A program made the translations under genes and the position numbers. From the NCBI RefSeq assembly GCF_000332195.1, contig NZ_KB235922.1, forward strand, positions 1,361,902 through 1,425,901: 64,000 nt of DNA, in the 5' to 3' direction. Below the pieces are notes generated by a model that made no database searches, had not been told where the DNA came from, and saw only the letters and a list, made by a program, of their open reading frames with translations. Within the stretch, counting starts at the first letter, position 1; each line of letters begins with the position of its first letter. Origin of the DNA: Pleurocapsa sp. PCC 7319 (GTDB taxonomy: Bacteria; Cyanobacteriota; Cyanobacteriia; Cyanobacteriales; Xenococcaceae). Shown piece after piece: positions 1 through 64,000 of the stretch.

Positions 1-1334
<1,334 letters not shown>

Positions 1335-1337
<3 letters not shown>

Positions 1338-1368
1338 TCAGTAATCAGTAATCAGTAATCAGTAATCA
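1335..1368. repeat. Heptamer tandem repeat (TAATCAG)n
   Basis: Nearly five copies of TAATCAG lie between atpD and atpC, and the first unit contains the atpD stop codon. This is the short tandemly repeated repetitive (STRR) class known in cyanobacterial intergenic DNA. It does not look like a promoter or a terminator. Confidence 0.85.
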
Positions 1369-1451
1369 ACTACCAGTTAGCTTAGATTGATTGCTGATAA
1401 CTGTCTACTTGACGCTGATTAATAATAGATTAATAAATAATAGTTAAACAA

Positions 1452-1862
1452 ATGGCGTTAACCGTAAAAGTAATTACTCCAGACAAAACAGTCTTGGACG
1501 ATCAAGTAGAAGAGATTATTCTACCCAGCACCACTGGACAATTAGGGGTTCTTTCTGGTCACGCTCCTCTCCTAACTGCCTTAGAGGTTGGCGTAATGCG
1601 CGTTCGTCCAGATAAGGACTGGAAAGCGATCGCTCTGATGGGAGGGTTTGCTGAAGTAGAAAATAATGAAATCAAAATCTTAGTTAACGGAGCTGAATTA
1701 GGAGATAACATCGATAAAGATACTGCTCGTACAGAGTTTGAAAAGGCTCAAGCTCGTTTCCAGCAAGTCGAAAATAGTGACGTTCGCCAAGAGAAAATCC
1801 AGGCAGAAACTGCTATGAAGAAAGCCAGGGCTCGTTTTCAGGCTGCTGGTGGTATGGTTTAA
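1452..1862 (+). CDS. atpC: ATP synthase F1 subunit epsilon
   Basis: This is the central-stalk epsilon subunit, which couples rotation and inhibits ATP hydrolysis. The protein is 136 aa. It has the N-terminal beta-sandwich start [22 protein letters not shown], with the [13 protein letters not shown] motif at residues 32-44. The C-terminal helical hairpin (about 90-136) is rich in Ala, Lys and Arg. Length and neighbour (atpD upstream) match the cyanobacterial family. An 8-bp stem hairpin downstream probably ends the transcript. Confidence 0.97.
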
Positions 1863-1912
1863 ATTAGGATGTTAATTCGTTGTTAAGCGAAAAAAACTGT
1901 ACTCAAAAAAAA

Positions 1913-1938
1913 GGGCAGAATTTAATGTTGTTCTGCCC
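1913..1938. terminator. Bidirectional hairpin between atpC and PSRP-3 gene
   Basis: GGGCAGAA and TTCTGCCC form a perfect 8-bp stem with a 10-nt loop. An A-run precedes it and AT-rich DNA follows, so it could terminate atpC on the plus strand and the convergent ribosomal-protein gene on the minus strand. Confidence 0.75.
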
Positions 1939-2018
1939 TAATCTATTTGATTATTTAAGAGAAATTATAATATTGGATTTAGAAGCTAAGATTTCGAAAA
2001 TCAATTATCTCTTAATAT

Positions 2019-2327
2019 TTAGTTGGTTCCAGTAAACATAATGTTGGGGAACTTTGTCTGTGCCTGGGTCATAGGAGTAGTTTTGCCTCTTTCTGTCCAA
2101 AAATTGATCACCTCTGTAGCTTGGTTAAGGATGTCAATACTTTCTGCTTCTTCAATCCAATGCTTTGATTCTAATTCGTCCTTAAGCTGTTGCCAAGCAT
2201 CATTGCGAGGCCAAAAGTAATAAGCTGTTAACGGACTTGTTCCTTTGCCTACTACCTGATCTACTGCGATCGCTACGTTCTTATCTAACCACAGGACTTT
2301 TAATATAAATCTTGACTCTGACTCCAA
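2019..2327 (-). CDS. 30S ribosomal protein PSRP-3 (Ycf65-like)
   Basis: This is a small-subunit ribosomal protein shared by cyanobacteria and plastids (plastid-specific ribosomal protein 3). The 102-aa product carries the family block [19 protein letters not shown] followed by [15 protein letters not shown] and [11 protein letters not shown]. The start is TTG: the preceding in-frame codon is TAA, and GGAGG lies five bases upstream of the TTG. It is convergent with atpC. Function is known from the family; nothing here suggests divergence. Confidence 0.92.
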
Positions 2328-2400
2328 TTAAGCCTCCGAAAATTACACTTAACTATTATTTAACATAATTAACCAATCCTAATTATACTAGATTGCGAAC

Positions 2401-3186
2401 ATGAATAAAGATCAATTAATAGCAATAGTCATTTTTGATATTGATGGTGTGATCAGAGATGTGGGGAATTCCTATCGTAAAGCGCTCGCCGATACCGTAG
2501 AAAAGTTTACCGCTGGTGGTTGGCGACCAACCATGGAAGACTTAGATAATCTTAAGTCAGAGGGAATTTGGAATAATGATTGGGAAGCATCTCAAGAATT
2601 AACCTATCGTTATTTTGAAGCCCTCGACAAAAGCCGAGAAGAAATAGCGTTAAATTATGAGAGCATAGTGGATTATTTTCAAGAACGTTACCGTGGCAAA
2701 AATCCTGAGCTATTTGACGGTTATATTGCCCAAGAACCTTTACTCGTATCTAACAATTATTTTCAGCAATTGACTAAAGATCAGATTGGTTGGGGCTTTT
2801 TTAGTGGTGCAACTAGAGGTTCAGCCGAATATATCTTAAAACAGCGATTACAGTTAAACAACCCTATTTTAGTGGCAATGGAAGATGCACCAAGTAAACC
2901 AGATCCAGCCGGAATGTTTGCTGCTGTGTCTAAGATTGAGACCATACCAGCAAATATACCTGTACTTTATTTAGGGGATACAGTGGCTGATATGTATACA
3001 GTAGTCAAAGCCCAAGAAATTAAACCAGGACGCAACTGGATTGGTGTCGGTATTCTTCCTCCTCATGTGCAAATCTCGGAGACAAGGAAAGCAGATTACG
3101 CTCAAAAATTAATGGCGGCTGGCGCGGAAATTGTTTTGAGCAATGTTGAAAAATTAGATCTGCCAATGATTAAAGAACTCATTTGA
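2401..3186 (+). CDS. HAD superfamily hydrolase (TIGR01548-like)
   Basis: This is a 261-aa haloacid-dehalogenase-type phosphohydrolase. Motif I FDIDGVIRDV is at residues 12-21 with the nucleophile Asp13 and the acid Asp15. Motif II FFSGATRG is near 138, and the Asp-containing YLGDTVADM near 190 fits motif IV. The sequence resembles the cyanobacterial HAD-IA family TIGR01548, whose substrate is unknown. It is divergent from the PSRP-3 gene, with about 70 bp between the starts. The substrate cannot be assigned from sequence. Confidence 0.85.
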   Translation: MNKDQLIAIVIFDIDGVIRDVGNSYRKALADTVEKFTAGGWRPTMEDLDNLKSEGIWNNDWEASQELTYRYFEALDKSREEIALNYESIVDYFQERYRGKNPELFDGYIAQEPLLVSNNYFQQLTKDQIGWGFFSGATRGSAEYILKQRLQLNNPILVAMEDAPSKPDPAGMFAAVSKIETIPANIPVLYLGDTVADMYTVVKAQEIKPGRNWIGVGILPPHVQISETRKADYAQKLMAAGAEIVLSNVEKLDLPMIKELI

Positions 3187-3220
3187 AACTTCAACAGCTA
3201 ATAGCATGATAAAAAGCGAT

Positions 3221-3243
3221 TACGTCCCGCGTAGCCTTCGGAT
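3221..3243. repeat. 23-nt dispersed repeat inserted in a HIP1 site, copy 1
   Basis: The sequence GCGAT-[23 nt]-CGC is a HIP1 octamer split by a 23-mer containing CCGCGTAGCCTTCGGAT. A second copy with the same flanks is at 27449-27471 inside a GNAT gene. The size and behaviour match the very small dispersed repeats reported in other cyanobacteria. Confidence 0.8.
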
Positions 3244-3345
3244 CGCCACTGGAAAAGGGGTAATCGCTGATCCAACAATATGTCTGATACATAAACAACA
3301 TATCAATTTAAACGTTACTAACTAGATACGAGGAATTGACCTACT

Positions 3346-3366
3346 CCCACGGCTAAAGCACGTGGG
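3346..3366. mobile_element. Possible IS200/IS605-type end remnant (hairpin)
   Basis: CCCACG, a GCTAAAGCA loop and CGTGGG are followed by CTTTCTTTT and preceded by GAATTGACCTACT. This resembles the subterminal hairpin at the right end of cyanobacterial IS200/IS605 (TnpB) elements. No transposase or TnpB reading frame is present, so it would be a solo end. It could equally act as a plain terminator. Confidence 0.45.
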
Positions 3367-3540
3367 CTTTCTTTTGCTGTAATCTCCAAAACTAAAAAAT
3401 TATTAAAAATATGAAATATTTATAGCAAAAGTCATCTCACAAGCATTGATAAAGCTTAAATTTGATATTTAAATTAATTGTACAAAAAGTTGATTCAGCC
3501 CTGTGTCAAGAAGCTTTAGCCATTTCTTTTGTAGAATATA

Positions 3541-4740
3541 ATGAGTACTAAAAAACTAATCTGTCCCCGTTGTAGCTATAGTGAAAATTCACTTTCAGCT
3601 AGAAAATGTGAATGTTGTGGAATGTCTTTTCTGGCGGCTTCTGTCAAAAGACCGATTTTTGCTTCAAAAAAATCAGAGACAAGTAGTCCAAAAGCTAGAG
3701 GAATTACTCAAAAATATTTAAAATTTATTCTGATTGGTTTGGCTGTTGGTCTAGCTACGGGAATTATAGGCAGTCTCATCTTACAAGAGCGCAACAGCAG
3801 TCTAGTCAATACGCAGTCAAAAAAGTCTATAGCAGAAGATGATTCTCAGCTAGAATTTGAGGCTAGTTTAGCAGAAGTTGAAAATGTTCCTCAAGGATTA
3901 TTTTGGTACGGTAGTTCTATTCCTTTTTCTCCTTTGCATACTCCAGAAATCTCAAAGGAAATAAATCGAGCCTTTCCAGGATTTAAAACACAATATAAAG
4001 AACCTCCAGCATATACTAAACCAGGCTCTAGTACTAGCGTAGCTATGCTGCTTGATGGAATGGTTAGTTTTGCCGAACTATCCCGACCATTAAGGGATTC
4101 TGAGTATGAAATAGCTAGAAGAAGAGCTGTCACTTTGCAACAAATTCCCATTGCCAGTGATGGAATCGTATTTTTTGTTAATTCTGCTTTACCAGTAGAT
4201 AGGCTGACGATAAACCAGGTAAGAAACATGATTCTGGGCGAAATTACTAATTGGCAACAGGTAGGTGGACCAAATTTACCAGTAGTACCATTTGTCTTCG
4301 ATCCGAAAATAGCTCCCAGTACCTTACTACTTCTGTTTGGGGAGCCTGAATTAGAACGGTTTAGCGAAGACGCACAATATGTAAGAGACTATACAGATGC
4401 TATCCGTAAGGTTAGTGCAACTCCTGGTGGTATTAGCTATGCTTCTGCAGCTATAATTGCCAATCAGCGAAGTGTCGAACCATTACTTTTAGCCAGGGGA
4501 AATTCTCGTGATTATGTTAACCCTTTCACTAAAAGGGCATCTGATGAGTCACCGAGAAAGATCAATACTAAAGATTTGCAAAACGGTAATTATCCTTTAT
4601 TGCGTCGCTTCTTTATTGGCGTTCGTCTTGACGGAACTATCGATGAACTAGCAGGATTAGCTTATGCTAATATTTGGCTATCAGATTTAGGACAAAAACA
4701 AATCGAGAAAGCTGGGTTTGTGCCGATAAAAAGTTTTTAA
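3541..4740 (+). CDS. Zinc-ribbon, membrane-anchored PstS-like substrate-binding protein
   Basis: The 399-aa product has three parts. Residues 7-30 form a zinc ribbon with two Cys pairs (CPRC and CECCG). One transmembrane helix lies near 62-85 (FILIGLAVGLATGIIGSLIL). From about 115 onward is a periplasmic phosphate-binding-like domain with blocks such as GSSTSVAMLLDG and ILGEITNWQQVGG, typical of PstS folds. The Cys-rich head should sit in the cytoplasm and the binding domain outside. No pstCAB genes adjoin it, so it may sense rather than transport. The ligand is unknown. Confidence 0.8.
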   Translation: MSTKKLICPRCSYSENSLSARKCECCGMSFLAASVKRPIFASKKSETSSPKARGITQKYLKFILIGLAVGLATGIIGSLILQERNSSLVNTQSKKSIAEDDSQLEFEASLAEVENVPQGLFWYGSSIPFSPLHTPEISKEINRAFPGFKTQYKEPPAYTKPGSSTSVAMLLDGMVSFAELSRPLRDSEYEIARRRAVTLQQIPIASDGIVFFVNSALPVDRLTINQVRNMILGEITNWQQVGGPNLPVVPFVFDPKIAPSTLLLLFGEPELERFSEDAQYVRDYTDAIRKVSATPGGISYASAAIIANQRSVEPLLLARGNSRDYVNPFTKRASDESPRKINTKDLQNGNYPLLRRFFIGVRLDGTIDELAGLAYANIWLSDLGQKQIEKAGFVPIKSF

Positions 4741-4816
4741 GCTGAAAAGTTGGGTATAGTCATTCCAATTAATTTCCTTATGGTAGATCTGTATTAGCAG
4801 CAGCCTAAAATATTAC

Positions 4817-4858
4817 TTGCTATTTGCTATTTGCTATTTGCTATTTGCTATTTGCTAC
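4817..4858. repeat. Heptamer tandem repeat (TTGCTAT)n
   Basis: About six head-to-tail copies of TTGCTAT lie between the PstS-like gene and the TRAP permease gene. It is a cyanobacterial STRR-type array with no coding potential. Confidence 0.9.
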
Positions 4859-4933
4859 TTTTTCCGAAAATCGTCTGAGTGCTATTTGAAATTACTATAA
4901 ATTCGTAGTATTTCAGCTGAAAAATTATTAACT

Positions 4934-6757
4934 TTAAATTGACTGTACTAGTTTAAAAACTATTAGTGATAGGGTGAATAATACCACCCTTACTAGTCTA
5001 TTCAAAGGTCGCCCGCAAAATCCGACAATAGCAGTAGTCAAAATAAAAAGCCCGATTGAACCAAAACCAAAGACTAATAATCGTTCGCCCCAACTTCCAT
5101 CTATCAAGGCAGTGTAGGCAAACAACAAGGGCATAATATACAAACCCTTAGCTAATTTCCAAGCGCAAACCGCTGCTTTCAGAGGAGAAGTTTTCGCAAT
5201 TCCTGCCGCTGCATAGGCTGCTAGACAAACAGGAGGGGTAACATTGGAATCTTGTGAAAGCCAAAAAATAATCAGGTGCGCTGCTAAAAGGGAAATACCC
5301 ATGTTTTCTAGAGCTGGTGCCGCTAAAACCGCTAGCATAATGTAGGCAGCAGTAACAGGCAAACCCATTCCCAGAATCAAAGAAGCCAAGGCAATTGAGA
5401 TCAAAGCCAAAAATAAGTTACCGCCCGACCAATCTATCAGTATCTGGGAAAAAGTAATCGACATTCCCGTCGTAGCAATAGTACCGATAATTAATCCTGC
5501 TGCTACTAATAAAATCCCCGTGACCACCATATTTTTGGCTCCTAGTGCCAAAGCATCAAGAATATCTTTAAGCTTCATCGGGCGATCGCTCAACCAGGAG
5601 CTAACAATGACGGCTAAGATACTATATCCTGCGGCATAGGTAGGTGTATAACCAAGGATTAATAACCCTACCAAAACTGTAATCGGCAGGATAAAAGTAA
5701 TCCCTTCTTGGCGTAGATGAGGAATTTGAGTTGTGGGTTCATCTACTATCCTTAGTTGATTCTTACCTGCGGTTAACCAGACATAAAAACCGACAGTGGC
5801 AAAATACATTAACGCTGGCAGGAAAGCCACGCTGATAATGGTTTGATAGGGGAATCCCGTCCACTGACTCATAATAAAAGCCCCAGCACCCATCACCGGA
5901 GGCATTAATTGTCCGCCAACTGAAGCTGCCGTTTCTACTCCCGCTGCAAAATCGGCTTGAAAACCAGTCCGTTTCATCATGGGAATCGTAATCGAACCAG
6001 TAGATACGGTATTGGCGATCGCACTCCCCGAGATTGTTCCCATAAGCCCCGAAGCCAAGACTGCCACTAAACCAGAACCACCCGTTATTTTCTTAGTCAG
6101 AGCTTTGGCCAGCTTGATAATAAAGTCAGTTCCTCCTCCAATCAACAGAAAAGAAGCAAACAGAACGAACATAAACACAGATGTAGAAGAAATAGAAGTG
6201 GTCGTCCCAAATAGCCCTTCATCGGTAAAACACATCCGATAGAGAACCCTAGTTAACCTCAGACCTCGAAAATAAAATGCACCATCGATAAACTTACCCC
6301 ACCACAAAATATAGCTCAGAAAAAAAATACCGAGTAAGGGGATGACGATACCCGAAGTTCTTCGTGCCAGTTCTAAAGTCAAAACAATGGCAACCACACC
6401 CACTACTGAATCGATTCCCGTCAGCTCTAGATTGCGTTCAATTAAAGCATCCTCAACCAAGATAAAGTAGACAGATGAAAATAACATCAACATACTTAGC
6501 CCAAGGTCGACGATGATAGACGAACGAGCCTTAAAACCTTCTTGCAAAGGATAAATCAAAAAACCGATCGCACCCAGCATTCCTAAATGAAGGCTATTGC
6601 GCCAAAACTCACTGATCGTACCAAAGGTATTAACCCATAGGTGAAACAAAGAGATGACAATAGCTAGCCCGTAAATCAAAGGTTTAAGTTTTTTTCTTAA
6701 TGTTCCTGTCGCTAGGTATTTTGAGGTTTCGCTTTGGTTCACGGTTGATTTGTACAT
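4934..6757 (-). CDS. TRAP transporter fused 4TM/12TM permease (TAXI type)
   Basis: The 607-aa membrane protein joins the small (DctQ-like) and large (DctM-like) TRAP permease subunits. Early helices (about 28-130) precede the DctM region with GGGTDFIIKLAKAL and LMGTISGSAIANT, followed by QLMPPVMGAGAF and LGMGLPVTAAYIM. Such fused permeases take up organic acids by secondary transport with a periplasmic TAXI solute-binding protein. No TAXI gene is adjacent; the PstS-like neighbour is convergent and of another family, so the partner must be elsewhere. The start at 6757 is divergent from ftsY. Confidence 0.92.
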   Translation of the reverse strand: MYKSTVNQSETSKYLATGTLRKKLKPLIYGLAIVISLFHLWVNTFGTISEFWRNSLHLGMLGAIGFLIYPLQEGFKARSSIIVDLGLSMLMLFSSVYFILVEDALIERNLELTGIDSVVGVVAIVLTLELARRTSGIVIPLLGIFFLSYILWWGKFIDGAFYFRGLRLTRVLYRMCFTDEGLFGTTTSISSTSVFMFVLFASFLLIGGGTDFIIKLAKALTKKITGGSGLVAVLASGLMGTISGSAIANTVSTGSITIPMMKRTGFQADFAAGVETAASVGGQLMPPVMGAGAFIMSQWTGFPYQTIISVAFLPALMYFATVGFYVWLTAGKNQLRIVDEPTTQIPHLRQEGITFILPITVLVGLLILGYTPTYAAGYSILAVIVSSWLSDRPMKLKDILDALALGAKNMVVTGILLVAAGLIIGTIATTGMSITFSQILIDWSGGNLFLALISIALASLILGMGLPVTAAYIMLAVLAAPALENMGISLLAAHLIIFWLSQDSNVTPPVCLAAYAAAGIAKTSPLKAAVCAWKLAKGLYIMPLLFAYTALIDGSWGERLLVFGFGSIGLFILTTAIVGFCGRPLNRLVRVVLFTLSLIVFKLVQSI

Positions 6758-6892
6758 TAAAAAACTTTCTACTTAAGTAGCTGGTTGTAGTGTAATTACC
6801 ACCAAGCAAGAAAAACAATAGTGGATTTAACCTTGGTATTATCATTAAACTGATAAAAATGATTAAAAAAAAGATTCATCTTCTCCTACACA

Positions 6893-8473
6893 ATGTTTAA
6901 TTGGTTTCGCCGTAACGAAAAAGCAAAACAACCAGCTGAAGCTCAACCAGCTGAAGCTCAACCAGAAGTTTCTAAGAAATCGACTGAGTCATCTGAGAAG
7001 GAAATAACCGAACCAGATTATCTTGCTTTTGCTAAAGCTGCTTATCAAAATATTCAGCAACGTAAAGCTGATACTGGATCTACTAATGAGTCAAAAGAAG
7101 CAGAAGACAAGGAAGAAAGCACATCTGAAACGGCAAAAATAGAAGAAGGAACTACGACGGTAGCAGCAAAAGAAACAACTACTCAGTCTGACACAAAAGA
7201 AACAGAAACAACCGTAGTAGAACCTGAGGCAAAAACTGAAGTTATTGCCACGCAAGAAGAGCCTGAGACATCCAATTTAGCTAAAAAAATAGATACAGTT
7301 ACTACAGAAGATAAGCAGCAAGAGGCAGTAGTTGCGAAAGAAATTACTGAACCAAATGCCAATGTTCCTGCTTGGATGCAAAAATCTCAGGGACTTGAAA
7401 AGCTCAAAGAAACCGCTATTGAAGCTCCTCAAGAAGAAGCCATAACAGAAAAAGCCGAAGAAACAGAATTAGATGAAGATTTTATCTGGTCATCTAAAGT
7501 ATTAGCTAAGAGTGGTAGAACGGCAGAAGATGTCTCAGAGGAAGAAATTAGTTGGTTAACCAAACTACGCCAGGGGTTAGGGAAAACTCGTATTGGCTTA
7601 GTTAATCAGCTAAAATCTATTGTGGGAAAAGGACCTCTCAATGAAGACGCCGTAATGGAAATTGAGAGTTTGCTGCTGCAAGCTGATGTGGGAATTGAAG
7701 CGACAGACTATATTATTGAGACTTTACAAGCAAAACTTAAAGAAGAAGCTTTACCACCAGATCAAGCGATCGCCTATTTGAAAAATATTTTGCAAGATAT
7801 TTTGGACAAACCTCTTGAAGGGAAAAAGAATAATGCTTTTGTCCCAGAACAAGGTGAGTTTAATATTTGGCTCTTGACCGGAGTAAATGGAGCCGGGAAA
7901 ACTACTACTATTGGTAAACTAGCAAATCTAGGTCAGAAATCTGGCTATAGCTGTTTGATCGCTGCCGCCGATACCTTTCGTGCCGCAGCGGTGCAACAAG
8001 TACAAGTGTGGGGAGAACGAACTAATACGCCTGTAATTGCCAACCCTGGCAAGAATACCGACCCAGCGGCAGTAGTATATGATGCGATCGCTGCCGCTAC
8101 AGCTAAAGACACCGAATTACTCTTAGTAGATACAGCTGGAAGGCTTCAAAATAAGCAAAATTTGATGGCAGAACTGTCAAAAATTCGTCGTATTATCGAT
8201 AAAAAAGCTCCCGATGCTAAAGTAGAATCTTTACTGGTTTTAGATGCTACCTTAGGGCAAAATGGCTTGCGCCAAGCACAGGTATTTTCTAAAGCAGCTA
8301 ACCTAAGTGGTGTTGTATTAACTAAACTGGACGGAAGTGCGAAAGGTGGTGTAGCTTTGGCAGTAACTCAACAGTTAAATCTACCAATTCGCTTTATTGG
8401 AGCCGGGGAGGGGATCGAAGATTTACGTCCTTTTTCTAGCTATGAATTTGTGGAAGCTTTACTTAATGGTTAA
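6893..8473 (+). CDS. ftsY: Signal recognition particle receptor FtsY
   Basis: This is the SRP-receptor GTPase that docks ribosome-SRP complexes at the membrane. The protein is 526 aa. It has a long, acidic, Glu/Thr/Lys-rich A domain (about 10-190), then the NG domain with an SRP54 N-type helical bundle (about 215-310). The P-loop GVNGAGKTTT is near 330, DTAGR near 412 and TKLDG near 476. Residues 15-25 include a direct repeat of PAEAQ. It is preceded by the divergent TRAP permease and followed by a 273-bp gap. Function is as in the family. Confidence 0.97.
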   Translation: MFNWFRRNEKAKQPAEAQPAEAQPEVSKKSTESSEKEITEPDYLAFAKAAYQNIQQRKADTGSTNESKEAEDKEESTSETAKIEEGTTTVAAKETTTQSDTKETETTVVEPEAKTEVIATQEEPETSNLAKKIDTVTTEDKQQEAVVAKEITEPNANVPAWMQKSQGLEKLKETAIEAPQEEAITEKAEETELDEDFIWSSKVLAKSGRTAEDVSEEEISWLTKLRQGLGKTRIGLVNQLKSIVGKGPLNEDAVMEIESLLLQADVGIEATDYIIETLQAKLKEEALPPDQAIAYLKNILQDILDKPLEGKKNNAFVPEQGEFNIWLLTGVNGAGKTTTIGKLANLGQKSGYSCLIAAADTFRAAAVQQVQVWGERTNTPVIANPGKNTDPAAVVYDAIAAATAKDTELLLVDTAGRLQNKQNLMAELSKIRRIIDKKAPDAKVESLLVLDATLGQNGLRQAQVFSKAANLSGVVLTKLDGSAKGGVALAVTQQLNLPIRFIGAGEGIEDLRPFSSYEFVEALLNG

Positions 8474-8746
8474 CTAAAACTCTATATTTGTGAATGTTTG
8501 ATATTAATTGATATTAATTAATATGTTTTTATGGTATTTTCTTGGCGTATTAGCTAATTCGAGTTATCATAAATCAACCAATATTTCCAATATTTCGGTA
8601 AATAAAATATAAAAGCTGTCTTTAAGTGTTTTTAGCAAGATAGTTATAAATTAGATAAACTTAGGAGTTTTTTAGAGACTGTTAAGTTAAATATCTTCGT
8701 ATTACTGTGTTTTGCATATATTTCTGACTGATGAATTGAAAAACTA

Positions 8747-10195
8747 ATGTCTAAGTTTGTAGAGGCAATGACTGTCGTACCTTCTCATAGCCATCCCTCT
8801 CAAGATAATAATAGTGTTGCTCCATCCTCTCTAGAGGATAGTAATCCTATTTTGGCACTAAAAGAGTTAGTGGCTAATCTACAAAGAGAGCAAAACAAGG
8901 TTCAAGATTTATTAAGCTCCCTAGGATTTGCCCTACGTAGTTTTAGTAATTTGAATCAATTTTTAGAATTAACTCCCTTAATGGCAGCCAGAGTTACTGA
9001 TGCCATTGGCGGAGCATTAGTTTTATATAAAGGAAATAGAGTACATCTAGAACAAATTCATTGTCAGGATAATCAGCTAGGTCTTGAAGTACGCCGCGTA
9101 TTTGAAAAAGTAAACTATCAGATCAACGAATCTTCTATTAGTCATCGTAAAACTGTTAATGCCTCTTCCCAACTATCAGAGATTATTGATGACCAAATTT
9201 GCCAAGAATTAAGCTCAGGTATTCAGTTTTTTGGCACTCCGATCTTAGTCAGAAACGTCGAGCAAGGTCGCCTTTATGTATTTAGTACTGAGCTGGACTA
9301 TATTTGGACACCAACCAGAAGAAAATTAACTCAACTTGTAGCGGATCAGACCGCAGTAGCGATCGCTAATCACGAATTAACTGTTGAATTACGCTCCAAA
9401 GAAAGACAAGACCGTGAATTAGAAATCGCTTCGGAAATTCAATTGCGCCTTTTGCCGAGTAAGTGTCCTCAGATTCAGGGGTTAGCAATTGCCGCTAAAT
9501 GCGAAACAGCAAGTCGTGTGGGCGGAGACTATTATGATTTTATTCCTACCAATTATGACCGTTTAGGGAACGGACAACCAGAAGCAGCATCTGTTGTTCC
9601 TTGGAGTATTGTGATTGGTGATGTCATGGGTAAAGGTGTTCCCGCAGGACTAATCATGACTATGACCAGAGGAATGCTTAGAGCTGAAGTTTTAAACCGT
9701 CATTCTCCAGCTCAAATTATGCGACATCTCAATCGAGTGATGTATGCAGATCTAGAAAATTCTCACCGCTTTGTGAGTATGTTTTACTCGGAGTACGATC
9801 CTCAAAAGCAAACTCTTTCTTTTACTAATGCTGCTCATAATCCTCCTTTGCTGTGGCGTAAAGCAACTGATACCCTAGAAAAATTAGATAGTTGGGGGAT
9901 GCTTATCGGTCTAGACATGGAATCAGAATACGAAGATGCTACGGTACAGCTGGCTATTGGGGATACAGTTATTTATTACACTGATGGTTTTACTGATGCT
10001 GCCAATGAAAATGGCGATCGCTTCGATGAAGAAAACCTTTGCCTCTCTTTTAAATGGGCTTGTCAGCACCTCGAAACCCCAGAAGAAATTTTGGAGCATG
10101 TTTTCTTACAGGTAAAACAGTTTAGCGGTGCTAATAATAATAGTGGCGATGATATGACTTCTATTGTGATGCAAGTTCAGCCCATTAAGAGTTAA
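8747..10195 (+). CDS. GAF domain PP2C-type (SpoIIE/RsbU) protein phosphatase
   Basis: The 482-aa protein has a low-complexity N terminus, a GAF sensor domain (about 55-215), a short linker (about 216-232) and a C-terminal SpoIIE/RsbU phosphatase domain (about 235-480). Metal-binding motifs are visible: GGDYYDF, IGDVMGKGVPAGL and YYTDGFTDAAN with a late NNSGDDMTSIV. Proteins of this type dephosphorylate anti-sigma-factor antagonists in partner-switching pathways. No such antagonist or anti-sigma gene adjoins it, so the target is unknown. The ATG at 8747 is the most upstream plausible start. Confidence 0.9.
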   Translation: MSKFVEAMTVVPSHSHPSQDNNSVAPSSLEDSNPILALKELVANLQREQNKVQDLLSSLGFALRSFSNLNQFLELTPLMAARVTDAIGGALVLYKGNRVHLEQIHCQDNQLGLEVRRVFEKVNYQINESSISHRKTVNASSQLSEIIDDQICQELSSGIQFFGTPILVRNVEQGRLYVFSTELDYIWTPTRRKLTQLVADQTAVAIANHELTVELRSKERQDRELEIASEIQLRLLPSKCPQIQGLAIAAKCETASRVGGDYYDFIPTNYDRLGNGQPEAASVVPWSIVIGDVMGKGVPAGLIMTMTRGMLRAEVLNRHSPAQIMRHLNRVMYADLENSHRFVSMFYSEYDPQKQTLSFTNAAHNPPLLWRKATDTLEKLDSWGMLIGLDMESEYEDATVQLAIGDTVIYYTDGFTDAANENGDRFDEENLCLSFKWACQHLETPEEILEHVFLQVKQFSGANNNSGDDMTSIVMQVQPIKS

Positions 10196-10291
10196 TAATT
10201 AACAGTTAATAATTAGTTATTATTCTGGTGGCGGTTTGAGTTAACTGAGATTAAATTGGGTTCAGTTTTGACAATAGAACGATTGAATCTT

Positions 10292-10510
10292 ATGGAAACG
10301 TTATTTAACGCTCAACTCTTACCGGTAATGATCGAATTTCACCACAATTACCTTTTACCCGTCTCTAGTCTTTTAGCACAGAGCATTGAAGATCCTGATA
10401 TTTTAGGTCAAATTCAAGATGCTTGGTACAATTTTATTGATTCAGGACAAGTTTGGGCGTTATTAATCGGTATGTTTTTTGGCTATACTTTTAAAGGTTT
10501 TACGGGTTAG
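10292..10510 (+). CDS. Small conserved membrane protein of unknown function
   Basis: This is a 72-aa protein if translation begins at the ATG at 10292; a TTG at 10256 would add 12 residues. It has a hydrophobic stretch in the N-terminal third and a C-terminal helix VWALLIGMFFGYTFKGF. It lies 95 bp before argH in the same direction. I recognise no domain. The coding case rests on amino-acid composition and position. Confidence 0.55.
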   Translation: METLFNAQLLPVMIEFHHNYLLPVSSLLAQSIEDPDILGQIQDAWYNFIDSGQVWALLIGMFFGYTFKGFTG

Positions 10511-10530
10511 TATAGCTGCTTACAGGAAAG

Positions 10531-10558
10531 AAGTAACAAGTAACAAGTAACAAGTAAG
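10531..10558. repeat. Heptamer tandem repeat (AAGTAAC)n
   Basis: Three exact copies of AAGTAAC and one variant lie just upstream of argH. They are of the same STRR class as the other arrays in the window. Confidence 0.85.
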
Positions 10559-10605
10559 AGTTTAGATTTAAAATAATCTAGTCGTGTAATCGTTTATATT
10601 CTACT

Positions 10606-11997
10606 GTGACCAAGCAACAAACCTGGAGCGATCGCTTTGAATCAGCTTTAAATCCAGCGATCGCTATTTTCAATGCCAGTATTAGTTTTGATATTGAATT
10701 AATTGAATACGATCTAACTGGTTCCATTGCCCATGCCCAAATGCTGGCAAAAACCAAAATTATTTCCGAAGTAGAAGCCCAACAGTTAGTCTCAGGTTTA
10801 GAACAAATTCGCCAGGAATATCGGCAAGGAAATTTTAATCCAGGAGTGGAAGCAGAAGATGTCCATTTTGCAGTCGAAAAACGACTTATCGAAATTGTCG
10901 GAGATGTGGGTAAAAAGCTTCATACTGCGCGATCGCGTAACGATCAAGTAGGAACAGATATTAGGCTCTATTTAAGAGCAGAAATCAGGCAAATACAGGG
11001 GCAATTGAAGCAATTTCAAGCAGCATTATTGAACCATAGCAAAAATCATGTTGAAACTCTGATTCCTGGCTATACCCACCTGCAAAGGGCACAACCTTTA
11101 AGTTTGGCTCATCATCTTCTAGCTTATTTCCAAATGGCGCAACGAGATTGGGAACGATTAAATGATGTCTATAAACGTACTAATATATCTCCCTTGGGTT
11201 GTGGCGCACTAGCTGGTACCACTTTTCCTATTGATCGAGAATATAGTGCAGAGTTATTAGGTTTTGATCATCTGTACGAAAATAGTCTTGATGGAGTAAG
11301 CGATCGCGATTTTGCCATTGAATTCCTCTGTGCTGCCAGCCTGATCATGGTGCATCTCAGCCGTTTAAGCGAAGAAATGATTCTCTGGGCATCTCAAGAG
11401 TTTAGTTTTATCACCCTTAAAGATACTTGTGCCACTGGATCTAGCATCATGCCTCAGAAGAAAAATCCTGATATTCCTGAATTAGTGCGGGGCAAAACAG
11501 GTCGTGTCTTTGGTCATCTTCAAGCTCTATTAGTTGTCATGAAAGGTCTACCCCTAGCTTATAACAAAGACTTACAGGAAGATAAAGAAGGAATTTTTGA
11601 TGGAGTAAAAACTGTAAAAGCTTGCTTAGAAGCAATGACGATCTTATTACAAGAAGGAATAGAATTCCAAACGGCTAGATTAGCAGATGCAGTAGCCGAA
11701 GACTTTTCCAATGCCACAGATGTAGCCGATTATTTAGCATCTAAAGATGTACCTTTTCGTGAAGCTTATAATTTGGTCGGGAAGGTAGTCAAAACCAGCC
11801 TAGCTGCTGGAAAACTGCTTCGAGATCTAACATTAGAAGAATGGCAACAACTGCATCCAGCTTTTGAAGCCGATATCTATGAGGCGATCGCCCCTAAGCA
11901 GGTAGTTTCTGCCCGCAATAGTTACGGTGGGACTGGTTTTGCTCAAGTCCAGCAGGCAATCTCCAAGGCAGAATCTTTGCTGGAAACTAATACCTAA
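10606..11997 (+). CDS. argH: Argininosuccinate lyase
   Basis: This enzyme catalyses the last step of arginine synthesis, splitting argininosuccinate into arginine and fumarate. The protein is 463 aa and starts at GTG. Family motifs are the Thr-His region VEKRLIE, the [10 protein letters not shown] block, [10 protein letters not shown] with the catalytic His, and the fumarase/lyase signature [12 protein letters not shown] near residue 280. Length is normal. A NUDIX gene follows 87 bp downstream on the same strand. Confidence 0.97.
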
Positions 11998-12084
11998 AAC
12001 TTAAAGCTCCAGCCAATGAAAGCTTACTAATTAAGTTTTCCGACCATGTTGACTGTCTAAACTTTATTATTAAAGTAGCAATTA

Positions 12085-12558
12085 ATGTTCTACATTCACT
12101 CTATGCGTCGTTCTTGGCAATTTATTTCCACTGTACTGGGTATTATTTTCCGTCATCCCGTAACTGGTACTACTATTATCCCGATTCTCCCTGATGGACG
12201 TATTGTTTTAATTAAGCGTAGTGATTCAGGCAAATGGGGTTTACCAGGAGGCATAATTGATTGGGGCGAGGATATTCCCCATGCTGCTGATCGAGAACTC
12301 AAAGAAGAAACAGGATTAAAACTAACCAAAATCAGACAATTAAGAGGTGTTTATTCCGATCCGGAACGGGACCCACGAATACACTCAATTTCTATCTTGT
12401 TAGAAGTTGAAGCCCAAGGAGAGCTGAAAGCAGCAGATAAGCTAGAAGTTTTGCAGGTCAAGGCATTTAGCAAAGATGAATTACCTTTAGGTGATCTTAG
12501 TCACGACCATGATCGTCAACTACAAGACTATCTTAATGATGCGGTCACTATCGCCTAG
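12085..12558 (+). CDS. NUDIX hydrolase
   Basis: The 157-aa protein contains a full Nudix box, from GGIIDWGEDIPHAADREL into KEETGLKL at residues 56-81, the metal-binding helix that hydrolyses nucleoside-diphosphate-linked substrates. An MutT/ADP-ribose-type fold is expected from the surrounding strands. The exact substrate cannot be read from sequence. It lies between argH and a toxin-antitoxin pair. Confidence 0.9.
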   Translation: MFYIHSMRRSWQFISTVLGIIFRHPVTGTTIIPILPDGRIVLIKRSDSGKWGLPGGIIDWGEDIPHAADRELKEETGLKLTKIRQLRGVYSDPERDPRIHSISILLEVEAQGELKAADKLEVLQVKAFSKDELPLGDLSHDHDRQLQDYLNDAVTIA

Positions 12559-12607
12559 TCAATTTGACCAATGTCTCAAATCGAATTCCGCATAGGTACT
12601 AATTTTT

Positions 12608-12805
12608 ATGGTTGCCATTACTATCGACATACCCGACGAAAGATTAGAAGAATTATCTCAACTAGCACAAGAAAGCGGTATTTCTACTCAAGATTTACTT
12701 CGAGCTAGTATTGAAGATTGGTTAAATCATCCTCAAAAAGATTTTATCGAGGCGACAAGTAAAATTCTGAATCAAAATAAGGAATTGTATCGACGTTTAG
12801 TATGA
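12608..12805 (+). CDS. Antitoxin of a Doc-type toxin-antitoxin module
   Basis: The 65-aa protein begins MVAITIDIPDERLEELSQLA, the short strand plus helix of a ribbon-helix-helix DNA-binding domain. Its C-terminal tail (DFIEATSKILNQNKELYRRL) probably binds and inhibits the toxin. It overlaps the downstream toxin by 4 bp (ATGA), implying translational coupling. Such antitoxins usually repress their own operon. Confidence 0.85.
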   Translation: MVAITIDIPDERLEELSQLAQESGISTQDLLRASIEDWLNHPQKDFIEATSKILNQNKELYRRLV

Positions 12806-13191
12806 TTCGCTATCCTAGCTTAATGGAAGTAATTGAGCTGCATCGTCAGATAATTACTCAGTCAGGGGGGACTTTAGGCATCTTGGATTTAAATATCCTG
12901 CAATCAACGATAACCAAACCCCGTATGAGTTTTGCTGGAAAAGACTTTTATCCTACTCTAATTGATAAAGCTGCGACTTTAGGATTTGCCATTATTGTCA
13001 ATCATCCTTTTGTTGATGGTAATCAACGTACTGGTCATGCTGCCATGGCAATTTTCTTAGCAATCAACGGTGTAGAAATAAATGCGGATGTAGAAGAACA
13101 AGTACAAAAAATTTCCGCCATAGCTTCAGGAAAATTAAAACGGGATGATTTCGTCACTTGGGTTAAGACACATATAGCCGTACAAAGTTAA
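12802..13191 (+). CDS. doc: Death-on-curing (Doc/Fic) family toxin
   Basis: The 129-aa Fic-fold protein has the core motif HPFVDGNQRTG (about residues 73-83). It fits the Doc pattern HxFx(D/N)xNxR, in which Doc uses the site to phosphorylate elongation factor Tu. Its ATG overlaps the antitoxin stop. The last residues (IAVQS) and the stop codon fall inside the left terminal repeat of a 114-bp MITE starting at 13173, so the original C terminus has been replaced. The Fic core is intact, so activity is plausible. Confidence 0.9.
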   Translation: MIRYPSLMEVIELHRQIITQSGGTLGILDLNILQSTITKPRMSFAGKDFYPTLIDKAATLGFAIIVNHPFVDGNQRTGHAAMAIFLAINGVEINADVEEQVQKISAIASGKLKRDDFVTWVKTHIAVQS

Positions 13192-13286
13192 ATTAGGACA
13201 ATGTTTATTTGATTGCTCGTAAGTAACGAGTCATGAGTAATGAGTAATAAGTCATAAGTGTCCTAACGCAAGCCTGTAATGCTATA
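13173..13286. mobile_element. MITE, short copy, with 27-nt terminal inverted repeats
   Basis: The left end (13173-13199, TATAGCCGTACAAAGTTAAA then TTAGGAC) and right end (13260-13286, GTCCTAACG to GCTATA) are imperfect inverted repeats. The ends start and finish with TATA, suggesting TA-targeted insertion as in IS630/Tc1-type elements. The same ends flank a longer copy at 15623-16055. It carries no reading frame. Confidence 0.8.
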
Positions 13287-13313
13287 CACACCTCCAGAAA
13301 ATCAATAATTTGA

Positions 13314-14015
13314 TTAAGTTACTGATTCTGCTACTACTTCTGGTAACTGAGGACGCAAACACCAATAAACGAGAGGACCCAATAAAGGAATTAAAACAGC
13401 TAGCCAAACAAACTGTTTTTGTTTGACTTCCCGTCGCTCCATATCATCTTGCAGAATGTCGGGAAATAATAGACACAGTAGACAAAAGTCAAGGCTCATG
13501 ATGTGAATAAATTGACTAGTTTGCCATTGAGCCATGAAGTCTGACCAATCACCTCTAGTTAATCCCCATACGATAAATACAATGATAGTTATAGATGATG
13601 AAATCGCCATCAAGCGGGAATCGAGGACTTTAAGTAAAAGATTTTTTTCTCCATTCCAAGTATTATTAGGCTGGCGCAGAGCGAAATAAGGTAATAGAGC
13701 GAAAGCCCCAAAACCAATTGAACCAATAAAAAAAGGATAAGCAGAAATTTTTTGTCCTGGACTATCAAAGAGGATAAAAGCAGCATAAACCCAGGGGAAA
13801 ACTCCCATAATGTAGAATATGGCGATGATTATCGGGTTGATCCCTTCCCACTTAATAATAGAAAGATTAATAATTAGGTCTAAGGTTTCTTGTCCGACCG
13901 GGGCTGGAGCAAAGAAAATTGTATAAAGAACAAAAGCTAACCAAATCGAACCAAAAATTATTTTGCGTACCATTGTATGTAATAGATAAAAAGAATTATT
14001 CCAAAATAAATACAT
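13314..14015 (-). CDS. Conserved multi-pass membrane protein, function unknown
   Basis: The 233-aa product has about six hydrophobic helices, including IIFGSIWLAFVLYTIFF, PIIIAIFYIMGVFPWVYAA, FFIGSIGFGAFALLPYFALR and a C-terminal QFVWLAVLIPLLGPLVYW. A more conventional start may be the Met at residue 15 (13973), since MVRKI is followed directly by the first helix. Related proteins occur in cyanobacteria, but I cannot name a function. It stands alone between the MITE and the divergent Nif11-like gene. Confidence 0.7.
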   Translation of the reverse strand: MYLFWNNSFYLLHTMVRKIIFGSIWLAFVLYTIFFAPAPVGQETLDLIINLSIIKWEGINPIIIAIFYIMGVFPWVYAAFILFDSPGQKISAYPFFIGSIGFGAFALLPYFALRQPNNTWNGEKNLLLKVLDSRLMAISSSITIIVFIVWGLTRGDWSDFMAQWQTSQFIHIMSLDFCLLCLLFPDILQDDMERREVKQKQFVWLAVLIPLLGPLVYWCLRPQLPEVVAESVT

Positions 14016-14128
14016 TTATAGCTCAAATAATTTTGAGCTATAATCAAGTATGTTTGTATAACTTTTATTTATACTTTATCAAAGTATGAGGAGTTGAAAA
14101 AACATACTTGAAAAATTCGTCCTTGTAA

Positions 14129-14136
14129 AAGGAGGT
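14129..14136 (+). promoter_or_regulatory. Strong Shine-Dalgarno of the Nif11-like gene
   Basis: AAGGAGGT lies six bases before the ATG at 14143. Near-consensus sites are rare in this window, which suggests high translation of the small peptide. Confidence 0.75.
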
Positions 14137-14142
14137 AAAATC

Positions 14143-14376
14143 ATGACTACTAAAAATGCTGCTCGAATTTATAAAAAGCTAGAGCAAGCTCAATTAGAAG
14201 AGGAAAGACAGCAAGCACTTAGCGATCCAGAAGCTTTTATTGTTCTGGCTAAAGCTAAAGGTTATACCTTCACAGTCAAAGATTTAGAGACTCAAATTTG
14301 CCAATTATCCGATGAAGAACTGGCAAGTATTTTAAATCCAGGTATTGGGCCAAGGCGACATCTATTCCCCAAATAA
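14143..14376 (+). CDS. Nif11-like domain small protein
   Basis: The 77-aa protein matches the Nif11/leader-peptide family: a helical N terminus, DPEAFIVLAKAKGYTFTVKD at residues 28-47 and LSDEELASILNPGIGPRR near the C terminus. Nif11 domains act as leaders of ribosomally made, modified peptides or as stand-alone small proteins. Here the leader-type LSDEEL is followed not by a Gly-Gly core junction but by the short tail NPGIGPRRHLFPK, which has no Cys. No lanthionine synthetase, radical SAM or peptidase-transporter gene is nearby, so a RiPP role is unproven. Confidence 0.75.
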   Translation: MTTKNAARIYKKLEQAQLEEERQQALSDPEAFIVLAKAKGYTFTVKDLETQICQLSDEELASILNPGIGPRRHLFPK

Positions 14377-14449
14377 AAGAATCGAGAAGATCGTTACTTT
14401 GGTAGTAACTTTGTAGCAAAATTAAGCTCCCAATTGCTCTCTATATTTT

Positions 14450-14483
14450 AGGCGGAAAACCAAGTTGTCTTAACTTTCCGCCT
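14450..14483 (+). terminator. Hairpin terminator after the Nif11-like gene
   Basis: AGGCGGAAA and TTTCCGCCT form a perfect 9-bp stem with a 16-nt loop, about 75 bp after the Nif11-like stop. The tract after it is T-rich but not a long T-run. Confidence 0.65.
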
Positions 14484-14504
14484 CTAATCTAAATACTAAG
14501 CTTG

Positions 14505-14591
14505 ATGGGAATTAGTGTTGAGACCCCGCTTATGTCTCGCGAACAAGCTCAAGAGTTCTTGATTATGATACATCAGCAAATGATGGTTTAA
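14505..14591 (+). pseudogene. nblA: NblA-like phycobilisome degradation protein, truncated remnant
   Basis: A 28-codon frame contains MSREQAQEFL then QQMMV, the helix-loop core of NblA, which tethers phycobilisomes to Clp protease during starvation. Upstream, in the same frame, LSL and SVETPLM echo the NblA N terminus (ELSL...SFETQV) but with residues missing. A TAA comes directly after QQMMV, where NblA normally continues with about 20 residues needed for binding. It is therefore probably a decayed copy. A 78-aa minus-strand frame over the same DNA looks like its shadow. Confidence 0.55.
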
Positions 14592-14720
14592 AAAATAATG
14601 CACCAAACGAGTTCTCAGTTTGATTGCAGATATCTCTTCATACAGTTTTTTCAGGATTTGTGAACGATGATAATGCACGTTTAATTGACGTGTGATAATT
14701 AACACTTTGGAAATAAGAAC

Positions 14721-15563
14721 TTGAAAAAACAATTTTCTTTAAACGATAACTTTATAGTACCTGTCACTCTTATAGTATTGACCCTCTTGATTGGGTTTAA
14801 TAGCTTTGTTATTCTTAATCCTGGACAGGCGGGAGTAATGAGCATCTTAGGAAAAGCTAGAGATGGAGTTTTGCTGGAGGGAATTCATTTTAAACCACCT
14901 TTGGTATCCGTTGTAGATATTTATGATCTGACCGTGCAAAAATTTGAAGTTCCAGCACAAAGTTCCACTAAAGATCTTCAGGATTTATCAGCTCGATTTG
15001 CGATTAATTTTCGTCTCGATCCCATTCAAGTAGTTGAGATTCGAAGAAAACAAGGAACTCTGGCAAATATTGTCTCTAACATTATTGCCCCTCAAACTCA
15101 AGAATCCTTTAAAATAGCTGCTGCGAGAAGAACAGTAGAAGAAGCGATTACTAAAAGAAATGAACTTAAGCAAGATTTTGATGATGCTTTAAGCCAAAGG
15201 CTTGAAAAATACGGAATTATTATCCTCGATACTAGTGTAGTCGATTTAGATTTTTCCCCAGAGTTTGCCAGAGCAGTAGAGGAGAAACAAATCGCCGAAC
15301 AAAGATCTAAAAGAGCTGTTTATGTAGCTCAAGAAGCAGAACAAACGGCACAAGCTGATATTAACCGTGCTACTGGTAAAGCAGAAGCTCAAAGGTTACT
15401 TGCTGAAACTTTGAAAGCTGAGGGTGGTCAACTAGTGTTACAAAAAGAGGCTATTCAAGCCTGGAGAGAAGGCGGATCTCAAATGCCCAAAGTCTTGGTT
15501 ATGGGAGGAAAAGAGCAAACAGGTGTTCCTTTTTTGTTTAACCTTGGCGATGTCCAAAAGTAA
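14721..15563 (+). CDS. Prohibitin (SPFH/PHB) family protein
   Basis: The 280-aa protein has one N-terminal membrane helix (about 12-33). An SPFH/prohibitin domain follows (about 32-200), with QAGVMSILGKARDGVLLEGI, then a C-terminal coiled coil rich in Ala, Glu and Gln (QIAEQRSKRAVYVAQEAEQ). Cyanobacterial prohibitins form large membrane rings and are linked to membrane-protein quality control. The start is TTG at 14721, with no strong ribosome site visible; the next Met lies too far in to be the start. Confidence 0.93.
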   Translation: MKKQFSLNDNFIVPVTLIVLTLLIGFNSFVILNPGQAGVMSILGKARDGVLLEGIHFKPPLVSVVDIYDLTVQKFEVPAQSSTKDLQDLSARFAINFRLDPIQVVEIRRKQGTLANIVSNIIAPQTQESFKIAAARRTVEEAITKRNELKQDFDDALSQRLEKYGIIILDTSVVDLDFSPEFARAVEEKQIAEQRSKRAVYVAQEAEQTAQADINRATGKAEAQRLLAETLKAEGGQLVLQKEAIQAWREGGSQMPKVLVMGGKEQTGVPFLFNLGDVQK

Positions 15564-15622
15564 TGCTACGGCGTTGCTGATTTAAAACATGAATTGATAA
15601 TTAATCGTTTTTAGCTATCAGC

Positions 15623-16055
15623 TATAGCCGTACAAAGTTACGTTAGGACAAGTTTATTTGATTGCTCGTAAGTAAAGCGGCAGAGCCGCAGCTATAAGCT
15701 GTAAGCTGTAAGCCAATTAGAAGAGGCTTTAACCTCTCCTAATTGTAGACCACCAAACTTCGTTTGCTGGGGGCATTAAACCCGATAGCTATAAGCCCTT
15801 CGGGTACTCTTCGAGAAGGCTCCGCCAACGACAGTTTCTTTAAGCGGGACAAAGGCCATACGCCTGGCCTTTGTCCCGCTTAAAGAAACTGCTGAACCCT
15901 TTAGGGTATCCTTTAGGGCGACGTAAGGCGTTTACCCAGGAGCGTTATCTGGGCAAGGGAATGCGCGACCGAAGGAAGTCCTTTAGGGCACCTCCCGAAG
16001 GGTGAGTAACGAGTAACGAGTAATGAGTGTCCTAATAAAAGTTCGTATTGCTATA
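15623..16055. mobile_element. MITE, long copy with nested repeats
   Basis: The 27-nt ends at 15623-15649 (TATAGCCGTACAAAGTTACG then TTAGGAC) and 16029-16055 (GTCCTAATAAAAGTTCGT to GCTATA) are imperfect inverted repeats (about 20 of 27 positions). They match the ends of the short copy at 13173-13286. The interior carries a 12-bp-arm hairpin (15715-15744), a perfect 26-bp palindrome (15832-15891) and several CCTTTAGGG-type dispersed repeats. No gene is present in the 566-bp gap between the prohibitin and chorismate-enzyme genes. Confidence 0.75.
15832..15891. repeat. Perfect 26-bp inverted repeat
   Basis: The arms at 15832-15857 and 15866-15891 are exact reverse complements with an 8-nt loop (ATACGCCT). 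The arm begins CAGTTTCTTTAAGCGGGACA. It lies inside the long MITE copy. With no following T-run it is not a standard terminator. Confidence 0.9.
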
Positions 16056-16129
16056 TTAGCTTTTTAAGATGTAATCAAGCTGCATTACTTTTCCGTTCAT
16101 ATCTCGATTCAGCAACGCCATGCTACCAG

Positions 16130-17506
16130 TCAGTCAAATTGCAAAGCTGCGATTTGCGCTTCAGCTTTGTTTAAAGATTCATACCATTCCCGTTCTGAAT
16201 CGCTATCGGCAACAATTCCCGCTCCGACCTGTCCATAAACTTGAGCCAGATTAGAATCGGGAGACTTAACATATAGCAAGGTACGAATCAAAATATTTAA
16301 ATCTAAATTTCCTCTACGATCTAGATAACCACAAGAACCATAAAATAGACTGCGCCGCACTGGCTCTAATTCTTCAATGATTTCCATACAGCGTACTTTA
16401 GGACAGCCAGTAATTGTACCTCCAGGGAATACCCCTCGAATCAAATCAACCGCATCACAATCAGATTTTAATTGACCTCGTACATTACTTACTAAGTGCA
16501 TTACATGACTGTAACGCTCAATCACCAGCAGCTCATCCACCTCCACGGAACCCCATTGACAGACTCGACCTAGATCATTGCGTTCTAAGTCTACCAACAT
16601 AATATGTTCGGCTCTTTCTTTAGTGTTTACTAATAATTCTGTAGCTAAAGCATGATCGCTTTGCTGATTTTCTCCCCTACTTCTAGTTCCGGCAATAGGT
16701 CTAGTTTGAGCTTGGCGACCCTGTAACTGGATTAATCTTTCAGGAGAACAACTAATTACATCTCCCCAGGGCGATCGCCAATAACTGGCAAAGGGAGAAG
16801 GATTGATCTGTTGTAGCTTATGGTAAATTGACCAACTATCGAGAGTAGTCTCAGTTTGAAAACGCAAAGATAAGTTAGCCTGAAATATATCTCCAGCTTG
16901 AATATGTTTTTGGGCTTGTTTAACAGCACTTTCGTATTGGTCTTGGGTAGTCAGAAATGAGATCGAGGGAGTAGAAAGAGTCAAAGAACTAAAAATACTG
17001 GCACAGGAGAGTTTCCCCTGTAAGTTATCTAATTGCTCTGATTTAGTAGCTGCTAGCCAGAGAGTTTGTTCGAGGTGATCTAAAAGAGCAAAACAAGCTG
17101 GTTCATACCAGTAAGCCACAGGAAAAGGCAGAGTATCCTGATTGAGATCGGGTAGTTGCTCAATTTCCCAGGCTAAGTCATAACCCAACCAACCTAACCA
17201 ACCACCAGTAAAAGGTAAGTGTTCTACTTGAGGATTGTTAACAGTAGGTTGGGACAAAAGCGATCGCAAAAAAGGTAAGATTTCTCCGACATGGGGAGTC
17301 CATAATTGAGGTTTGCCATTAACAATTCGGGGAGAACCGGCACAGATTGAGAAGCGAGAAAGTCGGGGTTGTTTTTGAGAAGTTAGGTTAGGACTTTCGA
17401 GCAGAGTGGCAATTTTGTCTGTCGAGAATAAACGAGTAAATATTTCTGAAGCAGAACGATTAGCCAAAGGCAGCGATCGCCAATGCCAGAAGGCAAAAGT
17501 CGACAT
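16130..17506 (-). CDS. Chorismate-utilising enzyme: anthranilate / aminodeoxychorismate synthase component I
   Basis: This is a 458-aa TrpE/PabB-family enzyme that aminates chorismate. The C-terminal domain holds RPIAGTRSRG, VDLERNDLGRV, FPGGTITGCPK and GAGIVADSDSE. The Ala in PIAGT is the anthranilate-synthase-type residue, whereas classical PabB has Lys there. Cyanobacterial proteins of this length are annotated both ways (Ycf21-like), so the exact product is left open. No glutamine amidotransferase gene adjoins it. The start is the ATG at 17506, two bases after the stop of the EcfT-like gene; a longer frame would run into that gene. Confidence 0.85.
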   Translation of the reverse strand: MSTFAFWHWRSLPLANRSASEIFTRLFSTDKIATLLESPNLTSQKQPRLSRFSICAGSPRIVNGKPQLWTPHVGEILPFLRSLLSQPTVNNPQVEHLPFTGGWLGWLGYDLAWEIEQLPDLNQDTLPFPVAYWYEPACFALLDHLEQTLWLAATKSEQLDNLQGKLSCASIFSSLTLSTPSISFLTTQDQYESAVKQAQKHIQAGDIFQANLSLRFQTETTLDSWSIYHKLQQINPSPFASYWRSPWGDVISCSPERLIQLQGRQAQTRPIAGTRSRGENQQSDHALATELLVNTKERAEHIMLVDLERNDLGRVCQWGSVEVDELLVIERYSHVMHLVSNVRGQLKSDCDAVDLIRGVFPGGTITGCPKVRCMEIIEELEPVRRSLFYGSCGYLDRRGNLDLNILIRTLLYVKSPDSNLAQVYGQVGAGIVADSDSEREWYESLNKAEAQIAALQFD

Positions 17507-17508
17507 TT

Positions 17509-18480
17509 CTATGCCACGCCCCCAATCAACCAACGCGCACACCAAAAAGGAATTAAAATGCCCAAAGCGATCCAATCCCGCCAACGCAACCTCAACTGGT
17601 GCCATTGAACTCGGTGTTCATTGGGGGAAGTAAAACCACGCACATCCATAGCGACTGCAATTTGCTCGGCTCGTAACAGCAAATTTTCTAATAATTTTTC
17701 GGAGACAATTAACCACAGTTGTGCGCTGCGTTTGACTCCTAATTTTTTCCAATCTATGGCTCGGGTGCGTACGGAACGGACTAAGTTTTGCACCTCTTCC
17801 AGCACCAGTGGGATAAAACGTAGAGAGAGAGTAAGAGTGAGAGTGATTTCCGGAATTGGTAGATTTAAGCGTCGCAGAGGACTCATCAAATCCTCTAAAC
17901 CAGCAGTAATTTCTTCGGGAGCAGTAGTTAAGAGATATAAGCTAGTACTATAAATTAGAGTAAAGATAAGAGTAGAAATTCTCACTGCCACATCTAAAGA
18001 ACGGCGAGTCACTACCAGACGCGGGAAAAACAAAAATCCGCGTCGATCCAAATAGACATATTGATAACTAGTTGGTTGCGGTAGTTTTAATTGACACTCT
18101 GCTGGTTGCTGAGTAGTTAAATTTTCTGGTGTGTCTGTTGAAGTGGCTGGAACTATGGCATCAGGACAAAATTGAGGCATTCTGGGACTATGTTTGGCTG
18201 CCAAACTATCTGGAGCTACGCTACTGAGCAGAAACATAAAGAAGCATAATAATAACAGCCAGCCCATTTGCTTGCGCCATACCCGCAGCGGAATTCCCGC
18301 AATGATAGTTAGTAAAATTAGAGATGCTGCCAAGCCAATACGCCAAAAAGGATTACTCAACAGAGGAGCAACCAGAAAAGTCATTAACCAAACTAGCTTG
18401 ACCCGTGGATCAATTTTGTGTAGCCAAGTTACGGGGTGTTCTAGATAAGAACCAATAGGAAGCGATCGCAATAAATCCAT
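17509..18480 (-). CDS. EcfT/CbiQ-type ECF transporter transmembrane protein
   Basis: The 323-aa protein begins with HKIDPRVKLVWLMTFL, the hallmark N terminus of CbiQ/EcfT, and has several membrane helices. The cytoplasmic coupling-helix signatures are seen as VRTRAID (near 240) and AMDVRGF (near 277). ECF T-components link vitamin- or metal-binding S subunits to ATPases. No A or S component lies nearby. A roughly 60-residue Pro/Thr-rich insertion (about 95-150) separates the early helices. It is tightly coupled to the following chorismate enzyme gene (TAGAAATG). Confidence 0.85.
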   Translation of the reverse strand: MDLLRSLPIGSYLEHPVTWLHKIDPRVKLVWLMTFLVAPLLSNPFWRIGLAASLILLTIIAGIPLRVWRKQMGWLLLLCFFMFLLSSVAPDSLAAKHSPRMPQFCPDAIVPATSTDTPENLTTQQPAECQLKLPQPTSYQYVYLDRRGFLFFPRLVVTRRSLDVAVRISTLIFTLIYSTSLYLLTTAPEEITAGLEDLMSPLRRLNLPIPEITLTLTLSLRFIPLVLEEVQNLVRSVRTRAIDWKKLGVKRSAQLWLIVSEKLLENLLLRAEQIAVAMDVRGFTSPNEHRVQWHQLRLRWRDWIALGILIPFWCARWLIGGVA

Positions 18481-18546
18481 GTTGCCTGTAGTCTCAATTT
18501 TGAAGAAAGTTAGTTAGATAGCAATCGCTCCTGAATCTAAAATTAT

Positions 18547-19635
18547 TTACTGATTCCTTTGACGACGAATTTCCCTGGTAGCAGCTTCATGTTCGCTTAG
18601 AGTTTCACTAAAGACATGAGTACCATCATAACGAGCCACAAAAAATAAATAATCTGTACTTTCTGGGTTTAAAGTCGCTTTGAGGCTTTCAATGCCAGGG
18701 GAAGCAATAGGGGTAGGAGTCAAACCAGTATTCATATATGTATTATAAGGCGACGGAGTTCCTACTTGGGCATAGGTTAAGGGTTGGTCAGCAGTCTGTC
18801 TGATACCTAAGCCATACTCGACGGTAGGATCGGATTCTAATTTCATCCCCTTTTCTAGTCTAGCGGTAAATACCCCAGCGATTAGAGCACGTTCTTCACC
18901 AATTACCGCCTCTTTCTCCACAATACTACTGAGACTTACCCAATCTAATAGACTCATCTCCGGTTGGGCTGCTTCGTAGACCGGTAAAGCAAGTTGCTCA
19001 AAGCGGTCTAACATTGTGTAGATAATTGCCTCAGGATTACTAGTGCGATCGCTAGATATTTTATAAGTATCAGGATACAAAAACCCTTCTAATATTGGTA
19101 GATCTTGTGGCAACCAAGGATACTTATCATAGGGAATTTCTGCGACGGCTGATTTAAATTCGTCAGCACTAAAATAGCCCAGAGAGGCAAAATATTCTGC
19201 CATCTGTATCGTTGACCAACCTTCAGGGATAGTAAAATCAACCTGCATCACTTCACCTTGCCAAATTTTCTCCGCGATTGTTGGCAGGGATTCTTCAGGA
19301 GATACCATATATGTGCCAGCCTTAAATCCTCCTGAGGAGTCTTGCGTCCGCTTGAGTTTTGTCCAAATTTTCCATCCATTAGCTGACTTAATCAAGCCAG
19401 CTTGAGCTAATTCTTCCCCTACTTGATTACCTGATGTACCAGGCTTAACAGTAAATTGAACTTTTTTACCGGGGTTTGCTTCGCTACTTTTTGCTTCTAC
19501 AGGAGCAGTTAAATTCCGCCAACCAGCCCAACCTAATAAAAGACTTACTCCGATAATTATTGGTATGGCTGCGAAAATAATCTTGGCTTTTTTTCCAGAT
19601 TTCTGAGTATATTTAGACTTATTTTGAGTAGTCAT
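18547..19635 (-). CDS. mltG: Endolytic murein transglycosylase MltG
   Basis: This enzyme cleaves nascent peptidoglycan strands and ends their elongation. The 362-aa protein has a short cytoplasmic Lys-rich tail, one membrane helix (about 18-37), a LysM-like region (FTVKPGTSGNQVGEELAQAG) and the YceG catalytic domain. SSIVEKEA (237-243) carries the active-site Glu, and ESDPTVEYGLG and TGLTPTPIASPG follow. Length and motifs are complete. Confidence 0.94.
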   Translation of the reverse strand: MTTQNKSKYTQKSGKKAKIIFAAIPIIIGVSLLLGWAGWRNLTAPVEAKSSEANPGKKVQFTVKPGTSGNQVGEELAQAGLIKSANGWKIWTKLKRTQDSSGGFKAGTYMVSPEESLPTIAEKIWQGEVMQVDFTIPEGWSTIQMAEYFASLGYFSADEFKSAVAEIPYDKYPWLPQDLPILEGFLYPDTYKISSDRTSNPEAIIYTMLDRFEQLALPVYEAAQPEMSLLDWVSLSSIVEKEAVIGEERALIAGVFTARLEKGMKLESDPTVEYGLGIRQTADQPLTYAQVGTPSPYNTYMNTGLTPTPIASPGIESLKATLNPESTDYLFFVARYDGTHVFSETLSEHEAATREIRRQRNQ

Positions 19636-19743
19636 TTTATACAGATCAAAGTAGGTAAAATTATTAATAACTAGCTAATGCTTGATGCTGCGTTTTATCT
19701 TACCTTGATTTTTTTAAGAACGACGAGGGATCGAGTCCTTAAT

Positions 19744-21030
19744 TTACCCAGAAAAAGCCCTAGCTTGGGCTATATGACAAAAGAAGTCAATATATTGCTT
19801 ATGTCCCCCAGGAAAAACAAGATTTAATGTGAGAGGGTCGCTAGTATCTCTTGAGTCTCCGGGACCTTCAGTGACTTGGATATTTTCGGGATTGGAATGA
19901 TCTAGCTTTAGAGCTTTACGATTTTTGACTTCTCCACCACTGCTATCTATATAGACAACCACATTGCCTGTATTAAATTCTTGACCTAATAATTGAATTA
20001 ACTCCAGAAATCCGCGATCGCTTCCTCCTCGCTTAAATTCAATCTCATTGCCATTTTCTACCGCTTTACTAGTCACTGTATCCCCAACCCCAACTATAGT
20101 TGGCATTATTGCTGGGTCAAAATTATCTTGAACTAGTTTAAGTAATGCTGGCTGATCTCTAGGAGCTTGTCTAACATTAAATTCTGCTCCTAAAGGATAG
20201 CTACCTGTCTGCCCATAGTAGTAGCGATTGAGAATTACCAATACTCCTACTTCTTTGATGGCACCCCGCAGCATAAACTGAAAATCCGTTGTTCCCGAAT
20301 CTTTGCCCTGGGAGGGCTGCATAATTTCTTGTCCCCGATTATCTCTGCCTAAATTAGGAGCATAATGCACAAAAAATGATTCTCCCAAACCCTTCTGTTG
20401 TGCTTGCTCTAGCAAACGCTCCATTAGTTTTTTTATTTCCTGCTGTAGCTCAGCATATAACTCTGGGCGATCTAGAAGTGCTTCGTGGAAAACGTTCAAA
20501 TTAGCTGTGGGAGAAACTTTATTATCTAAAACCGCTGCTTGGATACACGTTTCTAATTGCGTTTGACTCAGACCAAGTTTTAATTTTTGTCCTAATTTCC
20601 TTAAATAATCGGCGATCTGATCTGGCACTGCATTCAAAAATGATAGTTCAGCATCGCTAACTCCTGGATGGGAGACATTACCGTAACTATCCTGCCATTG
20701 CACGCCTCCCCCTGCCAAACCTTGTAAATATAAGCCTTGCTCTTTAACTGTGCTGGGATTAGCAACTGCTTTTTCGACAATGCCATTAACTCCTCGTTGA
20801 CCAATATGTTCACCATTGGTGAGAACATAAAAGTGACTTCCCAAAGATTTCGCTGCTTCTAAATATCTGGTTTGGATAACTCGTGTCAGAGGATCTTTGA
20901 CCAAACCCATACATACACCATCGAGATCCTGAATAATGAGTACGTTCTCTCGCTCAATCAACATTTGACTCAAACTTTGATGGTCAAGAGATAGCGATCG
21001 CAAATGTAAGGGAGTGTTAGAAACAGCCAT
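19744..21030 (-). CDS. stpA: Glucosylglycerol-3-phosphatase
   Basis: The 428-aa HAD-related protein matches the cyanobacterial StpA/GgpP family, which dephosphorylates glucosylglycerol phosphate to the osmolyte glucosylglycerol. The N-terminal Asp motif is IIQDLDGVCMGLV (about 32-44). GVGDTVTSKAVENG and EFKRGGSDRGFLELIQLLG lie toward the C terminus. Glucosylglycerol is the main compatible solute of moderately salt-tolerant cyanobacteria. The synthase gene ggpS is not in the window. Confidence 0.92.
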   Translation of the reverse strand: MAVSNTPLHLRSLSLDHQSLSQMLIERENVLIIQDLDGVCMGLVKDPLTRVIQTRYLEAAKSLGSHFYVLTNGEHIGQRGVNGIVEKAVANPSTVKEQGLYLQGLAGGGVQWQDSYGNVSHPGVSDAELSFLNAVPDQIADYLRKLGQKLKLGLSQTQLETCIQAAVLDNKVSPTANLNVFHEALLDRPELYAELQQEIKKLMERLLEQAQQKGLGESFFVHYAPNLGRDNRGQEIMQPSQGKDSGTTDFQFMLRGAIKEVGVLVILNRYYYGQTGSYPLGAEFNVRQAPRDQPALLKLVQDNFDPAIMPTIVGVGDTVTSKAVENGNEIEFKRGGSDRGFLELIQLLGQEFNTGNVVVYIDSSGGEVKNRKALKLDHSNPENIQVTEGPGDSRDTSDPLTLNLVFPGGHKQYIDFFCHIAQARAFSG

Positions 21031-21088
21031 AAGCCAACGATATGTAAGTAGAATTTAAAAACTGATACCATTTATTCAACCATACATA

Positions 21089-21931
21089 ATGAATTTAAAA
21101 TTTCCCGGCCAGATATATTTTTGGGGAACACTGTTGGCAGGATTTTTCTTAATTCACTACCCTCATCAACTCGTTAGTATTGCCACGCCAATTATTGAGA
21201 GTAATTATGAGCAGCAAACTATTAGAGAACTCAAGCAAAATAACGTTATCTACCTAGCAGAAAATCACGATCAAGCTGAAGAACATCAGGCACAGTTAGC
21301 AATTATTACTCAACTTTACAATGTTCAACCAAACCTTGAGGGTCATTTAGCGATCGCTTTAGAGATGTTTCAGCGTTCGTTTCAACCAATCTTAGACCAC
21401 TATCTAACTGGAGAAATTAACGAAGCTGAGTTAAAAGAACAAACTGAATATGAAAATCGCTGGGGTTATGATTGGGAATATTATGCCCCAGTCCTACGTT
21501 TCGCTCAAAAACATCAAATCCCTTTGATTGCTTTGAATACACCGACAGAAGTAACCCGCAAAGTAGCTGAAACTGGCTTAAGTAGCCTGGTAAAAGATGA
21601 CTTCCGCTATATCCCAGCTCTAGCAGACATCAAACTAGATAATCCAGAATATCGTGCAAATTTAGTGGCAGTTTATCAAGAACACTCTCAAAATGGACAT
21701 GGAAACAGCGATGGCTTTGAAAATTTTTTAGCAGCACAAGTATTATGGGATGAAACTATGGCAGAGGCGATCGCTAATTACTATCAAGATAATCCTCAAT
21801 CTCAAATAATCGTTTTAGTTGGTCAAGGTCATGTTATTAATAATCATGGTATCCCTGATCGCGTAGCCAGACGTATTACTGTTGATTCTTTTAGCCAAAC
21901 TTCAGTCATATTAGAGGAACAAAAGAACTAG
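21089..21931 (+). CDS. ChaN family protein
   Basis: This 280-aa protein of the ChaN/haem-binding-lipoprotein family has IYLAENHDQAEEHQAQ, a Glu/Met region IALEMFQRSFQPILDHYL and LVGQGHVINNHGIPDR with the C-terminal His-rich site. An N-terminal hydrophobic segment (about 8-28) suggests export or anchoring. It has no Cys lipobox, so it is not a lipoprotein like the E. coli relative. It is divergent from stpA. The biological role is unclear. Confidence 0.82.
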   Translation: MNLKFPGQIYFWGTLLAGFFLIHYPHQLVSIATPIIESNYEQQTIRELKQNNVIYLAENHDQAEEHQAQLAIITQLYNVQPNLEGHLAIALEMFQRSFQPILDHYLTGEINEAELKEQTEYENRWGYDWEYYAPVLRFAQKHQIPLIALNTPTEVTRKVAETGLSSLVKDDFRYIPALADIKLDNPEYRANLVAVYQEHSQNGHGNSDGFENFLAAQVLWDETMAEAIANYYQDNPQSQIIVLVGQGHVINNHGIPDRVARRITVDSFSQTSVILEEQKN

Positions 21932-21934
21932 ATC

Positions 21935-22098
21935 CAACTCCGAACTCCGAATTAACCTATAACCTATAACTCCGTTGCGCGACGCGACAGCTAGTCCTTT
22001 AGGGTAGCTTCTCGCGCGATGCGAAGCGAGTCCTTTAGGGTAGCGAGTACTCCGAACCCCGAACTCCGAACTCCAAACTCCGAACTCCAAAATCCGAA
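21935..22098. repeat. CCGAACT heptamers and CCTTTAGGG dispersed repeats
   Basis: The gap after the ChaN-like gene contains runs of ACTCCGA/CCGAACT and CCTATAA heptamers. They are interrupted by GC-rich units: GCGCGACGCGACAGCTAGTC then CTTTAGGGTAG, and CGATGCGAAGCGAGTCC then TTTAGGGTAG. The GC-rich unit recurs at 29204-29234, and the heptamers recur at 36098-36148 and 61823-61968. Confidence 0.85.
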
Positions 22099-22110
22099 CT
22101 AACATTACTT

Positions 22111-22413
22111 ATGTCTGAACCTATAAGTCTTCGTCTTGAACAATATACTCTTAAACGCAAACGAGAAGTATTGGTTGTCAACTTAGAAACTGCCACTGGG
22201 GAACCCGATATGGTGATGATTTATGGCGGTTTTTCCAGCTCTTTAATGACAGCAACGGCTTTTGATCCAGATATTCCCGTTATTGCTCCCGATTCAAAAA
22301 TTATTTCGATTGATCGCCTTGCTAGTCCTTATAACCCTGATAATCCCGAGTATATTGAGCCTGGATTAACTTTAGAAGCAATGGAAACGATTTTGACCGA
22401 AATGAATCTTTAA
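22111..22413 (+). CDS. Conserved cyanobacterial protein, function unknown
   Basis: The 100-aa acidic protein has ordinary codon use and an ATG directly after the repeat tract. It contains LKRKREVLVVNLETATGEPD, MVMIYGGFSSSLMTATAFDP and a Pro/Asp-rich C-terminal half. It appears to be a conserved soluble cyanobacterial family, but I cannot give a function. No operon partner is evident. Confidence 0.7.
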   Translation: MSEPISLRLEQYTLKRKREVLVVNLETATGEPDMVMIYGGFSSSLMTATAFDPDIPVIAPDSKIISIDRLASPYNPDNPEYIEPGLTLEAMETILTEMNL

Positions 22414-22595
22414 AAAAAGAACGCATTATTTGTAATATTCAAGATTCTTTACCTAAAATTAAGACTTATCGCTTATCTTATTGAGTGATTAAGCTCAAGA
22501 TTACGGTAACTATCAGTTTTAGTAGTACAATTTTGGCTAAATTATAAAACAATATTAGGACAAAAGTACTATTAAATACTTAGTCGTTTCAACTT

Positions 22596-22600
22596 AGGAG
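22596..22600 (+). promoter_or_regulatory. Ribosome binding site deciding the glmM GTG start
   Basis: AGGAG lies nine bases before the GTG at 22610, supporting that start although no ATG is available nearby. Confidence 0.6.
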
Positions 22601-22609
22601 CATTGTGGT

Positions 22610-24010
22610 GTGAGTATAGTAAAAGCAATATTAGATGCCAAGACATTACCGGAACCCCCCCTATTTGGTACAGATGGAATTCGCGGCAAAGCAGGAGATA
22701 TTCTTAATGCCTCTTTTACTCTACAATTAGGCTATTGGGCGGGAAAAGTTTTACAAGTAGCTGCAAGCCGAAGAGGTCCAGTTATCATTGGGCAAGACTC
22801 TCGCAATTCCAGCGATATGCTTGCCTCCGCAATCACAGCAGGATTAACTTCTGCAGGTTTAGAAGTCTGGAATTTAGGTCTATGTCCTACACCCTGTGTT
22901 GCTTCATTAACCAATGATAGTGAAGCAATAGGCGGTATTATGATTTCGGCTAGTCATAATCCACCTCAAGATAATGGGATTAAGTTTTTTGGTGAACAAG
23001 GAACTAAATTAGATGATTCCTTCACTCAACAGATTGAAATAAATCTTAGAAGCAGCGATGTATCAGATGAGAACGTTCCCGCTTGGGGTAAACAGTACCA
23101 TCGCCCAGAATTAGTCAAACAATATGTTCAATTTTTAAAAGCATCTTTACCCAACGCTCTAAGTTTCCAGGGAATGCGTATTGTTTTGGATCTTGCTTGG
23201 GGAGCATCGGTTAGAGTTGCCCCTGCCGTTTTTCAGCAATTGGGAGCAGAGGTAATTAGTCTGCATCAGCTAGCTAATGGCGATCGCATTAACGTTAACT
23301 GTGGCTCAACCCATCTAGAACTATTAAAACAAGGTGTCCAAGAATACTCAGCCGATCTAGGATTTGCTTTTGATGGGGATGCCGATCGTGTGATGGCAGT
23401 AGATAGTCAAGGTAGAGTAATTGACGGAGATTATATTTTATACCTTTGGGGAGATCTCCTCAGACAGACACAGCAACTACCTGACGATTTGATTGTGGCA
23501 ACAGTCATGGCCAACCTGGGTTTTGAACGTGCTTGGCAACGTCAAGGTGGAAAGATGCAGCGCACACCTGTAGGCGATCGCCATGTGCAAGCAGCTATGT
23601 GGCGCACCGGAGCAATGTTAGGGGGAGAACAATCAGGACATATCCTCTGTCATCATCACGGAGTTTCTGGGGACGGTATTCAAACCGCATTGCATTTAAC
23701 GTCTTTGGTATGTCAGTCGGGTAATTCTCTAGCGGAATTGGTGGATAATAGTTTCCGCACCTATCCCCAAATTTTACGTAATGTACGGGTGGAAGATCGC
23801 GAACGTCGCAGTAAATGGCGAGAATGTGACCCAGTTCAACAAGCGATCGCTGAAGCAGAAGCCGCAATGGGAGAGCAAGGGCGTATTTTAGTTCGTGCAT
23901 CGGGAACAGAACCCTTAATTCGCGTGATGGTAGAAGCTGCTGATGCAAAATTAACTCGCTATTGGACAGACAGACTAGTTAGTGTTGTTGAACAAAATTT
24001 AGCTGCATAA
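22610..24010 (+). CDS. glmM: Phosphoglucosamine mutase
   Basis: This enzyme converts glucosamine-6-phosphate to glucosamine-1-phosphate for peptidoglycan precursors. The 466-aa protein has [12 protein letters not shown] at the start and the phosphoserine loop [12 protein letters not shown] (Ser near 113). The metal site DGDADR is near 255, the sugar loop GEQSGH near 339, and the phosphate-binding [12 protein letters not shown] near 430. All motifs are intact. It begins at GTG. A CCCTCTTTTA/TAAAAGAGGG hairpin about 100 bp downstream could terminate it. Confidence 0.95.
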
Positions 24011-24361
24011 AGTCGCTTCGTTGTTAGCTGTTAGATACTGGTTATTAGATGGGCATTTAAAACGCAAAAATGTTGTCTTTGCTAGTAAAGCTTAATCCCT
24101 GTTTTACCCTCTTTTATCTCCCTATAGTTTTAAAAGAGGGATAATGCAATTACGCCCGATGTTTATGTTTTTAAATCACTCTTATTACCAATAACGTCTG
24201 GTTTACTCAGTTTAAAATAGCCGAAATTAAAAATTATTACTCACAATAAGAATAAATTAAAGCTGTTGCAGATTTCCAGCATTAAATCAACACTACTCAA
24301 ACCAATAATTTCGTTAGGATAAACTTACTCAAAAGAGCGATTGAGACTTTGCAGATATCCT
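24011..24361. other. Intergenic region with terminator only
   Basis: This 351-bp AT-rich gap lies between convergent glmM and the DUF29 gene. Apart from the hairpin at 24107-24140 I see no gene or further structured element. Confidence 0.6.
24107..24140. terminator. Hairpin downstream of glmM
   Basis: CCCTCTTTTA and TAAAAGAGGG form a perfect 10-bp stem with a 14-nt loop. The T-rich and A-rich arms would let it work in both directions between convergent genes. Confidence 0.6.
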
Positions 24362-24796
24362 CTAAGTATTATCCAAAATTTCTGCCAAAGAATAGGGGCA
24401 TTGTTGAGGAAAGCGATCGTTTTCTATTTTGCTGATTCGCATCGCAGATCTTCTAGCTTTAGCATAAATATTATTCAATTCTTGATCCAAAAGGTTTTTT
24501 AAATTAGTTGTCATTTTATTACTTAATTGATACTGAAAATTATCAATTTCTTCTCGCCAATAATCCTGGCTACTACTTTCTTCCTGCCAATAATCAATTA
24601 ATAGAAAATTCACTAATATTTGGTAAATTAAATTTCTGATCTCGCTTTTTTCATTTCTAATTAATGTCTCTAATACTTCAACTAAATTGTGAATATCTAA
24701 CTCGCTAAAAGAACGTGACTTTAATTTGTTTGTTTGTTCCTCAAGCCAGCCAATATAATCGCGGTCAATTTGATCTACGTTTTTCGAGTTTCCCAT
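24362..24796 (-). CDS. DUF29 family protein
   Basis: The 144-aa product, taken from the Met that begins MGNSKNVDQIDRDY, matches the cyanobacterially expanded DUF29 family. It has DYIGWLEEQTNKLKSRSFSE, HNLVEVLETLIRNEKSEIRN and the C-terminal FPQQCPYSLAEILD. The frame extends 12 residues further upstream to 24832. DUF29 proteins are small, helical and of unknown function, often multicopy and near mobile DNA. Confidence 0.85.
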   Translation of the reverse strand: MGNSKNVDQIDRDYIGWLEEQTNKLKSRSFSELDIHNLVEVLETLIRNEKSEIRNLIYQILVNFLLIDYWQEESSSQDYWREEIDNFQYQLSNKMTTNLKNLLDQELNNIYAKARRSAMRISKIENDRFPQQCPYSLAEILDNT

Positions 24797-24962
24797 TGAG
24801 TATACTATATAGTGGTTATGTGTGAATATCACTCTATAACCTTCATTATAATAACTCTATACCTCTATTGTAGTGGAGGCTTCGCACCGTAATAGTAAAA
24901 TTACCATCATAGCTTCAGAACGTCAACACCTCTAAATTAGAGGGTAATGTTAAAATGCTAAG

Positions 24963-26072
24963 TTAAGAATGTACTTTTAAAGTTTTATCTTCGTTACCGT
25001 TATTATTAGAATTTAAAGATAAATTACTTAAATAATTAATTTGAGTAGGATAGGCGAAATCGATATTATATTTGGCAAATTCTGATTTAATCTTTAAATT
25101 AATTTTTTGTTGAGCATTCATATAAATAGTGTAGTCGTTATTATGAACAAAATATACTACTTCAAAATCCAAACTAAACTCACCATAGCCAGAAAAATGA
25201 GCGCGATCGCAAGTGGTATTTTCGGTACTATTAATAATCTCTTCAATTAAAATGGGTATTTTAGCTAACAGCTCAGTGCTAGTTTCATAGACGACTCCAA
25301 ATTTAAATACTATACGACGTTGACGCATTCTTTTGAAATTACGAATTCGCGAACCTGTTAAATCGGTATTGGCAATAATAATCTCTTCACCGTCAATACT
25401 TTTTAGACGAGTAGTCTTAATTCCAACATATTCAACTGTACCTAAATAATCACCGACAACAATAAAGTCTCCTAGTTCAAAAGGTCGATCAAATAAAATA
25501 GAAAAATAACTAAATAAGTCTTGCAATACCCCTTGGGAAGCCAGAGCGATCGCAACTCCTCCAATTCCCAAACTGGTAACTACTGCGGAGATATCAAAAC
25601 CTAAATTATCTAATATAAAAATGATCCCAATCAGCCAAATTAAAACTCTAATGGCAGGAATTAAAGCATTGATACTTTGTTCTATATTAATATTTTCTCG
25701 ATGATAAGTTACCCAATAAAGCTTGATTATATATTCTACAGAATTCGTAAATAATCTTACTATCAATATAGTAGCAACAATAATCGCTAAAACTTCAATA
25801 AGATGATCGAGTATAGAGTGTAAACTCAGATTATTTACTGATAAATAAACAATAGCAATATAAATTATAGGAACTAAATTACGTTCTAAAATTAAGATGA
25901 GTTTATCATTATAAATATTATCTGTTTTTGCAGCCCATTTTTTTAAGTTTTTAAGGGCTATAGTTCTAATAATTCTCATAGAGACTATACCACCTATCAA
26001 AGTAGTAAAGGCCAGTATATAGTCATTTATCTGATTATTTAAAAACTCAATTGATAAAAAATCAAAATTCAT
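24963..26072 (-). CDS. MscS family mechanosensitive ion channel
   Basis: The 369-aa protein has four to five membrane helices. The pore-lining TM3 equivalent ISAVVTSLGIGGVAIALASQ is near residues 160-180, followed by LFSYFSILFDRPFELGDFI and the cytoplasmic beta domain with IIIANTDLTGSRIRNF. These are MscS-family marks; such channels release solutes on osmotic down-shock. The tail after about 345 is Asn-rich. With stpA nearby it fits a salt-acclimating organism, though the genes are not co-transcribed. Confidence 0.9.
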   Translation of the reverse strand: MNFDFLSIEFLNNQINDYILAFTTLIGGIVSMRIIRTIALKNLKKWAAKTDNIYNDKLILILERNLVPIIYIAIVYLSVNNLSLHSILDHLIEVLAIIVATILIVRLFTNSVEYIIKLYWVTYHRENINIEQSINALIPAIRVLIWLIGIIFILDNLGFDISAVVTSLGIGGVAIALASQGVLQDLFSYFSILFDRPFELGDFIVVGDYLGTVEYVGIKTTRLKSIDGEEIIIANTDLTGSRIRNFKRMRQRRIVFKFGVVYETSTELLAKIPILIEEIINSTENTTCDRAHFSGYGEFSLDFEVVYFVHNNDYTIYMNAQQKINLKIKSEFAKYNIDFAYPTQINYLSNLSLNSNNNGNEDKTLKVHS

Positions 26073-26490
26073 AAGCGATCAATAATTAGTTAAGCTTTCA
26101 GGTATTTAAATTGTCTATTGTACTGGAGTGTAGAAGTTAGAGGTAGAGGTTAGGATTAGCAATATCTAATTTCAATTCATACAGTTGATTAGTTAGCAAA
26201 ATTTTTTATTCTTATTTAATGCATAATTATCCGCTCTATTATTACCTTAAATACGTCCTCATGCCTATAATCCTAAAAGAGTATCTTTGACCTGTTAAAA
26301 GCTTGTGCTTTCTTTAGCGAACGAGCAAAAGCAATAAAAACCATTCGTCAAATTTAATAGTTGTCAAAGCGTACTCATAACGAGTATGATTTAGAAAAAG
26401 CTAGAAAATTATTTCCGATTCAAGATTAAGTATTTTCAGAGGTCTCACAAGCTCAAAATTGACAGCAATAACCGATTGAGGGAAAGGTAG
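26073..26490. other. Intergenic region without a confident gene
   Basis: This 418-bp AT-rich stretch lies between divergent MscS and SDR genes. A 22-codon stretch near 26361-26429 (KRTHNEYDLEKARKLFPIQD then stop) looks protein-like but has no start or matching upstream frame. It may be the tail of a lost gene. Otherwise I see only promoter-type AT-rich DNA. Confidence 0.5.
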
Positions 26491-27363
26491 ATGAATAGAT
26501 TAGAAGGGAAATATGTTTTAATTACTGGAGCATCACAAGGATTAGGTAGACAACTAGCGTTAGATTATGCCCGAGAAGGTGCAGCAGGAATTGCTATTGT
26601 TGCTAGAGGTGAAGCTGCCTTAAAAAAAGTAAGCGATCGCATTACTAGTAATACCGCTCAAAATAATGTAGTGTTGGCGGTGGCAGCCGATTTAAGTCGT
26701 CCTGGTGAAGTTGAAAGGGTGATGGAACAGGTGCGATCGCAGTTGACGGCGAAGCAGTCTCAAACCAAAATCCTAACAATTACTGCCGATCTTAGTAAGC
26801 CCAAAGACATTGAACGAGTAGTAGCGACAACCTTAAATGAATTCAACGGACGTCTGGATGTTTTAGTTAATAATGCTTCTACAATCGGTGCGACACCAAT
26901 GCCGTACTTACTTGATTATCCTTTAGAAGACTTTTGTCAAGTCATTGATACTAACTTAATTGCACCCTTTCTGTTAATCAAAAAAGTTTTACCAGCAATG
27001 AGTAATCACGGCGGTTCAATCATTAACGTTACTAGCGATGCAGGTATAAATGGCTATCCAGGCTGGGGAGCTTACGGTATTTCCAAGTTCGGAATTGAAG
27101 GAATGTCTCAAACCTGGGCAGCAGAATTAGCGGGTAGCGGTGTTAGACTCAACTGGGTCGATCCTGGCGATATGAATACAGCCATGCATCGTGCTGCTGA
27201 ACCTAACGAAGATCCTAACCAATGGGCAAATCCTGCCGATGTAACCGATATTTTTATTTATTTAGCATCGGATGAATCTAAACACACACACGGGCAAAGA
27301 TTTGAAGCACAATCAGAAGTTGAGGTAAATAGTAACGATCTAGCAATTAGTTCTGTTGGATAA
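26491..27363 (+). CDS. SDR family NAD(P)-dependent oxidoreductase with internal duplication
   Basis: The 290-aa classical short-chain dehydrogenase has the TGASQGLG nucleotide-binding motif (residues 11-18), LVNNAS, the catalytic Ser and YGISKFGIEG (Tyr-x-x-x-Lys). The Rossmann half carries an extra unit of about 36 residues. VVLAVAADLSRPGEVERV is followed by a second, diverged KILTITADLSKPKDIERVV, so it is longer than the usual 250 aa. Substrate unknown. The extra unit could alter cofactor binding. It stands at the start of a stretch of damaged and duplicated genes. Confidence 0.9.
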   Translation: MNRLEGKYVLITGASQGLGRQLALDYAREGAAGIAIVARGEAALKKVSDRITSNTAQNNVVLAVAADLSRPGEVERVMEQVRSQLTAKQSQTKILTITADLSKPKDIERVVATTLNEFNGRLDVLVNNASTIGATPMPYLLDYPLEDFCQVIDTNLIAPFLLIKKVLPAMSNHGGSIINVTSDAGINGYPGWGAYGISKFGIEGMSQTWAAELAGSGVRLNWVDPGDMNTAMHRAAEPNEDPNQWANPADVTDIFIYLASDESKHTHGQRFEAQSEVEVNSNDLAISSVG

Positions 27364-27365
27364 AA

Positions 27366-27676
27366 AACACTAATGCCGAACTTGGTTACTGGCTGGGCGT
27401 TCCTTATTGGGGACAAGGTTATTGTACAGAAGCTGCTTCAAAAGCGATTACGCTCCGCGTAGCCTTCGGATCGCCTATGGATTTGAAAGCTTAAAGTTAC
27501 ACAGGATTTACGCATCTCATCTTACTCGCAATCCTGCTTCGGGAAGGGTCATGCAAAAAGTAGGCATGACTTACGAAGGCTGCTTGAGACAGCATACCAA
27601 ACATTGGGGAATATATGAGGATCGTGCAATATACGGAATTTTAGCTACTGAATGGCACGAGGGAAAAAATAAATAA
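27366..27676 (+). pseudogene. GNAT acetyltransferase remnant, split by a 23-nt repeat
   Basis: The frame from 27366 reads NTNAELGYWLGVPYWGQGY and CTEAASKAI, the acetyl-CoA-binding part of a RimJ/RimL-type N-acetyltransferase. At 27449-27471 a 23-nt element interrupts a HIP1 octamer and shifts the frame. After it, another frame continues with AYGFESLKLHRIYASHLTRN to WHEGKNK. Removing the 23 nt rejoins both parts as KAIAYGFESL. The N-terminal half of the gene is also missing, because the remnant starts directly after the SDR stop codon. Confidence 0.85.
27449..27471. repeat. 23-nt dispersed repeat inserted in a HIP1 site, copy 2
   Basis: The sequence is TACGCTCCGCGTAGCCTTCG followed by GAT, placed between GCGAT and CGC. 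It differs from copy 1 (3221-3243) by only a few bases, with identical flanks. A GAT on each side of a 20-nt core would also fit a 3-bp target duplication. Confidence 0.85.
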
Positions 27677-27693
27677 CGAAAGAGAGAAATTAA

Positions 27694-28206
27694 ATGATTG
27701 TAATTGAAACCCCTCGCTTAATCCTGCGACATCTCACCTTAGAAGACACCGAAGCTCTAGCATCTATTTATGCCGATCCCGCTGTAATGAAGTTTGTTGC
27801 TGGTACGTTATCCCTTGAAGAAACTAAGGAATTTATCGAGAAAATTATTAACAGATACGAGCAACATGGTTATGGTTTTGGACTGTGGGCAACAATTTAT
27901 AAACTAGATAACCAATTTATTGGTCGCTGTGGTGTCAAACCACTAGATAATAAATGTTCGGAATTAGAAATGGCTTATTTGTTATCTAAAGAATATTGGG
28001 GAAGGGGTTTAGCTACCGAAGCTGCGATCGCGATTCGAGATTATGGCTTTGAGAAAGTAGGTTGTAACCGACTTATTTCTCTAATTGACCACGGTAATAT
28101 TGCCTCGCAGAAAGTCGCATTAAAAACCGGTTTAACCTACGCAAAAGACGTACAGATGTGGGGTGAAAATGTTCGTCTCTATGCTATTTATCAACAAATT
28201 AAATGA
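27694..28206 (+). CDS. GNAT family N-acetyltransferase (tandem copy 1)
   Basis: The 170-aa RimJ/RimL-type acetyltransferase begins MIVIETPRLILRHLTLEDTE, with the acetyl-CoA loop YWGRGLATEAAIAIRDYGF near 112-130. It ends with ATGA, overlapping the next gene by 4 bp. The next protein is a close paralogue, and the first bases of the two genes are almost identical, so this is a recent tandem duplication. Substrate unknown. Confidence 0.9.
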   Translation: MIVIETPRLILRHLTLEDTEALASIYADPAVMKFVAGTLSLEETKEFIEKIINRYEQHGYGFGLWATIYKLDNQFIGRCGVKPLDNKCSELEMAYLLSKEYWGRGLATEAAIAIRDYGFEKVGCNRLISLIDHGNIASQKVALKTGLTYAKDVQMWGENVRLYAIYQQIK

Positions 28207-28706
28207 TTGTAATTGAAACCCCTCGCTTAATCCTGCGACATCTAACTTTAGAAGACACCGAGGCTCTAGCATCTATTTATGCCGATCCTATAGTCATGAA
28301 GTTTTTTCGTAGTGTGCGATCGCCCGAAGTAACTAAGCAAAAGATTGAAAAAATAATTGAAAGCTACGAACAAGATGGTTTTGGTCTTTGGGCAACAATT
28401 TATAAACCAGACAACCAATTTATTGGTCGTTGTGGCTTGATACCACAGATAGTTAATCAATGTTCGGAACTAGAAATCGCTTATTTGTTAGCCAAAGAAT
28501 ATTGGGGAAGAGGTTTAGCCACGGAAGCAGCGATCGCAATTAAAAATTATGGTTTTGAAGAAATCGGTTGTAACCGTCTAATTTCTCTAATTAACCATGA
28601 CAACATTGCCTCGCAAAAAGTCGCCTTAAAAACAGGTTTAACTTATGAAAAAGACATACAGATGGAGGGGGAAAATCTTCGTGTCTATGCGATCGCTAGA
28701 AATTAA
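28203..28706 (+). CDS. GNAT family N-acetyltransferase (tandem copy 2)
   Basis: The 167-aa paralogue of the preceding gene shares the same N terminus (MIVIETPRLILRHLTLEDTE) and acetyl-CoA loop YWGRGLATEAAIAIKNYGF. The middle differs: FFRSVRSPEVTKQKIEKI here against FVAGTLSLEETKEF in copy 1. A HIP1-like site encodes part of that variable segment. It is translationally coupled to copy 1 and followed 30 bp later by a QueA-like remnant. Confidence 0.9.
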   Translation: MIVIETPRLILRHLTLEDTEALASIYADPIVMKFFRSVRSPEVTKQKIEKIIESYEQDGFGLWATIYKPDNQFIGRCGLIPQIVNQCSELEIAYLLAKEYWGRGLATEAAIAIKNYGFEEIGCNRLISLINHDNIASQKVALKTGLTYEKDIQMEGENLRVYAIARN

Positions 28707-28736
28707 ATAATTAAAATTCAAAAGGAAATAATACTT

Positions 28737-29147
28737 ATGTCTGCACCTTTTATATTTACATTACCCCAAGAATTAGCAGCTAAAGAACCAACCGAAAGGC
28801 GTGGTATTAGTCGTGATGAAGTGCGATTGATGGTCATAGATCGTACTCAAAGTAATAAAGTTACCCATACTAGATTTGATCGCCTAAACGAATTTTTACA
28901 ATCAGGAGATTTATTAGTCTTTAACTCAAGCCGTACTTTACCCGCTTCTCTTAAAGGTTGCGAGGCTAACGGTACTTGTTTAAAAGCCGTAGATGGTTTA
29001 TTAACGGGAATGCATGAACCAGAAGCAAGTCATCTGGATTTATTAACGGCTTTTCTCCCTGCGAAACAAATTCAAGATGCTTACTCCGAAGCACTAGCCA
29101 AACAATATCTCTGGCATGAATTTGGTGATTTGAATTTAATTATATAA
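28737..29147 (+). pseudogene. QueA-like tRNA ribosyltransferase-isomerase with internal deletion
   Basis: The 136-aa frame joins the N terminus of a QueA-like protein (FTLPQELAAKEPTERRG, RDEVRLMV, GDLLVFNSSRTLPASLKG) directly to its C terminus (VDGLLTGMHEPEASHLDLL and QYLWHEFGDLNLII). Intact family members are about 350 aa, so roughly 200 residues of the catalytic middle are missing. The frame is preserved and the start and stop are retained. Without the core it cannot be an active S-adenosylmethionine:tRNA ribosyltransferase. Confidence 0.85.
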
Positions 29148-29154
29148 TTTTGCT

Positions 29155-29250
29155 TCCAGGCGATCGCTTTTAGCGGTGGGCGGAGCCCAATCAGCTTTGC
29201 TGGTGCGCGACGCGGAGCTAGTCCTTTAGGGCAGAGCGCAATCGCTATGT
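29155..29250. repeat. Cluster of GC-rich dispersed repeats
   Basis: The gap after the QueA-like remnant contains a HIP1 octamer followed by GCGGTGGGCGGAGCCC, GCTTTGCTGG and the unit TGCGCGACGCGGAGCTAGTC then CTTTAGGGCAG. The last unit is shared with 21976-22007 and, in part, with the long MITE copy. Confidence 0.8.
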
Positions 29251-29272
29251 ACATCGTACTGGGTTTAAATTT

Positions 29273-31165
29273 TTAATTACTTCTTCGCTCTAAACGATTG
29301 AGAATACGATGCGCAAGTTGTTGAGGGACAAATGGTTTACTGATAAAGTCATTGGCACCACTAGCAAAAGCTTCAGTGGAAATAGCCGCATCTCGATGAA
29401 CACTTAGGAATAAAACTGGTAACTTACACCAGTAAGGATGAGTCCGCAGCACTTTACACAATTCGATCCCACTTAGATGGGGCATTTCAATGTCTAATAC
29501 CAATAGATCTGGAGTTACAGTCTGTAATACATCCCAAAATTGTCGTGGATCGTCTAGAGTGGTTAGTTTAAATGCCCAAGGCTGAAGTAAAGAAGGTAAT
29601 AATTGTAAGAGTTCAACATCGTCGTCAACAATCATAATTTTTTTGCCCAGTGAAGAACGCTGTATCGCTTGTTGGCAAATGGTAATTATTTGTTTGGGAT
29701 TAATTGATTGCGTTAAGAAAAAACTGCCACCATGTCTTGCTACTTGCAAACGATCTTCAAAGCGATCGCGATCGGCAATAACGATCACTGGTATTGATGG
29801 GACAAACAACTTAAATTCAGCTATTAATGTGAGATATTTATGTAATGAAGAATGCTCAGACTCAGCAAACGATATAGTCAACAAAACTGCCTGGGGGAGT
29901 TTTGCCGAACTACCTTGTTGTTTTTCTAGCCAAATTTTGACTAAGTCTGGGGTGGGTAAAATCTTGGTACGAATGCCTTGAGTTGCTGCTTCGTGGCTTA
30001 ATTGAGGCTCATTACCCACAATTAACAGTAAAGGAGAATTGGCGGAGATTTTTTGGCTTATGTACTCAGAAATATCTCGATCTGTAGCTATTTCTTGTCT
30101 TAAAACAGTTAATTTAGTTGATAATTCTGACCATTGTTCTTGACTAGGGTTATTTTGTAAAAGGTGTTCTAGCTCACGAGCTACTTGAGAGCCTTGATAG
30201 AGACCAAATTGTCCCAGATTCCCCGCTAAACCGTGACTGGCAACAATTGCTGACAAGCGATCGCTTAGTTCTAAATTTCCACCTTGTAAGGATAGAATAG
30301 CTTTGTCTATAATTGCTAATTGCTGTTGTCGCTTTGGTTGATGTTTTTCCCAGATATTAGTTAAAGCTGCCAGATGTTGCGAGTGTTTATTAGCTTTTTG
30401 CCGATCAATAATTGATGCTCTATTAGCAGAAATGCTCTTAGGGAAAACTCTATCAGAGCTAACTGAATCTCTTTTATGATCGTTATTTTGAGGTGAAGAC
30501 TTGAGACAATATCCCTGTCCTCTTACTGTGACAATCATATCTTCAGGTAAACCAGCTAATTTTAGTTTTTGACGCAAACGCCTAATATGGGAGCGAACCG
30601 TTGCGCCCGAAGGATATTCCATTGATGACCAGAGACTTTCAATAATATCTTCGATACTCACAACTTCTTGACTATGACGCAAAAATAATTCTAATAGCCT
30701 GTATTCTTTAGCTGCTAGAGAAAGTGATTTGCCCCGACAAGTAACCTGGCAACTACAAGGATCGAGTTGTAAATCTCCCCAACTTAATATGGGAAGAAAG
30801 TCACAGTTCAAACGGCGTAGTAATGCTCGAATCCGAGCAGCTAATTCTTCCACATCAAAAGGCTTGCAGATATAATCATCTGCACCAGCATCTAATCCCC
30901 TAATTTTATTTTGGCTGCCGTGACGAGAAGTGAGCAAAATAATTGGGGTATTGCAACCATGAGAACGAAGCCGCTGACACAACTTGATACCGTCGAGTTT
31001 GGGTAATGACCAATCAAGAATAATTAGGTCATAAGTATAGGTAGAACCATAAATCCAACCCTGTTCCCCGTCTGTAGCCACATCGATCGCATAACTCCGT
31101 TCTGCCAGAGTTTTGGTGAGTAGATCCACTAAAGTTTCGTCATCATCAACTAATAAGATTCTCAT
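29273..31165 (-). CDS. Multi-domain response regulator REC-wHTH-Hpt-pseudoREC-REC
   Basis: The 630-aa protein starts with a receiver domain (MRILLVDDDETL, LILDWSLPKLDG with phospho-Asp, KPF) and an OmpR-type winged helix (about 125-225, VRSHIRRLRQKLK). A histidine-phosphotransfer-like helical domain follows (about 270-370, IVASHGLAGNLGQFG). Next is a degenerate receiver (about 385-500) lacking the Asp, then a C-terminal receiver (IMIVDDDVELLQLL, LLVLDIEMPHLSG). It probably integrates a phosphorelay and binds DNA. It is the last gene of the pcyA-kinase-regulator run on this strand. Confidence 0.9.
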   Translation of the reverse strand: MRILLVDDDETLVDLLTKTLAERSYAIDVATDGEQGWIYGSTYTYDLIILDWSLPKLDGIKLCQRLRSHGCNTPIILLTSRHGSQNKIRGLDAGADDYICKPFDVEELAARIRALLRRLNCDFLPILSWGDLQLDPCSCQVTCRGKSLSLAAKEYRLLELFLRHSQEVVSIEDIIESLWSSMEYPSGATVRSHIRRLRQKLKLAGLPEDMIVTVRGQGYCLKSSPQNNDHKRDSVSSDRVFPKSISANRASIIDRQKANKHSQHLAALTNIWEKHQPKRQQQLAIIDKAILSLQGGNLELSDRLSAIVASHGLAGNLGQFGLYQGSQVARELEHLLQNNPSQEQWSELSTKLTVLRQEIATDRDISEYISQKISANSPLLLIVGNEPQLSHEAATQGIRTKILPTPDLVKIWLEKQQGSSAKLPQAVLLTISFAESEHSSLHKYLTLIAEFKLFVPSIPVIVIADRDRFEDRLQVARHGGSFFLTQSINPKQIITICQQAIQRSSLGKKIMIVDDDVELLQLLPSLLQPWAFKLTTLDDPRQFWDVLQTVTPDLLVLDIEMPHLSGIELCKVLRTHPYWCKLPVLFLSVHRDAAISTEAFASGANDFISKPFVPQQLAHRILNRLERRSN

Positions 31166-31188
31166 TCCTAATCGCGATCAAATTGGAC

Positions 31189-31243
31189 AATTAGCCATTA
31201 GCCATTAGCTATTAGCTATTAGCTATTAACAATTAGCTATTAG
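31189..31243. repeat. Heptamer tandem repeat (ATTAGCT/ATTAGCC)n
   Basis: Seven or so ATTAGCC/ATTAGCT units fill the gap between the two response-regulator genes. They belong to the STRR class. Confidence 0.85.
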
Positions 31244-31248
31244 CAAGC

Positions 31249-31629
31249 TTACATTTCCCATTGCAGTATTTTGGCTATTTGACTGGCGAGGGTCATCGAA
31301 TTAAAAGGCTTAGTTATTACATCCACTACCCCTAAACTTTGTAATTGGTCTTTTTCGGCAACTTGGGTTTTAGCAGTTAAAAAAATTACGGGAATAGAAC
31401 AGGTTTGAGCGTCAGCTTTTAAATTAGACAAAGTAGAAATACCATCCATATCAGGCATCATCACATCCAGGAGAATAGCATCGGGTTTTTGAGTTTGAGC
31501 CAAGTTAATCCCCTCCAAACCAGATGAAGCGATCTCTACCTGCCAACCAGCTTCAATTTCAATTCCTGCTTGCACCACTTCTTGAATTGTTTCCTCATCG
31601 TCAATTAGTAAAATTCGTTTATTATTCAT
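31249..31629 (-). CDS. Single-domain response regulator
   Basis: The 126-aa receiver-only protein has MNNKRILLIDDEETI, the phospho-acceptor LLDVMMPDMDG, the Thr/Ser in VIFLTAKTQ and the Lys in ITKPFN. The ATG at 31629 overlaps the 3' end of the kinase gene by 8 bp (ATGAATAA). A longer upstream frame (to 31734) would lie within the kinase gene and is rejected. It is probably the direct target of the overlapping kinase. Confidence 0.92.
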   Translation of the reverse strand: MNNKRILLIDDEETIQEVVQAGIEIEAGWQVEIASSGLEGINLAQTQKPDAILLDVMMPDMDGISTLSNLKADAQTCSIPVIFLTAKTQVAEKDQLQSLGVVDVITKPFNSMTLASQIAKILQWEM

Positions 31630-33700
31630 CCCGATTTTCCTCTGACTGTATAAGTTCGGGGAGAGTAAAATAAAAAGTGCTTCCTTTGCCCAAGCAACTC
31701 TCAGCCCAGATATGTCCTCCGTGTCCTTCAACAATTTGACGGCAAATAGCTAATCCTAAACCGGTACCTCCTTTTTTCCGTGAATCAGAAGAATCAACTT
31801 GGTGAAACCGTTCAAAAATTGTTTCTAAGCGATCGGCAGGAATTCCCTGACCACAATCTTTAACGGCAAAAGTAACCTTGGGGGGACGTTTATGTCGTCT
31901 GCGATTGCGTTTTTGATTTTCTCTAGTAGCGGAGAGCCAAACCATACTTTGTGGCGGCGAAAATTTAATCGCATTACTGATTAAATTAGTCAGGGTTTGT
32001 AGGATATAGTCATGGTCAGCCCAGACAAACAGAGGAACGGGTTCGACGAAAAGTTTAACTTGCTGTTCTTGTGCCATAGCCTGCATAGTTTGAACTGCTT
32101 CAATCATTAACTCTGTCACTTTATGGGCTTTGTTATTCATTTTGACTTTGCCCGATTGGATATGTTGTAGATCGAGGACATTATTAACCAGTCTGACTAG
32201 CCGTTCGGTTTGTTCGTCAGCAATCTGCAACATTCTTTGTCCTTTGGTCGAGAGATTACCTAGTTTGCCAGTTGCTAAAATTTTGAGGGAACTATGAATT
32301 GAAGTTAGAGGAGTGCGTAATTCGTGACTGACTACCGCAATAAACTCATCTTTCATTCTTTCAATTGCCTTGCGATCGCTAATATCGCTGGTCAAGGCAA
32401 AAAATCCTAAAACTCTCTCAGAATTTGTTTCATCTAGGTGGGGGATGTAAGTAATACTTAGAGAATGAACGCATCCATCGAGAAGAGTTAGCTCTCTTTC
32501 GTAACTAACTGTTTTTCCTGATAGTGCCATTTCCAAATATTGCTGGATTTCTCGATATTCTGCTTCGCCATGCACCTGTTGGAGATGGCATTTATAAATC
32601 TCTGCTGGAGATAATCCCAACCAAGTTTGATAAGCTTCGTTATTAAAACGATAACGCTGCTTTTTATCTACATAAGCAATCAAAACTGGCAGTCCATCAG
32701 CAATTAACCTCAGTTGTTCTTCACTTCGCCGTAAGGCGGCTTCTGCTTCTTGGCGATCGCTAATTTCTTGTCTTAGTTTGGCTGTGCGCTCGGCAACTAA
32801 ACCCTCTAAATTTTCTAGTAATTCGGCTTGGGATAAAGCAATGCCAATTTGGTCAGCTAATTGCTGCATTAGTTCCAACTCAAATTCTGTCCACTTTCGA
32901 GGTGCTTGGCATTGATGAGCAATCAATAATCCCCACAGTCGATCTTCCTGGATGTCAATTGAAGATTTAAAATTTTGCAGGATTGGTACTACTAGCTTAG
33001 CTTTGACCATCCATTCATCCATAAACTCGATCAAACATTCAGCTAAGCCAGCATTTTGGTCATGTACATTGGCGATCGCTCTAACTCTACCCTTGGTGTA
33101 TAAGTCGCGATAATCTTCAGGAAAAACTTCTTCGGGGAACTCAACACCCAGAATTGGAGCGTAGTCTGGCAGTACGGCTTCTTTAATCGGCATTCCCGTA
33201 CCGTTGGCAAACACTTGATAGATCAATACCCGGTCGGCTTGTAAAATACTTTGAACTTCTGTTACGGCAGTTCGTAAAATTTCTTCTAATTGTAATGACT
33301 GTCTTATTTTGAGGGTTACTTCAGCAAATAACTCAATCCGTTGATGTTCTCGGTCTAATTCTGCTGCTGTCGCCCTTTGTAATTGGCTAATATCCCTTAA
33401 AACCAGTAAATGATAATTGGGCAATAAATCGCGTACTCGGCTATATTCAATTGTCTTAATGCTGCCGTCAGTTTGTTGCCATTGAACTTCTGCTATTGAT
33501 TCATTGAGGGGAAAATCAAACCAGTCAGCAATTAGATTACCCAGCAATTTTTTTCTAGCTGCACCAAATAACTTACAAGCAGCGGGATTGGCTTCAACTA
33601 GGCGATCTCCTTCATCGATAATTGCGATCGCTTCAGAGGAATGTTCAAACACAGCTTGGAGGAATAATTGCTTACTGGGAAATTCGTTAACTCCCTCCAT
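31622..33700 (-). CDS. PAS-GAF-PAS sensor histidine kinase, candidate bilin-binding GAF
   Basis: The roughly 692-aa cytoplasmic kinase has a PAS domain (about 12-110), then a GAF domain (about 120-300) with the phytochrome/cyanobacteriochrome-like block RVRAIANVHDQNAGLAECLI and LWGLLIAHQC. A coiled linker, a second PAS (about 325-440), HisKA (VVSHELRTPL) and HATPase with GKGSTFYFTLP follow. The Cys in GLAEC sits where cyanobacteriochromes attach bilin, but the following His is Leu. A TTG at 33730 could add ten residues. It is 65-95 bp after pcyA, which makes a bilin, and overlaps its response regulator. Confidence 0.88.
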   Translation of the reverse strand: MEGVNEFPSKQLFLQAVFEHSSEAIAIIDEGDRLVEANPAACKLFGAARKKLLGNLIADWFDFPLNESIAEVQWQQTDGSIKTIEYSRVRDLLPNYHLLVLRDISQLQRATAAELDREHQRIELFAEVTLKIRQSLQLEEILRTAVTEVQSILQADRVLIYQVFANGTGMPIKEAVLPDYAPILGVEFPEEVFPEDYRDLYTKGRVRAIANVHDQNAGLAECLIEFMDEWMVKAKLVVPILQNFKSSIDIQEDRLWGLLIAHQCQAPRKWTEFELELMQQLADQIGIALSQAELLENLEGLVAERTAKLRQEISDRQEAEAALRRSEEQLRLIADGLPVLIAYVDKKQRYRFNNEAYQTWLGLSPAEIYKCHLQQVHGEAEYREIQQYLEMALSGKTVSYERELTLLDGCVHSLSITYIPHLDETNSERVLGFFALTSDISDRKAIERMKDEFIAVVSHELRTPLTSIHSSLKILATGKLGNLSTKGQRMLQIADEQTERLVRLVNNVLDLQHIQSGKVKMNNKAHKVTELMIEAVQTMQAMAQEQQVKLFVEPVPLFVWADHDYILQTLTNLISNAIKFSPPQSMVWLSATRENQKRNRRRHKRPPKVTFAVKDCGQGIPADRLETIFERFHQVDSSDSRKKGGTGLGLAICRQIVEGHGGHIWAESCLGKGSTFYFTLPELIQSEENRDE

Positions 33701-33795
33701 AATTAATTTAGAGATACTTTTATTAACCAAGCTTAACTCGAATTTAATGTTTGTTAATTTAATGCGTTACTAAAATTAATTCTATGCCAGTAGAT

Positions 33796-34533
33796 TTAGT
33801 GACAATCAAAGAGCATTTGGCTCATATAGCGGTCAGTCCAAGTTCTACCCAAAGACTTCTCTAATACCCGTCGAGTCTTATCATTTCGTAGTTGCTGGGA
33901 ACAGTAGTAACGTTGCCCAGCGCGAATTTGAGCTTGCTTGAATTTTGAAGATACCAAAGATTTAGCAATAGCAATTTGACAATGCAAAGTTAAAAATTTC
34001 TCTACCCGATCAAGAAATAATATTTCTTCAGCACGATTGATGGGACGCACAAATAAACAAAACTCCGAGAAAATATGACCCCATTCAGGTAATTCACGAG
34101 GTTGAGCAAATTCTATTTGAGGTAAATTAGCCAAAACTCGCTCATAAGCAGGGGGAAGATTATGATTACTCTGCACAGGAGATAAATCAACTATTGCGGC
34201 TCCAATTCCCGCTTTACTCCCCACCAGATCCACCCCGAAGATTGGTAAATCATAGTTAGAACGGGGAAACATCACACAGTGAAGAATATCCAAGCGATCG
34301 CCTACTTGTGCTAGCTCCAAATGTAACTTGCGAAACTGAGTCGTTTGATAACAGTGATTTTCAATAATTAATTTCTCTCCTTCAAGATTTCCCTCTACAT
34401 AACCCAAGCCTTCAGGAATATTGTAGGGGGATAAATTCAAATACTTTTCCCAGTTTCTTTGAATACAATTGGCTAATTGACGAATCAGCAAATGTTGACG
34501 CTCTCTAAGAGAAGATCTAATAGTTGCAACCAT
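33796..34533 (-). CDS. pcyA: Phycocyanobilin:ferredoxin oxidoreductase
   Basis: This enzyme reduces biliverdin IX-alpha by four electrons from ferredoxin to phycocyanobilin, the chromophore of phycocyanin and of many photoreceptors. The 245-aa protein has ILHCVMFPRSNYDLPIFGVD, in which His85 and Asp102 have the same spacing as the catalytic His88 and Asp105 of the well-studied enzyme. Length is normal. It lies downstream of cpcD on the same strand and upstream of the sensor kinase. Confidence 0.93.
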   Translation of the reverse strand: MVATIRSSLRERQHLLIRQLANCIQRNWEKYLNLSPYNIPEGLGYVEGNLEGEKLIIENHCYQTTQFRKLHLELAQVGDRLDILHCVMFPRSNYDLPIFGVDLVGSKAGIGAAIVDLSPVQSNHNLPPAYERVLANLPQIEFAQPRELPEWGHIFSEFCLFVRPINRAEEILFLDRVEKFLTLHCQIAIAKSLVSSKFKQAQIRAGQRYYCSQQLRNDKTRRVLEKSLGRTWTDRYMSQMLFDCH

Positions 34534-34599
34534 ATTTTTAAGGAATGAATTTTGTGGGATGAGGAATAGTAATTAATAATTAACGTCTAAGAAAAGGCT

Positions 34600-34627
34600 G
34601 ATAGCTAATAGCTAATAGCTAATAGCC
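34600..34627. repeat. Heptamer tandem repeat (TAGCTAA)n
   Basis: Three to four copies of TAGCTAA lie between cpcD and pcyA, related to the ATTAGCT array between the regulators. Confidence 0.8.
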
Positions 34628-34738
34628 AGAAGAGTTAATATGAACAAAGCTAATTCACACCAAGCGTAATTAATTAACAAGTTTGATTTTTTTCCCCATC
34701 CTTAAACTTCTAAGGTTAATAAATGAGCAAATTAACAA

Positions 34739-35032
34739 TCAACCCTCTGAATCATTACTGTTATTATTGTTAGTGTTTTCTGTTTCCGAGGGGTTTTGGA
34801 AATCATTTAGAGATTGAATATTAACAATTGTCCCACCCATTTTGCCAATACGTTGCATCTCTTCGTTCATACGGTTATAAGGCACAGAGAGAAATACACT
34901 GCTACTATTGCGGAAGGGATAACTATTGCTATCATTCGTTTCGCTTTGTTTTAATCCTGTTACTTCGTAAACAAAGACTCTATTTTTAGTTGGAGAACCA
35001 TTCCTGTCGCCAATCAAAAAATTACCTAACAT
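34739..35032 (-). CDS. cpcD: Phycobilisome rod-capping linker CpcD
   Basis: This is the small linker that ends the phycocyanin rod. It is 97 aa from the Met beginning MLGNFLIGDRNGS. The CpcD fold shows RVFVYEVTGLKQSE, SVFLSVPYNRMNEEMQRIGK and GGTIVNIQSL. The usual length is about 80 aa. This one carries an extra Asn/Ser/Glu-rich tail (NPSETENTNNNNSNDSEG). A frame eight residues longer (to 35056) exists but lacks support. Confidence 0.92.
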   Translation of the reverse strand: MLGNFLIGDRNGSPTKNRVFVYEVTGLKQSETNDSNSYPFRNSSSVFLSVPYNRMNEEMQRIGKMGGTIVNIQSLNDFQNPSETENTNNNNSNDSEG

Positions 35033-35152
35033 GATTTTTTTACCTATCTTTTTCAATAATTAGGGATTAGAGATTGGGAAATGGGAAATAAGTCAAAAGT
35101 TAAATATTAGAAGTTAAATTTGTCATTCTCTCCCAGTCCCCTATACTACTGT

Positions 35153-36013
35153 TCACGCCAAAGTTACACTTGCCACTTTTCCACCCATTTTGTTGATTCT
35201 TTGGAGGGTTGGTGTCAACTGTTCGTAGGGAACTAGTAAAGCACGACTAGCTCGACGTACTTTGGGATAGCCAGCCAAACTCATCCCCGCTATTTCCACG
35301 CGATAGATACGACCCTCTTTATTAGAGTTTCTAAAGGTGCGTTCGGGAGTAACCCCTCTACTAGAATCCCGATAAGCCCAACCTTCTGTGCCACCAGAGG
35401 GAGCAACTACTGCTGAAGCATTATTAGCTGCCAGCTCTTTCGCCAGACGGGAGGGTTTGCCAGCTATTTGAGAGCGATCGCTATTGGCATAACCCCGATA
35501 TAATTGGAACATACGGGTAAAGCCAACAGTTTTTTGCTGGGTTTGCGTTTCAAAGCCCCTAAAGTAGGGAACGATGTTGTCACCAAAGTTGGCTTCGTAT
35601 TCTGCCGAATCGATGTAATCGTCAATATCTGCCTCAAAACCCTGGTTTTGATAGAGGTCAAGATGATAAATTACTTCCGATTCATCATAGGGAGCGCGAC
35701 CCAGCAAATGCTTGAGATTTAATTCGATGACTCTAGTTTGAAAATTGTCATAGAGAAATTTATTTTTATATAGTTCTGACTTCGCTACCGTTCTCACAAA
35801 GTCGCGAACGCTAATTGAACCATTACATAGTAAAGATTCTGTCGCCGTCAGACGCTCAGACTGCATAATATAATCGTTGCCCAAAACTTGCCGATAAACG
35901 GCGTTAATTACGGCTTTAGCATCGTCTTGAGTCCAATTGGGACGTAATTCTAGCGGTTTGCGATCGCTAAAAGCAGAAACTCCCAAACGAGATGCTGCTG
36001 TTGTAATTGCCAC
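35153..36013 (-). CDS. cpcC: Phycobilisome rod linker CpcC (second)
   Basis: The 286-aa rod linker binds phycocyanin hexamers to one another. The N-terminal pfam00427 linker domain (about 20-180) includes [19 protein letters not shown] and [22 protein letters not shown]-terminal CpcD-like domain (about 235-286) follows with [13 protein letters not shown] and [19 protein letters not shown]. It is the distal of two paralogous linkers in the operon. The inter-domain linker differs most between them. Confidence 0.94.
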
Positions 36014-36097
36014 TTACTATTCTCCTGAATATATGTTTGATAGTTATTTAAAAACCAATAGCTTTTTGCTAAACGTGAACTATTTGTTAAACGTTAG

Positions 36098-36148
36098 CGA
36101 GTACTCCAAACTCCAAACTCCAAACTCCGAACTCCGAACTCCGAACTC
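36098..36148. repeat. Heptamer tandem repeat (CTCCAAA/CTCCGAA)n
   Basis: About seven ACTCCAA/ACTCCGA units lie between the two cpcC genes, ending with the same GAACTCACG seen after the array at 61823-61968. Confidence 0.85.
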
Positions 36149-36154
36149 ACGTTG

Positions 36155-36970
36155 TTAAGCATTGGTCAAACTAATAACTCGACCACCTTGTTTATTTATT
36201 TTTTGTAAGGTTGCAGAAAGTCTTTCGTAGGGTACAACGTACTCTTGTAAGCTACGACGTATTTGGGGAGCGCGTCCAATTGCACCTTTAGTTACCCGCA
36301 GTCGATATAGATTACCCCTCTCAGTAGTGGTGGTTCCAGATAGAGAACCTCTACCACCGGGGCTGTTAACAGGGGTTGCTATATTTCGAGCCAAATCATA
36401 AGTTAAGCGAGGACTACCTGTATTTCCCTGAGCGCGATCGCTATTAGCGTAACCTTGATAAAGCTGGAACATTCTCGTAAAACCGACAGTTTTCTGACCC
36501 CGTTGAGTAGAAAACCCTCGATAGTAAGGAACTATATTTTCGCCAAAATTCTGTACATATTCGTCAGAATCGAGATAAGAATCAATATCTGCTTCAAAAC
36601 CCTGATTTTGATAGAGATCGAGATGTTCGATGATCTCTGCTTCGTCGTAGGGAGCGCGACCTAATAGATGCTTGAAGTTTAGCTCGATGGTACGGGGATG
36701 ATAGTTGTTATAAAAGAATTTTGCTTTATATAATTCTGACTTAGCAACTGCTCTGACGAATTCACGAACTGGAATAGAACCATCCCCCAATAATGATTCC
36801 GCACTGGTCAGGCGTTCCGATTTCATTAAATGGTCGTTGCCCAAAACTTGTCGATATACTGCTGCGATCGCTATTTGGGCATCTTCTTTACTCCAGTTAG
36901 GACGCAGTTCCACTATATTAGTATTGTCAAAGGCAGAAATTCCCAAGCGAGATGCTGCTGTAATTGCCAC
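36155..36970 (-). CDS. cpcC: Phycobilisome rod linker CpcC (first)
   Basis: The 271-aa rod linker is closely related to the next gene. The linker domain (about 20-175) has [19 protein letters not shown] and [20 protein letters not shown]. The C-terminal CpcD-like domain (about 220-271) has [20 protein letters not shown] and [15 protein letters not shown]. Two linkers of this type usually set two different positions in the rod. It follows cpcA after 123 bp. Confidence 0.94.
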
Positions 36971-37077
36971 AGGTTATACTCCTAAATATTTGCTAATTGT
37001 TTTTGCTAAAAAAACTGCTCGAAATTACAGCTAACCATTAAACCTAAAGACAAGCTCAATAGTCATCTGCGATTCCG

Positions 37078-37099
37078 AGCTACGAGAAAAACTCTAGCT
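37078..37099 (-). terminator. Candidate attenuator hairpin after cpcA
   Basis: Read on the minus strand, AGCTAGAG, five T and CTCGTAGCT form a stem with one bulge, overlapping the cpcA stop. Such a hairpin could lower linker mRNA relative to cpcBA, as is common in phycocyanin operons. This is inference from structure and position. Confidence 0.5.
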
Positions 37100-37582
37100 G
37101 AGAGCGTTAATCGCGTACTCAATATAGGAATTGGCTTCTACAGCAGGATCGCCACTTAAACCGTGATTGGCTTTGATATGCTTGAGGGCTTCTATATACC
37201 AGCTAGGAGACAACTCAAAAGTAGCGTTAATCTCAGCAACTCCAGCAATCAAGTAGTCATCCATGGGACCGGTGCCACCAGCGACTAAACAATAGGTGAT
37301 CATTCGTAAGTAATAGCCAATGTCGCGAGCACACTTAGCTTTACCTTCAGGAGTGGAAGCGTAATTTGGTCCCTGCATTTGAGTAGTATAAGGGAACTTA
37401 GTATAAACAGCTTGAGCTGCACCATCAACTAAACTATCTGCTTTACTGGTTAGTGCTTGAGCAGCTTCTAAACTAGCAGTTGCCTGCCGAAAACGACCAA
37501 ATGCAGTTTGAATTTCGCTGCTGCTTAGAAAGCGACCTTGAGAGTCAGCAGCAGAGATTGCTTCAGTGATAGGAGTTTTCAT
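37094..37582 (-). CDS. cpcA: C-phycocyanin alpha subunit
   Basis: This is the 162-aa light-harvesting subunit of phycobilisome rods. It begins [20 protein letters not shown]. Cys84 in [13 protein letters not shown] binds phycocyanobilin. Sequence features ([35 protein letters not shown]) identify phycocyanin rather than phycoerythrocyanin or allophycocyanin. It lies 86 bp after cpcB. Confidence 0.97.
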
Positions 37583-37668
37583 GGATAAAATACCTCTTGC
37601 AGTAAATTTTTACTATGTTTAACTAAAAGTTGATTAGGTTATCTGGGTTAGAGTTAGTTCAGCGTCAA

Positions 37669-38205
<537 letters not shown>

Positions 38206-38448
38206 TTAATTTGCACAAAATAAATTGTTAAGAAAACTGATTCCTAACTTCCGTAGAAGCTATTGGCTGGTAGTCGCTTAATAGCTTTGAGAAAAATTCC
38301 TAAGTTAGGAGATTCAGTGACCTTTGGACTAAGCTTATTCAACCAAAGCTTTTGTGCAATCTTTGTGCAATTGCATCTAGATAAAACTAATATTTGTTGC
38401 TTTATATTGCTAAATGTTAAAAGCAGCTATTAACTATTCTAATTTAAG

Positions 38449-39003
38449 CTAATTGCTTGATTGGGAATTTTGCTCTTGGAAAAAAGCGATCGCCTCTTCG
38501 CACCACCCGACCCACTCTGCTTCGTAACGAATGCCTCGTCGCAGAGTTAGATACTTACATTTTTCCTTAAGGGATAATTCTGACTCACGAGCTAAAAATT
38601 CTTGTTCCATTTCTTTACAAGCAGCAAGATTTTGACTGTGTATCTGCTGACGACGTTTTAATTCGGCAATAATTACTTCCGGCTCCACTAAATTCGCCGC
38701 CAGGACTTTAACTAATACTTCTTCTCTTATTGCCGTCGGTTCAGAAGCTTCAGCAATCCACTGGATCAGCATCTCCTTTCCCTCAGGAGTAATACTATAG
38801 AGCTTTTTGTCAGGTCGACCATCTTGAGGCACGACTTCGACGGCGATCGCGGCCTGGGTCTCTAATTTGCTTAATTCTCGATATACTTGCTGCTGACTAG
38901 CTTTCCAATAGTGAGTGGTACACTCAGCAAATTCTTTCCACAAATCATAACCGCTCAGTGCTTTATCCCCCAAAGTCGCCAAAATAGTGTGTGATAGAGC
39001 CAT
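38449..39003 (-). CDS. PadR family transcriptional regulator
   Basis: The 184-aa protein has the PadR winged helix (MALSHTILATLGDKALSGYD, YWKASQQQVYRELSKLE, DGRPDKKLYSITPEGKEML) and a C-terminal helical dimerisation region (about 110-180). PadR proteins are repressors, often of efflux genes, released by small phenolic or drug-like ligands. It is divergent from an HlyD adaptor gene and directly upstream of cpcB on the same strand. The promoter region holds repeated ACAAATTGTATAT boxes that could be its operators. Confidence 0.9.
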   Translation of the reverse strand: MALSHTILATLGDKALSGYDLWKEFAECTTHYWKASQQQVYRELSKLETQAAIAVEVVPQDGRPDKKLYSITPEGKEMLIQWIAEASEPTAIREEVLVKVLAANLVEPEVIIAELKRRQQIHSQNLAACKEMEQEFLARESELSLKEKCKYLTLRRGIRYEAEWVGWCEEAIAFFQEQNSQSSN

Positions 39004-39093
39004 ATTAAATCATTTATGAGCGTTTTTTACTGTTAATTACTGTAATTACTGCCTATTATTGTTGCCTTACCCTCAAGCAGTTTGACATATTCA

Positions 39094-39152
39094 ACAAATT
39101 GTATATATATTAATATCATACTCAATAATTTGTATATAAACAAATTGTATAT
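39094..39152. promoter_or_regulatory. Candidate PadR operator boxes
   Basis: The 13-mer ACAAATTGTATAT occurs at 39094-39106 and 39140-39152. The second copy overlaps a partial palindrome, ATTTG-8 nt-CAAAT (39128-39145), whose 8-bp spacer resembles PadR-type operators. It lies in the 198-bp divergent region between the PadR gene and the HlyD adaptor gene. Confidence 0.5.
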
Positions 39153-39201
39153 CCTATAGCTAATTTATGTTGACTAAATATTTAGCGAATGGTTAATTGA
39201 T

Positions 39202-40539
39202 ATGAAAAAAGGGGAATTGCATCAGCCAAAAACGTTTTCTAAGTCAGCTAAGCAGATACAGTTATTTCAATGGCAATTATTGTTAATTATAAGTATTGTT
39301 TTGGGATTAGGTTATTTGCTCGGACAAAGAAATCAATCGCCACAACCCACCTTAGCGCAACCCGTAGTTAAAAAAACTCAAGGAAATATTCTGCCGGTGG
39401 AAACGATAAAGATTGAAGCAGTCCAGTCTTATCAAACTTCTCAAACTTTTACTGGAGAAGTTCAAGCTTCTCGTAGCAGTGAAGTTGGTTTTGAACGAGG
39501 GGGAAAGTTAATTGAGGTATTGGTAGATGAGGGCGATCGCATTACAGAGGGAATGCCTTTAGCTAAACTAGATACAGCTAACCTGGAAGCAGAAAAAAAA
39601 TCTCTATTAGCTCAAAAAGCACAAGCACAGGCAGTGTTAGCTGAACTAGAAAACGGTACGCGAAGTGAGCAAATTGCGGCTGCCCAGGCATCGGTGCGAG
39701 ATTTGGAACAGCAATTAGAGTTAGAAAAACTCAAAAGCTCTCGTCGAGAATATTTATTTCGTGAAGGTGCGATCGCCCGCGAACAATTAGAGGAGATAAG
39801 TTTTAATAGCAAAGCTTTAAATGAACGTTTAGCTAATGCGAAAAGTAATTTAAGTGAGTTAAGAAATGGTACTAGAGTAGAACAGATTAAAGCTCAACAG
39901 GCTGCTGTTGATGGTTTAACTGCCCAGATCGAAAACTTGGATATTTCGATCACCAAAAGTAGTCTTAAGGCTCCGTTTGAAGGTATAGTAGCTGCTCGTA
40001 ATTTAGATGAAGGAACAGTAGTAGAAACTGGACAGTCTATTTTGCGCTTGGTAGAAGATATCCAGCCTGAAGTTAAAGTTGGATTACCCCTAGCGATGGT
40101 TAGTAAGATGGAGCTTGGTAGTGAACAGCAGGTAAAAATTGCTGGCACAAACTTCAGTGCGATCGTGAATGCAATTTTGCCTGAAGTCGATCCCGCTACG
40201 AGAACCCGCAGTGTAATTTTAAAATTAGCACCCTCAGCTAGCAATCAAGTCGCACCTGGACAAATTACTCGTTTAGCAGTCAGTCAAACCTCTTCTACCG
40301 ATGGTTACTGGTTGCCGATTAATGCTTTAGTTAAAGCAGATAAGGGTTTATGGTCTTGTTTGGCAGTAGTTAAAACTGATAACAATCAGACTAAAATTGA
40401 ACGTAGATACGTAGAGCTTTTAGAAACCCAGGAAGATCGAGTTCTAGTTAGGGGGACTTTACAGCCAGGGGATTCTATTGTGGTAAATGGGACTCATCGT
40501 TTTGTTCCTGGTCAATTAGTACGTTTAATTAATAATTAA
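39202..40539 (+). CDS. HlyD/RND periplasmic adaptor subunit (orphan)
   Basis: The 445-aa membrane fusion protein has an N-terminal membrane helix (about 23-42). Its lipoyl halves are FTGEVQASRSSEVGFERGGK and SSLKAPFEGIVAARNLDEGT, around a long coiled-coil hairpin (about 125-250) that includes a repeated NGTR(S/V)EQI motif. A beta-barrel and membrane-proximal domain follow. Such adaptors work with an inner-membrane pump and an outer-membrane channel. Here the next gene is tocopherol cyclase and no pump gene is present. Confidence 0.9.
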   Translation: MKKGELHQPKTFSKSAKQIQLFQWQLLLIISIVLGLGYLLGQRNQSPQPTLAQPVVKKTQGNILPVETIKIEAVQSYQTSQTFTGEVQASRSSEVGFERGGKLIEVLVDEGDRITEGMPLAKLDTANLEAEKKSLLAQKAQAQAVLAELENGTRSEQIAAAQASVRDLEQQLELEKLKSSRREYLFREGAIAREQLEEISFNSKALNERLANAKSNLSELRNGTRVEQIKAQQAAVDGLTAQIENLDISITKSSLKAPFEGIVAARNLDEGTVVETGQSILRLVEDIQPEVKVGLPLAMVSKMELGSEQQVKIAGTNFSAIVNAILPEVDPATRTRSVILKLAPSASNQVAPGQITRLAVSQTSSTDGYWLPINALVKADKGLWSCLAVVKTDNNQTKIERRYVELLETQEDRVLVRGTLQPGDSIVVNGTHRFVPGQLVRLINN

Positions 40540-40563
40540 TCGAGGTTTAATAAAATGTACTAG

Positions 40564-41673
<1,110 letters not shown>

Positions 41674-41910
41674 TTACCTGCTCAATTGCCTTTCTTTAAA
41701 AGAAAAGGTCTTAAACCTAATTAATTATCAATTATTAATAGTCCATTGATAATTGAACCGCTAATGCTTTAATTGAATGAACTTGATTTTTGAGTATTTT
41801 ATGCGAGTTTCCCGACTCTTTAGTAGCCTTGATGAGAGAAATGGTTGTGATCGCAACAAATCCCTTTCTTCCTAGAATACAAATATCAACACTTAATATA
41901 GTTAAAGACT

Positions 41911-43017
41911 ATGGAACAAATACTGAGTATTTTGCGTTTACTCCCTGGCTACCTCATTATTTTGACAATTTTTCTGGTTATTTTGCCCACTGTAGCTGCC
42001 ATTTTCTTACGTTATTCTCTATATCGACATCTAAAATATTTGGCAGGGCAAGCTAGAAGATTACTGATAGGAGGAAGTTTAGAATCTAATCCTAAAATTA
42101 TTACCAATTTAGAACAGCGATTTGTAGAGCGCACTAACCATTTAGATCAATTAAATACCGTCGCCATAATTGAGGGAGAATATAATCGGGAAAAAATAAA
42201 TTTTTTAGGGATGTCTTTGGGATGTGAGTTTGTTGATAACTTGAGTCGCATCTTACCTAACTTATTACTTTCTTTTGGTCTTTTAGGGACTTTTTTGGGT
42301 ATAACCTTTAACTTGGCGAATCTAAGCCAAACTATTACCCAGGTTGATATTAGTGATGTGAGAAATTTAGTAGAAGAGTTGGATCGACCTCTTCAGGGAA
42401 TGGGAATCGCTTTTACTACTAGCTTGATTGCGATCGCCTGTAGTTCTTTGCTAACAGTTCTCAACTTACTTTGGAATACCAAGATTGTTAAAGCCAGTTT
42501 ACTTAGCTCGATTGAAGACTATATTGATAATATTTATTTACCCAAAATCCAGCCCGTTAGCTCCCTAGAAGGGGCAATTGTTCAGTTTGGTCATAACTTC
42601 GACCAAATGTTGCTTCAGCTAGGAAACACAATTGAACAATCTATGTCGAAAGCCTTTGCCAGAATTGAAAAAAGTGCTGATACTTTTGAACATTCTGCTC
42701 GTGTTTTTGAGCATAGTCGTTTCCCCGAAAAACTTGCTGCGGCTACTAATAATTTAGCGATCGCCCAAAATCAATTTTCCCAATCCTCCCTAGTATTACA
42801 GAAATCAACTCAGGCTTTTGAACATAACTTGGATTCCATGCAAAAACTAACTAAAAAGTTTTTGGAATTAAATCAACAAGTAAATAATTTAAATCAACAT
42901 TACGCTCATTTAGTCAACCTAAATCAAGAGAAAAATATCATTGAACAATCAGGAATTAGAGAAATTCACGAGGAGCTAACTAGACTGGTCGATAAAATTC
43001 AAAAAATTCAATTCTAA
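41911..43017 (+). CDS. MotA/TolQ/ExbB-type proton channel, ZorA-like
   Basis: The 368-aa protein has an N-terminal helix (LPGYLIILTIFLVILPTVAAI) and a second pair that forms the MotA/ExbB domain (LLLSFGLLGTFLGITFNLA and GMGIAFTTSLIAIACSSLLT, about 118-190). A long C-terminal helical tail (about 215-365) contains repeated EHS and NNL segments. That architecture resembles ZorA of Zorya defence and related ion-driven motors. It is followed 30 bp later by an OmpA/MotB-like partner. No ZorC, ZorD or ZorE gene follows. Confidence 0.8.
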   Translation: MEQILSILRLLPGYLIILTIFLVILPTVAAIFLRYSLYRHLKYLAGQARRLLIGGSLESNPKIITNLEQRFVERTNHLDQLNTVAIIEGEYNREKINFLGMSLGCEFVDNLSRILPNLLLSFGLLGTFLGITFNLANLSQTITQVDISDVRNLVEELDRPLQGMGIAFTTSLIAIACSSLLTVLNLLWNTKIVKASLLSSIEDYIDNIYLPKIQPVSSLEGAIVQFGHNFDQMLLQLGNTIEQSMSKAFARIEKSADTFEHSARVFEHSRFPEKLAAATNNLAIAQNQFSQSSLVLQKSTQAFEHNLDSMQKLTKKFLELNQQVNNLNQHYAHLVNLNQEKNIIEQSGIREIHEELTRLVDKIQKIQF

Positions 43018-43047
43018 ATCCATCTATTTTTGAACCAGGTAAAACTC

Positions 43048-43908
43048 ATGGGTAAAAAAAAGCGGAACTTAGGCAGCTATGAGGCTATAGAAAACTTAAA
43101 TGTATGGCCATCCTTTACAGATTTAATGGCTAATGCTTTTATGATTATTAGCTTATTCTTATTGCTAGCCTTATTCAAATCATTGTTCCTTAAATATGCT
43201 GCTGAAGAAACCGAGCAAAATCTCAGCGATACCGAAAGACAGGTAAGGTTACTCCAAAGAGAATTAGCTACCTTAGAAAATGAACTAGGAGAAAGTACCT
43301 CTAATGTACGGAGGCTGAAAAAGACTTCCGCCGATTTACAAAGGATTTTACTAAGTAGTAATGAAAGAAGTCGCAGTCGTATAGATATTCTACAGTCAGA
43401 AATAAAACGTTTAAAGTCAGCTCCTCCAGTAGTGGTAATTCAAGACTCAGGAGAATATCAGTTTGACTCTGGTAGTGCGAGCTTACCCCGAGAGTTAAAA
43501 AGTTATATTACCGAAGATTTAGTTGATCGCATTGAACGAATTAGCCAACAGAGAAACCTTTACGTAGTTGAAATCATCGGACATACCGATGGTCAAGTTA
43601 ACTTTGGCAATGGTAATTTAGATCGACAGCTAGAAGATGTGGCGCAGGGCAAACAGCCTGTGGATACTCTTAAACCTGGCTCAAATGCCGATCTTGGCTT
43701 AATGCGAGCTTTAGAAGTAGTTAAACAGCTACAGACAGTGCAAGAACAAACCGAAAGACTACAAGGAGTAAGATTTCGTGCCTATTCAGCAGCACAATTA
43801 GAACTTCCCTCGGGAGAATTTGCGACGGTCAATCGTCAACCAAATGCTAGTCGTAGAAGAATTGAAATTCGTTTCTCGCCACTTGGAAAAGCGGAAACTG
43901 TTAGGTAA
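43048..43908 (+). CDS. OmpA/MotB-like protein, ZorB-like
   Basis: The 286-aa protein has a cytoplasmic head, then one helix with WPSFTDLMANAFMIISLF, where the Asp of FTDLM matches the channel Asp of ZorB and MotB. A coiled coil (about 60-130) follows, then a C-terminal OmpA peptidoglycan-binding domain (YQFDSGSASLP, EIIGHTDGQVNFG, PNASRRRIEIR). The ATG at 43048 is chosen over a TTG at 43030. It pairs with the MotA-like gene upstream. Confidence 0.82.
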   Translation: MGKKKRNLGSYEAIENLNVWPSFTDLMANAFMIISLFLLLALFKSLFLKYAAEETEQNLSDTERQVRLLQRELATLENELGESTSNVRRLKKTSADLQRILLSSNERSRSRIDILQSEIKRLKSAPPVVVIQDSGEYQFDSGSASLPRELKSYITEDLVDRIERISQQRNLYVVEIIGHTDGQVNFGNGNLDRQLEDVAQGKQPVDTLKPGSNADLGLMRALEVVKQLQTVQEQTERLQGVRFRAYSAAQLELPSGEFATVNRQPNASRRRIEIRFSPLGKAETVR

Positions 43909-43949
43909 AATCACTTGTCAAGTTTGCCAACTACCTGTCCTCTCCTTGC

Positions 43950-44074
43950 TATAGCGGTTCTCGTATTAATGAGATACACCTTGGTGGAGTCAGAGAATAG
44001 GAAATAGGGAATAGGGGTTTTCAGGTTTTTGACTAAGTTTATATTTGTACCTCACTTATTTGAGAACCGCTATA
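43950..44074. mobile_element. MITE with 28-nt TATAGCGGTTCTC terminal repeats
   Basis: The left end (43950-43977) begins TATAGCGGTTCTCGTATT and the right end (44047-44074) finishes GAGAACCGCTATA. They match as inverted repeats at about 23 of 28 positions. TATA at both outer ends suggests TA-targeted insertion. It is a different family from the 13173/15623 elements and has no reading frame. Confidence 0.8.
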
Positions 44075-44082
44075 TTTGAGTT

Positions 44083-44391
44083 TTAAAAATTGCTGGGGTT
44101 TAACTGCGGGGTAATATTTTCTGTGACTTCTTCTATCTGTTGAACAGTTTTGATCTGCCTGGCTTCTGGACCAAAATTCATCGGTTTGGCAAGAGAATCG
44201 AGTTGAGCTTTTACTTTTGTCTTTGACTGTAATTCTATAATAGATAGAGGAATAACAATTACCCAAAATACTGATGCGATCGCAATTACCATCCAAGAAG
44301 CGCGATCTGTTTTAGAGCATTCTTGATCGCTGAACATTCTACATAGTAAAAACACACAATATGCGCCGGCACCAGATAAATAAAAAGTCAT
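44083..44391 (-). CDS. Small membrane protein, function unknown
   Basis: The 102-aa product begins MTFYLSGAGAYCVFLLCRMF and has one strong helix, SWMVIAIASVFWVIVIPLSI, followed by a polar C-terminal half. It looks like a small two-helix cyanobacterial protein. It lies just outside the MITE and opposite its neighbours. A second minus-strand frame overlaps it in another phase and is considered a shadow. Confidence 0.5.
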   Translation of the reverse strand: MTFYLSGAGAYCVFLLCRMFSDQECSKTDRASWMVIAIASVFWVIVIPLSIIELQSKTKVKAQLDSLAKPMNFGPEARQIKTVQQIEEVTENITPQLNPSNF

Positions 44392-44541
44392 TTTAGATTT
44401 AAATATCAAGCTTTATTTATGATTAATTATGATGCTTAAAATCTATAGAAGTAAACAGTATTTATCAGTAAATTTCCAGGAAATTAATCAAGTTTTCGTA
44501 AACTACAATAAATTACTATAGTACCAATTCTGGTCCTGGTT

Positions 44542-45141
44542 ATGATGCCACCCACCGCCAACACTACGTCCGATTCTTCTAGATGGCAAGATTTAAGATC
44601 GCCAAAGCTCAATAATGATGGTCAATTAGAGAACATTAAATCTCATCTGGATCTCGTGTTATTAGCTTTAGAAGCGATCGCCAATATCAGTTCGGAAGCT
44701 ATTTTGCAGGCTGCCAAAGATTTAAATTTAGAATCGGTAGTAGGAGATCGCATAACCCTATGGCGGTTAAGAGCTTCTAACCCCCAACGTAAAAGTTCGG
44801 GTGGTAGAAAAAAACTGGATGTGGAAGAGGCGCGATCGCTAGTATTAATTATTTGTTTTTTAGCCAATCAACATCAAGAATTACTCCGTCGTGCTGTTAG
44901 TTTACTAGAACAAGCAACAGAACAAAATAAACCACCCCATCAAACTGCTTTATTAGGTAACTATCTCGATCAATTTATTAATTACTATCAAGAAAGAATT
45001 ACCAATTCTCCAGATTTTTCTTCTACTTTGATATCTCAACTAGCCTGGAAACTATTAATTGATCTACTCTTTTATAGCGGTCAAAATGGTCATCGTCTAC
45101 TTTGGATTGCTATCTTTGATGCGGCTCAAATATCTCCCTAA
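44542..45141 (+). CDS. DUF3038 family protein
   Basis: The 199-aa cyanobacterium-specific protein has LDLVLLALEAIANISSEAIL, DRITLWRLRASNPQ and GGRKKLDVEEARSLVLII, all typical of DUF3038. It is helical with no membrane segment or known active site. It is followed 47 bp later by the DUF4335 gene, its usual neighbour, so the two probably act together. Function unknown. Confidence 0.85.
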   Translation: MMPPTANTTSDSSRWQDLRSPKLNNDGQLENIKSHLDLVLLALEAIANISSEAILQAAKDLNLESVVGDRITLWRLRASNPQRKSSGGRKKLDVEEARSLVLIICFLANQHQELLRRAVSLLEQATEQNKPPHQTALLGNYLDQFINYYQERITNSPDFSSTLISQLAWKLLIDLLFYSGQNGHRLLWIAIFDAAQISP

Positions 45142-45188
45142 AAATTATTTAATCACTAACTGTAAATTCAAGATAAATTTCATTATCA

Positions 45189-46577
45189 ATGGTCAGTACA
45201 ATTCATCGTTTTACTCCACCTACCTGTACTTTAGAAATTCAAGGAAAAAAATCACCTCTCTCCCATTGGACAAATCAAGATTTACTGAAAAACTTTCGCT
45301 TTCAACTAAAGTTTGACGATCCGAGGGTACCAACTTCTAATCAGGTAACTATTAAAGGCGATCGCCAAGATATAGAACAACTTCAAACGGCAGTTGATTT
45401 TTATATCCAAAACTTTTTACATTCTTCTTTTAAATTAGAAACAGAATTAATTATAGATTCTACAGCTAACAATAAATTTCCTAAAAATCAGCCTTATTTA
45501 CAATCCCACGGATTAAGTAAGCATGAACTATTCTTGGGGAAATTAACCCATGATAGTAATGCTAATAAAATTCAACTCAGTACAGTCCAATTATTTGATT
45601 TAGTCACTGCTTTAGAAGCATACAAAACTCAGATTGCTGCTTTACCAGAATTAAAACCGGCTCGAGCCAAAAAAGTAATTCCTCTTTGGAGTAGTGTTGC
45701 AGCTGTGACGATTGCAGCTGTAGGTATTACTACTGTTGTACTCAGATCCCCGTCGCCGGAGAATGTAGCCTCATCATCAAAACCTGAACCCCCAGAAGAT
45801 ACTCCTCAGTTAAATGATGTTGTTCCGCCTCAATTACCCAAAACAGCGAGAAAACCAGTTCCTCAACCCAAATTGAATGAATCCTTGTCATCTACTACTA
45901 GACTACCACCACCACCGGCAGTAGATACGCCCAAACCGAAACCGGATATACCCGATCCAGCTGACTATTCTTTATCTGAAATAGCCCGCCAGTCGGGATT
46001 AAATAATCCAGCTGAGAAGAAAAACCCTGCTAATCAACAAATAGAGTCAGTAATTAAGGTTCCTGCTGAAACCAAGCCGGACCAAAAAGAAATTTCCCAA
46101 GATACAGTGATTGAAAAAGAGTTTTCTCCAAGCAGAATAGCAGAGCGAGATGGAGCTGACACCACACCACAATTAAAAACCGAAATCAACCCTAATCTAG
46201 CTCAGGAATTACCTCAGCCTAGTAATTCGACAGTAATAACAACTGAAGAGTCCGCCTTATCTCAACAAACTTCAGATCTTGCTTTGGGTAATTCTCGCTC
46301 CCAACCCAATCAATTACAAGAAATTAAAACTTATTTTGAGGAGAAATGGCAACCGCCAGCAGAACTTAAACAAAGTCTAGAGTATCGTCTATTGTTAAAT
46401 CCTGATGGTTCAATTAATCGCGTAGTTCCTCTTGGTCAAGCTGCCAAATTATATCTAAGTAAAACTAATATACCTGTGCAGGGAGAACCATTTATCTCTC
46501 CTGCTTCCGTGTCACAGAAATATCAAGTTCGCTTGTTATTAAGTCCTGATGGAAAGGTGCAAGCTTTCAAGGAATAA
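45189..46577 (+). CDS. DUF4335 family protein
   Basis: The 462-aa protein has an N-terminal DUF4335 domain (about 8-155: PTCTLEIQGKKSPLSHW, FDDPRVPTSNQVTIKGDRQ). One membrane helix lies near 163-182 (WSSVAAVTIAAVGITTVVL). Next comes a long Pro/Ser/Thr-rich periplasmic linker (about 188-380), then a short C-terminal domain (about 380-462) containing YRLLLNPDGSI and its near-repeat VRLLLSPDGKV. The layout suggests an envelope protein that spans the periplasm. Function unknown; it pairs with DUF3038. Confidence 0.85.
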   Translation: MVSTIHRFTPPTCTLEIQGKKSPLSHWTNQDLLKNFRFQLKFDDPRVPTSNQVTIKGDRQDIEQLQTAVDFYIQNFLHSSFKLETELIIDSTANNKFPKNQPYLQSHGLSKHELFLGKLTHDSNANKIQLSTVQLFDLVTALEAYKTQIAALPELKPARAKKVIPLWSSVAAVTIAAVGITTVVLRSPSPENVASSSKPEPPEDTPQLNDVVPPQLPKTARKPVPQPKLNESLSSTTRLPPPPAVDTPKPKPDIPDPADYSLSEIARQSGLNNPAEKKNPANQQIESVIKVPAETKPDQKEISQDTVIEKEFSPSRIAERDGADTTPQLKTEINPNLAQELPQPSNSTVITTEESALSQQTSDLALGNSRSQPNQLQEIKTYFEEKWQPPAELKQSLEYRLLLNPDGSINRVVPLGQAAKLYLSKTNIPVQGEPFISPASVSQKYQVRLLLSPDGKVQAFKE

Positions 46578-46790
46578 ATCAGCACACTTGATATAATTAG
46601 TTAAGGTTTAATTGGTTCAGCGCTGCAATCTAGATCGAGTTAAACCCCGTCCACATTGAAAACTGGAGTTTTGCTGGTTAAATAAAGTTTGAGTTAGAAG
46701 GATTAAGAACAACTTTTTACTTGCTACCTGCTACTTGTTACTTTCTCGAACAGTTACATTAAAAACTATAGGTTTCAAACTAAATGCGGT

Positions 46791-47555
46791 TTAAGTATTC
46801 CAAGATTTAGTGAGTTTTTTGCGTCGATGATGGTTAACTGAGATTAGAGAATCTTGACTAAGAGAATGCTCAGAGCCTTCTGAATGTACTTTGGCTACCA
46901 TCTGGTGAATAATTTGTTTAACTTCTGGCTGATATTTGGATACATAGGTTTGTTTAAGTTGTTTGTATTCTTCGGCAGAGGTCGCATACAAAGAAGATAC
47001 AGATTTGTGATTGAGAATTAAGGCACAGACATCAGATAAGTTAATTCGTCCAGTTGCCCCTGGATAGTTAATATAAATATAATTAAAAGCCTCTTCTATT
47101 ACTTGAAACTCGGTAACATTAGCAAGATTAATATTAGCTAAAATCTCAAAAATATCTACTCCATCTGATTGTTCTTGGCTGGTGGAGGAATTGATTGCCA
47201 TGGTCAAATCCTGATGTAAATTTTGGGGCAATTTTTCCATCAAAATTTCGTCTACAGCCCGAGGTAGTAATTCTTCTCGAACTAAGACACTATATTGATT
47301 CTGGAATTTAAGTCTTTGCTTGTTATAACCTCTAGAAGAAGTAGCATAAAGGTTTGGTATCTCTTGACGATTTAAAATCCAAGCTGCCACGGTAGCAGGT
47401 TGAAGAATTGTTTGATGCTCTTGATACTTGGCATTGATAAAGCCAACTACTTCTTGAACAATCTTGATTTCGGTTACGTTGGTTAGTCTAATATCTACTA
47501 AAATATCTAGTAATTCAATCTTGCCACTTTGTATTTCTTCCATAGAATTACGCAT
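46791..47555 (-). CDS. Tandem ComFB-like domain protein
   Basis: The 254-aa protein contains two ComFB-type repeats. The first has VAAWILNRQEIPNLYATSSR followed by GYNKQRLKF, and the second has VCALILNHKSVSSLYATSAE followed by EYKQLKQTY. Each pairs with an upstream helix (LTNVTEIKIVQEVVGFI, LANVTEFQVIEEAFNYI). ComFB proteins are named after the late-competence operon, and cyanobacterial members are linked to nucleotide second messengers and pilus-related traits. A basic tail (HHRRKKLTKSWNT) ends the protein. Confidence 0.75.
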   Translation of the reverse strand: MRNSMEEIQSGKIELLDILVDIRLTNVTEIKIVQEVVGFINAKYQEHQTILQPATVAAWILNRQEIPNLYATSSRGYNKQRLKFQNQYSVLVREELLPRAVDEILMEKLPQNLHQDLTMAINSSTSQEQSDGVDIFEILANINLANVTEFQVIEEAFNYIYINYPGATGRINLSDVCALILNHKSVSSLYATSAEEYKQLKQTYVSKYQPEVKQIIHQMVAKVHSEGSEHSLSQDSLISVNHHRRKKLTKSWNT

Positions 47556-47632
47556 ATTGTTTATATGCTACCGATTTAGGTTCACCCCGATTTTAGCCTC
47601 GGTAAAATATAACTGCTAGTCATGAAATTCTC

Positions 47633-49681
47633 CTATTTAAGATTTAATTGATCCAAAACAAAAGCATATTCAAAAGCAATTTCTTGGAGATGTTCGTACC
47701 TTCCCGATGCACCGCCATGTCCTGCGCTCATATTGGTTTTAAGTAACAATAAATGATCATCGGTTTTCATTTCTCTCAATTTAGCCGTCCATTTAGCAGG
47801 TTCCCAATATTTAACCCGTGAATCATTTAAACCTGCGGTAATTAATAGTGCCGGATAGTCTTTAGCGGTAACGTTATCGTAGGGAGAATAGGATTTGATG
47901 TAATCATAATATTCTGGTTGATTCGGATTACCCCATTCTTCCCATTCCAAGACTGTTAAAGGTAGAGATGTGTCCAAAATACTGGTTAATACATCGACAA
48001 AGGGAACATCGGCGATAACGGCTTTAAATAAGTCTGGACGTAAATTAATTACCGCGCCCATTAGTAAACCTCCTGCGCTACCGCCAGAGATTACCAGGCG
48101 ATCGCTATTTGTCCATTTTTCAGCAATTAAATGTTCAGCACAGGCAATAAAATCAGTAAAGGTATTTTTTTTATGTAAAAACTTGCCCTCCTCGTACCAC
48201 TTACGTCCCATTTCTTGTCCACCACGAATATGAGCGATCGCAAAAATAAATCCTCGGTCTAACAGAGAAAGACGCACAGAAGAGAAGGTAGCAGGATAAG
48301 GATAGCCGTAAGAACCATAACCAGTTAACCACAGAGGATTAGAACTATCTTGGTTTATGCCTTTTTTATAAACTAAGGAAATAGGAACTTCTGTACCATC
48401 TGAGGCAGTGGCAATTAATCTTTCGCTGGCGTATAAACTGCGATCGTATCCCCCTAATACTTCGGTTTCTTTTTTTAGTTCTCTTTCCCCTGTTTCCAAA
48501 TCGTAATCGAAGACAGAAGAAGGAGTAATCATAGAACTATAACCAAACCGAAACTTAGTAGTATCAAATTCGGGATTATTTCCCCCAGAAAAAGAAAAAG
48601 TTGGTTCGGGAAAAGTTAGTTCTGTTATTTCTCCTGTCGCTAAGGTTTGGATTCTGGCTGTGGGTAATCCTCCTTTACGTTCATAAATCACTAAATAATC
48701 GGCAAACGCATCAATTCCCTCTAACATCACGTTTTCTCGATGGGGAATAACAGTTTTCCAGTTAGTTTTATCGGTCGAATCAACTGGTGTTGACCTTAAT
48801 CGAAAATTAACCGCCTCTTCGTTAGTCACGATATAAAAGCGGTCACTGTGATGTTCGATAGAATATTCCACTCCTGTTTGACGAGGTTGGAATAGTTTAA
48901 ACTCTCCCCTAGGATTATTGGCATCCAGATAATGACATTCTGAAGTGATTTTACTGCCCAATTCGAGCAAAATATATGCCCGAGAACGAGTTTTCCCTAC
49001 ACCCAAGTAATAAGCCTCGTCATCTTCTTGGTATACCAACACATCTTTACTAGGATCGCTACCTAAAATATGTCGCCACAGTTGATAAGGACGATTAGCA
49101 TCATCTACCTTGGTATAAAAAACAGTCAGGTTATCATTACCCCAAGCAAAAGAATAATAGGTATTAGGAATCGTCTCCGAGTAAAGCGCTCGTGTAGATA
49201 AATCGAGGAAAACCAGAGTATACTGCTCTGCACCTGTTGTATCTGTAGAATAAGCTAAAATTTGCTGATTCGGACTAACTGATGCCACTCCCAAACTAAA
49301 AAATTCTTTTCCTTCTGCCAATTCATTTTGATCTAATAAGATCTCTTCCTCTGCATCCAAACTCTGATATTTACGGCAGAAAATAGAATATGCTTGACCT
49401 TCTTCGGTACGAAAGTAGTAATAGTAATCTTTGAGACGGTAGGGAACAGAAAGATCGGTTTCTTTAATCCTAGAGAGGATTTCATCGTACAGAGATTTTT
49501 GCAACTCTTCAGTATGCTGCATTCTCTCTTCTGTATAGTCATTTTCGACTTTCAAATAATCAATAACTTCAGGATTATCTTGTTGGCGCAACCAATAGTA
49601 GTTATCAATTCTCTTATCCCCATGAGTTACCAATTCGTGAGGGTGTTTGGTTGCTATGGGAGGATTTGATTTTTGAGTCAT
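47633..49681 (-). CDS. Oligopeptidase B-type S9 peptidase
   Basis: The 682-aa prolyl-oligopeptidase-family protein has an N-terminal beta-propeller (about 70-400) and a C-terminal alpha/beta-hydrolase domain. The catalytic Ser is in SGGSAGGLLMGA near residue 532. The Asp follows ALLITAGLNDSRV and the His is in SAGHGGASGRYEH. Oligopeptidase B cleaves short peptides after Arg or Lys in the cytoplasm. No signal peptide is seen. Confidence 0.93.
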   Translation of the reverse strand: MTQKSNPPIATKHPHELVTHGDKRIDNYYWLRQQDNPEVIDYLKVENDYTEERMQHTEELQKSLYDEILSRIKETDLSVPYRLKDYYYYFRTEEGQAYSIFCRKYQSLDAEEEILLDQNELAEGKEFFSLGVASVSPNQQILAYSTDTTGAEQYTLVFLDLSTRALYSETIPNTYYSFAWGNDNLTVFYTKVDDANRPYQLWRHILGSDPSKDVLVYQEDDEAYYLGVGKTRSRAYILLELGSKITSECHYLDANNPRGEFKLFQPRQTGVEYSIEHHSDRFYIVTNEEAVNFRLRSTPVDSTDKTNWKTVIPHRENVMLEGIDAFADYLVIYERKGGLPTARIQTLATGEITELTFPEPTFSFSGGNNPEFDTTKFRFGYSSMITPSSVFDYDLETGERELKKETEVLGGYDRSLYASERLIATASDGTEVPISLVYKKGINQDSSNPLWLTGYGSYGYPYPATFSSVRLSLLDRGFIFAIAHIRGGQEMGRKWYEEGKFLHKKNTFTDFIACAEHLIAEKWTNSDRLVISGGSAGGLLMGAVINLRPDLFKAVIADVPFVDVLTSILDTSLPLTVLEWEEWGNPNQPEYYDYIKSYSPYDNVTAKDYPALLITAGLNDSRVKYWEPAKWTAKLREMKTDDHLLLLKTNMSAGHGGASGRYEHLQEIAFEYAFVLDQLNLK

Positions 49682-49883
49682 ATTGAAAGAAATTTGAAAT
49701 ATTTTAAATTTTTATCTGGCTTGCTAAATATTAGATTTACAGCGATTCTTCCTTCCTTGGTGGCATAATAACCAATAAGCTTGATTAAGGTATATATTTA
49801 GTTTAGTTTTAGTTTTAGTGAAATTGCAGATTAATTGTTTTGTGGCTTAATTTCAATCAAATCCTGCTTAAGATAAATCATCG

Positions 49884-50654
49884 ATGAACAACGTTTATTC
49901 TCTTCTTAGTCAAATTCAATGTCAGTGTGTCAGTGATGGAAAAATCAAGCCGCTCTTAGACAATAGTTCTGGGAAAACTTTAGTTTTGCTTTGGTCGCAG
50001 TTAGGAGATTTTGATAATTTAGAGTATGCTTGGTGGCTAAAAAAAGAAAATAAGCAACTTCAAGCCCAGGAAATTACAGTTAAAGCTATTGGTATTGGCG
50101 ATCGCAATTCAGGTTTAAAGTTTTGTGAGTATACAGATTTTCCCCAAGATAGTTTATTTGTTGACCCCACTGCCAAGATTCATCGTCAATTAGATCTTTA
50201 TCAGGGATTATCGGTCAAGTTTCCCTTATTACCTGCAAAATATAGTGCTTTTATCAATTTAATGTTGATGTGTGCGGGAATCGGTAGTCCAGGAACTTTG
50301 CCAGAAGTATTTCGAGGTTATAAAGGCGATCGCCAAGCTCCTCAGTTAATCTCTAACGATGAAGTGATCGAAGATACCCCTTTGCCATCAATTAAAGGTT
50401 CACTGTTTAAATTGGCAGGAGGAGAAGGTTTTCAGCGTCCTTTTGAATTAGCCACCCTCAGACTGAGAAATATGACTGAAGTATTAAGCAACTGGAATAC
50501 CTATGTTCCTGATGCAACTTATTTAACTCAACGTGGTGGGACTTTTTTATTTAGTGCTGACGGGGAATTACTATACGAACATCGCGATCGTAATATTCTC
50601 GGTTTCGCTGCCAATATGAGCTATCCTCTGTCATTTTTGGAGGTTGTTTCATAG
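49884..50654 (+). CDS. Peroxiredoxin-like (AhpC/TSA-related) protein
   Basis: The 256-aa protein has a thioredoxin fold (about 20-130, LVLLWSQLGDFDNLEYAWWL, VKAIGIGDR, FVDPTAKIHRQLDLYQG) similar to the AhpC-TSA_2/PRXL2 group. No CxxC is present, and the position expected for the peroxidatic Cys is SQLGD, so classical peroxidase activity is doubtful. The C-terminal half (FRGYKGDRQAPQLI, TFLFSADGELLYEHRDRN) is typical of cyanobacterial members. Confidence 0.75.
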   Translation: MNNVYSLLSQIQCQCVSDGKIKPLLDNSSGKTLVLLWSQLGDFDNLEYAWWLKKENKQLQAQEITVKAIGIGDRNSGLKFCEYTDFPQDSLFVDPTAKIHRQLDLYQGLSVKFPLLPAKYSAFINLMLMCAGIGSPGTLPEVFRGYKGDRQAPQLISNDEVIEDTPLPSIKGSLFKLAGGEGFQRPFELATLRLRNMTEVLSNWNTYVPDATYLTQRGGTFLFSADGELLYEHRDRNILGFAANMSYPLSFLEVVS

Positions 50655-50726
50655 CTCACCAGTTAAATTTGTCGGGGAGATTCTAAGCATTGTTGTCAGA
50701 TTTGTTTAGCGCGATCGCATATTATT

Positions 50727-50987
50727 TTATTCCCCATAATGCGACCAAACAGAAACCACTTTTACAATCTTGTTTTTTTCATCTATTGAATAAACCAAAC
50801 GATGCTGAATGTTAATACGTCGAGAATAATAGCCTTGTAGATCACCAGCAAGTTTTTTACATGGAGGTTGATATGGATTTTGCTCAAGAATTTCTATTAA
50901 TTGATTAACGTTGGCAGCTAAATTGGCAGATCGTAGTTTTTTGGCATCTTTTAAAGCCTTACGGGAAAACTTAATCGTCCAAGCCAT
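50727..50987 (-). CDS. yoeB: Txe/YoeB family toxin
   Basis: The 86-aa RelE-superfamily endoribonuclease toxin has WTIKFSRKALKDAKKLR at the start, INIQHRLVYSIDEKN with the conserved Arg and Tyr, and the C-terminal VSVWSHYGE containing the catalytic His-Tyr pair. Toxins of this family cut mRNA in the ribosome A-site. Its start overlaps the antitoxin gene by 17 bp. It appears intact. Confidence 0.92.
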   Translation of the reverse strand: MAWTIKFSRKALKDAKKLRSANLAANVNQLIEILEQNPYQPPCKKLAGDLQGYYSRRINIQHRLVYSIDEKNKIVKVVSVWSHYGE

Positions 50988-51234
50988 TTAATTCATCCAT
51001 AAATTCTGCTTCTGATACCCATTCATCATCTGCTTCAGCTTGCTTTATAGACTCAACAAATCCTGGTATAGACTGCAAATATAATGTTTCTTGTATACTT
51101 TCCCAATCATCTTTAGAGATTAATACCCCATCTCCTTTACGAGAAGTGATAATACAAGGTTCACTTTCTCGATTAACTTGTTCTAATAACTTAAACAAGT
51201 TTGCTCTAGCGTGACTCGCACTATGAATATCCAT
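50971..51234 (-). CDS. yefM: YefM/Phd family antitoxin
   Basis: The 87-aa antitoxin has the Phd/YefM DNA-binding N terminus (SHARANLFKLLEQVNRESEP, VLISKDDWESIQETLYL) and an acidic toxin-binding tail (ADDEWVSEAEFMDELNG). It comes first in the operon and overlaps the toxin gene by 17 bp, so expression is coupled. It probably autorepresses the promoter near 51240-51300. Confidence 0.92.
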   Translation of the reverse strand: MDIHSASHARANLFKLLEQVNRESEPCIITSRKGDGVLISKDDWESIQETLYLQSIPGFVESIKQAEADDEWVSEAEFMDELNGLDD

Positions 51235-51306
51235 AATTAATTTATACTTGCTGTACTGGTTATTGTACCGCTTTAACTTGAAAATTATCCATCACCTCAA
51301 AGCAAT

Positions 51307-51459
51307 ATGAATCAGAATATGAACCATTTCGCGATCGCCAATCTATCCTTGCAATGTGGGGTAACATTACCCATTCCTTCTATTTGGGGACATCGGGTGG
51401 GAAATCCCTATCAAAATCCTGAAGACGAATTGTTTATTAAAAATTTGTTATTTCTGTAA
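51307..51459 (+). pseudogene. MetX-like alpha/beta hydrolase reduced to its two ends
   Basis: A 50-codon frame reads MNHFAIANLSLQCGVTLP directly followed by IPSIWGHRVGNPYQNPEDE and then FIKNLLFL. The first part is the N terminus and the second the C terminus (with the catalytic-His region WGH) of homoserine-O-acetyltransferase-like alpha/beta hydrolases of about 350 aa. The whole core is gone, but start, frame and stop survive. It lies in the gap between the antitoxin gene and glnB. Confidence 0.8.
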
Positions 51460-51497
51460 CTTTCCCCTGTCTCCAATTACCGTAAGCTCTTGTTATC

Positions 51498-51507
51498 AGG
51501 AGAGGAG
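51498..51507 (+). promoter_or_regulatory. Ribosome binding site deciding the glnB TTG start
   Basis: AGGAGAGGAG lies eight bases before the TTG at 51516, supporting this unusual start codon. The resulting N terminus [12 protein letters not shown] is that of PII proteins. Confidence 0.7.
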
Positions 51508-51512
51508 ATTGA

Positions 51513-51854
<342 letters not shown>

Positions 51855-52173
51855 AATAGCAACAGTAGTAATAGTTACAAATTAATAAAAGTTCGTATTG
51901 CTATAAATGTAAACTTTGTCAATCAATTTAACATATTTTAATGTGCTGCTGTTTAAAATTGTAGGTGTGACAGATTGCATATTATTACTTTCTGTTCTGA
52001 TTAAGAGGATATCTGAAAATTAACAATGTCTACGTTTGGGTTAGGGTAGTATCATTAATTTTCAATCAAATCACGATGGTTGCAACTGGTCTGTGTAAAT
52101 ATTGAATCTAACTTTTGCGTAACAAAATTTACTTTCAGACAACCTCTAGTACTTTACAAAAGGAGGATTGGTC
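51855..52173. other. Intergenic region with solo MITE end
   Basis: This 319-bp gap lies between glnB and the RTX gene. Bases 51883-51905 repeat exactly 23 nt of the right end of the long MITE (16033-16055). ATAGCAA at 51856-51862 is its only weak partner, so it looks like a truncated or solo end. The rest is AT-rich promoter DNA. Confidence 0.65.
52160..52166 (+). promoter_or_regulatory. Shine-Dalgarno of the RTX protein gene
   Basis: AAGGAGG, with the ATG at 52174 seven bases downstream, selects that ATG over a TTG at 52168. Confidence 0.65.
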
Positions 52174-53661
52174 ATGAGTAATTCATCGCATACAGAAAAT
52201 CAATCTCATTCTAATAACTTTGATCACGACGATACACTAGATGTTAAAACACCAATATTGAGTGTTGCCGACTTTAATGGTGATGGTCAGGTTGACTTTA
52301 CTGATATCCAAGATATTTTCTCTCGTTATAATTCTGTTGATGGAGACGATCTTTATCATCCTCTCTATGATTTGAATACTGATGGTCAAATCAATGTTCA
52401 TGACATAATTCGGGCACTCAATACTTATGGTGAGGACGTACCTCTTCTAGATCAACAAATTGCTCAAGCGACTCAAGCCACAATGAAATATTATGGCTCT
52501 GGAGGACTGGAACAAGCGATCGCCGATGGTTATATTCCGACTACACAAGAGGCTATAGGACATGGCACTCATTATTCCAACTTGAGTATATTTCTCGAAA
52601 CGAAAAACTCAGATCAAATTGATATTACTCGTCCAGTAGGATTGAACTATGATGCAGAAGGTAATCTGATCGCCGTCTTTTATCTGCGTGAACCTTTGAC
52701 ACAAGAGGCAACACCAGAAAATCCTCTAGCACAGTTTTTAGTTGATTCCACTGACGACTTTCCACCATCTTCTTCTTTTGATACTTTATCAGCAGAAGAT
52801 TGGCACGCACACGAAAGCTTTTGGATTACTAATACAGGTAACTTAGATAATTCTGAGTATGTCTTCTTTGAAGAAGATGTACCTGTCAATATGATCGCAT
52901 CTCGAATAGAACAGGCAGAATCCATGTTCTATCCTGAATCAGATATATTTTACAGTCCGAAGGTATGGATGTTACACGGTTGGTTTCATTCATTTAACCC
53001 GAATGGAACTTTTGCGATTACCAATCCCGAGGTTGCTCCTTATGCCCCTCAAGAACTTGGGGCACATGGGGGACACCATCAAGGTGATAGTACCCCTCTG
53101 ATTGCGGGAACTGATGAAGGTGAAGGATTACTAGGTACTGATGAAGACGATCGCATCAATGGCTTTGGCGGTGATGATTGGATTGCTGGAGGACTAGGTG
53201 ATGATTTAATCTGGGGTAGTCATGGCAATGATTGGCTGAGAGGTGACTATGATAATTCCTTAGAAGGTGGAGATGATATGGTCTATGGAGGACCAGGTAA
53301 CGACCAGATTTCTGGTCATGTTGGCAATGACAGATTATTTGGCGGTACAGAAAACGATCAGATTGAAGGAGGAGAAGGTGATGATCTGCTGCGGGGTGGC
53401 ATAGGTTACGACATATTGACAGGAAATGAAGGAGCAGATACTTTTGTTTTAACTCCTGGTGAAGGCACAGACATCATTACTGACTTGGAAATTGAGTTTG
53501 ATACTATAGTGCTCTATGGTGGTATTGCTCAGGACAATATATCAATTAACCAGATTGACAATAATACCTCACTCAGTTTCAATAATGAAACTTTGGCAAT
53601 TCTCAGTGGAGTTAATGCCGAAGATTTAATAGCAGCTAGTAATGATATTTTTCTAAGTTAA
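52174..53661 (+). CDS. RTX calcium-binding protein with dockerin-like EF-hands
   Basis: The 495-aa acidic protein has two N-terminal EF-hand/dockerin-like calcium loops (DFNGDGQVDFTD and DLNTDGQINVHD, about 30-85). The central region of about 250 residues is His/Glu-rich (DWHAHESFW, HGWFHSFNPNGTF) and of unknown fold. The C-terminal part has about six RTX nonapeptide-type repeats (GGDDWIAGGLGDDLIWG, GGPGNDQISG) before a final beta domain. There is no Sec signal, so type I secretion is likely. No ABC exporter gene adjoins it. Confidence 0.85.
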   Translation: MSNSSHTENQSHSNNFDHDDTLDVKTPILSVADFNGDGQVDFTDIQDIFSRYNSVDGDDLYHPLYDLNTDGQINVHDIIRALNTYGEDVPLLDQQIAQATQATMKYYGSGGLEQAIADGYIPTTQEAIGHGTHYSNLSIFLETKNSDQIDITRPVGLNYDAEGNLIAVFYLREPLTQEATPENPLAQFLVDSTDDFPPSSSFDTLSAEDWHAHESFWITNTGNLDNSEYVFFEEDVPVNMIASRIEQAESMFYPESDIFYSPKVWMLHGWFHSFNPNGTFAITNPEVAPYAPQELGAHGGHHQGDSTPLIAGTDEGEGLLGTDEDDRINGFGGDDWIAGGLGDDLIWGSHGNDWLRGDYDNSLEGGDDMVYGGPGNDQISGHVGNDRLFGGTENDQIEGGEGDDLLRGGIGYDILTGNEGADTFVLTPGEGTDIITDLEIEFDTIVLYGGIAQDNISINQIDNNTSLSFNNETLAILSGVNAEDLIAASNDIFLS

Positions 53662-53706
53662 TTCGACTAGTTATATAGGCAGAAAAAATTCAAGATCGGA
53701 CAAAGT

Positions 53707-54717
53707 TTAAAACCAATCTCGATCTCTTTCAGGGGGTGGTTCTTTCTTGGTTTTAAAACCAAAGTTTTCCGTATCCTTTGATTGAGAATTTGCTGACCCA
53801 ATAGAACTTTTATTGGAACTAGACCAATCATTAAAATGATTAATTAATTCTTGGCTGGCTGTTGCTACTTTGGCAGCATGTTGAAGAGTAAGGTCTAAGT
53901 CTTCTTTAGCTCGATGAGAAATTATCTCAGAAAAAGAGGGAGATTTGTGGAAGTTTTCGTTTTTAGGGGATTGCTTGGTTTCCGTAATTCGATCTTGAAC
54001 CGTAAAATTGTCTAATTGACCTACAGTTTGATTGAGAAAAGGGCTATAAGAGTAAAGCTTTCCATTAGTATTCAAGCAAACTGAAGTATCTACCAAACAT
54101 TTGGCTGCTGCTTTCCATAGCTGACTATTTTGTTCTGTACAACTTTCCCATAAAAATACTTTGTGGGGATATTTTGTTTGGTCGTTTAATTGGGGAAATA
54201 GGTCAATTGTAGAATGTTCTATTGATTTTTCGTTAGCAAAATTGTGGGACTGATAAGAACTTAAAAAGGGTTTTTTACTATCTTGGTCATAGTCTTTCAC
54301 CAGCCAGACCTTTTCAACCTCTCGATAAAGAATTTGAAAGCTTTCTAGGTATGTTCCACTGTAAGCAGGGAGATCTAACAGGTCTTTTCTTTGGTTTAAT
54401 TGAGTGACATAACCAACAAAGACATATAGTGGTCTACCACGATCATCTTTAGTCATGGCTTCAACCAGCTCTGTACTTACTTGATTAACTAAATCTCTGA
54501 CCATGCAAGTGACACCAATAATGCAATGGGAATGATTTTTAAATAGTGACCAACGAGGGTTAGAAGGCAACCTTCTGGCTTGATGAGTGGTGGCTAAAAT
54601 ATGTTGAGCAGCCCAATTAACTTCATGATTGGTGAAGTCATCAGGGATAGTAATAAAACGGAAATCGAGATGATAACTGCGGCCATAAACAATCGGTGCC
54701 CATTGTTGTTTAGACAT
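53707..54717 (-). CDS. GTPase-linked protein of unknown function with C-terminal WF
   Basis: I do not recognise this 336-aa protein. Residues 1-230 look folded (QQWAPIVYGRSYHLDFRFIT, SLFKNHSHCIIGVTCMVRD, VFVGYVTQL). About 230-336 is polar and low-complexity and ends RDRDWF. Its start overlaps the GTPase gene by 8 bp, so the products are probably made together. The N-terminal region may correspond to a GTPase-associated (GAP1-like) domain of predicted conflict systems, but I cannot confirm that. The terminal WF is shared with the kinase two genes upstream. Confidence 0.65.
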   Translation of the reverse strand: MSKQQWAPIVYGRSYHLDFRFITIPDDFTNHEVNWAAQHILATTHQARRLPSNPRWSLFKNHSHCIIGVTCMVRDLVNQVSTELVEAMTKDDRGRPLYVFVGYVTQLNQRKDLLDLPAYSGTYLESFQILYREVEKVWLVKDYDQDSKKPFLSSYQSHNFANEKSIEHSTIDLFPQLNDQTKYPHKVFLWESCTEQNSQLWKAAAKCLVDTSVCLNTNGKLYSYSPFLNQTVGQLDNFTVQDRITETKQSPKNENFHKSPSFSEIISHRAKEDLDLTLQHAAKVATASQELINHFNDWSSSNKSSIGSANSQSKDTENFGFKTKKEPPPERDRDWF

Positions 54718-55687
54718 CCGCTGTCACCTCGCTACCGCTGAAATATAAGGAAACCTGTTGTAATTCTTGAGAAAGCAACTTCATATTCTCTTCTACTGTG
54801 GTTATTTTTGTTTCACAGTTTTGCAGCTCTATAGTCTGCTCGTCTAATTCTGAGTTTTTTAATAGTTGTATTAGTGGATTAGCTTGTTTAATGGCATCAA
54901 TAGCTAGAAGTTGATGATCGCGATCGGCTTTAAGCTTGATTCCGTAGGCTCTTAACTGAGCATATGCGGCAAAAACTACGGGGAGATGAACATTAACGGG
55001 GACGATTTTGGCATTATCAAGATCATCGCATAAATCCTTGCCTAAGCTAACAGGACAAATCATGACCAACCATCCTGAATTGGGAGTAAACAAGGCCTGA
55101 AATAATTTTTGCACATCAGCAATAATCTCTTCTTTATCCCGATGATGACACAAATCGTATTTAGTAATGACAATAGCTATCGGGAAAGGATTATGAGGTG
55201 TCGGATTTTTGGTAGCACTAATGTATTGCTGAATAAACTGATTCATGCGATCGCTTTTGAGTTCTCGCACAGTTCTGGGAGTAATTTTATCAACTAAATG
55301 CTCTCCGGAAATACAAAGAAATAAGCACTTAGATTCCATCAAGTACTGAACTAGTTCGGCGACATCCTGTTCTGTAGAGCGATCGCTTAAGGCCAAACCG
55401 CGATAATCTAACCATTGAAACCCCATTAAAGGGCGAAAACCATAACTAAAACCAAAACCATAATATTCCATGGTCGCAGCATTAGGAGTGGGCCAGCGAT
55501 CTGCTCCTGTTTCCGAAATCAATTTTTCCCATCTCTCAGTTAATTCCAAGTCCAAATCCATATCATTAGTAGCAATGGTAAATCCTTGTATTCCTGTTTG
55601 CATCACTGCATACATACCTAGTAGGTAACTGGTTTTCCCTGCACCAGTAGTGCCTAACATCGTAATTTTGATATCTTCAAGTTTCAT
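54710..55687 (-). CDS. TRAFAC-like P-loop GTPase
   Basis: The 325-aa protein has the P-loop GTTGAGKTS (12-20), a DxxG-type switch II in WLDYRG (92-97) and TKYD (175-178) in the place of the NKxD specificity motif. These indicate a GTPase rather than an ATPase. A C-terminal coiled coil (about 265-315) follows. There is no membrane segment. It begins three bases after the kinase stop and overlaps the next gene by 8 bp, forming a kinase-GTPase-unknown operon. Related GTPases occur in predicted conflict and signalling operons. Confidence 0.82.
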   Translation of the reverse strand: MKLEDIKITMLGTTGAGKTSYLLGMYAVMQTGIQGFTIATNDMDLDLELTERWEKLISETGADRWPTPNAATMEYYGFGFSYGFRPLMGFQWLDYRGLALSDRSTEQDVAELVQYLMESKCLFLCISGEHLVDKITPRTVRELKSDRMNQFIQQYISATKNPTPHNPFPIAIVITKYDLCHHRDKEEIIADVQKLFQALFTPNSGWLVMICPVSLGKDLCDDLDNAKIVPVNVHLPVVFAAYAQLRAYGIKLKADRDHQLLAIDAIKQANPLIQLLKNSELDEQTIELQNCETKITTVEENMKLLSQELQQVSLYFSGSEVTADV

Positions 55688-55690
55688 CTA

Positions 55691-56698
55691 TTAAAACCAC
55701 TTAGTTATATTGGTGCGAGATTGGGGAGGAGAACTAGTCTTCGTTTGACTAAAGATATTCCAAGGATCTTCCACTGAATGATAAAAATTAGTTGGTTCAA
55801 CTTTAACATTTAGTTTCGTGGGGTCTAAATGAAGTAGATCGAGAAATTCTCTAACAGATTGGGTTCGTTCAGTAACATCCATGAGCATCGCTTTGGCGAT
55901 CGCTTGGCTGACATGAGGGCTTATCTGTGGTTCGAGTTCTCTGACCGTTTTCAACTCAACTCCTGCTGCCCTCTCGATGGCAGATATAGGAGCTTTACCA
56001 GTTAATAGGTGATATAAGGTTGAACCCAAAGCATAAATATCAGTAAATGCTCCATACTTCAAGGCACGTCCATACTGCTCTAGGGGAGCATAACCTGGAG
56101 TTAACAAAGTGGTGTATCTAGCGGTATTTTTTGAGGTAAAATCTCTTGCTGCACCGAAGTCGATCAATACGACTCGTCCATCATCTGCCAGCATAATATT
56201 ATCAGGTTTAATATCACGATGCAGAAATTGGGCTTGATGAAGAATTTCTAGGGCTTCCCCGACCTTAGCCATATATCCGAGAGCTTCAGCTTCAGTTAAT
56301 TTTCCCTTTCTTTTTTTGAGTAGTTCTGCCAAAGTTTTACCCTCTAGATATTCCATCACCATGTAGGCAGTATTATTTTCCTCAAAATAATAAAAAACCT
56401 GCACAATACCAGGATGATTAAATTGTCCGAGGGTTTGTCCCTCTAAGAGAAATTTTTGTTTAGCATTACTATAGGTGTCAGAATTCCACTTTCCTGCAGA
56501 AACTACTGTCGACCCCTCTCTCCAACATCCTTCAGGGAAAAATTCCTTAACCGCGACAGCGCGATTTAGCTTGGTGTCTATACCCTGGTAGGTAATGCCA
56601 AATCCTCCCTGACCAAGAGGCTCAGAAATTTGATACTCGCCATCAGACAGACAAGCACCAGGATTGAGTATTCCTTTAACCCTGGTAAATGCAACCAT
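55691..56698 (-). CDS. Serine/threonine protein kinase
   Basis: The 335-aa soluble Hanks-type kinase has the Gly loop LGQGGFG (28-34), VAVKEFF Lys51, HRDIKPDN (160-167), DFGAA (180-184) and a GYAPLEQYG activation-segment end typical of cyanobacterial kinases. The catalytic domain fills about 20-280. The tail is Ser/Pro-rich and ends NITKWF, with no membrane helix or sensor domain. The ATG at 56698 has AGGAG nine or ten bases upstream. It is the first gene of the GTPase cassette. Confidence 0.9.
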   Translation of the reverse strand: MVAFTRVKGILNPGACLSDGEYQISEPLGQGGFGITYQGIDTKLNRAVAVKEFFPEGCWREGSTVVSAGKWNSDTYSNAKQKFLLEGQTLGQFNHPGIVQVFYYFEENNTAYMVMEYLEGKTLAELLKKRKGKLTEAEALGYMAKVGEALEILHQAQFLHRDIKPDNIMLADDGRVVLIDFGAARDFTSKNTARYTTLLTPGYAPLEQYGRALKYGAFTDIYALGSTLYHLLTGKAPISAIERAAGVELKTVRELEPQISPHVSQAIAKAMLMDVTERTQSVREFLDLLHLDPTKLNVKVEPTNFYHSVEDPWNIFSQTKTSSPPQSRTNITKWF

Positions 56699-56707
56699 GA
56701 AACACAA

Positions 56708-57052
56708 CTCCTACGAAATACTTGTCAAACGTTTGATACATACAGAATTTATAATTAAATTTATTTTTATTTATATTAGGTCTTATCTAGTTAGTTTTTA
56801 GATTAGTTTTAATTAGAAATACTTATTAATAATAGTAATAGTTTTGGATCTTAAAAAAAAAGTAAATTTTCTCATCCACTCTGAGAGTGACTTCTAATAT
56901 CTTAAAATCACATCACGATTAGCTATATAGGTATTTACTAGTAGCTAATCAACTTTAAAGCCAATAATCAATAGCCAATAGCTAGTTAAATTGTTTTAAG
57001 TTCATTTAAGACCCAAAAATGTTCTAATTATGAAAAGCATCTCTTAGCAAAA
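56708..57052. other. Intergenic promoter region, no gene seen
   Basis: This 345-bp AT-rich region lies between the divergent kinase operon and the NahK-like gene. It contains A/T runs and a few AATAGCC/AATAGCT heptamer fragments near 56950-56985. I see no coding frame or strong hairpin. Confidence 0.55.
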
Positions 57053-57076
57053 TTGTATATTAAGACAAGGGAGGAT

Positions 57077-58201
57077 ATGACAGATAATTTCACGGCAAAC
57101 AATCAACCCCTTCATCATCTTGTTACAATTGCCGAGCAATTTAAACCAGAAGGTCAAGTCACTAATGTTCAGCAATATGGTAGTGGCAATATCAATTGCA
57201 CTTATCTCGTAACTCTGAATAATCAGCAGCTATTTATTCTCCAACGCCTTAATACACAAGTTTTTCGTCAGCCACGATTGGTGATGGACAATATATGTAC
57301 TTTATCTAATTTTGTTCGTCCAAGATTAGAAAATTTCACATTTCCTGCAAATCGTCGCTGGATATTTCCTCTAGTATTATCGACTCCTAATAAGCAACAC
57401 CATTTAATAGCTCAAGATGGTTCTTTTTGGCGTGCCATGAGCTTTATTGATAACTCCCAATCATTTGACACTATCCAAGACATTCACCACGGACAAGAAA
57501 TTGGCTATGGTTTGGGTATGTTTCATGAGTTAATTAATGATTTACCGATAGAACAATTAGCTGATACTCTAGAAGGCTTTCATATTACTCCTGGCTATCT
57601 AGAGCATTATAAAGCTGTAATTGCTGAAACTAAAATCAAGAAGTCCCCGGAAATTAACTACTGCCTTAAATTTATTGGCGATCGCCCAGATTTGCCCTAC
57701 ATCTTAGAAAATGCCAAAGCATCGGGAAAGCTAAAGCTGAGAACAATTCACGGCGATCCTAAAATCAACAACTTTATGATTGACTGTTCTACCAATCAGG
57801 CGGTAGCGATGATCGATCTTGATACGGTCAAACCTGGATTAATTCACTATGATATCGGTGATTGCTTACGCTCAGGATGTAATCGATTGGGGGAAGAAAC
57901 TGATTTATGGGAAGAAGTAACCTTTGAACCAGAACTTGCCCAAGCTATTTTACAAGGCTACCTTCAGATTGCTCAAGCTTTTCTCACTGAAAACGATTAC
58001 GACTATATTTACGATTCAATTCGTCTGCTAGTTTTTGAATTAGGACTCAGATTTTTTACAGATTACCTAGAAGGCAATGTGTACTTTAATGTTAACCATG
58101 CTCAACATAATTTAGCCCGAGCCTTGGTACAATTCAAACTAACCGAAAGCATCGAAGCGCAAGAAGCAGTAATCCGTAAAATAATCCATGATTTGCGATG
58201 A
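57077..58201 (+). CDS. Phosphotransferase (APH/N-acetylhexosamine 1-kinase-like)
   Basis: The 374-aa aminoglycoside-phosphotransferase-fold kinase has YGSGNINCTYLVTL and FILQRLNTQVFRQP near the start, the catalytic TIHGDPKINNFMID and the metal site MIDLDTVKPGLIHYDIGD. The overall pattern is closest to N-acetylhexosamine 1-kinase-type sugar kinases. The ATG at 57077 (MTDNFTANNQ) is chosen, although GGGAGG sits only two bases before it; a TTG at 57053 is the alternative. It overlaps the DOMON-like gene by 4 bp. Confidence 0.82.
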   Translation: MTDNFTANNQPLHHLVTIAEQFKPEGQVTNVQQYGSGNINCTYLVTLNNQQLFILQRLNTQVFRQPRLVMDNICTLSNFVRPRLENFTFPANRRWIFPLVLSTPNKQHHLIAQDGSFWRAMSFIDNSQSFDTIQDIHHGQEIGYGLGMFHELINDLPIEQLADTLEGFHITPGYLEHYKAVIAETKIKKSPEINYCLKFIGDRPDLPYILENAKASGKLKLRTIHGDPKINNFMIDCSTNQAVAMIDLDTVKPGLIHYDIGDCLRSGCNRLGEETDLWEEVTFEPELAQAILQGYLQIAQAFLTENDYDYIYDSIRLLVFELGLRFFTDYLEGNVYFNVNHAQHNLARALVQFKLTESIEAQEAVIRKIIHDLR

Positions 58202-58734
58202 AACAGTCTGACTTTTGCTTGAAGCCATTTGCCGTCAATACTACTCCTGAATTAGAAATTACTGGAAGTATCTTCCGTAAACTTAATCAACTCCAGATTA
58301 AATATCTACTAGCAGGAAATTTAGCCTCAATTGTGATTCCTCCATTGAATAAAACACCCACTCGGCAACGCGATCTTTGGGAACATACTTGTTTAGAATT
58401 TTTCTTAGGACTTAAAGACTCCCCAAAATATTGGGAATTTAATCTCTCACCATCAGGAGATTGGAATGTCTTTCGTTTTGCCAATTATCGCCAAAATATT
58501 GCCGAAGAGCTGGCTTTTAATTCATTATTTTTTGCCATTTTGCAGCAGACTAATTCTTGCCAACTAAATTTGGAAGTCGATCTCAACCAAATTATTGACC
58601 CCGAGCAAAATCTGGAAGTTGGTATTACTGCCGTCATTGAAAACCAGCAACAGCAGCTTAGTTATTGGGCATTAACTCATACAACTTCTGTAGCAGATTT
58701 TCATCAACGAGATAGTTTTATTATTAATTTGTAA
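58198..58734 (+). CDS. DOMON-like domain protein
   Basis: The 178-aa protein resembles the DOMON-like family found in cyanobacteria. It has DLWEHTCLEFFLGLKDSPKY, WEFNLSPSGDWNVFRFANYR and a C-terminal LSYWALTHTTSVADFHQRDS with DF-H. DOMON folds bind haem or sugars. Its ATGA overlap with the sugar-kinase-like gene suggests a joint role in carbohydrate metabolism. There is no signal peptide. Confidence 0.75.
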   Translation: MKQSDFCLKPFAVNTTPELEITGSIFRKLNQLQIKYLLAGNLASIVIPPLNKTPTRQRDLWEHTCLEFFLGLKDSPKYWEFNLSPSGDWNVFRFANYRQNIAEELAFNSLFFAILQQTNSCQLNLEVDLNQIIDPEQNLEVGITAVIENQQQQLSYWALTHTTSVADFHQRDSFIINL

Positions 58735-58851
58735 TCCTTCTCTAGGTATCGAGGCATTAATCCCAAAAGTCATTCAAAAAAGTCGAATATAACAGTACAA
58801 ATTGTACTTTTAACTAATTTTTGAACAAGAAGTTATTGGATCTTACAGTTT

Positions 58852-60045
58852 CTATCCTCCCAACTCATTTTTAATAGTCAAGATTAAACTATCTATTTCT
58901 TCAGGCAACGTTAAATAATGAATACAGGCGCGGACGCAGTCCGGATCGGCAATAGTTCTGAGTAAAAACCCTTGTCGCTCTAAATTATCTACTAGTTGCT
59001 TGTGCTTAATTCCCTGTACTTGGAAGGATACCAATCCAGCCTCGGGCGGTGTATGTTTGAGACAACTCACCCGTTCTATTTGCTGTAATTGCTCCCAGAG
59101 ATGTTTGCCCAATGAGATTATCCTTTGATAACGGTCTTTGGGAGTTCCCCATTCTTGATGAGTGGCGATCGCACTTCTTAAGCCTTCATATTCTGGATAG
59201 GCTGAGGTTGCTATCTCATATTTTCTGCCGTCTTGTTTCCAGGCGATTGGTTTTCCCTGAATATCTAGATCTACTCCTCGCCAACCAATAAAGGTCGGTT
59301 CTAATTCTTTAAAAGCCTCTTTGCTGATATACAAACCACCAACTCCCGCCGGACCACAGAGCCATTTATGTCCGGTAAAAGCATAGTAATCGACTTCTAA
59401 CTCGGGTAAATCTAACGCTAATGAACCTACAGATTGAGCAGCATCTACTAAAACTCTCACTGGTTGATATTTAGTAGGATAATTATGACAAACCTGGTTA
59501 ATTTCTTTGAGGGGCAATACTTGTCCTGTATTCCAAAGTAGATGGCTCAAAACCACTAATCGGGTATTTTCGGTTAAGTTACTCTCAATCACCTCAACTG
59601 GATCGCCATGATTCAGAGTATCCATAATCGGACAAATATCAATTTCAACCTGAAAACGGCGAGCAATTTCCTTGACGGAGGCAATAATTCCGGGATGTTC
59701 GCAGTCTGTCATCAAGATGCGATCGCCTGCTTGCCAATCTCTACCCCACAAGGCAATATTGCACCCTGCCGTGACATTTTCTGTGAGGGTAATTGTTTCC
59801 CCGGTTGTGCCCAATTCTGAGGCGATCGCTTCTCGTAGTAAACTGACTTTCTTATTTAACCAAGTATTGATTTTGCCAGAAAAGGGACCTACTTGTTGAA
59901 TATATTTATGAGTATCAATGATCGCTTCAAAAGCAGCTTGGGGCATTGTCCCCTGACCACCAAAATTAAAATAAGTCTTGTTAAGTAATCCAGGAAATTG
60001 TTGACGATGTTCTTTGAGGTCGGTTTTAGATAGACTATTAATCAT
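58852..60045 (-). CDS. Class V aminotransferase-fold enzyme, L-cystine/cysteine lyase-like
   Basis: The 397-aa PLP enzyme has the Schiff-base Lys in YAFTGHKWLCGPAGVGGLY, the Asp-x-Ala-x-Ser cofactor motif VLVDAAQSVG, and LTENVTAGCNIALWG for the phosphate. It is close to the cyanobacterial C-S lyase (C-DES) that releases sulfur from cystine for iron-sulfur work, rather than to IscS/SufS, because the mobile-loop Cys is not obvious. An isopenicillin-epimerase-type label is also used for this group. Confidence 0.85.
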   Translation of the reverse strand: MINSLSKTDLKEHRQQFPGLLNKTYFNFGGQGTMPQAAFEAIIDTHKYIQQVGPFSGKINTWLNKKVSLLREAIASELGTTGETITLTENVTAGCNIALWGRDWQAGDRILMTDCEHPGIIASVKEIARRFQVEIDICPIMDTLNHGDPVEVIESNLTENTRLVVLSHLLWNTGQVLPLKEINQVCHNYPTKYQPVRVLVDAAQSVGSLALDLPELEVDYYAFTGHKWLCGPAGVGGLYISKEAFKELEPTFIGWRGVDLDIQGKPIAWKQDGRKYEIATSAYPEYEGLRSAIATHQEWGTPKDRYQRIISLGKHLWEQLQQIERVSCLKHTPPEAGLVSFQVQGIKHKQLVDNLERQGFLLRTIADPDCVRACIHYLTLPEEIDSLILTIKNELGG

Positions 60046-60207
60046 AAATAATATCCTGCACTGTGGCGAACCATTGTTAGTATATCGACATTTATCAATT
60101 AATATTCAGCGACATAATCTTTGGGGAAGTAAAGCTGTTTTACGGCAAAAAAGCAGGAATTTATTCTTTCTCCTAATTCCTGATTGCTCATGCTTTCTTC
60201 CTAAAAA

Positions 60208-61770
60208 ATGTTAATCACCGATCATCTTCTACTAAACTACAAACGCTGTAACCGTCGCACCTTTCTGGAAATATATGGCAACCCACAACAAAAAGACCCA
60301 GAGAAAGACTTTCTGCTGAAACTAAAACGAGAAAATCAATCTCATATTCGGAATGTTATTCAAGCAAGATCTTTTGATTATCATCAGCCTGAAGTATCCC
60401 GACACCATTGGCAACTTAATACCCAACAAACTATTGAATTGATGCGGCAAGGAGTAGACTGCATTTATCGAGGGATGTTGAGTCTTACTTTTGCTGAATG
60501 GAAGGCAGTTTTGGGAGAGCAAATTTTTCTAGCCAAGCTCAAAGATAATCAGCAAGAAATATCATCACAAATATTATCGACAGTTACTTTTATAGCTGCA
60601 CCAAGTTTACTGATCAAACAATCGGGAAAATCTAGATTTGGTAACTGGGAATATGTTCCGATTAATATCAAGTTGGGTCGTCGGGCAAAACCGGAATATA
60701 AGTTAATTGCGGCATTTCATAGCCAAATGCTTGGCATTATTCAGGGGACAATTCCCGAGCGATCGCAGTTGATTTTAAGAGAACACAATGACTACTTCAT
60801 CAATTTAGACCACTGGTTAATCAAAATGCAGTATATCGTCGCCGACTGTTTTGTGATGTTGGTAGACAAATTAGAACCAGAGGTGTTTATTTCTCGCCAA
60901 AGATGTAGTCTGTGTAATTGGCATGGTCACTGTTATAAAATAGCACAATCAGAGCAGCATTTATCCTTAGTGCCTGGAGTGACTCCTAGACGCTATGAAG
61001 ATTTACAACAGATGGGAATTAATAGTGTTGAATCTTTGATTGAGGTCGAGGAAACTCGACTCGGTGAAATGGTTGGCTATGATGTGGCTCGCCAGTTAAA
61101 ACAACAGATTGCTGCTATACAAAGCGATCGCGCTTTAGTTAAATCTAGTTTTGATCTGATTAATACTCAGCCGATTCCCACCGGGGCGATCGAGCTATAT
61201 TTTGATATAGAAGCGGAACCAGAACGCCAAACTGACTATTTACTAGGAGTTTTAGTAGTCGATCGAGCAGAAAATACAGAAAAGTTTTCGGCTTTTTTAG
61301 CGGAAAAACCGGAAGATGAAGGCAAAATTTGGCAACAGTTCCTGGATTTTACTGCCCTTTATCCCGATGCCCCCATTTTTCATTATTCTGAATACGAAGT
61401 AGATACGATTAAACGCCTAGCACGACTTTACGATACCCCTAAATCTACTACTAAAGACTTACTTTCTCGTTTTGTCGATCTTCATCGATGGGTAACAAAA
61501 TCAGTAGTTTTTCCTGTAGAGAGTTATTCTTTAAAAGCTTTGGCTAACTGGATTGGCTTTTATTGGCGTGAAACTAAAGGAAGTGGTGATCAGTCGGTGT
61601 GTTGGTATGACCAATGGTTACAAACTCAAGATCGAGCTTTGTTAGAGCTGATTTTAAGTTATAACGAAGATGACTGCCGAGCAACCCGCTGCTTAAAGGA
61701 TTGGTTATTAGACTTTTTAGAATCTCAAAGGAATCAAAAAATAACTCTTACCCAATCAATGAAAAAATAA
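60208..61770 (+). CDS. TM0106-type RecB-like putative nuclease
   Basis: The 520-aa protein begins with the RecB-like/PD-(D/E)xK half (MLITDHLLLNYKRCNRRTFL, Asp and Lys in YVPINIKLGRRAKPEYKL) with a four-Cys cluster (CSLCNWHGHC). A helix-hairpin-helix-like stretch (VTPRRYEDLQQMGINSVESL) and a C-terminal DEDD/RNase H-type domain (YFDIEAEPERQ, FHYSEYEV, YNEDDCRATRCL) follow. This is the TM0106 family of predicted nucleases. The role in repair or RNA turnover is unknown. Confidence 0.88.
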   Translation: MLITDHLLLNYKRCNRRTFLEIYGNPQQKDPEKDFLLKLKRENQSHIRNVIQARSFDYHQPEVSRHHWQLNTQQTIELMRQGVDCIYRGMLSLTFAEWKAVLGEQIFLAKLKDNQQEISSQILSTVTFIAAPSLLIKQSGKSRFGNWEYVPINIKLGRRAKPEYKLIAAFHSQMLGIIQGTIPERSQLILREHNDYFINLDHWLIKMQYIVADCFVMLVDKLEPEVFISRQRCSLCNWHGHCYKIAQSEQHLSLVPGVTPRRYEDLQQMGINSVESLIEVEETRLGEMVGYDVARQLKQQIAAIQSDRALVKSSFDLINTQPIPTGAIELYFDIEAEPERQTDYLLGVLVVDRAENTEKFSAFLAEKPEDEGKIWQQFLDFTALYPDAPIFHYSEYEVDTIKRLARLYDTPKSTTKDLLSRFVDLHRWVTKSVVFPVESYSLKALANWIGFYWRETKGSGDQSVCWYDQWLQTQDRALLELILSYNEDDCRATRCLKDWLLDFLESQRNQKITLTQSMKK

Positions 61771-61822
61771 ATATAGTTGGTGCCGGACTTAGATACTTGG
61801 GAGTTCAACCTAGCAATTTTCC

Positions 61823-61968
61823 ATAACTCCGAACTAACCTATAACCTATAACCTATAACTCCGAACTCCGAACTCCGAACTCCGAATTCCGAACTCCGAA
61901 CTCCGAATTCCGAACTCCGAACTCCGAATTCCGAATTCCGAACTCCGAACTCCGAATTCCGAACTCAC
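61823..61968. repeat. Long heptamer array (CCTATAA)n and (CCGAACT/CCGAATT)n
   Basis: About three CCTATAA units are followed by about fifteen CCGAACT or CCGAATT units up to the dapB promoter. It is the longest STRR array in the window and shares its layout with 21935-22098. It can be mistaken for a CRISPR array but has no spacers. Confidence 0.92.
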
Positions 61969-62017
61969 GATAAAATAGTTGCGCTGAAAACTTTTATAAA
62001 TAGTAGATATTAATAAA

Positions 62018-62845
62018 ATGACGGATAAATCACCGATTCCAGTAGTAGTTAATGGTGCTTTGGGTCAAATGGGCAGGGAGGTGATTAAAGCAGTATCTCA
62101 AGCAGAAGATATGCTGTTGATCGGCGCAGTGGATAAGAACCCTGAATATTTGGGTCAAGATATCGGCGAAATTATCGGTGTGGGTGCATTAGAAGTTCCT
62201 GTATTAAACGATTTACAGAGTGTCTTGGTTTTAGCTACTCAAGAAAAAGTTCAAGGGGTAATGGTCGATTTTACCCATCCTGATAGCGTGTATGAAAATA
62301 CTCGTAGCGCGATCGCCTATGGAGTTCGTCCAGTCATTGGCACTACCGGTCTAACCAATGAACAGCTCAAAGACTTAAGTGAGTTTGCTGATAAGGCTAG
62401 TACAGGAGCGTTAGTTATTCCTAATTTTTCGATTGGGATGGTGTTACTTCAACAAGCAGCGATCAATGCCTCCAAATATTTTGACCATGTAGAGATTATC
62501 GAGCTACATCACGATCGCAAGGCAGATGCTCCCAGCGGTACTGCAATTAAAACAGCGCAGATGCTCGCAGAAATGGGTAAATCTTTTAATCCTCCTAAAG
62601 TAAAATCGAAAGAAACTATGGCTGGAGCAAGAGGAGGTACAGCAGAAAGCAATATTCCGATTCATAGCGTTCGACTACCTGGCTTAATTGCTCACCAGGA
62701 GGTGTTATTTGGTGCCCCTGGTCAACTTTACACCCTACGTCATGATACTAGCGATCGCTCTTGCTATATGCCGGGAGTGTTACTCTCAATACGCAAGGTG
62801 ACAGAACTAACTTCTTTGATATACGGTTTGGAAAAAATATTGTAG
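62018..62845 (+). CDS. dapB: 4-hydroxy-tetrahydrodipicolinate reductase
   Basis: This enzyme reduces the dihydrodipicolinate precursor in lysine and diaminopimelate synthesis. The 275-aa protein has the NAD(P) motif [36 protein letters not shown] and the substrate site [15 protein letters not shown], with [16 protein letters not shown] near the end. Motifs and length are normal. Confidence 0.96.
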
Positions 62846-62875
62846 TTTTGATTTAAGTCTAGTTAAAAATTTCTC

Positions 62876-63580
62876 ATGCTCAAACCGATAACCAGAGAAA
62901 AATTGGAGCAATTAATTCCTCTAATTGCTACAGGACAACAATATGCCTATTACTGGGGTAAATGGTCAGATTTATTAAATCGATTGCTGATCTCAGTAGT
63001 AGGAGTTGTGGTGGTGTTAATTCTGAGTTTATTGTTTGGCGATCAGGGTGATGCTTTAATTTTAATCTTAGGGGCGATCGCTTCTCTTTACTGGTTATGG
63101 TGTCCTGTATATCAGGCAAGTTTGCGCAATGCTGCTATTCGTCGTTTTAAATATGCAGGTTTTTGGCGGGGCAAAGTTTTAGATGTATTTCTGACGGAAG
63201 AATTAATCGGCGAAGAGGAAACCGTTAATCAGCGCGGAGAATTAGTCATTATTGAAAATCGCGAGCGTTGGATTAATTTATTATTAGGGGATGAGTCTGG
63301 TTTTGAGGTGGAAGTGCAAGCTCCTCTACAGCGAATTTATAAGGGAATTGTACCTGGACAAACTGCTGAGTTACTAGTTCTATCTAATCAATCTGATTTG
63401 GGTAGAATCAACAAAATCTCTGATGCCTATATACCTAAACAAAATCTTTGGGTAGGACTATATCCTTATCTCCAGAGGGATGTATTTACAGAAGTTAGTC
63501 GCCAATTAGGTGGTGTGTCCCCTTCCAGGGTCCGTAGGACAACCCGCAACAGAAGGATTAAGCGTCGCGATCAATACTAA
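62876..63580 (+). CDS. Conserved cyanobacterial two-TM protein
   Basis: The 234-aa protein has two adjacent hydrophobic helices (LLISVVGVVVVLILSLLFG and LILILGAIASLYWLWCPVYQ). A soluble domain of about 110 residues follows (FWRGKVLDVFLTEELIG, IIENRERWINLLLGDE), and the tail is very basic (RVRRTTRNRRIKRRDQY). Cyanobacterial relatives are often labelled phosphate ABC transporter permease, but no permease motif is seen. Function unknown. It lies 30 bp after dapB and may be co-transcribed. Confidence 0.75.
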   Translation: MLKPITREKLEQLIPLIATGQQYAYYWGKWSDLLNRLLISVVGVVVVLILSLLFGDQGDALILILGAIASLYWLWCPVYQASLRNAAIRRFKYAGFWRGKVLDVFLTEELIGEEETVNQRGELVIIENRERWINLLLGDESGFEVEVQAPLQRIYKGIVPGQTAELLVLSNQSDLGRINKISDAYIPKQNLWVGLYPYLQRDVFTEVSRQLGGVSPSRVRRTTRNRRIKRRDQY

Positions 63581-64000
63581 ATCCTGTTCCATCTGGAATC
63601 TTGAAAAGAGAGAATAACGAGCGAAAAATTTCTGATACAAGCAGCTTGTCCGATCAAGAATAGGAAATAATTAAATTTCTGGTAGCAAGTTTGTATCGAG
63701 ATTGTACCGTTTGGATTGATATTTTATTTGTATCTCGAATATATCTTTTTATTGGTGGGCAAGCGATCGCGGAACAACAGGCGATCGCTTTTTGTTGAAC
63801 AAGAAGTATTCCACAATATTATAGAAGACGTAAGTATTCTAGACTACCTTGATTAGCTAATGAGCCTGATATTATTGACTAGTGCATTTTCTAAAACTGA
63901 GATTGTGTACAAAGAGATTAAAGTGTGGCGATCGCTTTTTGAAAGATAGGCGATCGCTTCTCTATGTAACTACGAGAAAAAAGGAAATCTTCAAGCCCGC
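63581..64000. other. Intergenic region with HIP1 hairpins, to window end
   Basis: This 420-bp tail of the window has no recognisable gene. It carries two pairs of HIP1 octamers: one forms the terminator-like hairpin at 63761-63793, and the other pair lies near 63928-63960. Confidence 0.55.
63761..63793 (+). terminator. HIP1-built hairpin with T-run
   Basis: AAGCGATCGC and GCGATCGCTT form a 10-bp stem around GGAACAACAG, followed by a T-run. Two HIP1 octamers provide the arms. It could end transcripts from dapB and the two-TM gene, though it lies 180 bp downstream. Confidence 0.6.

What the first reader, a model, noticed from the sequence alone, without database searches (positions are those of the whole stretch)
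53707..56698. Overlapping kinase-GTPase-unknown cassette: candidate undescribed signalling or defence unit
Three minus-strand genes are packed with 3-bp spacing and an 8-bp overlap: a soluble Ser/Thr kinase without sensor, a TRAFAC-like GTPase with a C-terminal coiled coil, and a protein I cannot assign. Families of this type occur in predicted bacterial conflict operons that pair GTPases with associated (GAP1-like) proteins. A dedicated kinase as the upstream member is unusual. Tight coupling implies that the three products act in one complex. What is seen is the gene order and the motifs; a joint function is inference.
Basis: partly seen in the sequence, partly recalled or inferred. Interest (0 to 1): 0.8.

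Follow-up and report, generated by a model that had tools for sequence, protein, structure and literature searches.

The report
Kinase-GTPase-TagF-like switch with shared tails
Three tightly packed genes in a cyanobacterium encode a kinase, a GTPase and a partner protein that stay together in nearly all sampled relatives, and the two non-GTPase proteins end in the same short tag, which suggests one switch complex whose unrelated parts are joined by matching tails.

Summary
In detail: three minus-strand genes, 3-bp gap, 8-bp overlap. They form a real unit: 25 of 27 family genomes sampled carry the third gene, and kinase-GTPase-third order holds wherever contigs allow, with one exception. Elsewhere in cyanobacteria the GTPase-third pair recurs, on three plasmids among other places, in larger clusters with Hsp70, AAA+, radical-SAM, dynamin, vWA or CHAT-protease genes. 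The GTPase marginally matches DO-GTPase2. The third protein is not GAP1; its predicted core resembles TagF, the type VI secretion regulator encoded directly after TssM (12 of 12 loci read), but profile methods do not confirm homology. New here: unrelated proteins of one operon share a C-terminal aromatic tail. All 22 kinases placed before the GTPase and all 24 third proteins read in the family end in Trp-Phe, against 0 of 377 background ORFs; elsewhere second GTPases, an Hsp70 and zinc-ribbon proteins carry related tails, and tail type co-varies by operon (1 of 5000 permutations). Best reading: a GTP-dependent switch complex, the third protein being the GTPase's dedicated partner and the tails docking peptides. 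In this family it looks domesticated, without effectors; defence is plausible for the mobile versions, unproven here.

The parts
55691..56698 (-). Hanks-type Ser/Thr kinase, 335 aa, catalytic motifs intact, no further domain found; variable linker with F-Y and DPWNIF, C-terminal Trp-Phe
   Evidence: Pfam PF00069 1.6e-45; tail conservation
55751..55768 (-). DPWNIF motif in the kinase tail (D..W..F), resembling the DPFxxF tails of GTPase 2 in other operons
   Evidence: W and F 20 of 20, D 18 of 20, P 15 of 20 family kinases aligned
55691..55699 (-). C-terminal Trp-Phe and stop of the kinase
   Evidence: 22 of 22 family kinases that stand before the GTPase; 0 of 27 other complete kinase-like frames examined in the same genome
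54710..55687 (-). TRAFAC-type GTPase, DO-GTPase2-like, with C-terminal helical hairpin
   Evidence: PF19993 27.3 bits, cut-off 27; model pLDDT 89.9; Foldseek to small GTPases, best E 4.8e-6
55631..55654 (-). G1 motif GTTGAGKT
   Evidence: G17 K18 T19 invariant, 21 of 21
55397..55408 (-). G3 motif DYRG
   Evidence: 21 of 21
55154..55165 (-). G4 motif TKYD
   Evidence: D178 21 of 21, K176 18 of 21, T175 20 of 21
54710..54717 (-). 8-bp overlap of GTPase stop and third-gene start
   Evidence: same overlap in 21 of 23 family loci
53707..54717 (-). third protein, 336 aa: TagF-like core (about 1-245), one helix (262-298), disordered tail
   Evidence: model, mean pLDDT 72.9; Foldseek TagF 9t0n E 2.1e-4 prob 1.00
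54433..54447 (-). D91..R95 of the third protein, counterpart by spacing of TagF D81/R85
   Evidence: R95 27 of 27, D91 26 of 27; TagF residues from PMC5995506 passages
53746..53763 (-). FGFKTK motif in the third protein's tail
   Evidence: F, G, first K and second K 20 of 20, second F 19 of 20 family sequences aligned
53707..53715 (-). C-terminal Trp-Phe and stop of the third protein
   Evidence: 24 of 24 family third proteins read; background 0 of 377 ORFs

Best explanation
The three genes encode one GTP-dependent signalling switch. The third protein, with a TagF-like fold, is the dedicated partner and probably regulator of the GTPase. The kinase is brought to the pair by short disordered C-terminal tails ending in Trp-Phe, carried by both the kinase and the third protein and read by one site, most likely on the GTPase or on the third protein's core. 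GTP state and phosphorylation together would set assembly of the complex, as kinase, phosphatase, TagF and the TssM/TssL membrane complex do for type VI secretion. In other cyanobacteria the same GTPase-third core drives larger, in part plasmid-borne, conflict-type clusters with Hsp70, AAA+, dynamin or CHAT proteins; in this family the core plus kinase stands alone without effectors and likely serves a cell-intrinsic stress, envelope or division response. Shown: unit, conservation, correlated divergence, tails and their co-variation, predicted folds. Inferred: physical complex, direction of regulation, reader of the tail, biological role.
For: Third gene in 25 of 27 family genomes and 15 other genomes of the order sample (40 of 388; one of the 15, G537, is a weak frame-broken match and one of the 25, G562, a contig-end fragment). 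Kinase-GTPase-third synteny and conserved overlap; distance matrices of the three proteins correlate at r 0.91-0.93, 0 of 2000 permutations (20 loci). GTPase adjacent to 49 of 53 third copies. WF tails: 57 of 204 system ORFs against 0 of 377 others; 22 of 22 kinases before the GTPase and 24 of 24 third proteins in the family; last two residues 20 of 20 in both alignments while the preceding tails vary (mean top-residue share 0.51 and 0.49); of 28 complete kinase-like frames examined in this genome only the trio's ends WF. Tail type co-varies across non-homologous families by operon: observed 305, permuted mean 219, sd 22, 1 of 5000. The GTPases labelled GTP3 never carry the tail (0 of 40). TagF-like fold of the third; tagF directly after tssM in 12 of 12 loci fetched; TssM consensus with GPPGAGKT, DTAG and TKAD; published proposal that TagF acts on TssM or the membrane complex (PMC10482370 and PMC6082577, passages).
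Against: No direct evidence of binding. Sequence profiles do not link the third protein to TagF: no TagF_N hit, hhalign probability 0.08 percent and E 0.66, own profile alignment z 1.1; Foldseek TM-scores only 0.2-0.33. GTPase against TssM by hhalign aligns only 57 columns around the G4 motif (E 9e-5, probability 59.5 percent). Within the family the tails of each protein are homologous by descent, so independence rests on a few operons. The second tail form is less specific: a loose pattern for it fits 22 of 204 system ORFs but also 10 of 377 others, and matching inside an operon is not always exact (L146 GTPase2 ends DPFDAFN beside WF proteins; L068 mixes SIWDF and DPFDEF). For the third protein the tail is hardly more variable than the core (0.49 against 0.58). 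Thirds of the Trichodesmium/Okeania type, L147 and L089 lack the tail (TM-like C-termini in several, by eye), and L141 and L142 thirds lack it too. One family locus (L138, G575) has no kinase before the GTPase. In 13 of 18 genomes with a match to the GTPase, all weak, no third gene was found.
Confidence: 0.6

Rival explanations
1. It is an anti-phage or conflict system in this genome too: kinase and third protein sense infection, the GTPase gates an unlinked effector.
For: Marginal DO-GTPase2 match; relatives of the core lie with CHAT proteases and vWA, with a CHAT gene and dynamins, or near an anti-phage dCTP deaminase and dGTPase on a Geminocystis plasmid; three plasmid records carry it; one family locus (L124) has a STAND-WD40 gene, a kind often seen in conflict systems, next to it.
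Against: No recognised effector next to the window trio; the 10 family neighbours scanned are mostly unrelated to each other and not shared effectors (GGDEF-EAL, histidine kinases, STAND-WD40, amidase, glycosyl hydrolase-like, transposase and others); 25 of 27 genomes have it, unlike patchy defence genes; one viral-contig scan found no relative.
Confidence: 0.25
2. The shared tail is a degradation, chaperone or processing signal (for an AAA+ machine, Hsp70 or a protease) that controls the level of these proteins, not a docking peptide.
For: Several larger clusters encode tandem AAA+ and Hsp70; C-terminal tags commonly act as degrons (general knowledge).
Against: The family keeps the tail without an AAA+ or Hsp70 of that kind recognised in the stretches read; the tandem AAA+ has no full-length match in this genome (three partial matches); the tail type co-varies by operon, which a housekeeping protease would not need.
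Confidence: 0.2
3. The unit serves a lineage-specific cell-biological function such as the multiple-fission (baeocyte) life cycle of this family, with no link to conflict.
For: Near-universal in the family sample; named records of the same contigs are Pleurocapsa, Myxosarcina, Waterburya, Hyella, Xenococcaceae and Hyellaceae; correlated divergence.
Against: No telling gene context in the family; two family genomes (genus g143) lack it; some relatives outside are plasmid-borne. The life cycle of the family members was not checked here.
Confidence: 0.2
4. The genes are merely co-transcribed neighbours without joint function.
For: None beyond the lack of biochemical data; correlated divergence alone could reflect common phylogeny.
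Against: Synteny, overlap, GTPase-third pairing in different settings, shared tails.
Confidence: 0.03

Closest known systems
DO-GTPase / GAP1 conflict systems (Kaur et al. 2020, PMC7159879; sections 22, 27, 28, 29 and passages read)
   Same: TRAFAC GTPase of the double-GTPase kind with a protein encoded directly downstream; Hsp70, kinase, vWA, zinc-ribbon and caspase-type companions in some members
   Different: [quoted passage not shown] here the downstream protein is TagF-like, not GAP1; no GASH or FNIII protein recognised in the trio; the terms TagF, linear motif, short motif and C-terminal tail do not occur in its main text
T6SS post-translational control: PpkA kinase, PppA, Fha, TagF, TssM (PMC5995506, PMC6082577, PMC10482370; passages seen)
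   Same: Kinase, a protein with GTPase motifs, and a TagF-fold protein encoded directly after it; conserved G-[KR], D-F, W and D-x3-R positions
   Different: No TssM in this genome and no TagF_N profile hit; GTPase is stand-alone; no PP2C among the seven window proteins scanned; Fha not searched; none of the ten full-length TagF rows ends in WF
Single-stranded DNA-binding protein C-terminal tip and Hsp70 EEVD tails (recalled, from no call)
   Same: Disordered linker ending in a short conserved C-terminal docking peptide
   Different: Here non-homologous proteins of one operon carry related tips and the tip type changes by operon
PD-T4-6 and Mad6 defence kinases (PADLOC)
   Same: Ser/Thr kinase domain
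   Different: The match covers the kinase domain only; GTPase and third protein have no PADLOC match

Membership tests
DO-GTPase/GAP1 conflict system | GTPase of the DO-GTPase families | tested here: met
   PF19993 27.3 bits against cut-off 27, marginal; a CHAT-fused relative in L146 hits DO-GTPase1 2.5e-6
DO-GTPase/GAP1 conflict system | conserved glutamate at Walker B | tested here: inconclusive
   position 91, three before the G3 Asp: E in 11 of 21, Q in the window protein; which residue the authors mean was not checked
DO-GTPase/GAP1 conflict system | GAP1 protein (GAP1-N/M/C domains) downstream | tested here: not met
   no GAP1 family among 27 third proteins scanned against Pfam at E 0.1
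DO-GTPase/GAP1 conflict system | two paralogous GTPases (38% of those systems by the paper) | tested here: not met
   one GTPase in the family loci; two or three in several other clusters; a second DO-GTPase2 frame lies elsewhere in this genome
DO-GTPase/GAP1 conflict system | GASH or FNIII component and variable effectors | tested here: not met
   none among the seven window proteins or 10 family neighbours scanned; CHAT candidates only outside the family
TagF family | TagF fold | tested here: met
   Foldseek 9t0n E 2.1e-4, prob 1.00; 6iz8 4.9e-4; TM-scores low, 0.2-0.33
TagF family | TagF_N (PF09867) sequence profile | tested here: not met
   0 of 27 at E 0.1; none in own genome at E 10; hhalign E 0.66
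TagF family | functional residues GK, DF, DW, SDR | tested here: inconclusive
   G12 26, R13 27 (K to R), D18 27, F/Y19 27, W35 27, D91 26, R95 27 of 27; position 89 is T or S in 15 of 27; the first D of DW has no conserved counterpart
TagF family | encoded with TssM in a T6SS | tested here: not met
   no TIGR03348 TssM in own genome at E 0.001
T6SS threonine phosphorylation pathway | kinase with PP2C phosphatase and Fha | tested here: inconclusive
   kinase present; no PP2C among seven window proteins scanned; Fha and PP2C elsewhere not searched
PADLOC defence systems | system-specific companion proteins | tested here: not met
   GTPase and third have no PADLOC hit

The most novel reading that the evidence does not exclude
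Cyanobacteria use a tail code: non-homologous proteins (kinase, TagF-like protein, second GTPase, Hsp70, zinc-ribbon coiled coil) are assigned to one GTPase switch by a short C-terminal aromatic peptide whose exact form is private to each operon, so that parallel systems in one cell do not mix. In addition, TagF-fold proteins are general partners of TRAFAC GTPases, and T6SS TagF acting on the GTPase-like domain of TssM is one special case of this pairing.
Probability: 0.4. Interest if true: 0.88.

Novelty: new variant of a known kind. Interest (0 to 1): 0.72.

Why it matters
It fills the reported near-absence of DO-GTPase systems in cyanobacteria with a variant that uses another partner protein. 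It gives a T6SS-free module in which a TagF-fold protein is tied to a stand-alone GTPase, so the open question whether TagF acts on TssM can be tested on small soluble proteins. The operon-linked C-terminal tails offer a simple, testable rule for finding further members and for how such multi-NTPase complexes recruit unrelated parts.

Tried and rejected
GAP1-like identity of the third protein: rejected, no GAP1 family hit in 27 members. PARP2 hits of the A3 profile (E 0.0013-0.0017): the aligned region 174-312 includes the helix and linker; taken as a composition-type match and not followed. Avs1b hit of the third protein (E 0.0092, about 50 residues, 13 bits against a cut-off of 1500): too weak. 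PADLOC PD-T4-6 and Mad6 hits of the kinase: generic kinase-domain matches. Rag/LAMTOR and SEA-complex entries in the fold search (E 0.29-1.6, probability 0.04-0.10): not significant, kept only as a lead. Tandem AAA+ as reader of the tail in this genome: no full-length match. Genome-wide excess of WF-stop sites: none, 157 sites against 158 for the reversed pattern; the pattern covers only TAA and TGA stops and K, N, H, Q, D or E before WF. Of those 157 sites 72 were looked at (70 fetched; two in the window); only the two of the trio end an ORF of 90 aa or more; 85 were not looked at. Sequence-level homology to TagF: not established. Viral contigs: one scan, no relative. First scan of genome contigs with the single protein: no relative.

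Selections made: the tail permutation test used 8 operons chosen because a tail was visible; L141, L142, L145, L147-L150, L011 and L089 and the near-duplicates L143, L144 and L151 were not in it, and one locus stands for the whole family. In the 204/377 count ORFs under 100 aa and duplicates by last 60 residues were dropped, ORFs are mechanical calls and labels are best BLASTP hits. The 12 T6SS loci were picked by me from 40 listed of 135 plasmid records with a match; clinical or pathogen-looking rows were passed over. The distance test and the conservation figures used 20 of 25 family loci, those with all three proteins complete. The structure of the third protein used 27 rows and that of the GTPase 21 rows. 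The listing of genomes without a match is cut after 20 rows; it is sorted by kinship and shows two family genomes, from which I take 27 as the family total.
Full report
What is there. The three minus-strand genes are exactly as described: kinase 55691-56698, 3 bp, GTPase 54710-55687, 8-bp overlap, third gene 53707-54717. The kinase matches PF00069 (1.6e-45) and has intact catalytic motifs; the GTPase just passes DO-GTPase2 (27.3 bits, cut-off 27); the third has no family. The genome has 40 further kinase-type matches, some in one frame, the nearest at 41% identity over the aligned part, so the trio's kinase is distinct.

It is a conserved unit. A profile of seven third proteins found the gene in 40 of 388 genomes of the order, 25 of 27 in the window's family (one of the 25 is a contig-end fragment, one of the other 15 a weak frame-broken match), and in 5 of 386 genomes of a thin sample of the phylum, with the single protein as with a 27-row alignment. 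In the family, 25 loci were read: of 24 with a GTPase, 22 have the kinase directly upstream on the same strand and 23 the third gene directly downstream. The exceptions are contig ends, except L138 (genome G575, 81% complete), where a DICT-histidine-kinase gene lies upstream; a gene of the same make-up lies just before the trio's kinase in L131, so the kinase may have been lost there. The 8-bp overlap is kept in 21 of 23. Pairwise distances of the three proteins correlate at 0.91 to 0.93 over 20 loci (0 of 2000 permutations each), as joint inheritance predicts, though shared phylogeny alone would also do this. Ten neighbouring proteins scanned in family loci are mostly unrelated to each other and show no shared effector; one is a STAND-WD40 protein.

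Outside the family. The GTPase-third pair recurs: 26 of 29 third copies outside the family, 23 of 24 inside, have an adjacent same-strand GTPase; 52 of all 53 have one within 4 kb and the last lies at a contig end (some loci are near-duplicates, for example L065 and L151). From the other side, 18 of 386 genomes have a match to the GTPase; the 5 with strong matches (228 bits or more) have the third gene, the 13 with weak matches (36 bits or less) do not. DO-GTPase2 frames as such are more common, 43 of 386 genomes. Clusters of the type GTPase1, third, GTPase2, GTPase3, third, or parts of it, occur on plasmids of Anabaena sp. 90, Calothrix sp. PCC 6303 and Geminocystis sp. NIES-3708 and elsewhere with Hsp70, tandem AAA+, zinc-ribbon coiled-coil, radical-SAM and dynamin genes in various subsets. 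On the Geminocystis plasmid an anti-phage dCTP deaminase and a dGTPase lie nearby. Genome G573 (L146) holds an operon-like row with vWA, a Clp_N-kinase, a CHAT-GTPase fusion, a zinc-ribbon kinase, three further GTPases, two third proteins and a kinase-TPR-CHAT protein. It is the only one of 19 loci read outside the family with kinase matches.

The shared tail. Reading the C-termini side by side, all 22 family kinases that stand directly before the GTPase and all 24 family third proteins end in Trp-Phe after variable linkers. In pANA01 and its relative L151, two third proteins, GTPase2 and Hsp70 end in WF; in Calothrix brevissima NIES-22 (L083), two third proteins and GTPase2; in L146, kinase and both third proteins, while its GTPase2 ends DPFDAFN. 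Other operons use a second form: DPFDL, DPFSL, DPFNPW and DPFYIFD in L012 for two third proteins, zinc-ribbon protein and GTPase2; DIWEL, DVWDL and DIWII in Calothrix PCC 6303, whose other third protein ends differently. Counted after removing duplicates, 57 of 204 system ORFs end in WF against 0 of 377 other ORFs of 100 aa or more from the same loci; a loose pattern for the second form fits 22 of 204 against 10 of 377, so that form is much less specific. In the window's genome 28 complete kinase-like frames were examined and only the trio's ends in WF. In the 20-locus family alignments the last two residues are invariant in both proteins while the preceding tail has a mean top-residue share of about 0.5 (cores: kinase 0.83, third 0.58); the kinase also keeps F-Y and D-P-W-x-x-F, the third protein FGFKxK. 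A permutation of operon labels within protein families, scoring only pairs of different families, gave 305 observed against 219 (sd 22), reached in 1 of 5000 (8 operons, selection stated under Tried and rejected). The GTPases labelled GTP3 never carry the tail (0 of 40). Third proteins of the Trichodesmium/Okeania type lack the tail; several have hydrophobic, TM-like C-termini instead (read by eye). Thirds of L141, L142, L147 and L089 lack it too.

What the third protein is. The model has a confident core and a disordered tail (mean pLDDT 72.9). Foldseek's best PDB matches are TagF of Acinetobacter baylyi (E 2.1e-4, probability 1.00) and TagF of Pseudomonas aeruginosa (4.9e-4); only these two pass E 0.001 and TM-scores are low, 0.2 to 0.33. 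Non-significant hits to Rag/LAMTOR entries and the strand order suggest a longin- or roadblock-like start, a lead only. Residues that mutational work on TagF found important (G8 K9, D15 F16, D30 W32, S79 D81 R85; PMC5995506 passages) have counterparts by order and spacing: G12 R13, D18 F/Y19, W35 (17 residues after D in both), D91 and R95 (4 apart in both), nearly invariant in 27 sequences; D30 and S79 are not well matched. Against this, sequence profiles do not reach TagF: no TagF_N hit, hhalign probability 0.08 percent and E 0.66 (though its only alignment is in the expected register), and my own profile alignment z 1.1. So the fold is TagF-like; common descent is likely in my judgement but unproven.

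Why the GTPase pairing is telling. In 12 of 12 T6SS loci fetched, tagF lies directly after tssM, from 22 bp overlap to 38 bp gap. A Ser/Thr kinase gene is annotated after tagF in 9 of the 12 stretches, within two genes in 8 of them and as the fifth gene in L258, in some on the other strand; a separate PP2C gene in 6. TssM sequences carry GPPGAGKT, DTAG and TKAD (consensus); hhalign of our GTPases against them aligns only the G4 region (E 9e-5, probability 59.5 percent). Serratia work proposes that TagF prevents membrane-complex assembly, and a review adds that this may be through TssM (PMC6082577 and PMC10482370, passages). The window's genome has no TssM match. Kinase, GTPase and TagF-like protein thus look like the control arm of that machine without the machine; this parallel is my inference.

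Mechanism, committed. Most likely the third protein controls the GTPase (the residue after the G3 motif is Leu, Gly, Ser or Asp in 21 sequences, never Gln, so help from a partner such as invariant R20 or R95 is plausible), the kinase joins through the tails, and phosphorylation and GTP state together set assembly. Confidence 0.6 for the switch-complex reading as a whole; about 0.95 that the three genes act together, 0.75 for tails as docking peptides, 0.7 for a true TagF relationship, 0.25 for an anti-phage role of this copy.

Known or new. Kaur et al. 2020 (PMC7159879; [quoted passage not shown] The window trio is therefore a new variant rather than a member: GAP1 was tested and not met. In the listings of searches I saw no paper on the shared tails or on a TagF-like protein in cyanobacteria; these cover open-licence PMC only, and their terms were narrow.

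Noticed in passing
window 50727-51234 (-): Type II toxin-antitoxin-like pair: YoeB/ParE-type protein and Phd/YefM-type antitoxin (Pfam).
   Followed up: no
window 52168-53661 (+): Protein with EF-hand/dockerin-like start and RTX calcium-binding repeats directly beside the trio; among the loci only L123 shows a match to it (33%).
   Followed up: partly
own genome G000:C7:2731010-2731489 (L045): A second DO-GTPase2-type frame (394 aa, E 1.1e-8, 36.7 bits), scoring higher than the trio's GTPase.
   Followed up: no
own genome G000:C3:9874-25848: Dense array of nine kinase matches within 16 kb on contig C3.
   Followed up: no
L146 (G573): CHAT protease domain fused to a DO-GTPase, and a kinase-TPR-CHAT protein, in the same gene row as third proteins.
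   Followed up: partly
L011, L145, L147-L150, L089: A conserved protein of about 460 aa with hydrophobic stretches (TM463) accompanies third proteins that lack a tail.
   Followed up: no
L089: Cluster on a contig binned as Crocinitomicaceae (Bacteroidota), GC 0.34 as in Trichodesmium clusters; could be bin contamination or transfer.
   Followed up: partly
L068 29175-31663: Several adjacent short frames annotated as UvrD-helicase pieces, exonuclease and DUF3883 on the Geminocystis plasmid, perhaps a decayed gene beside the cluster.
   Followed up: no
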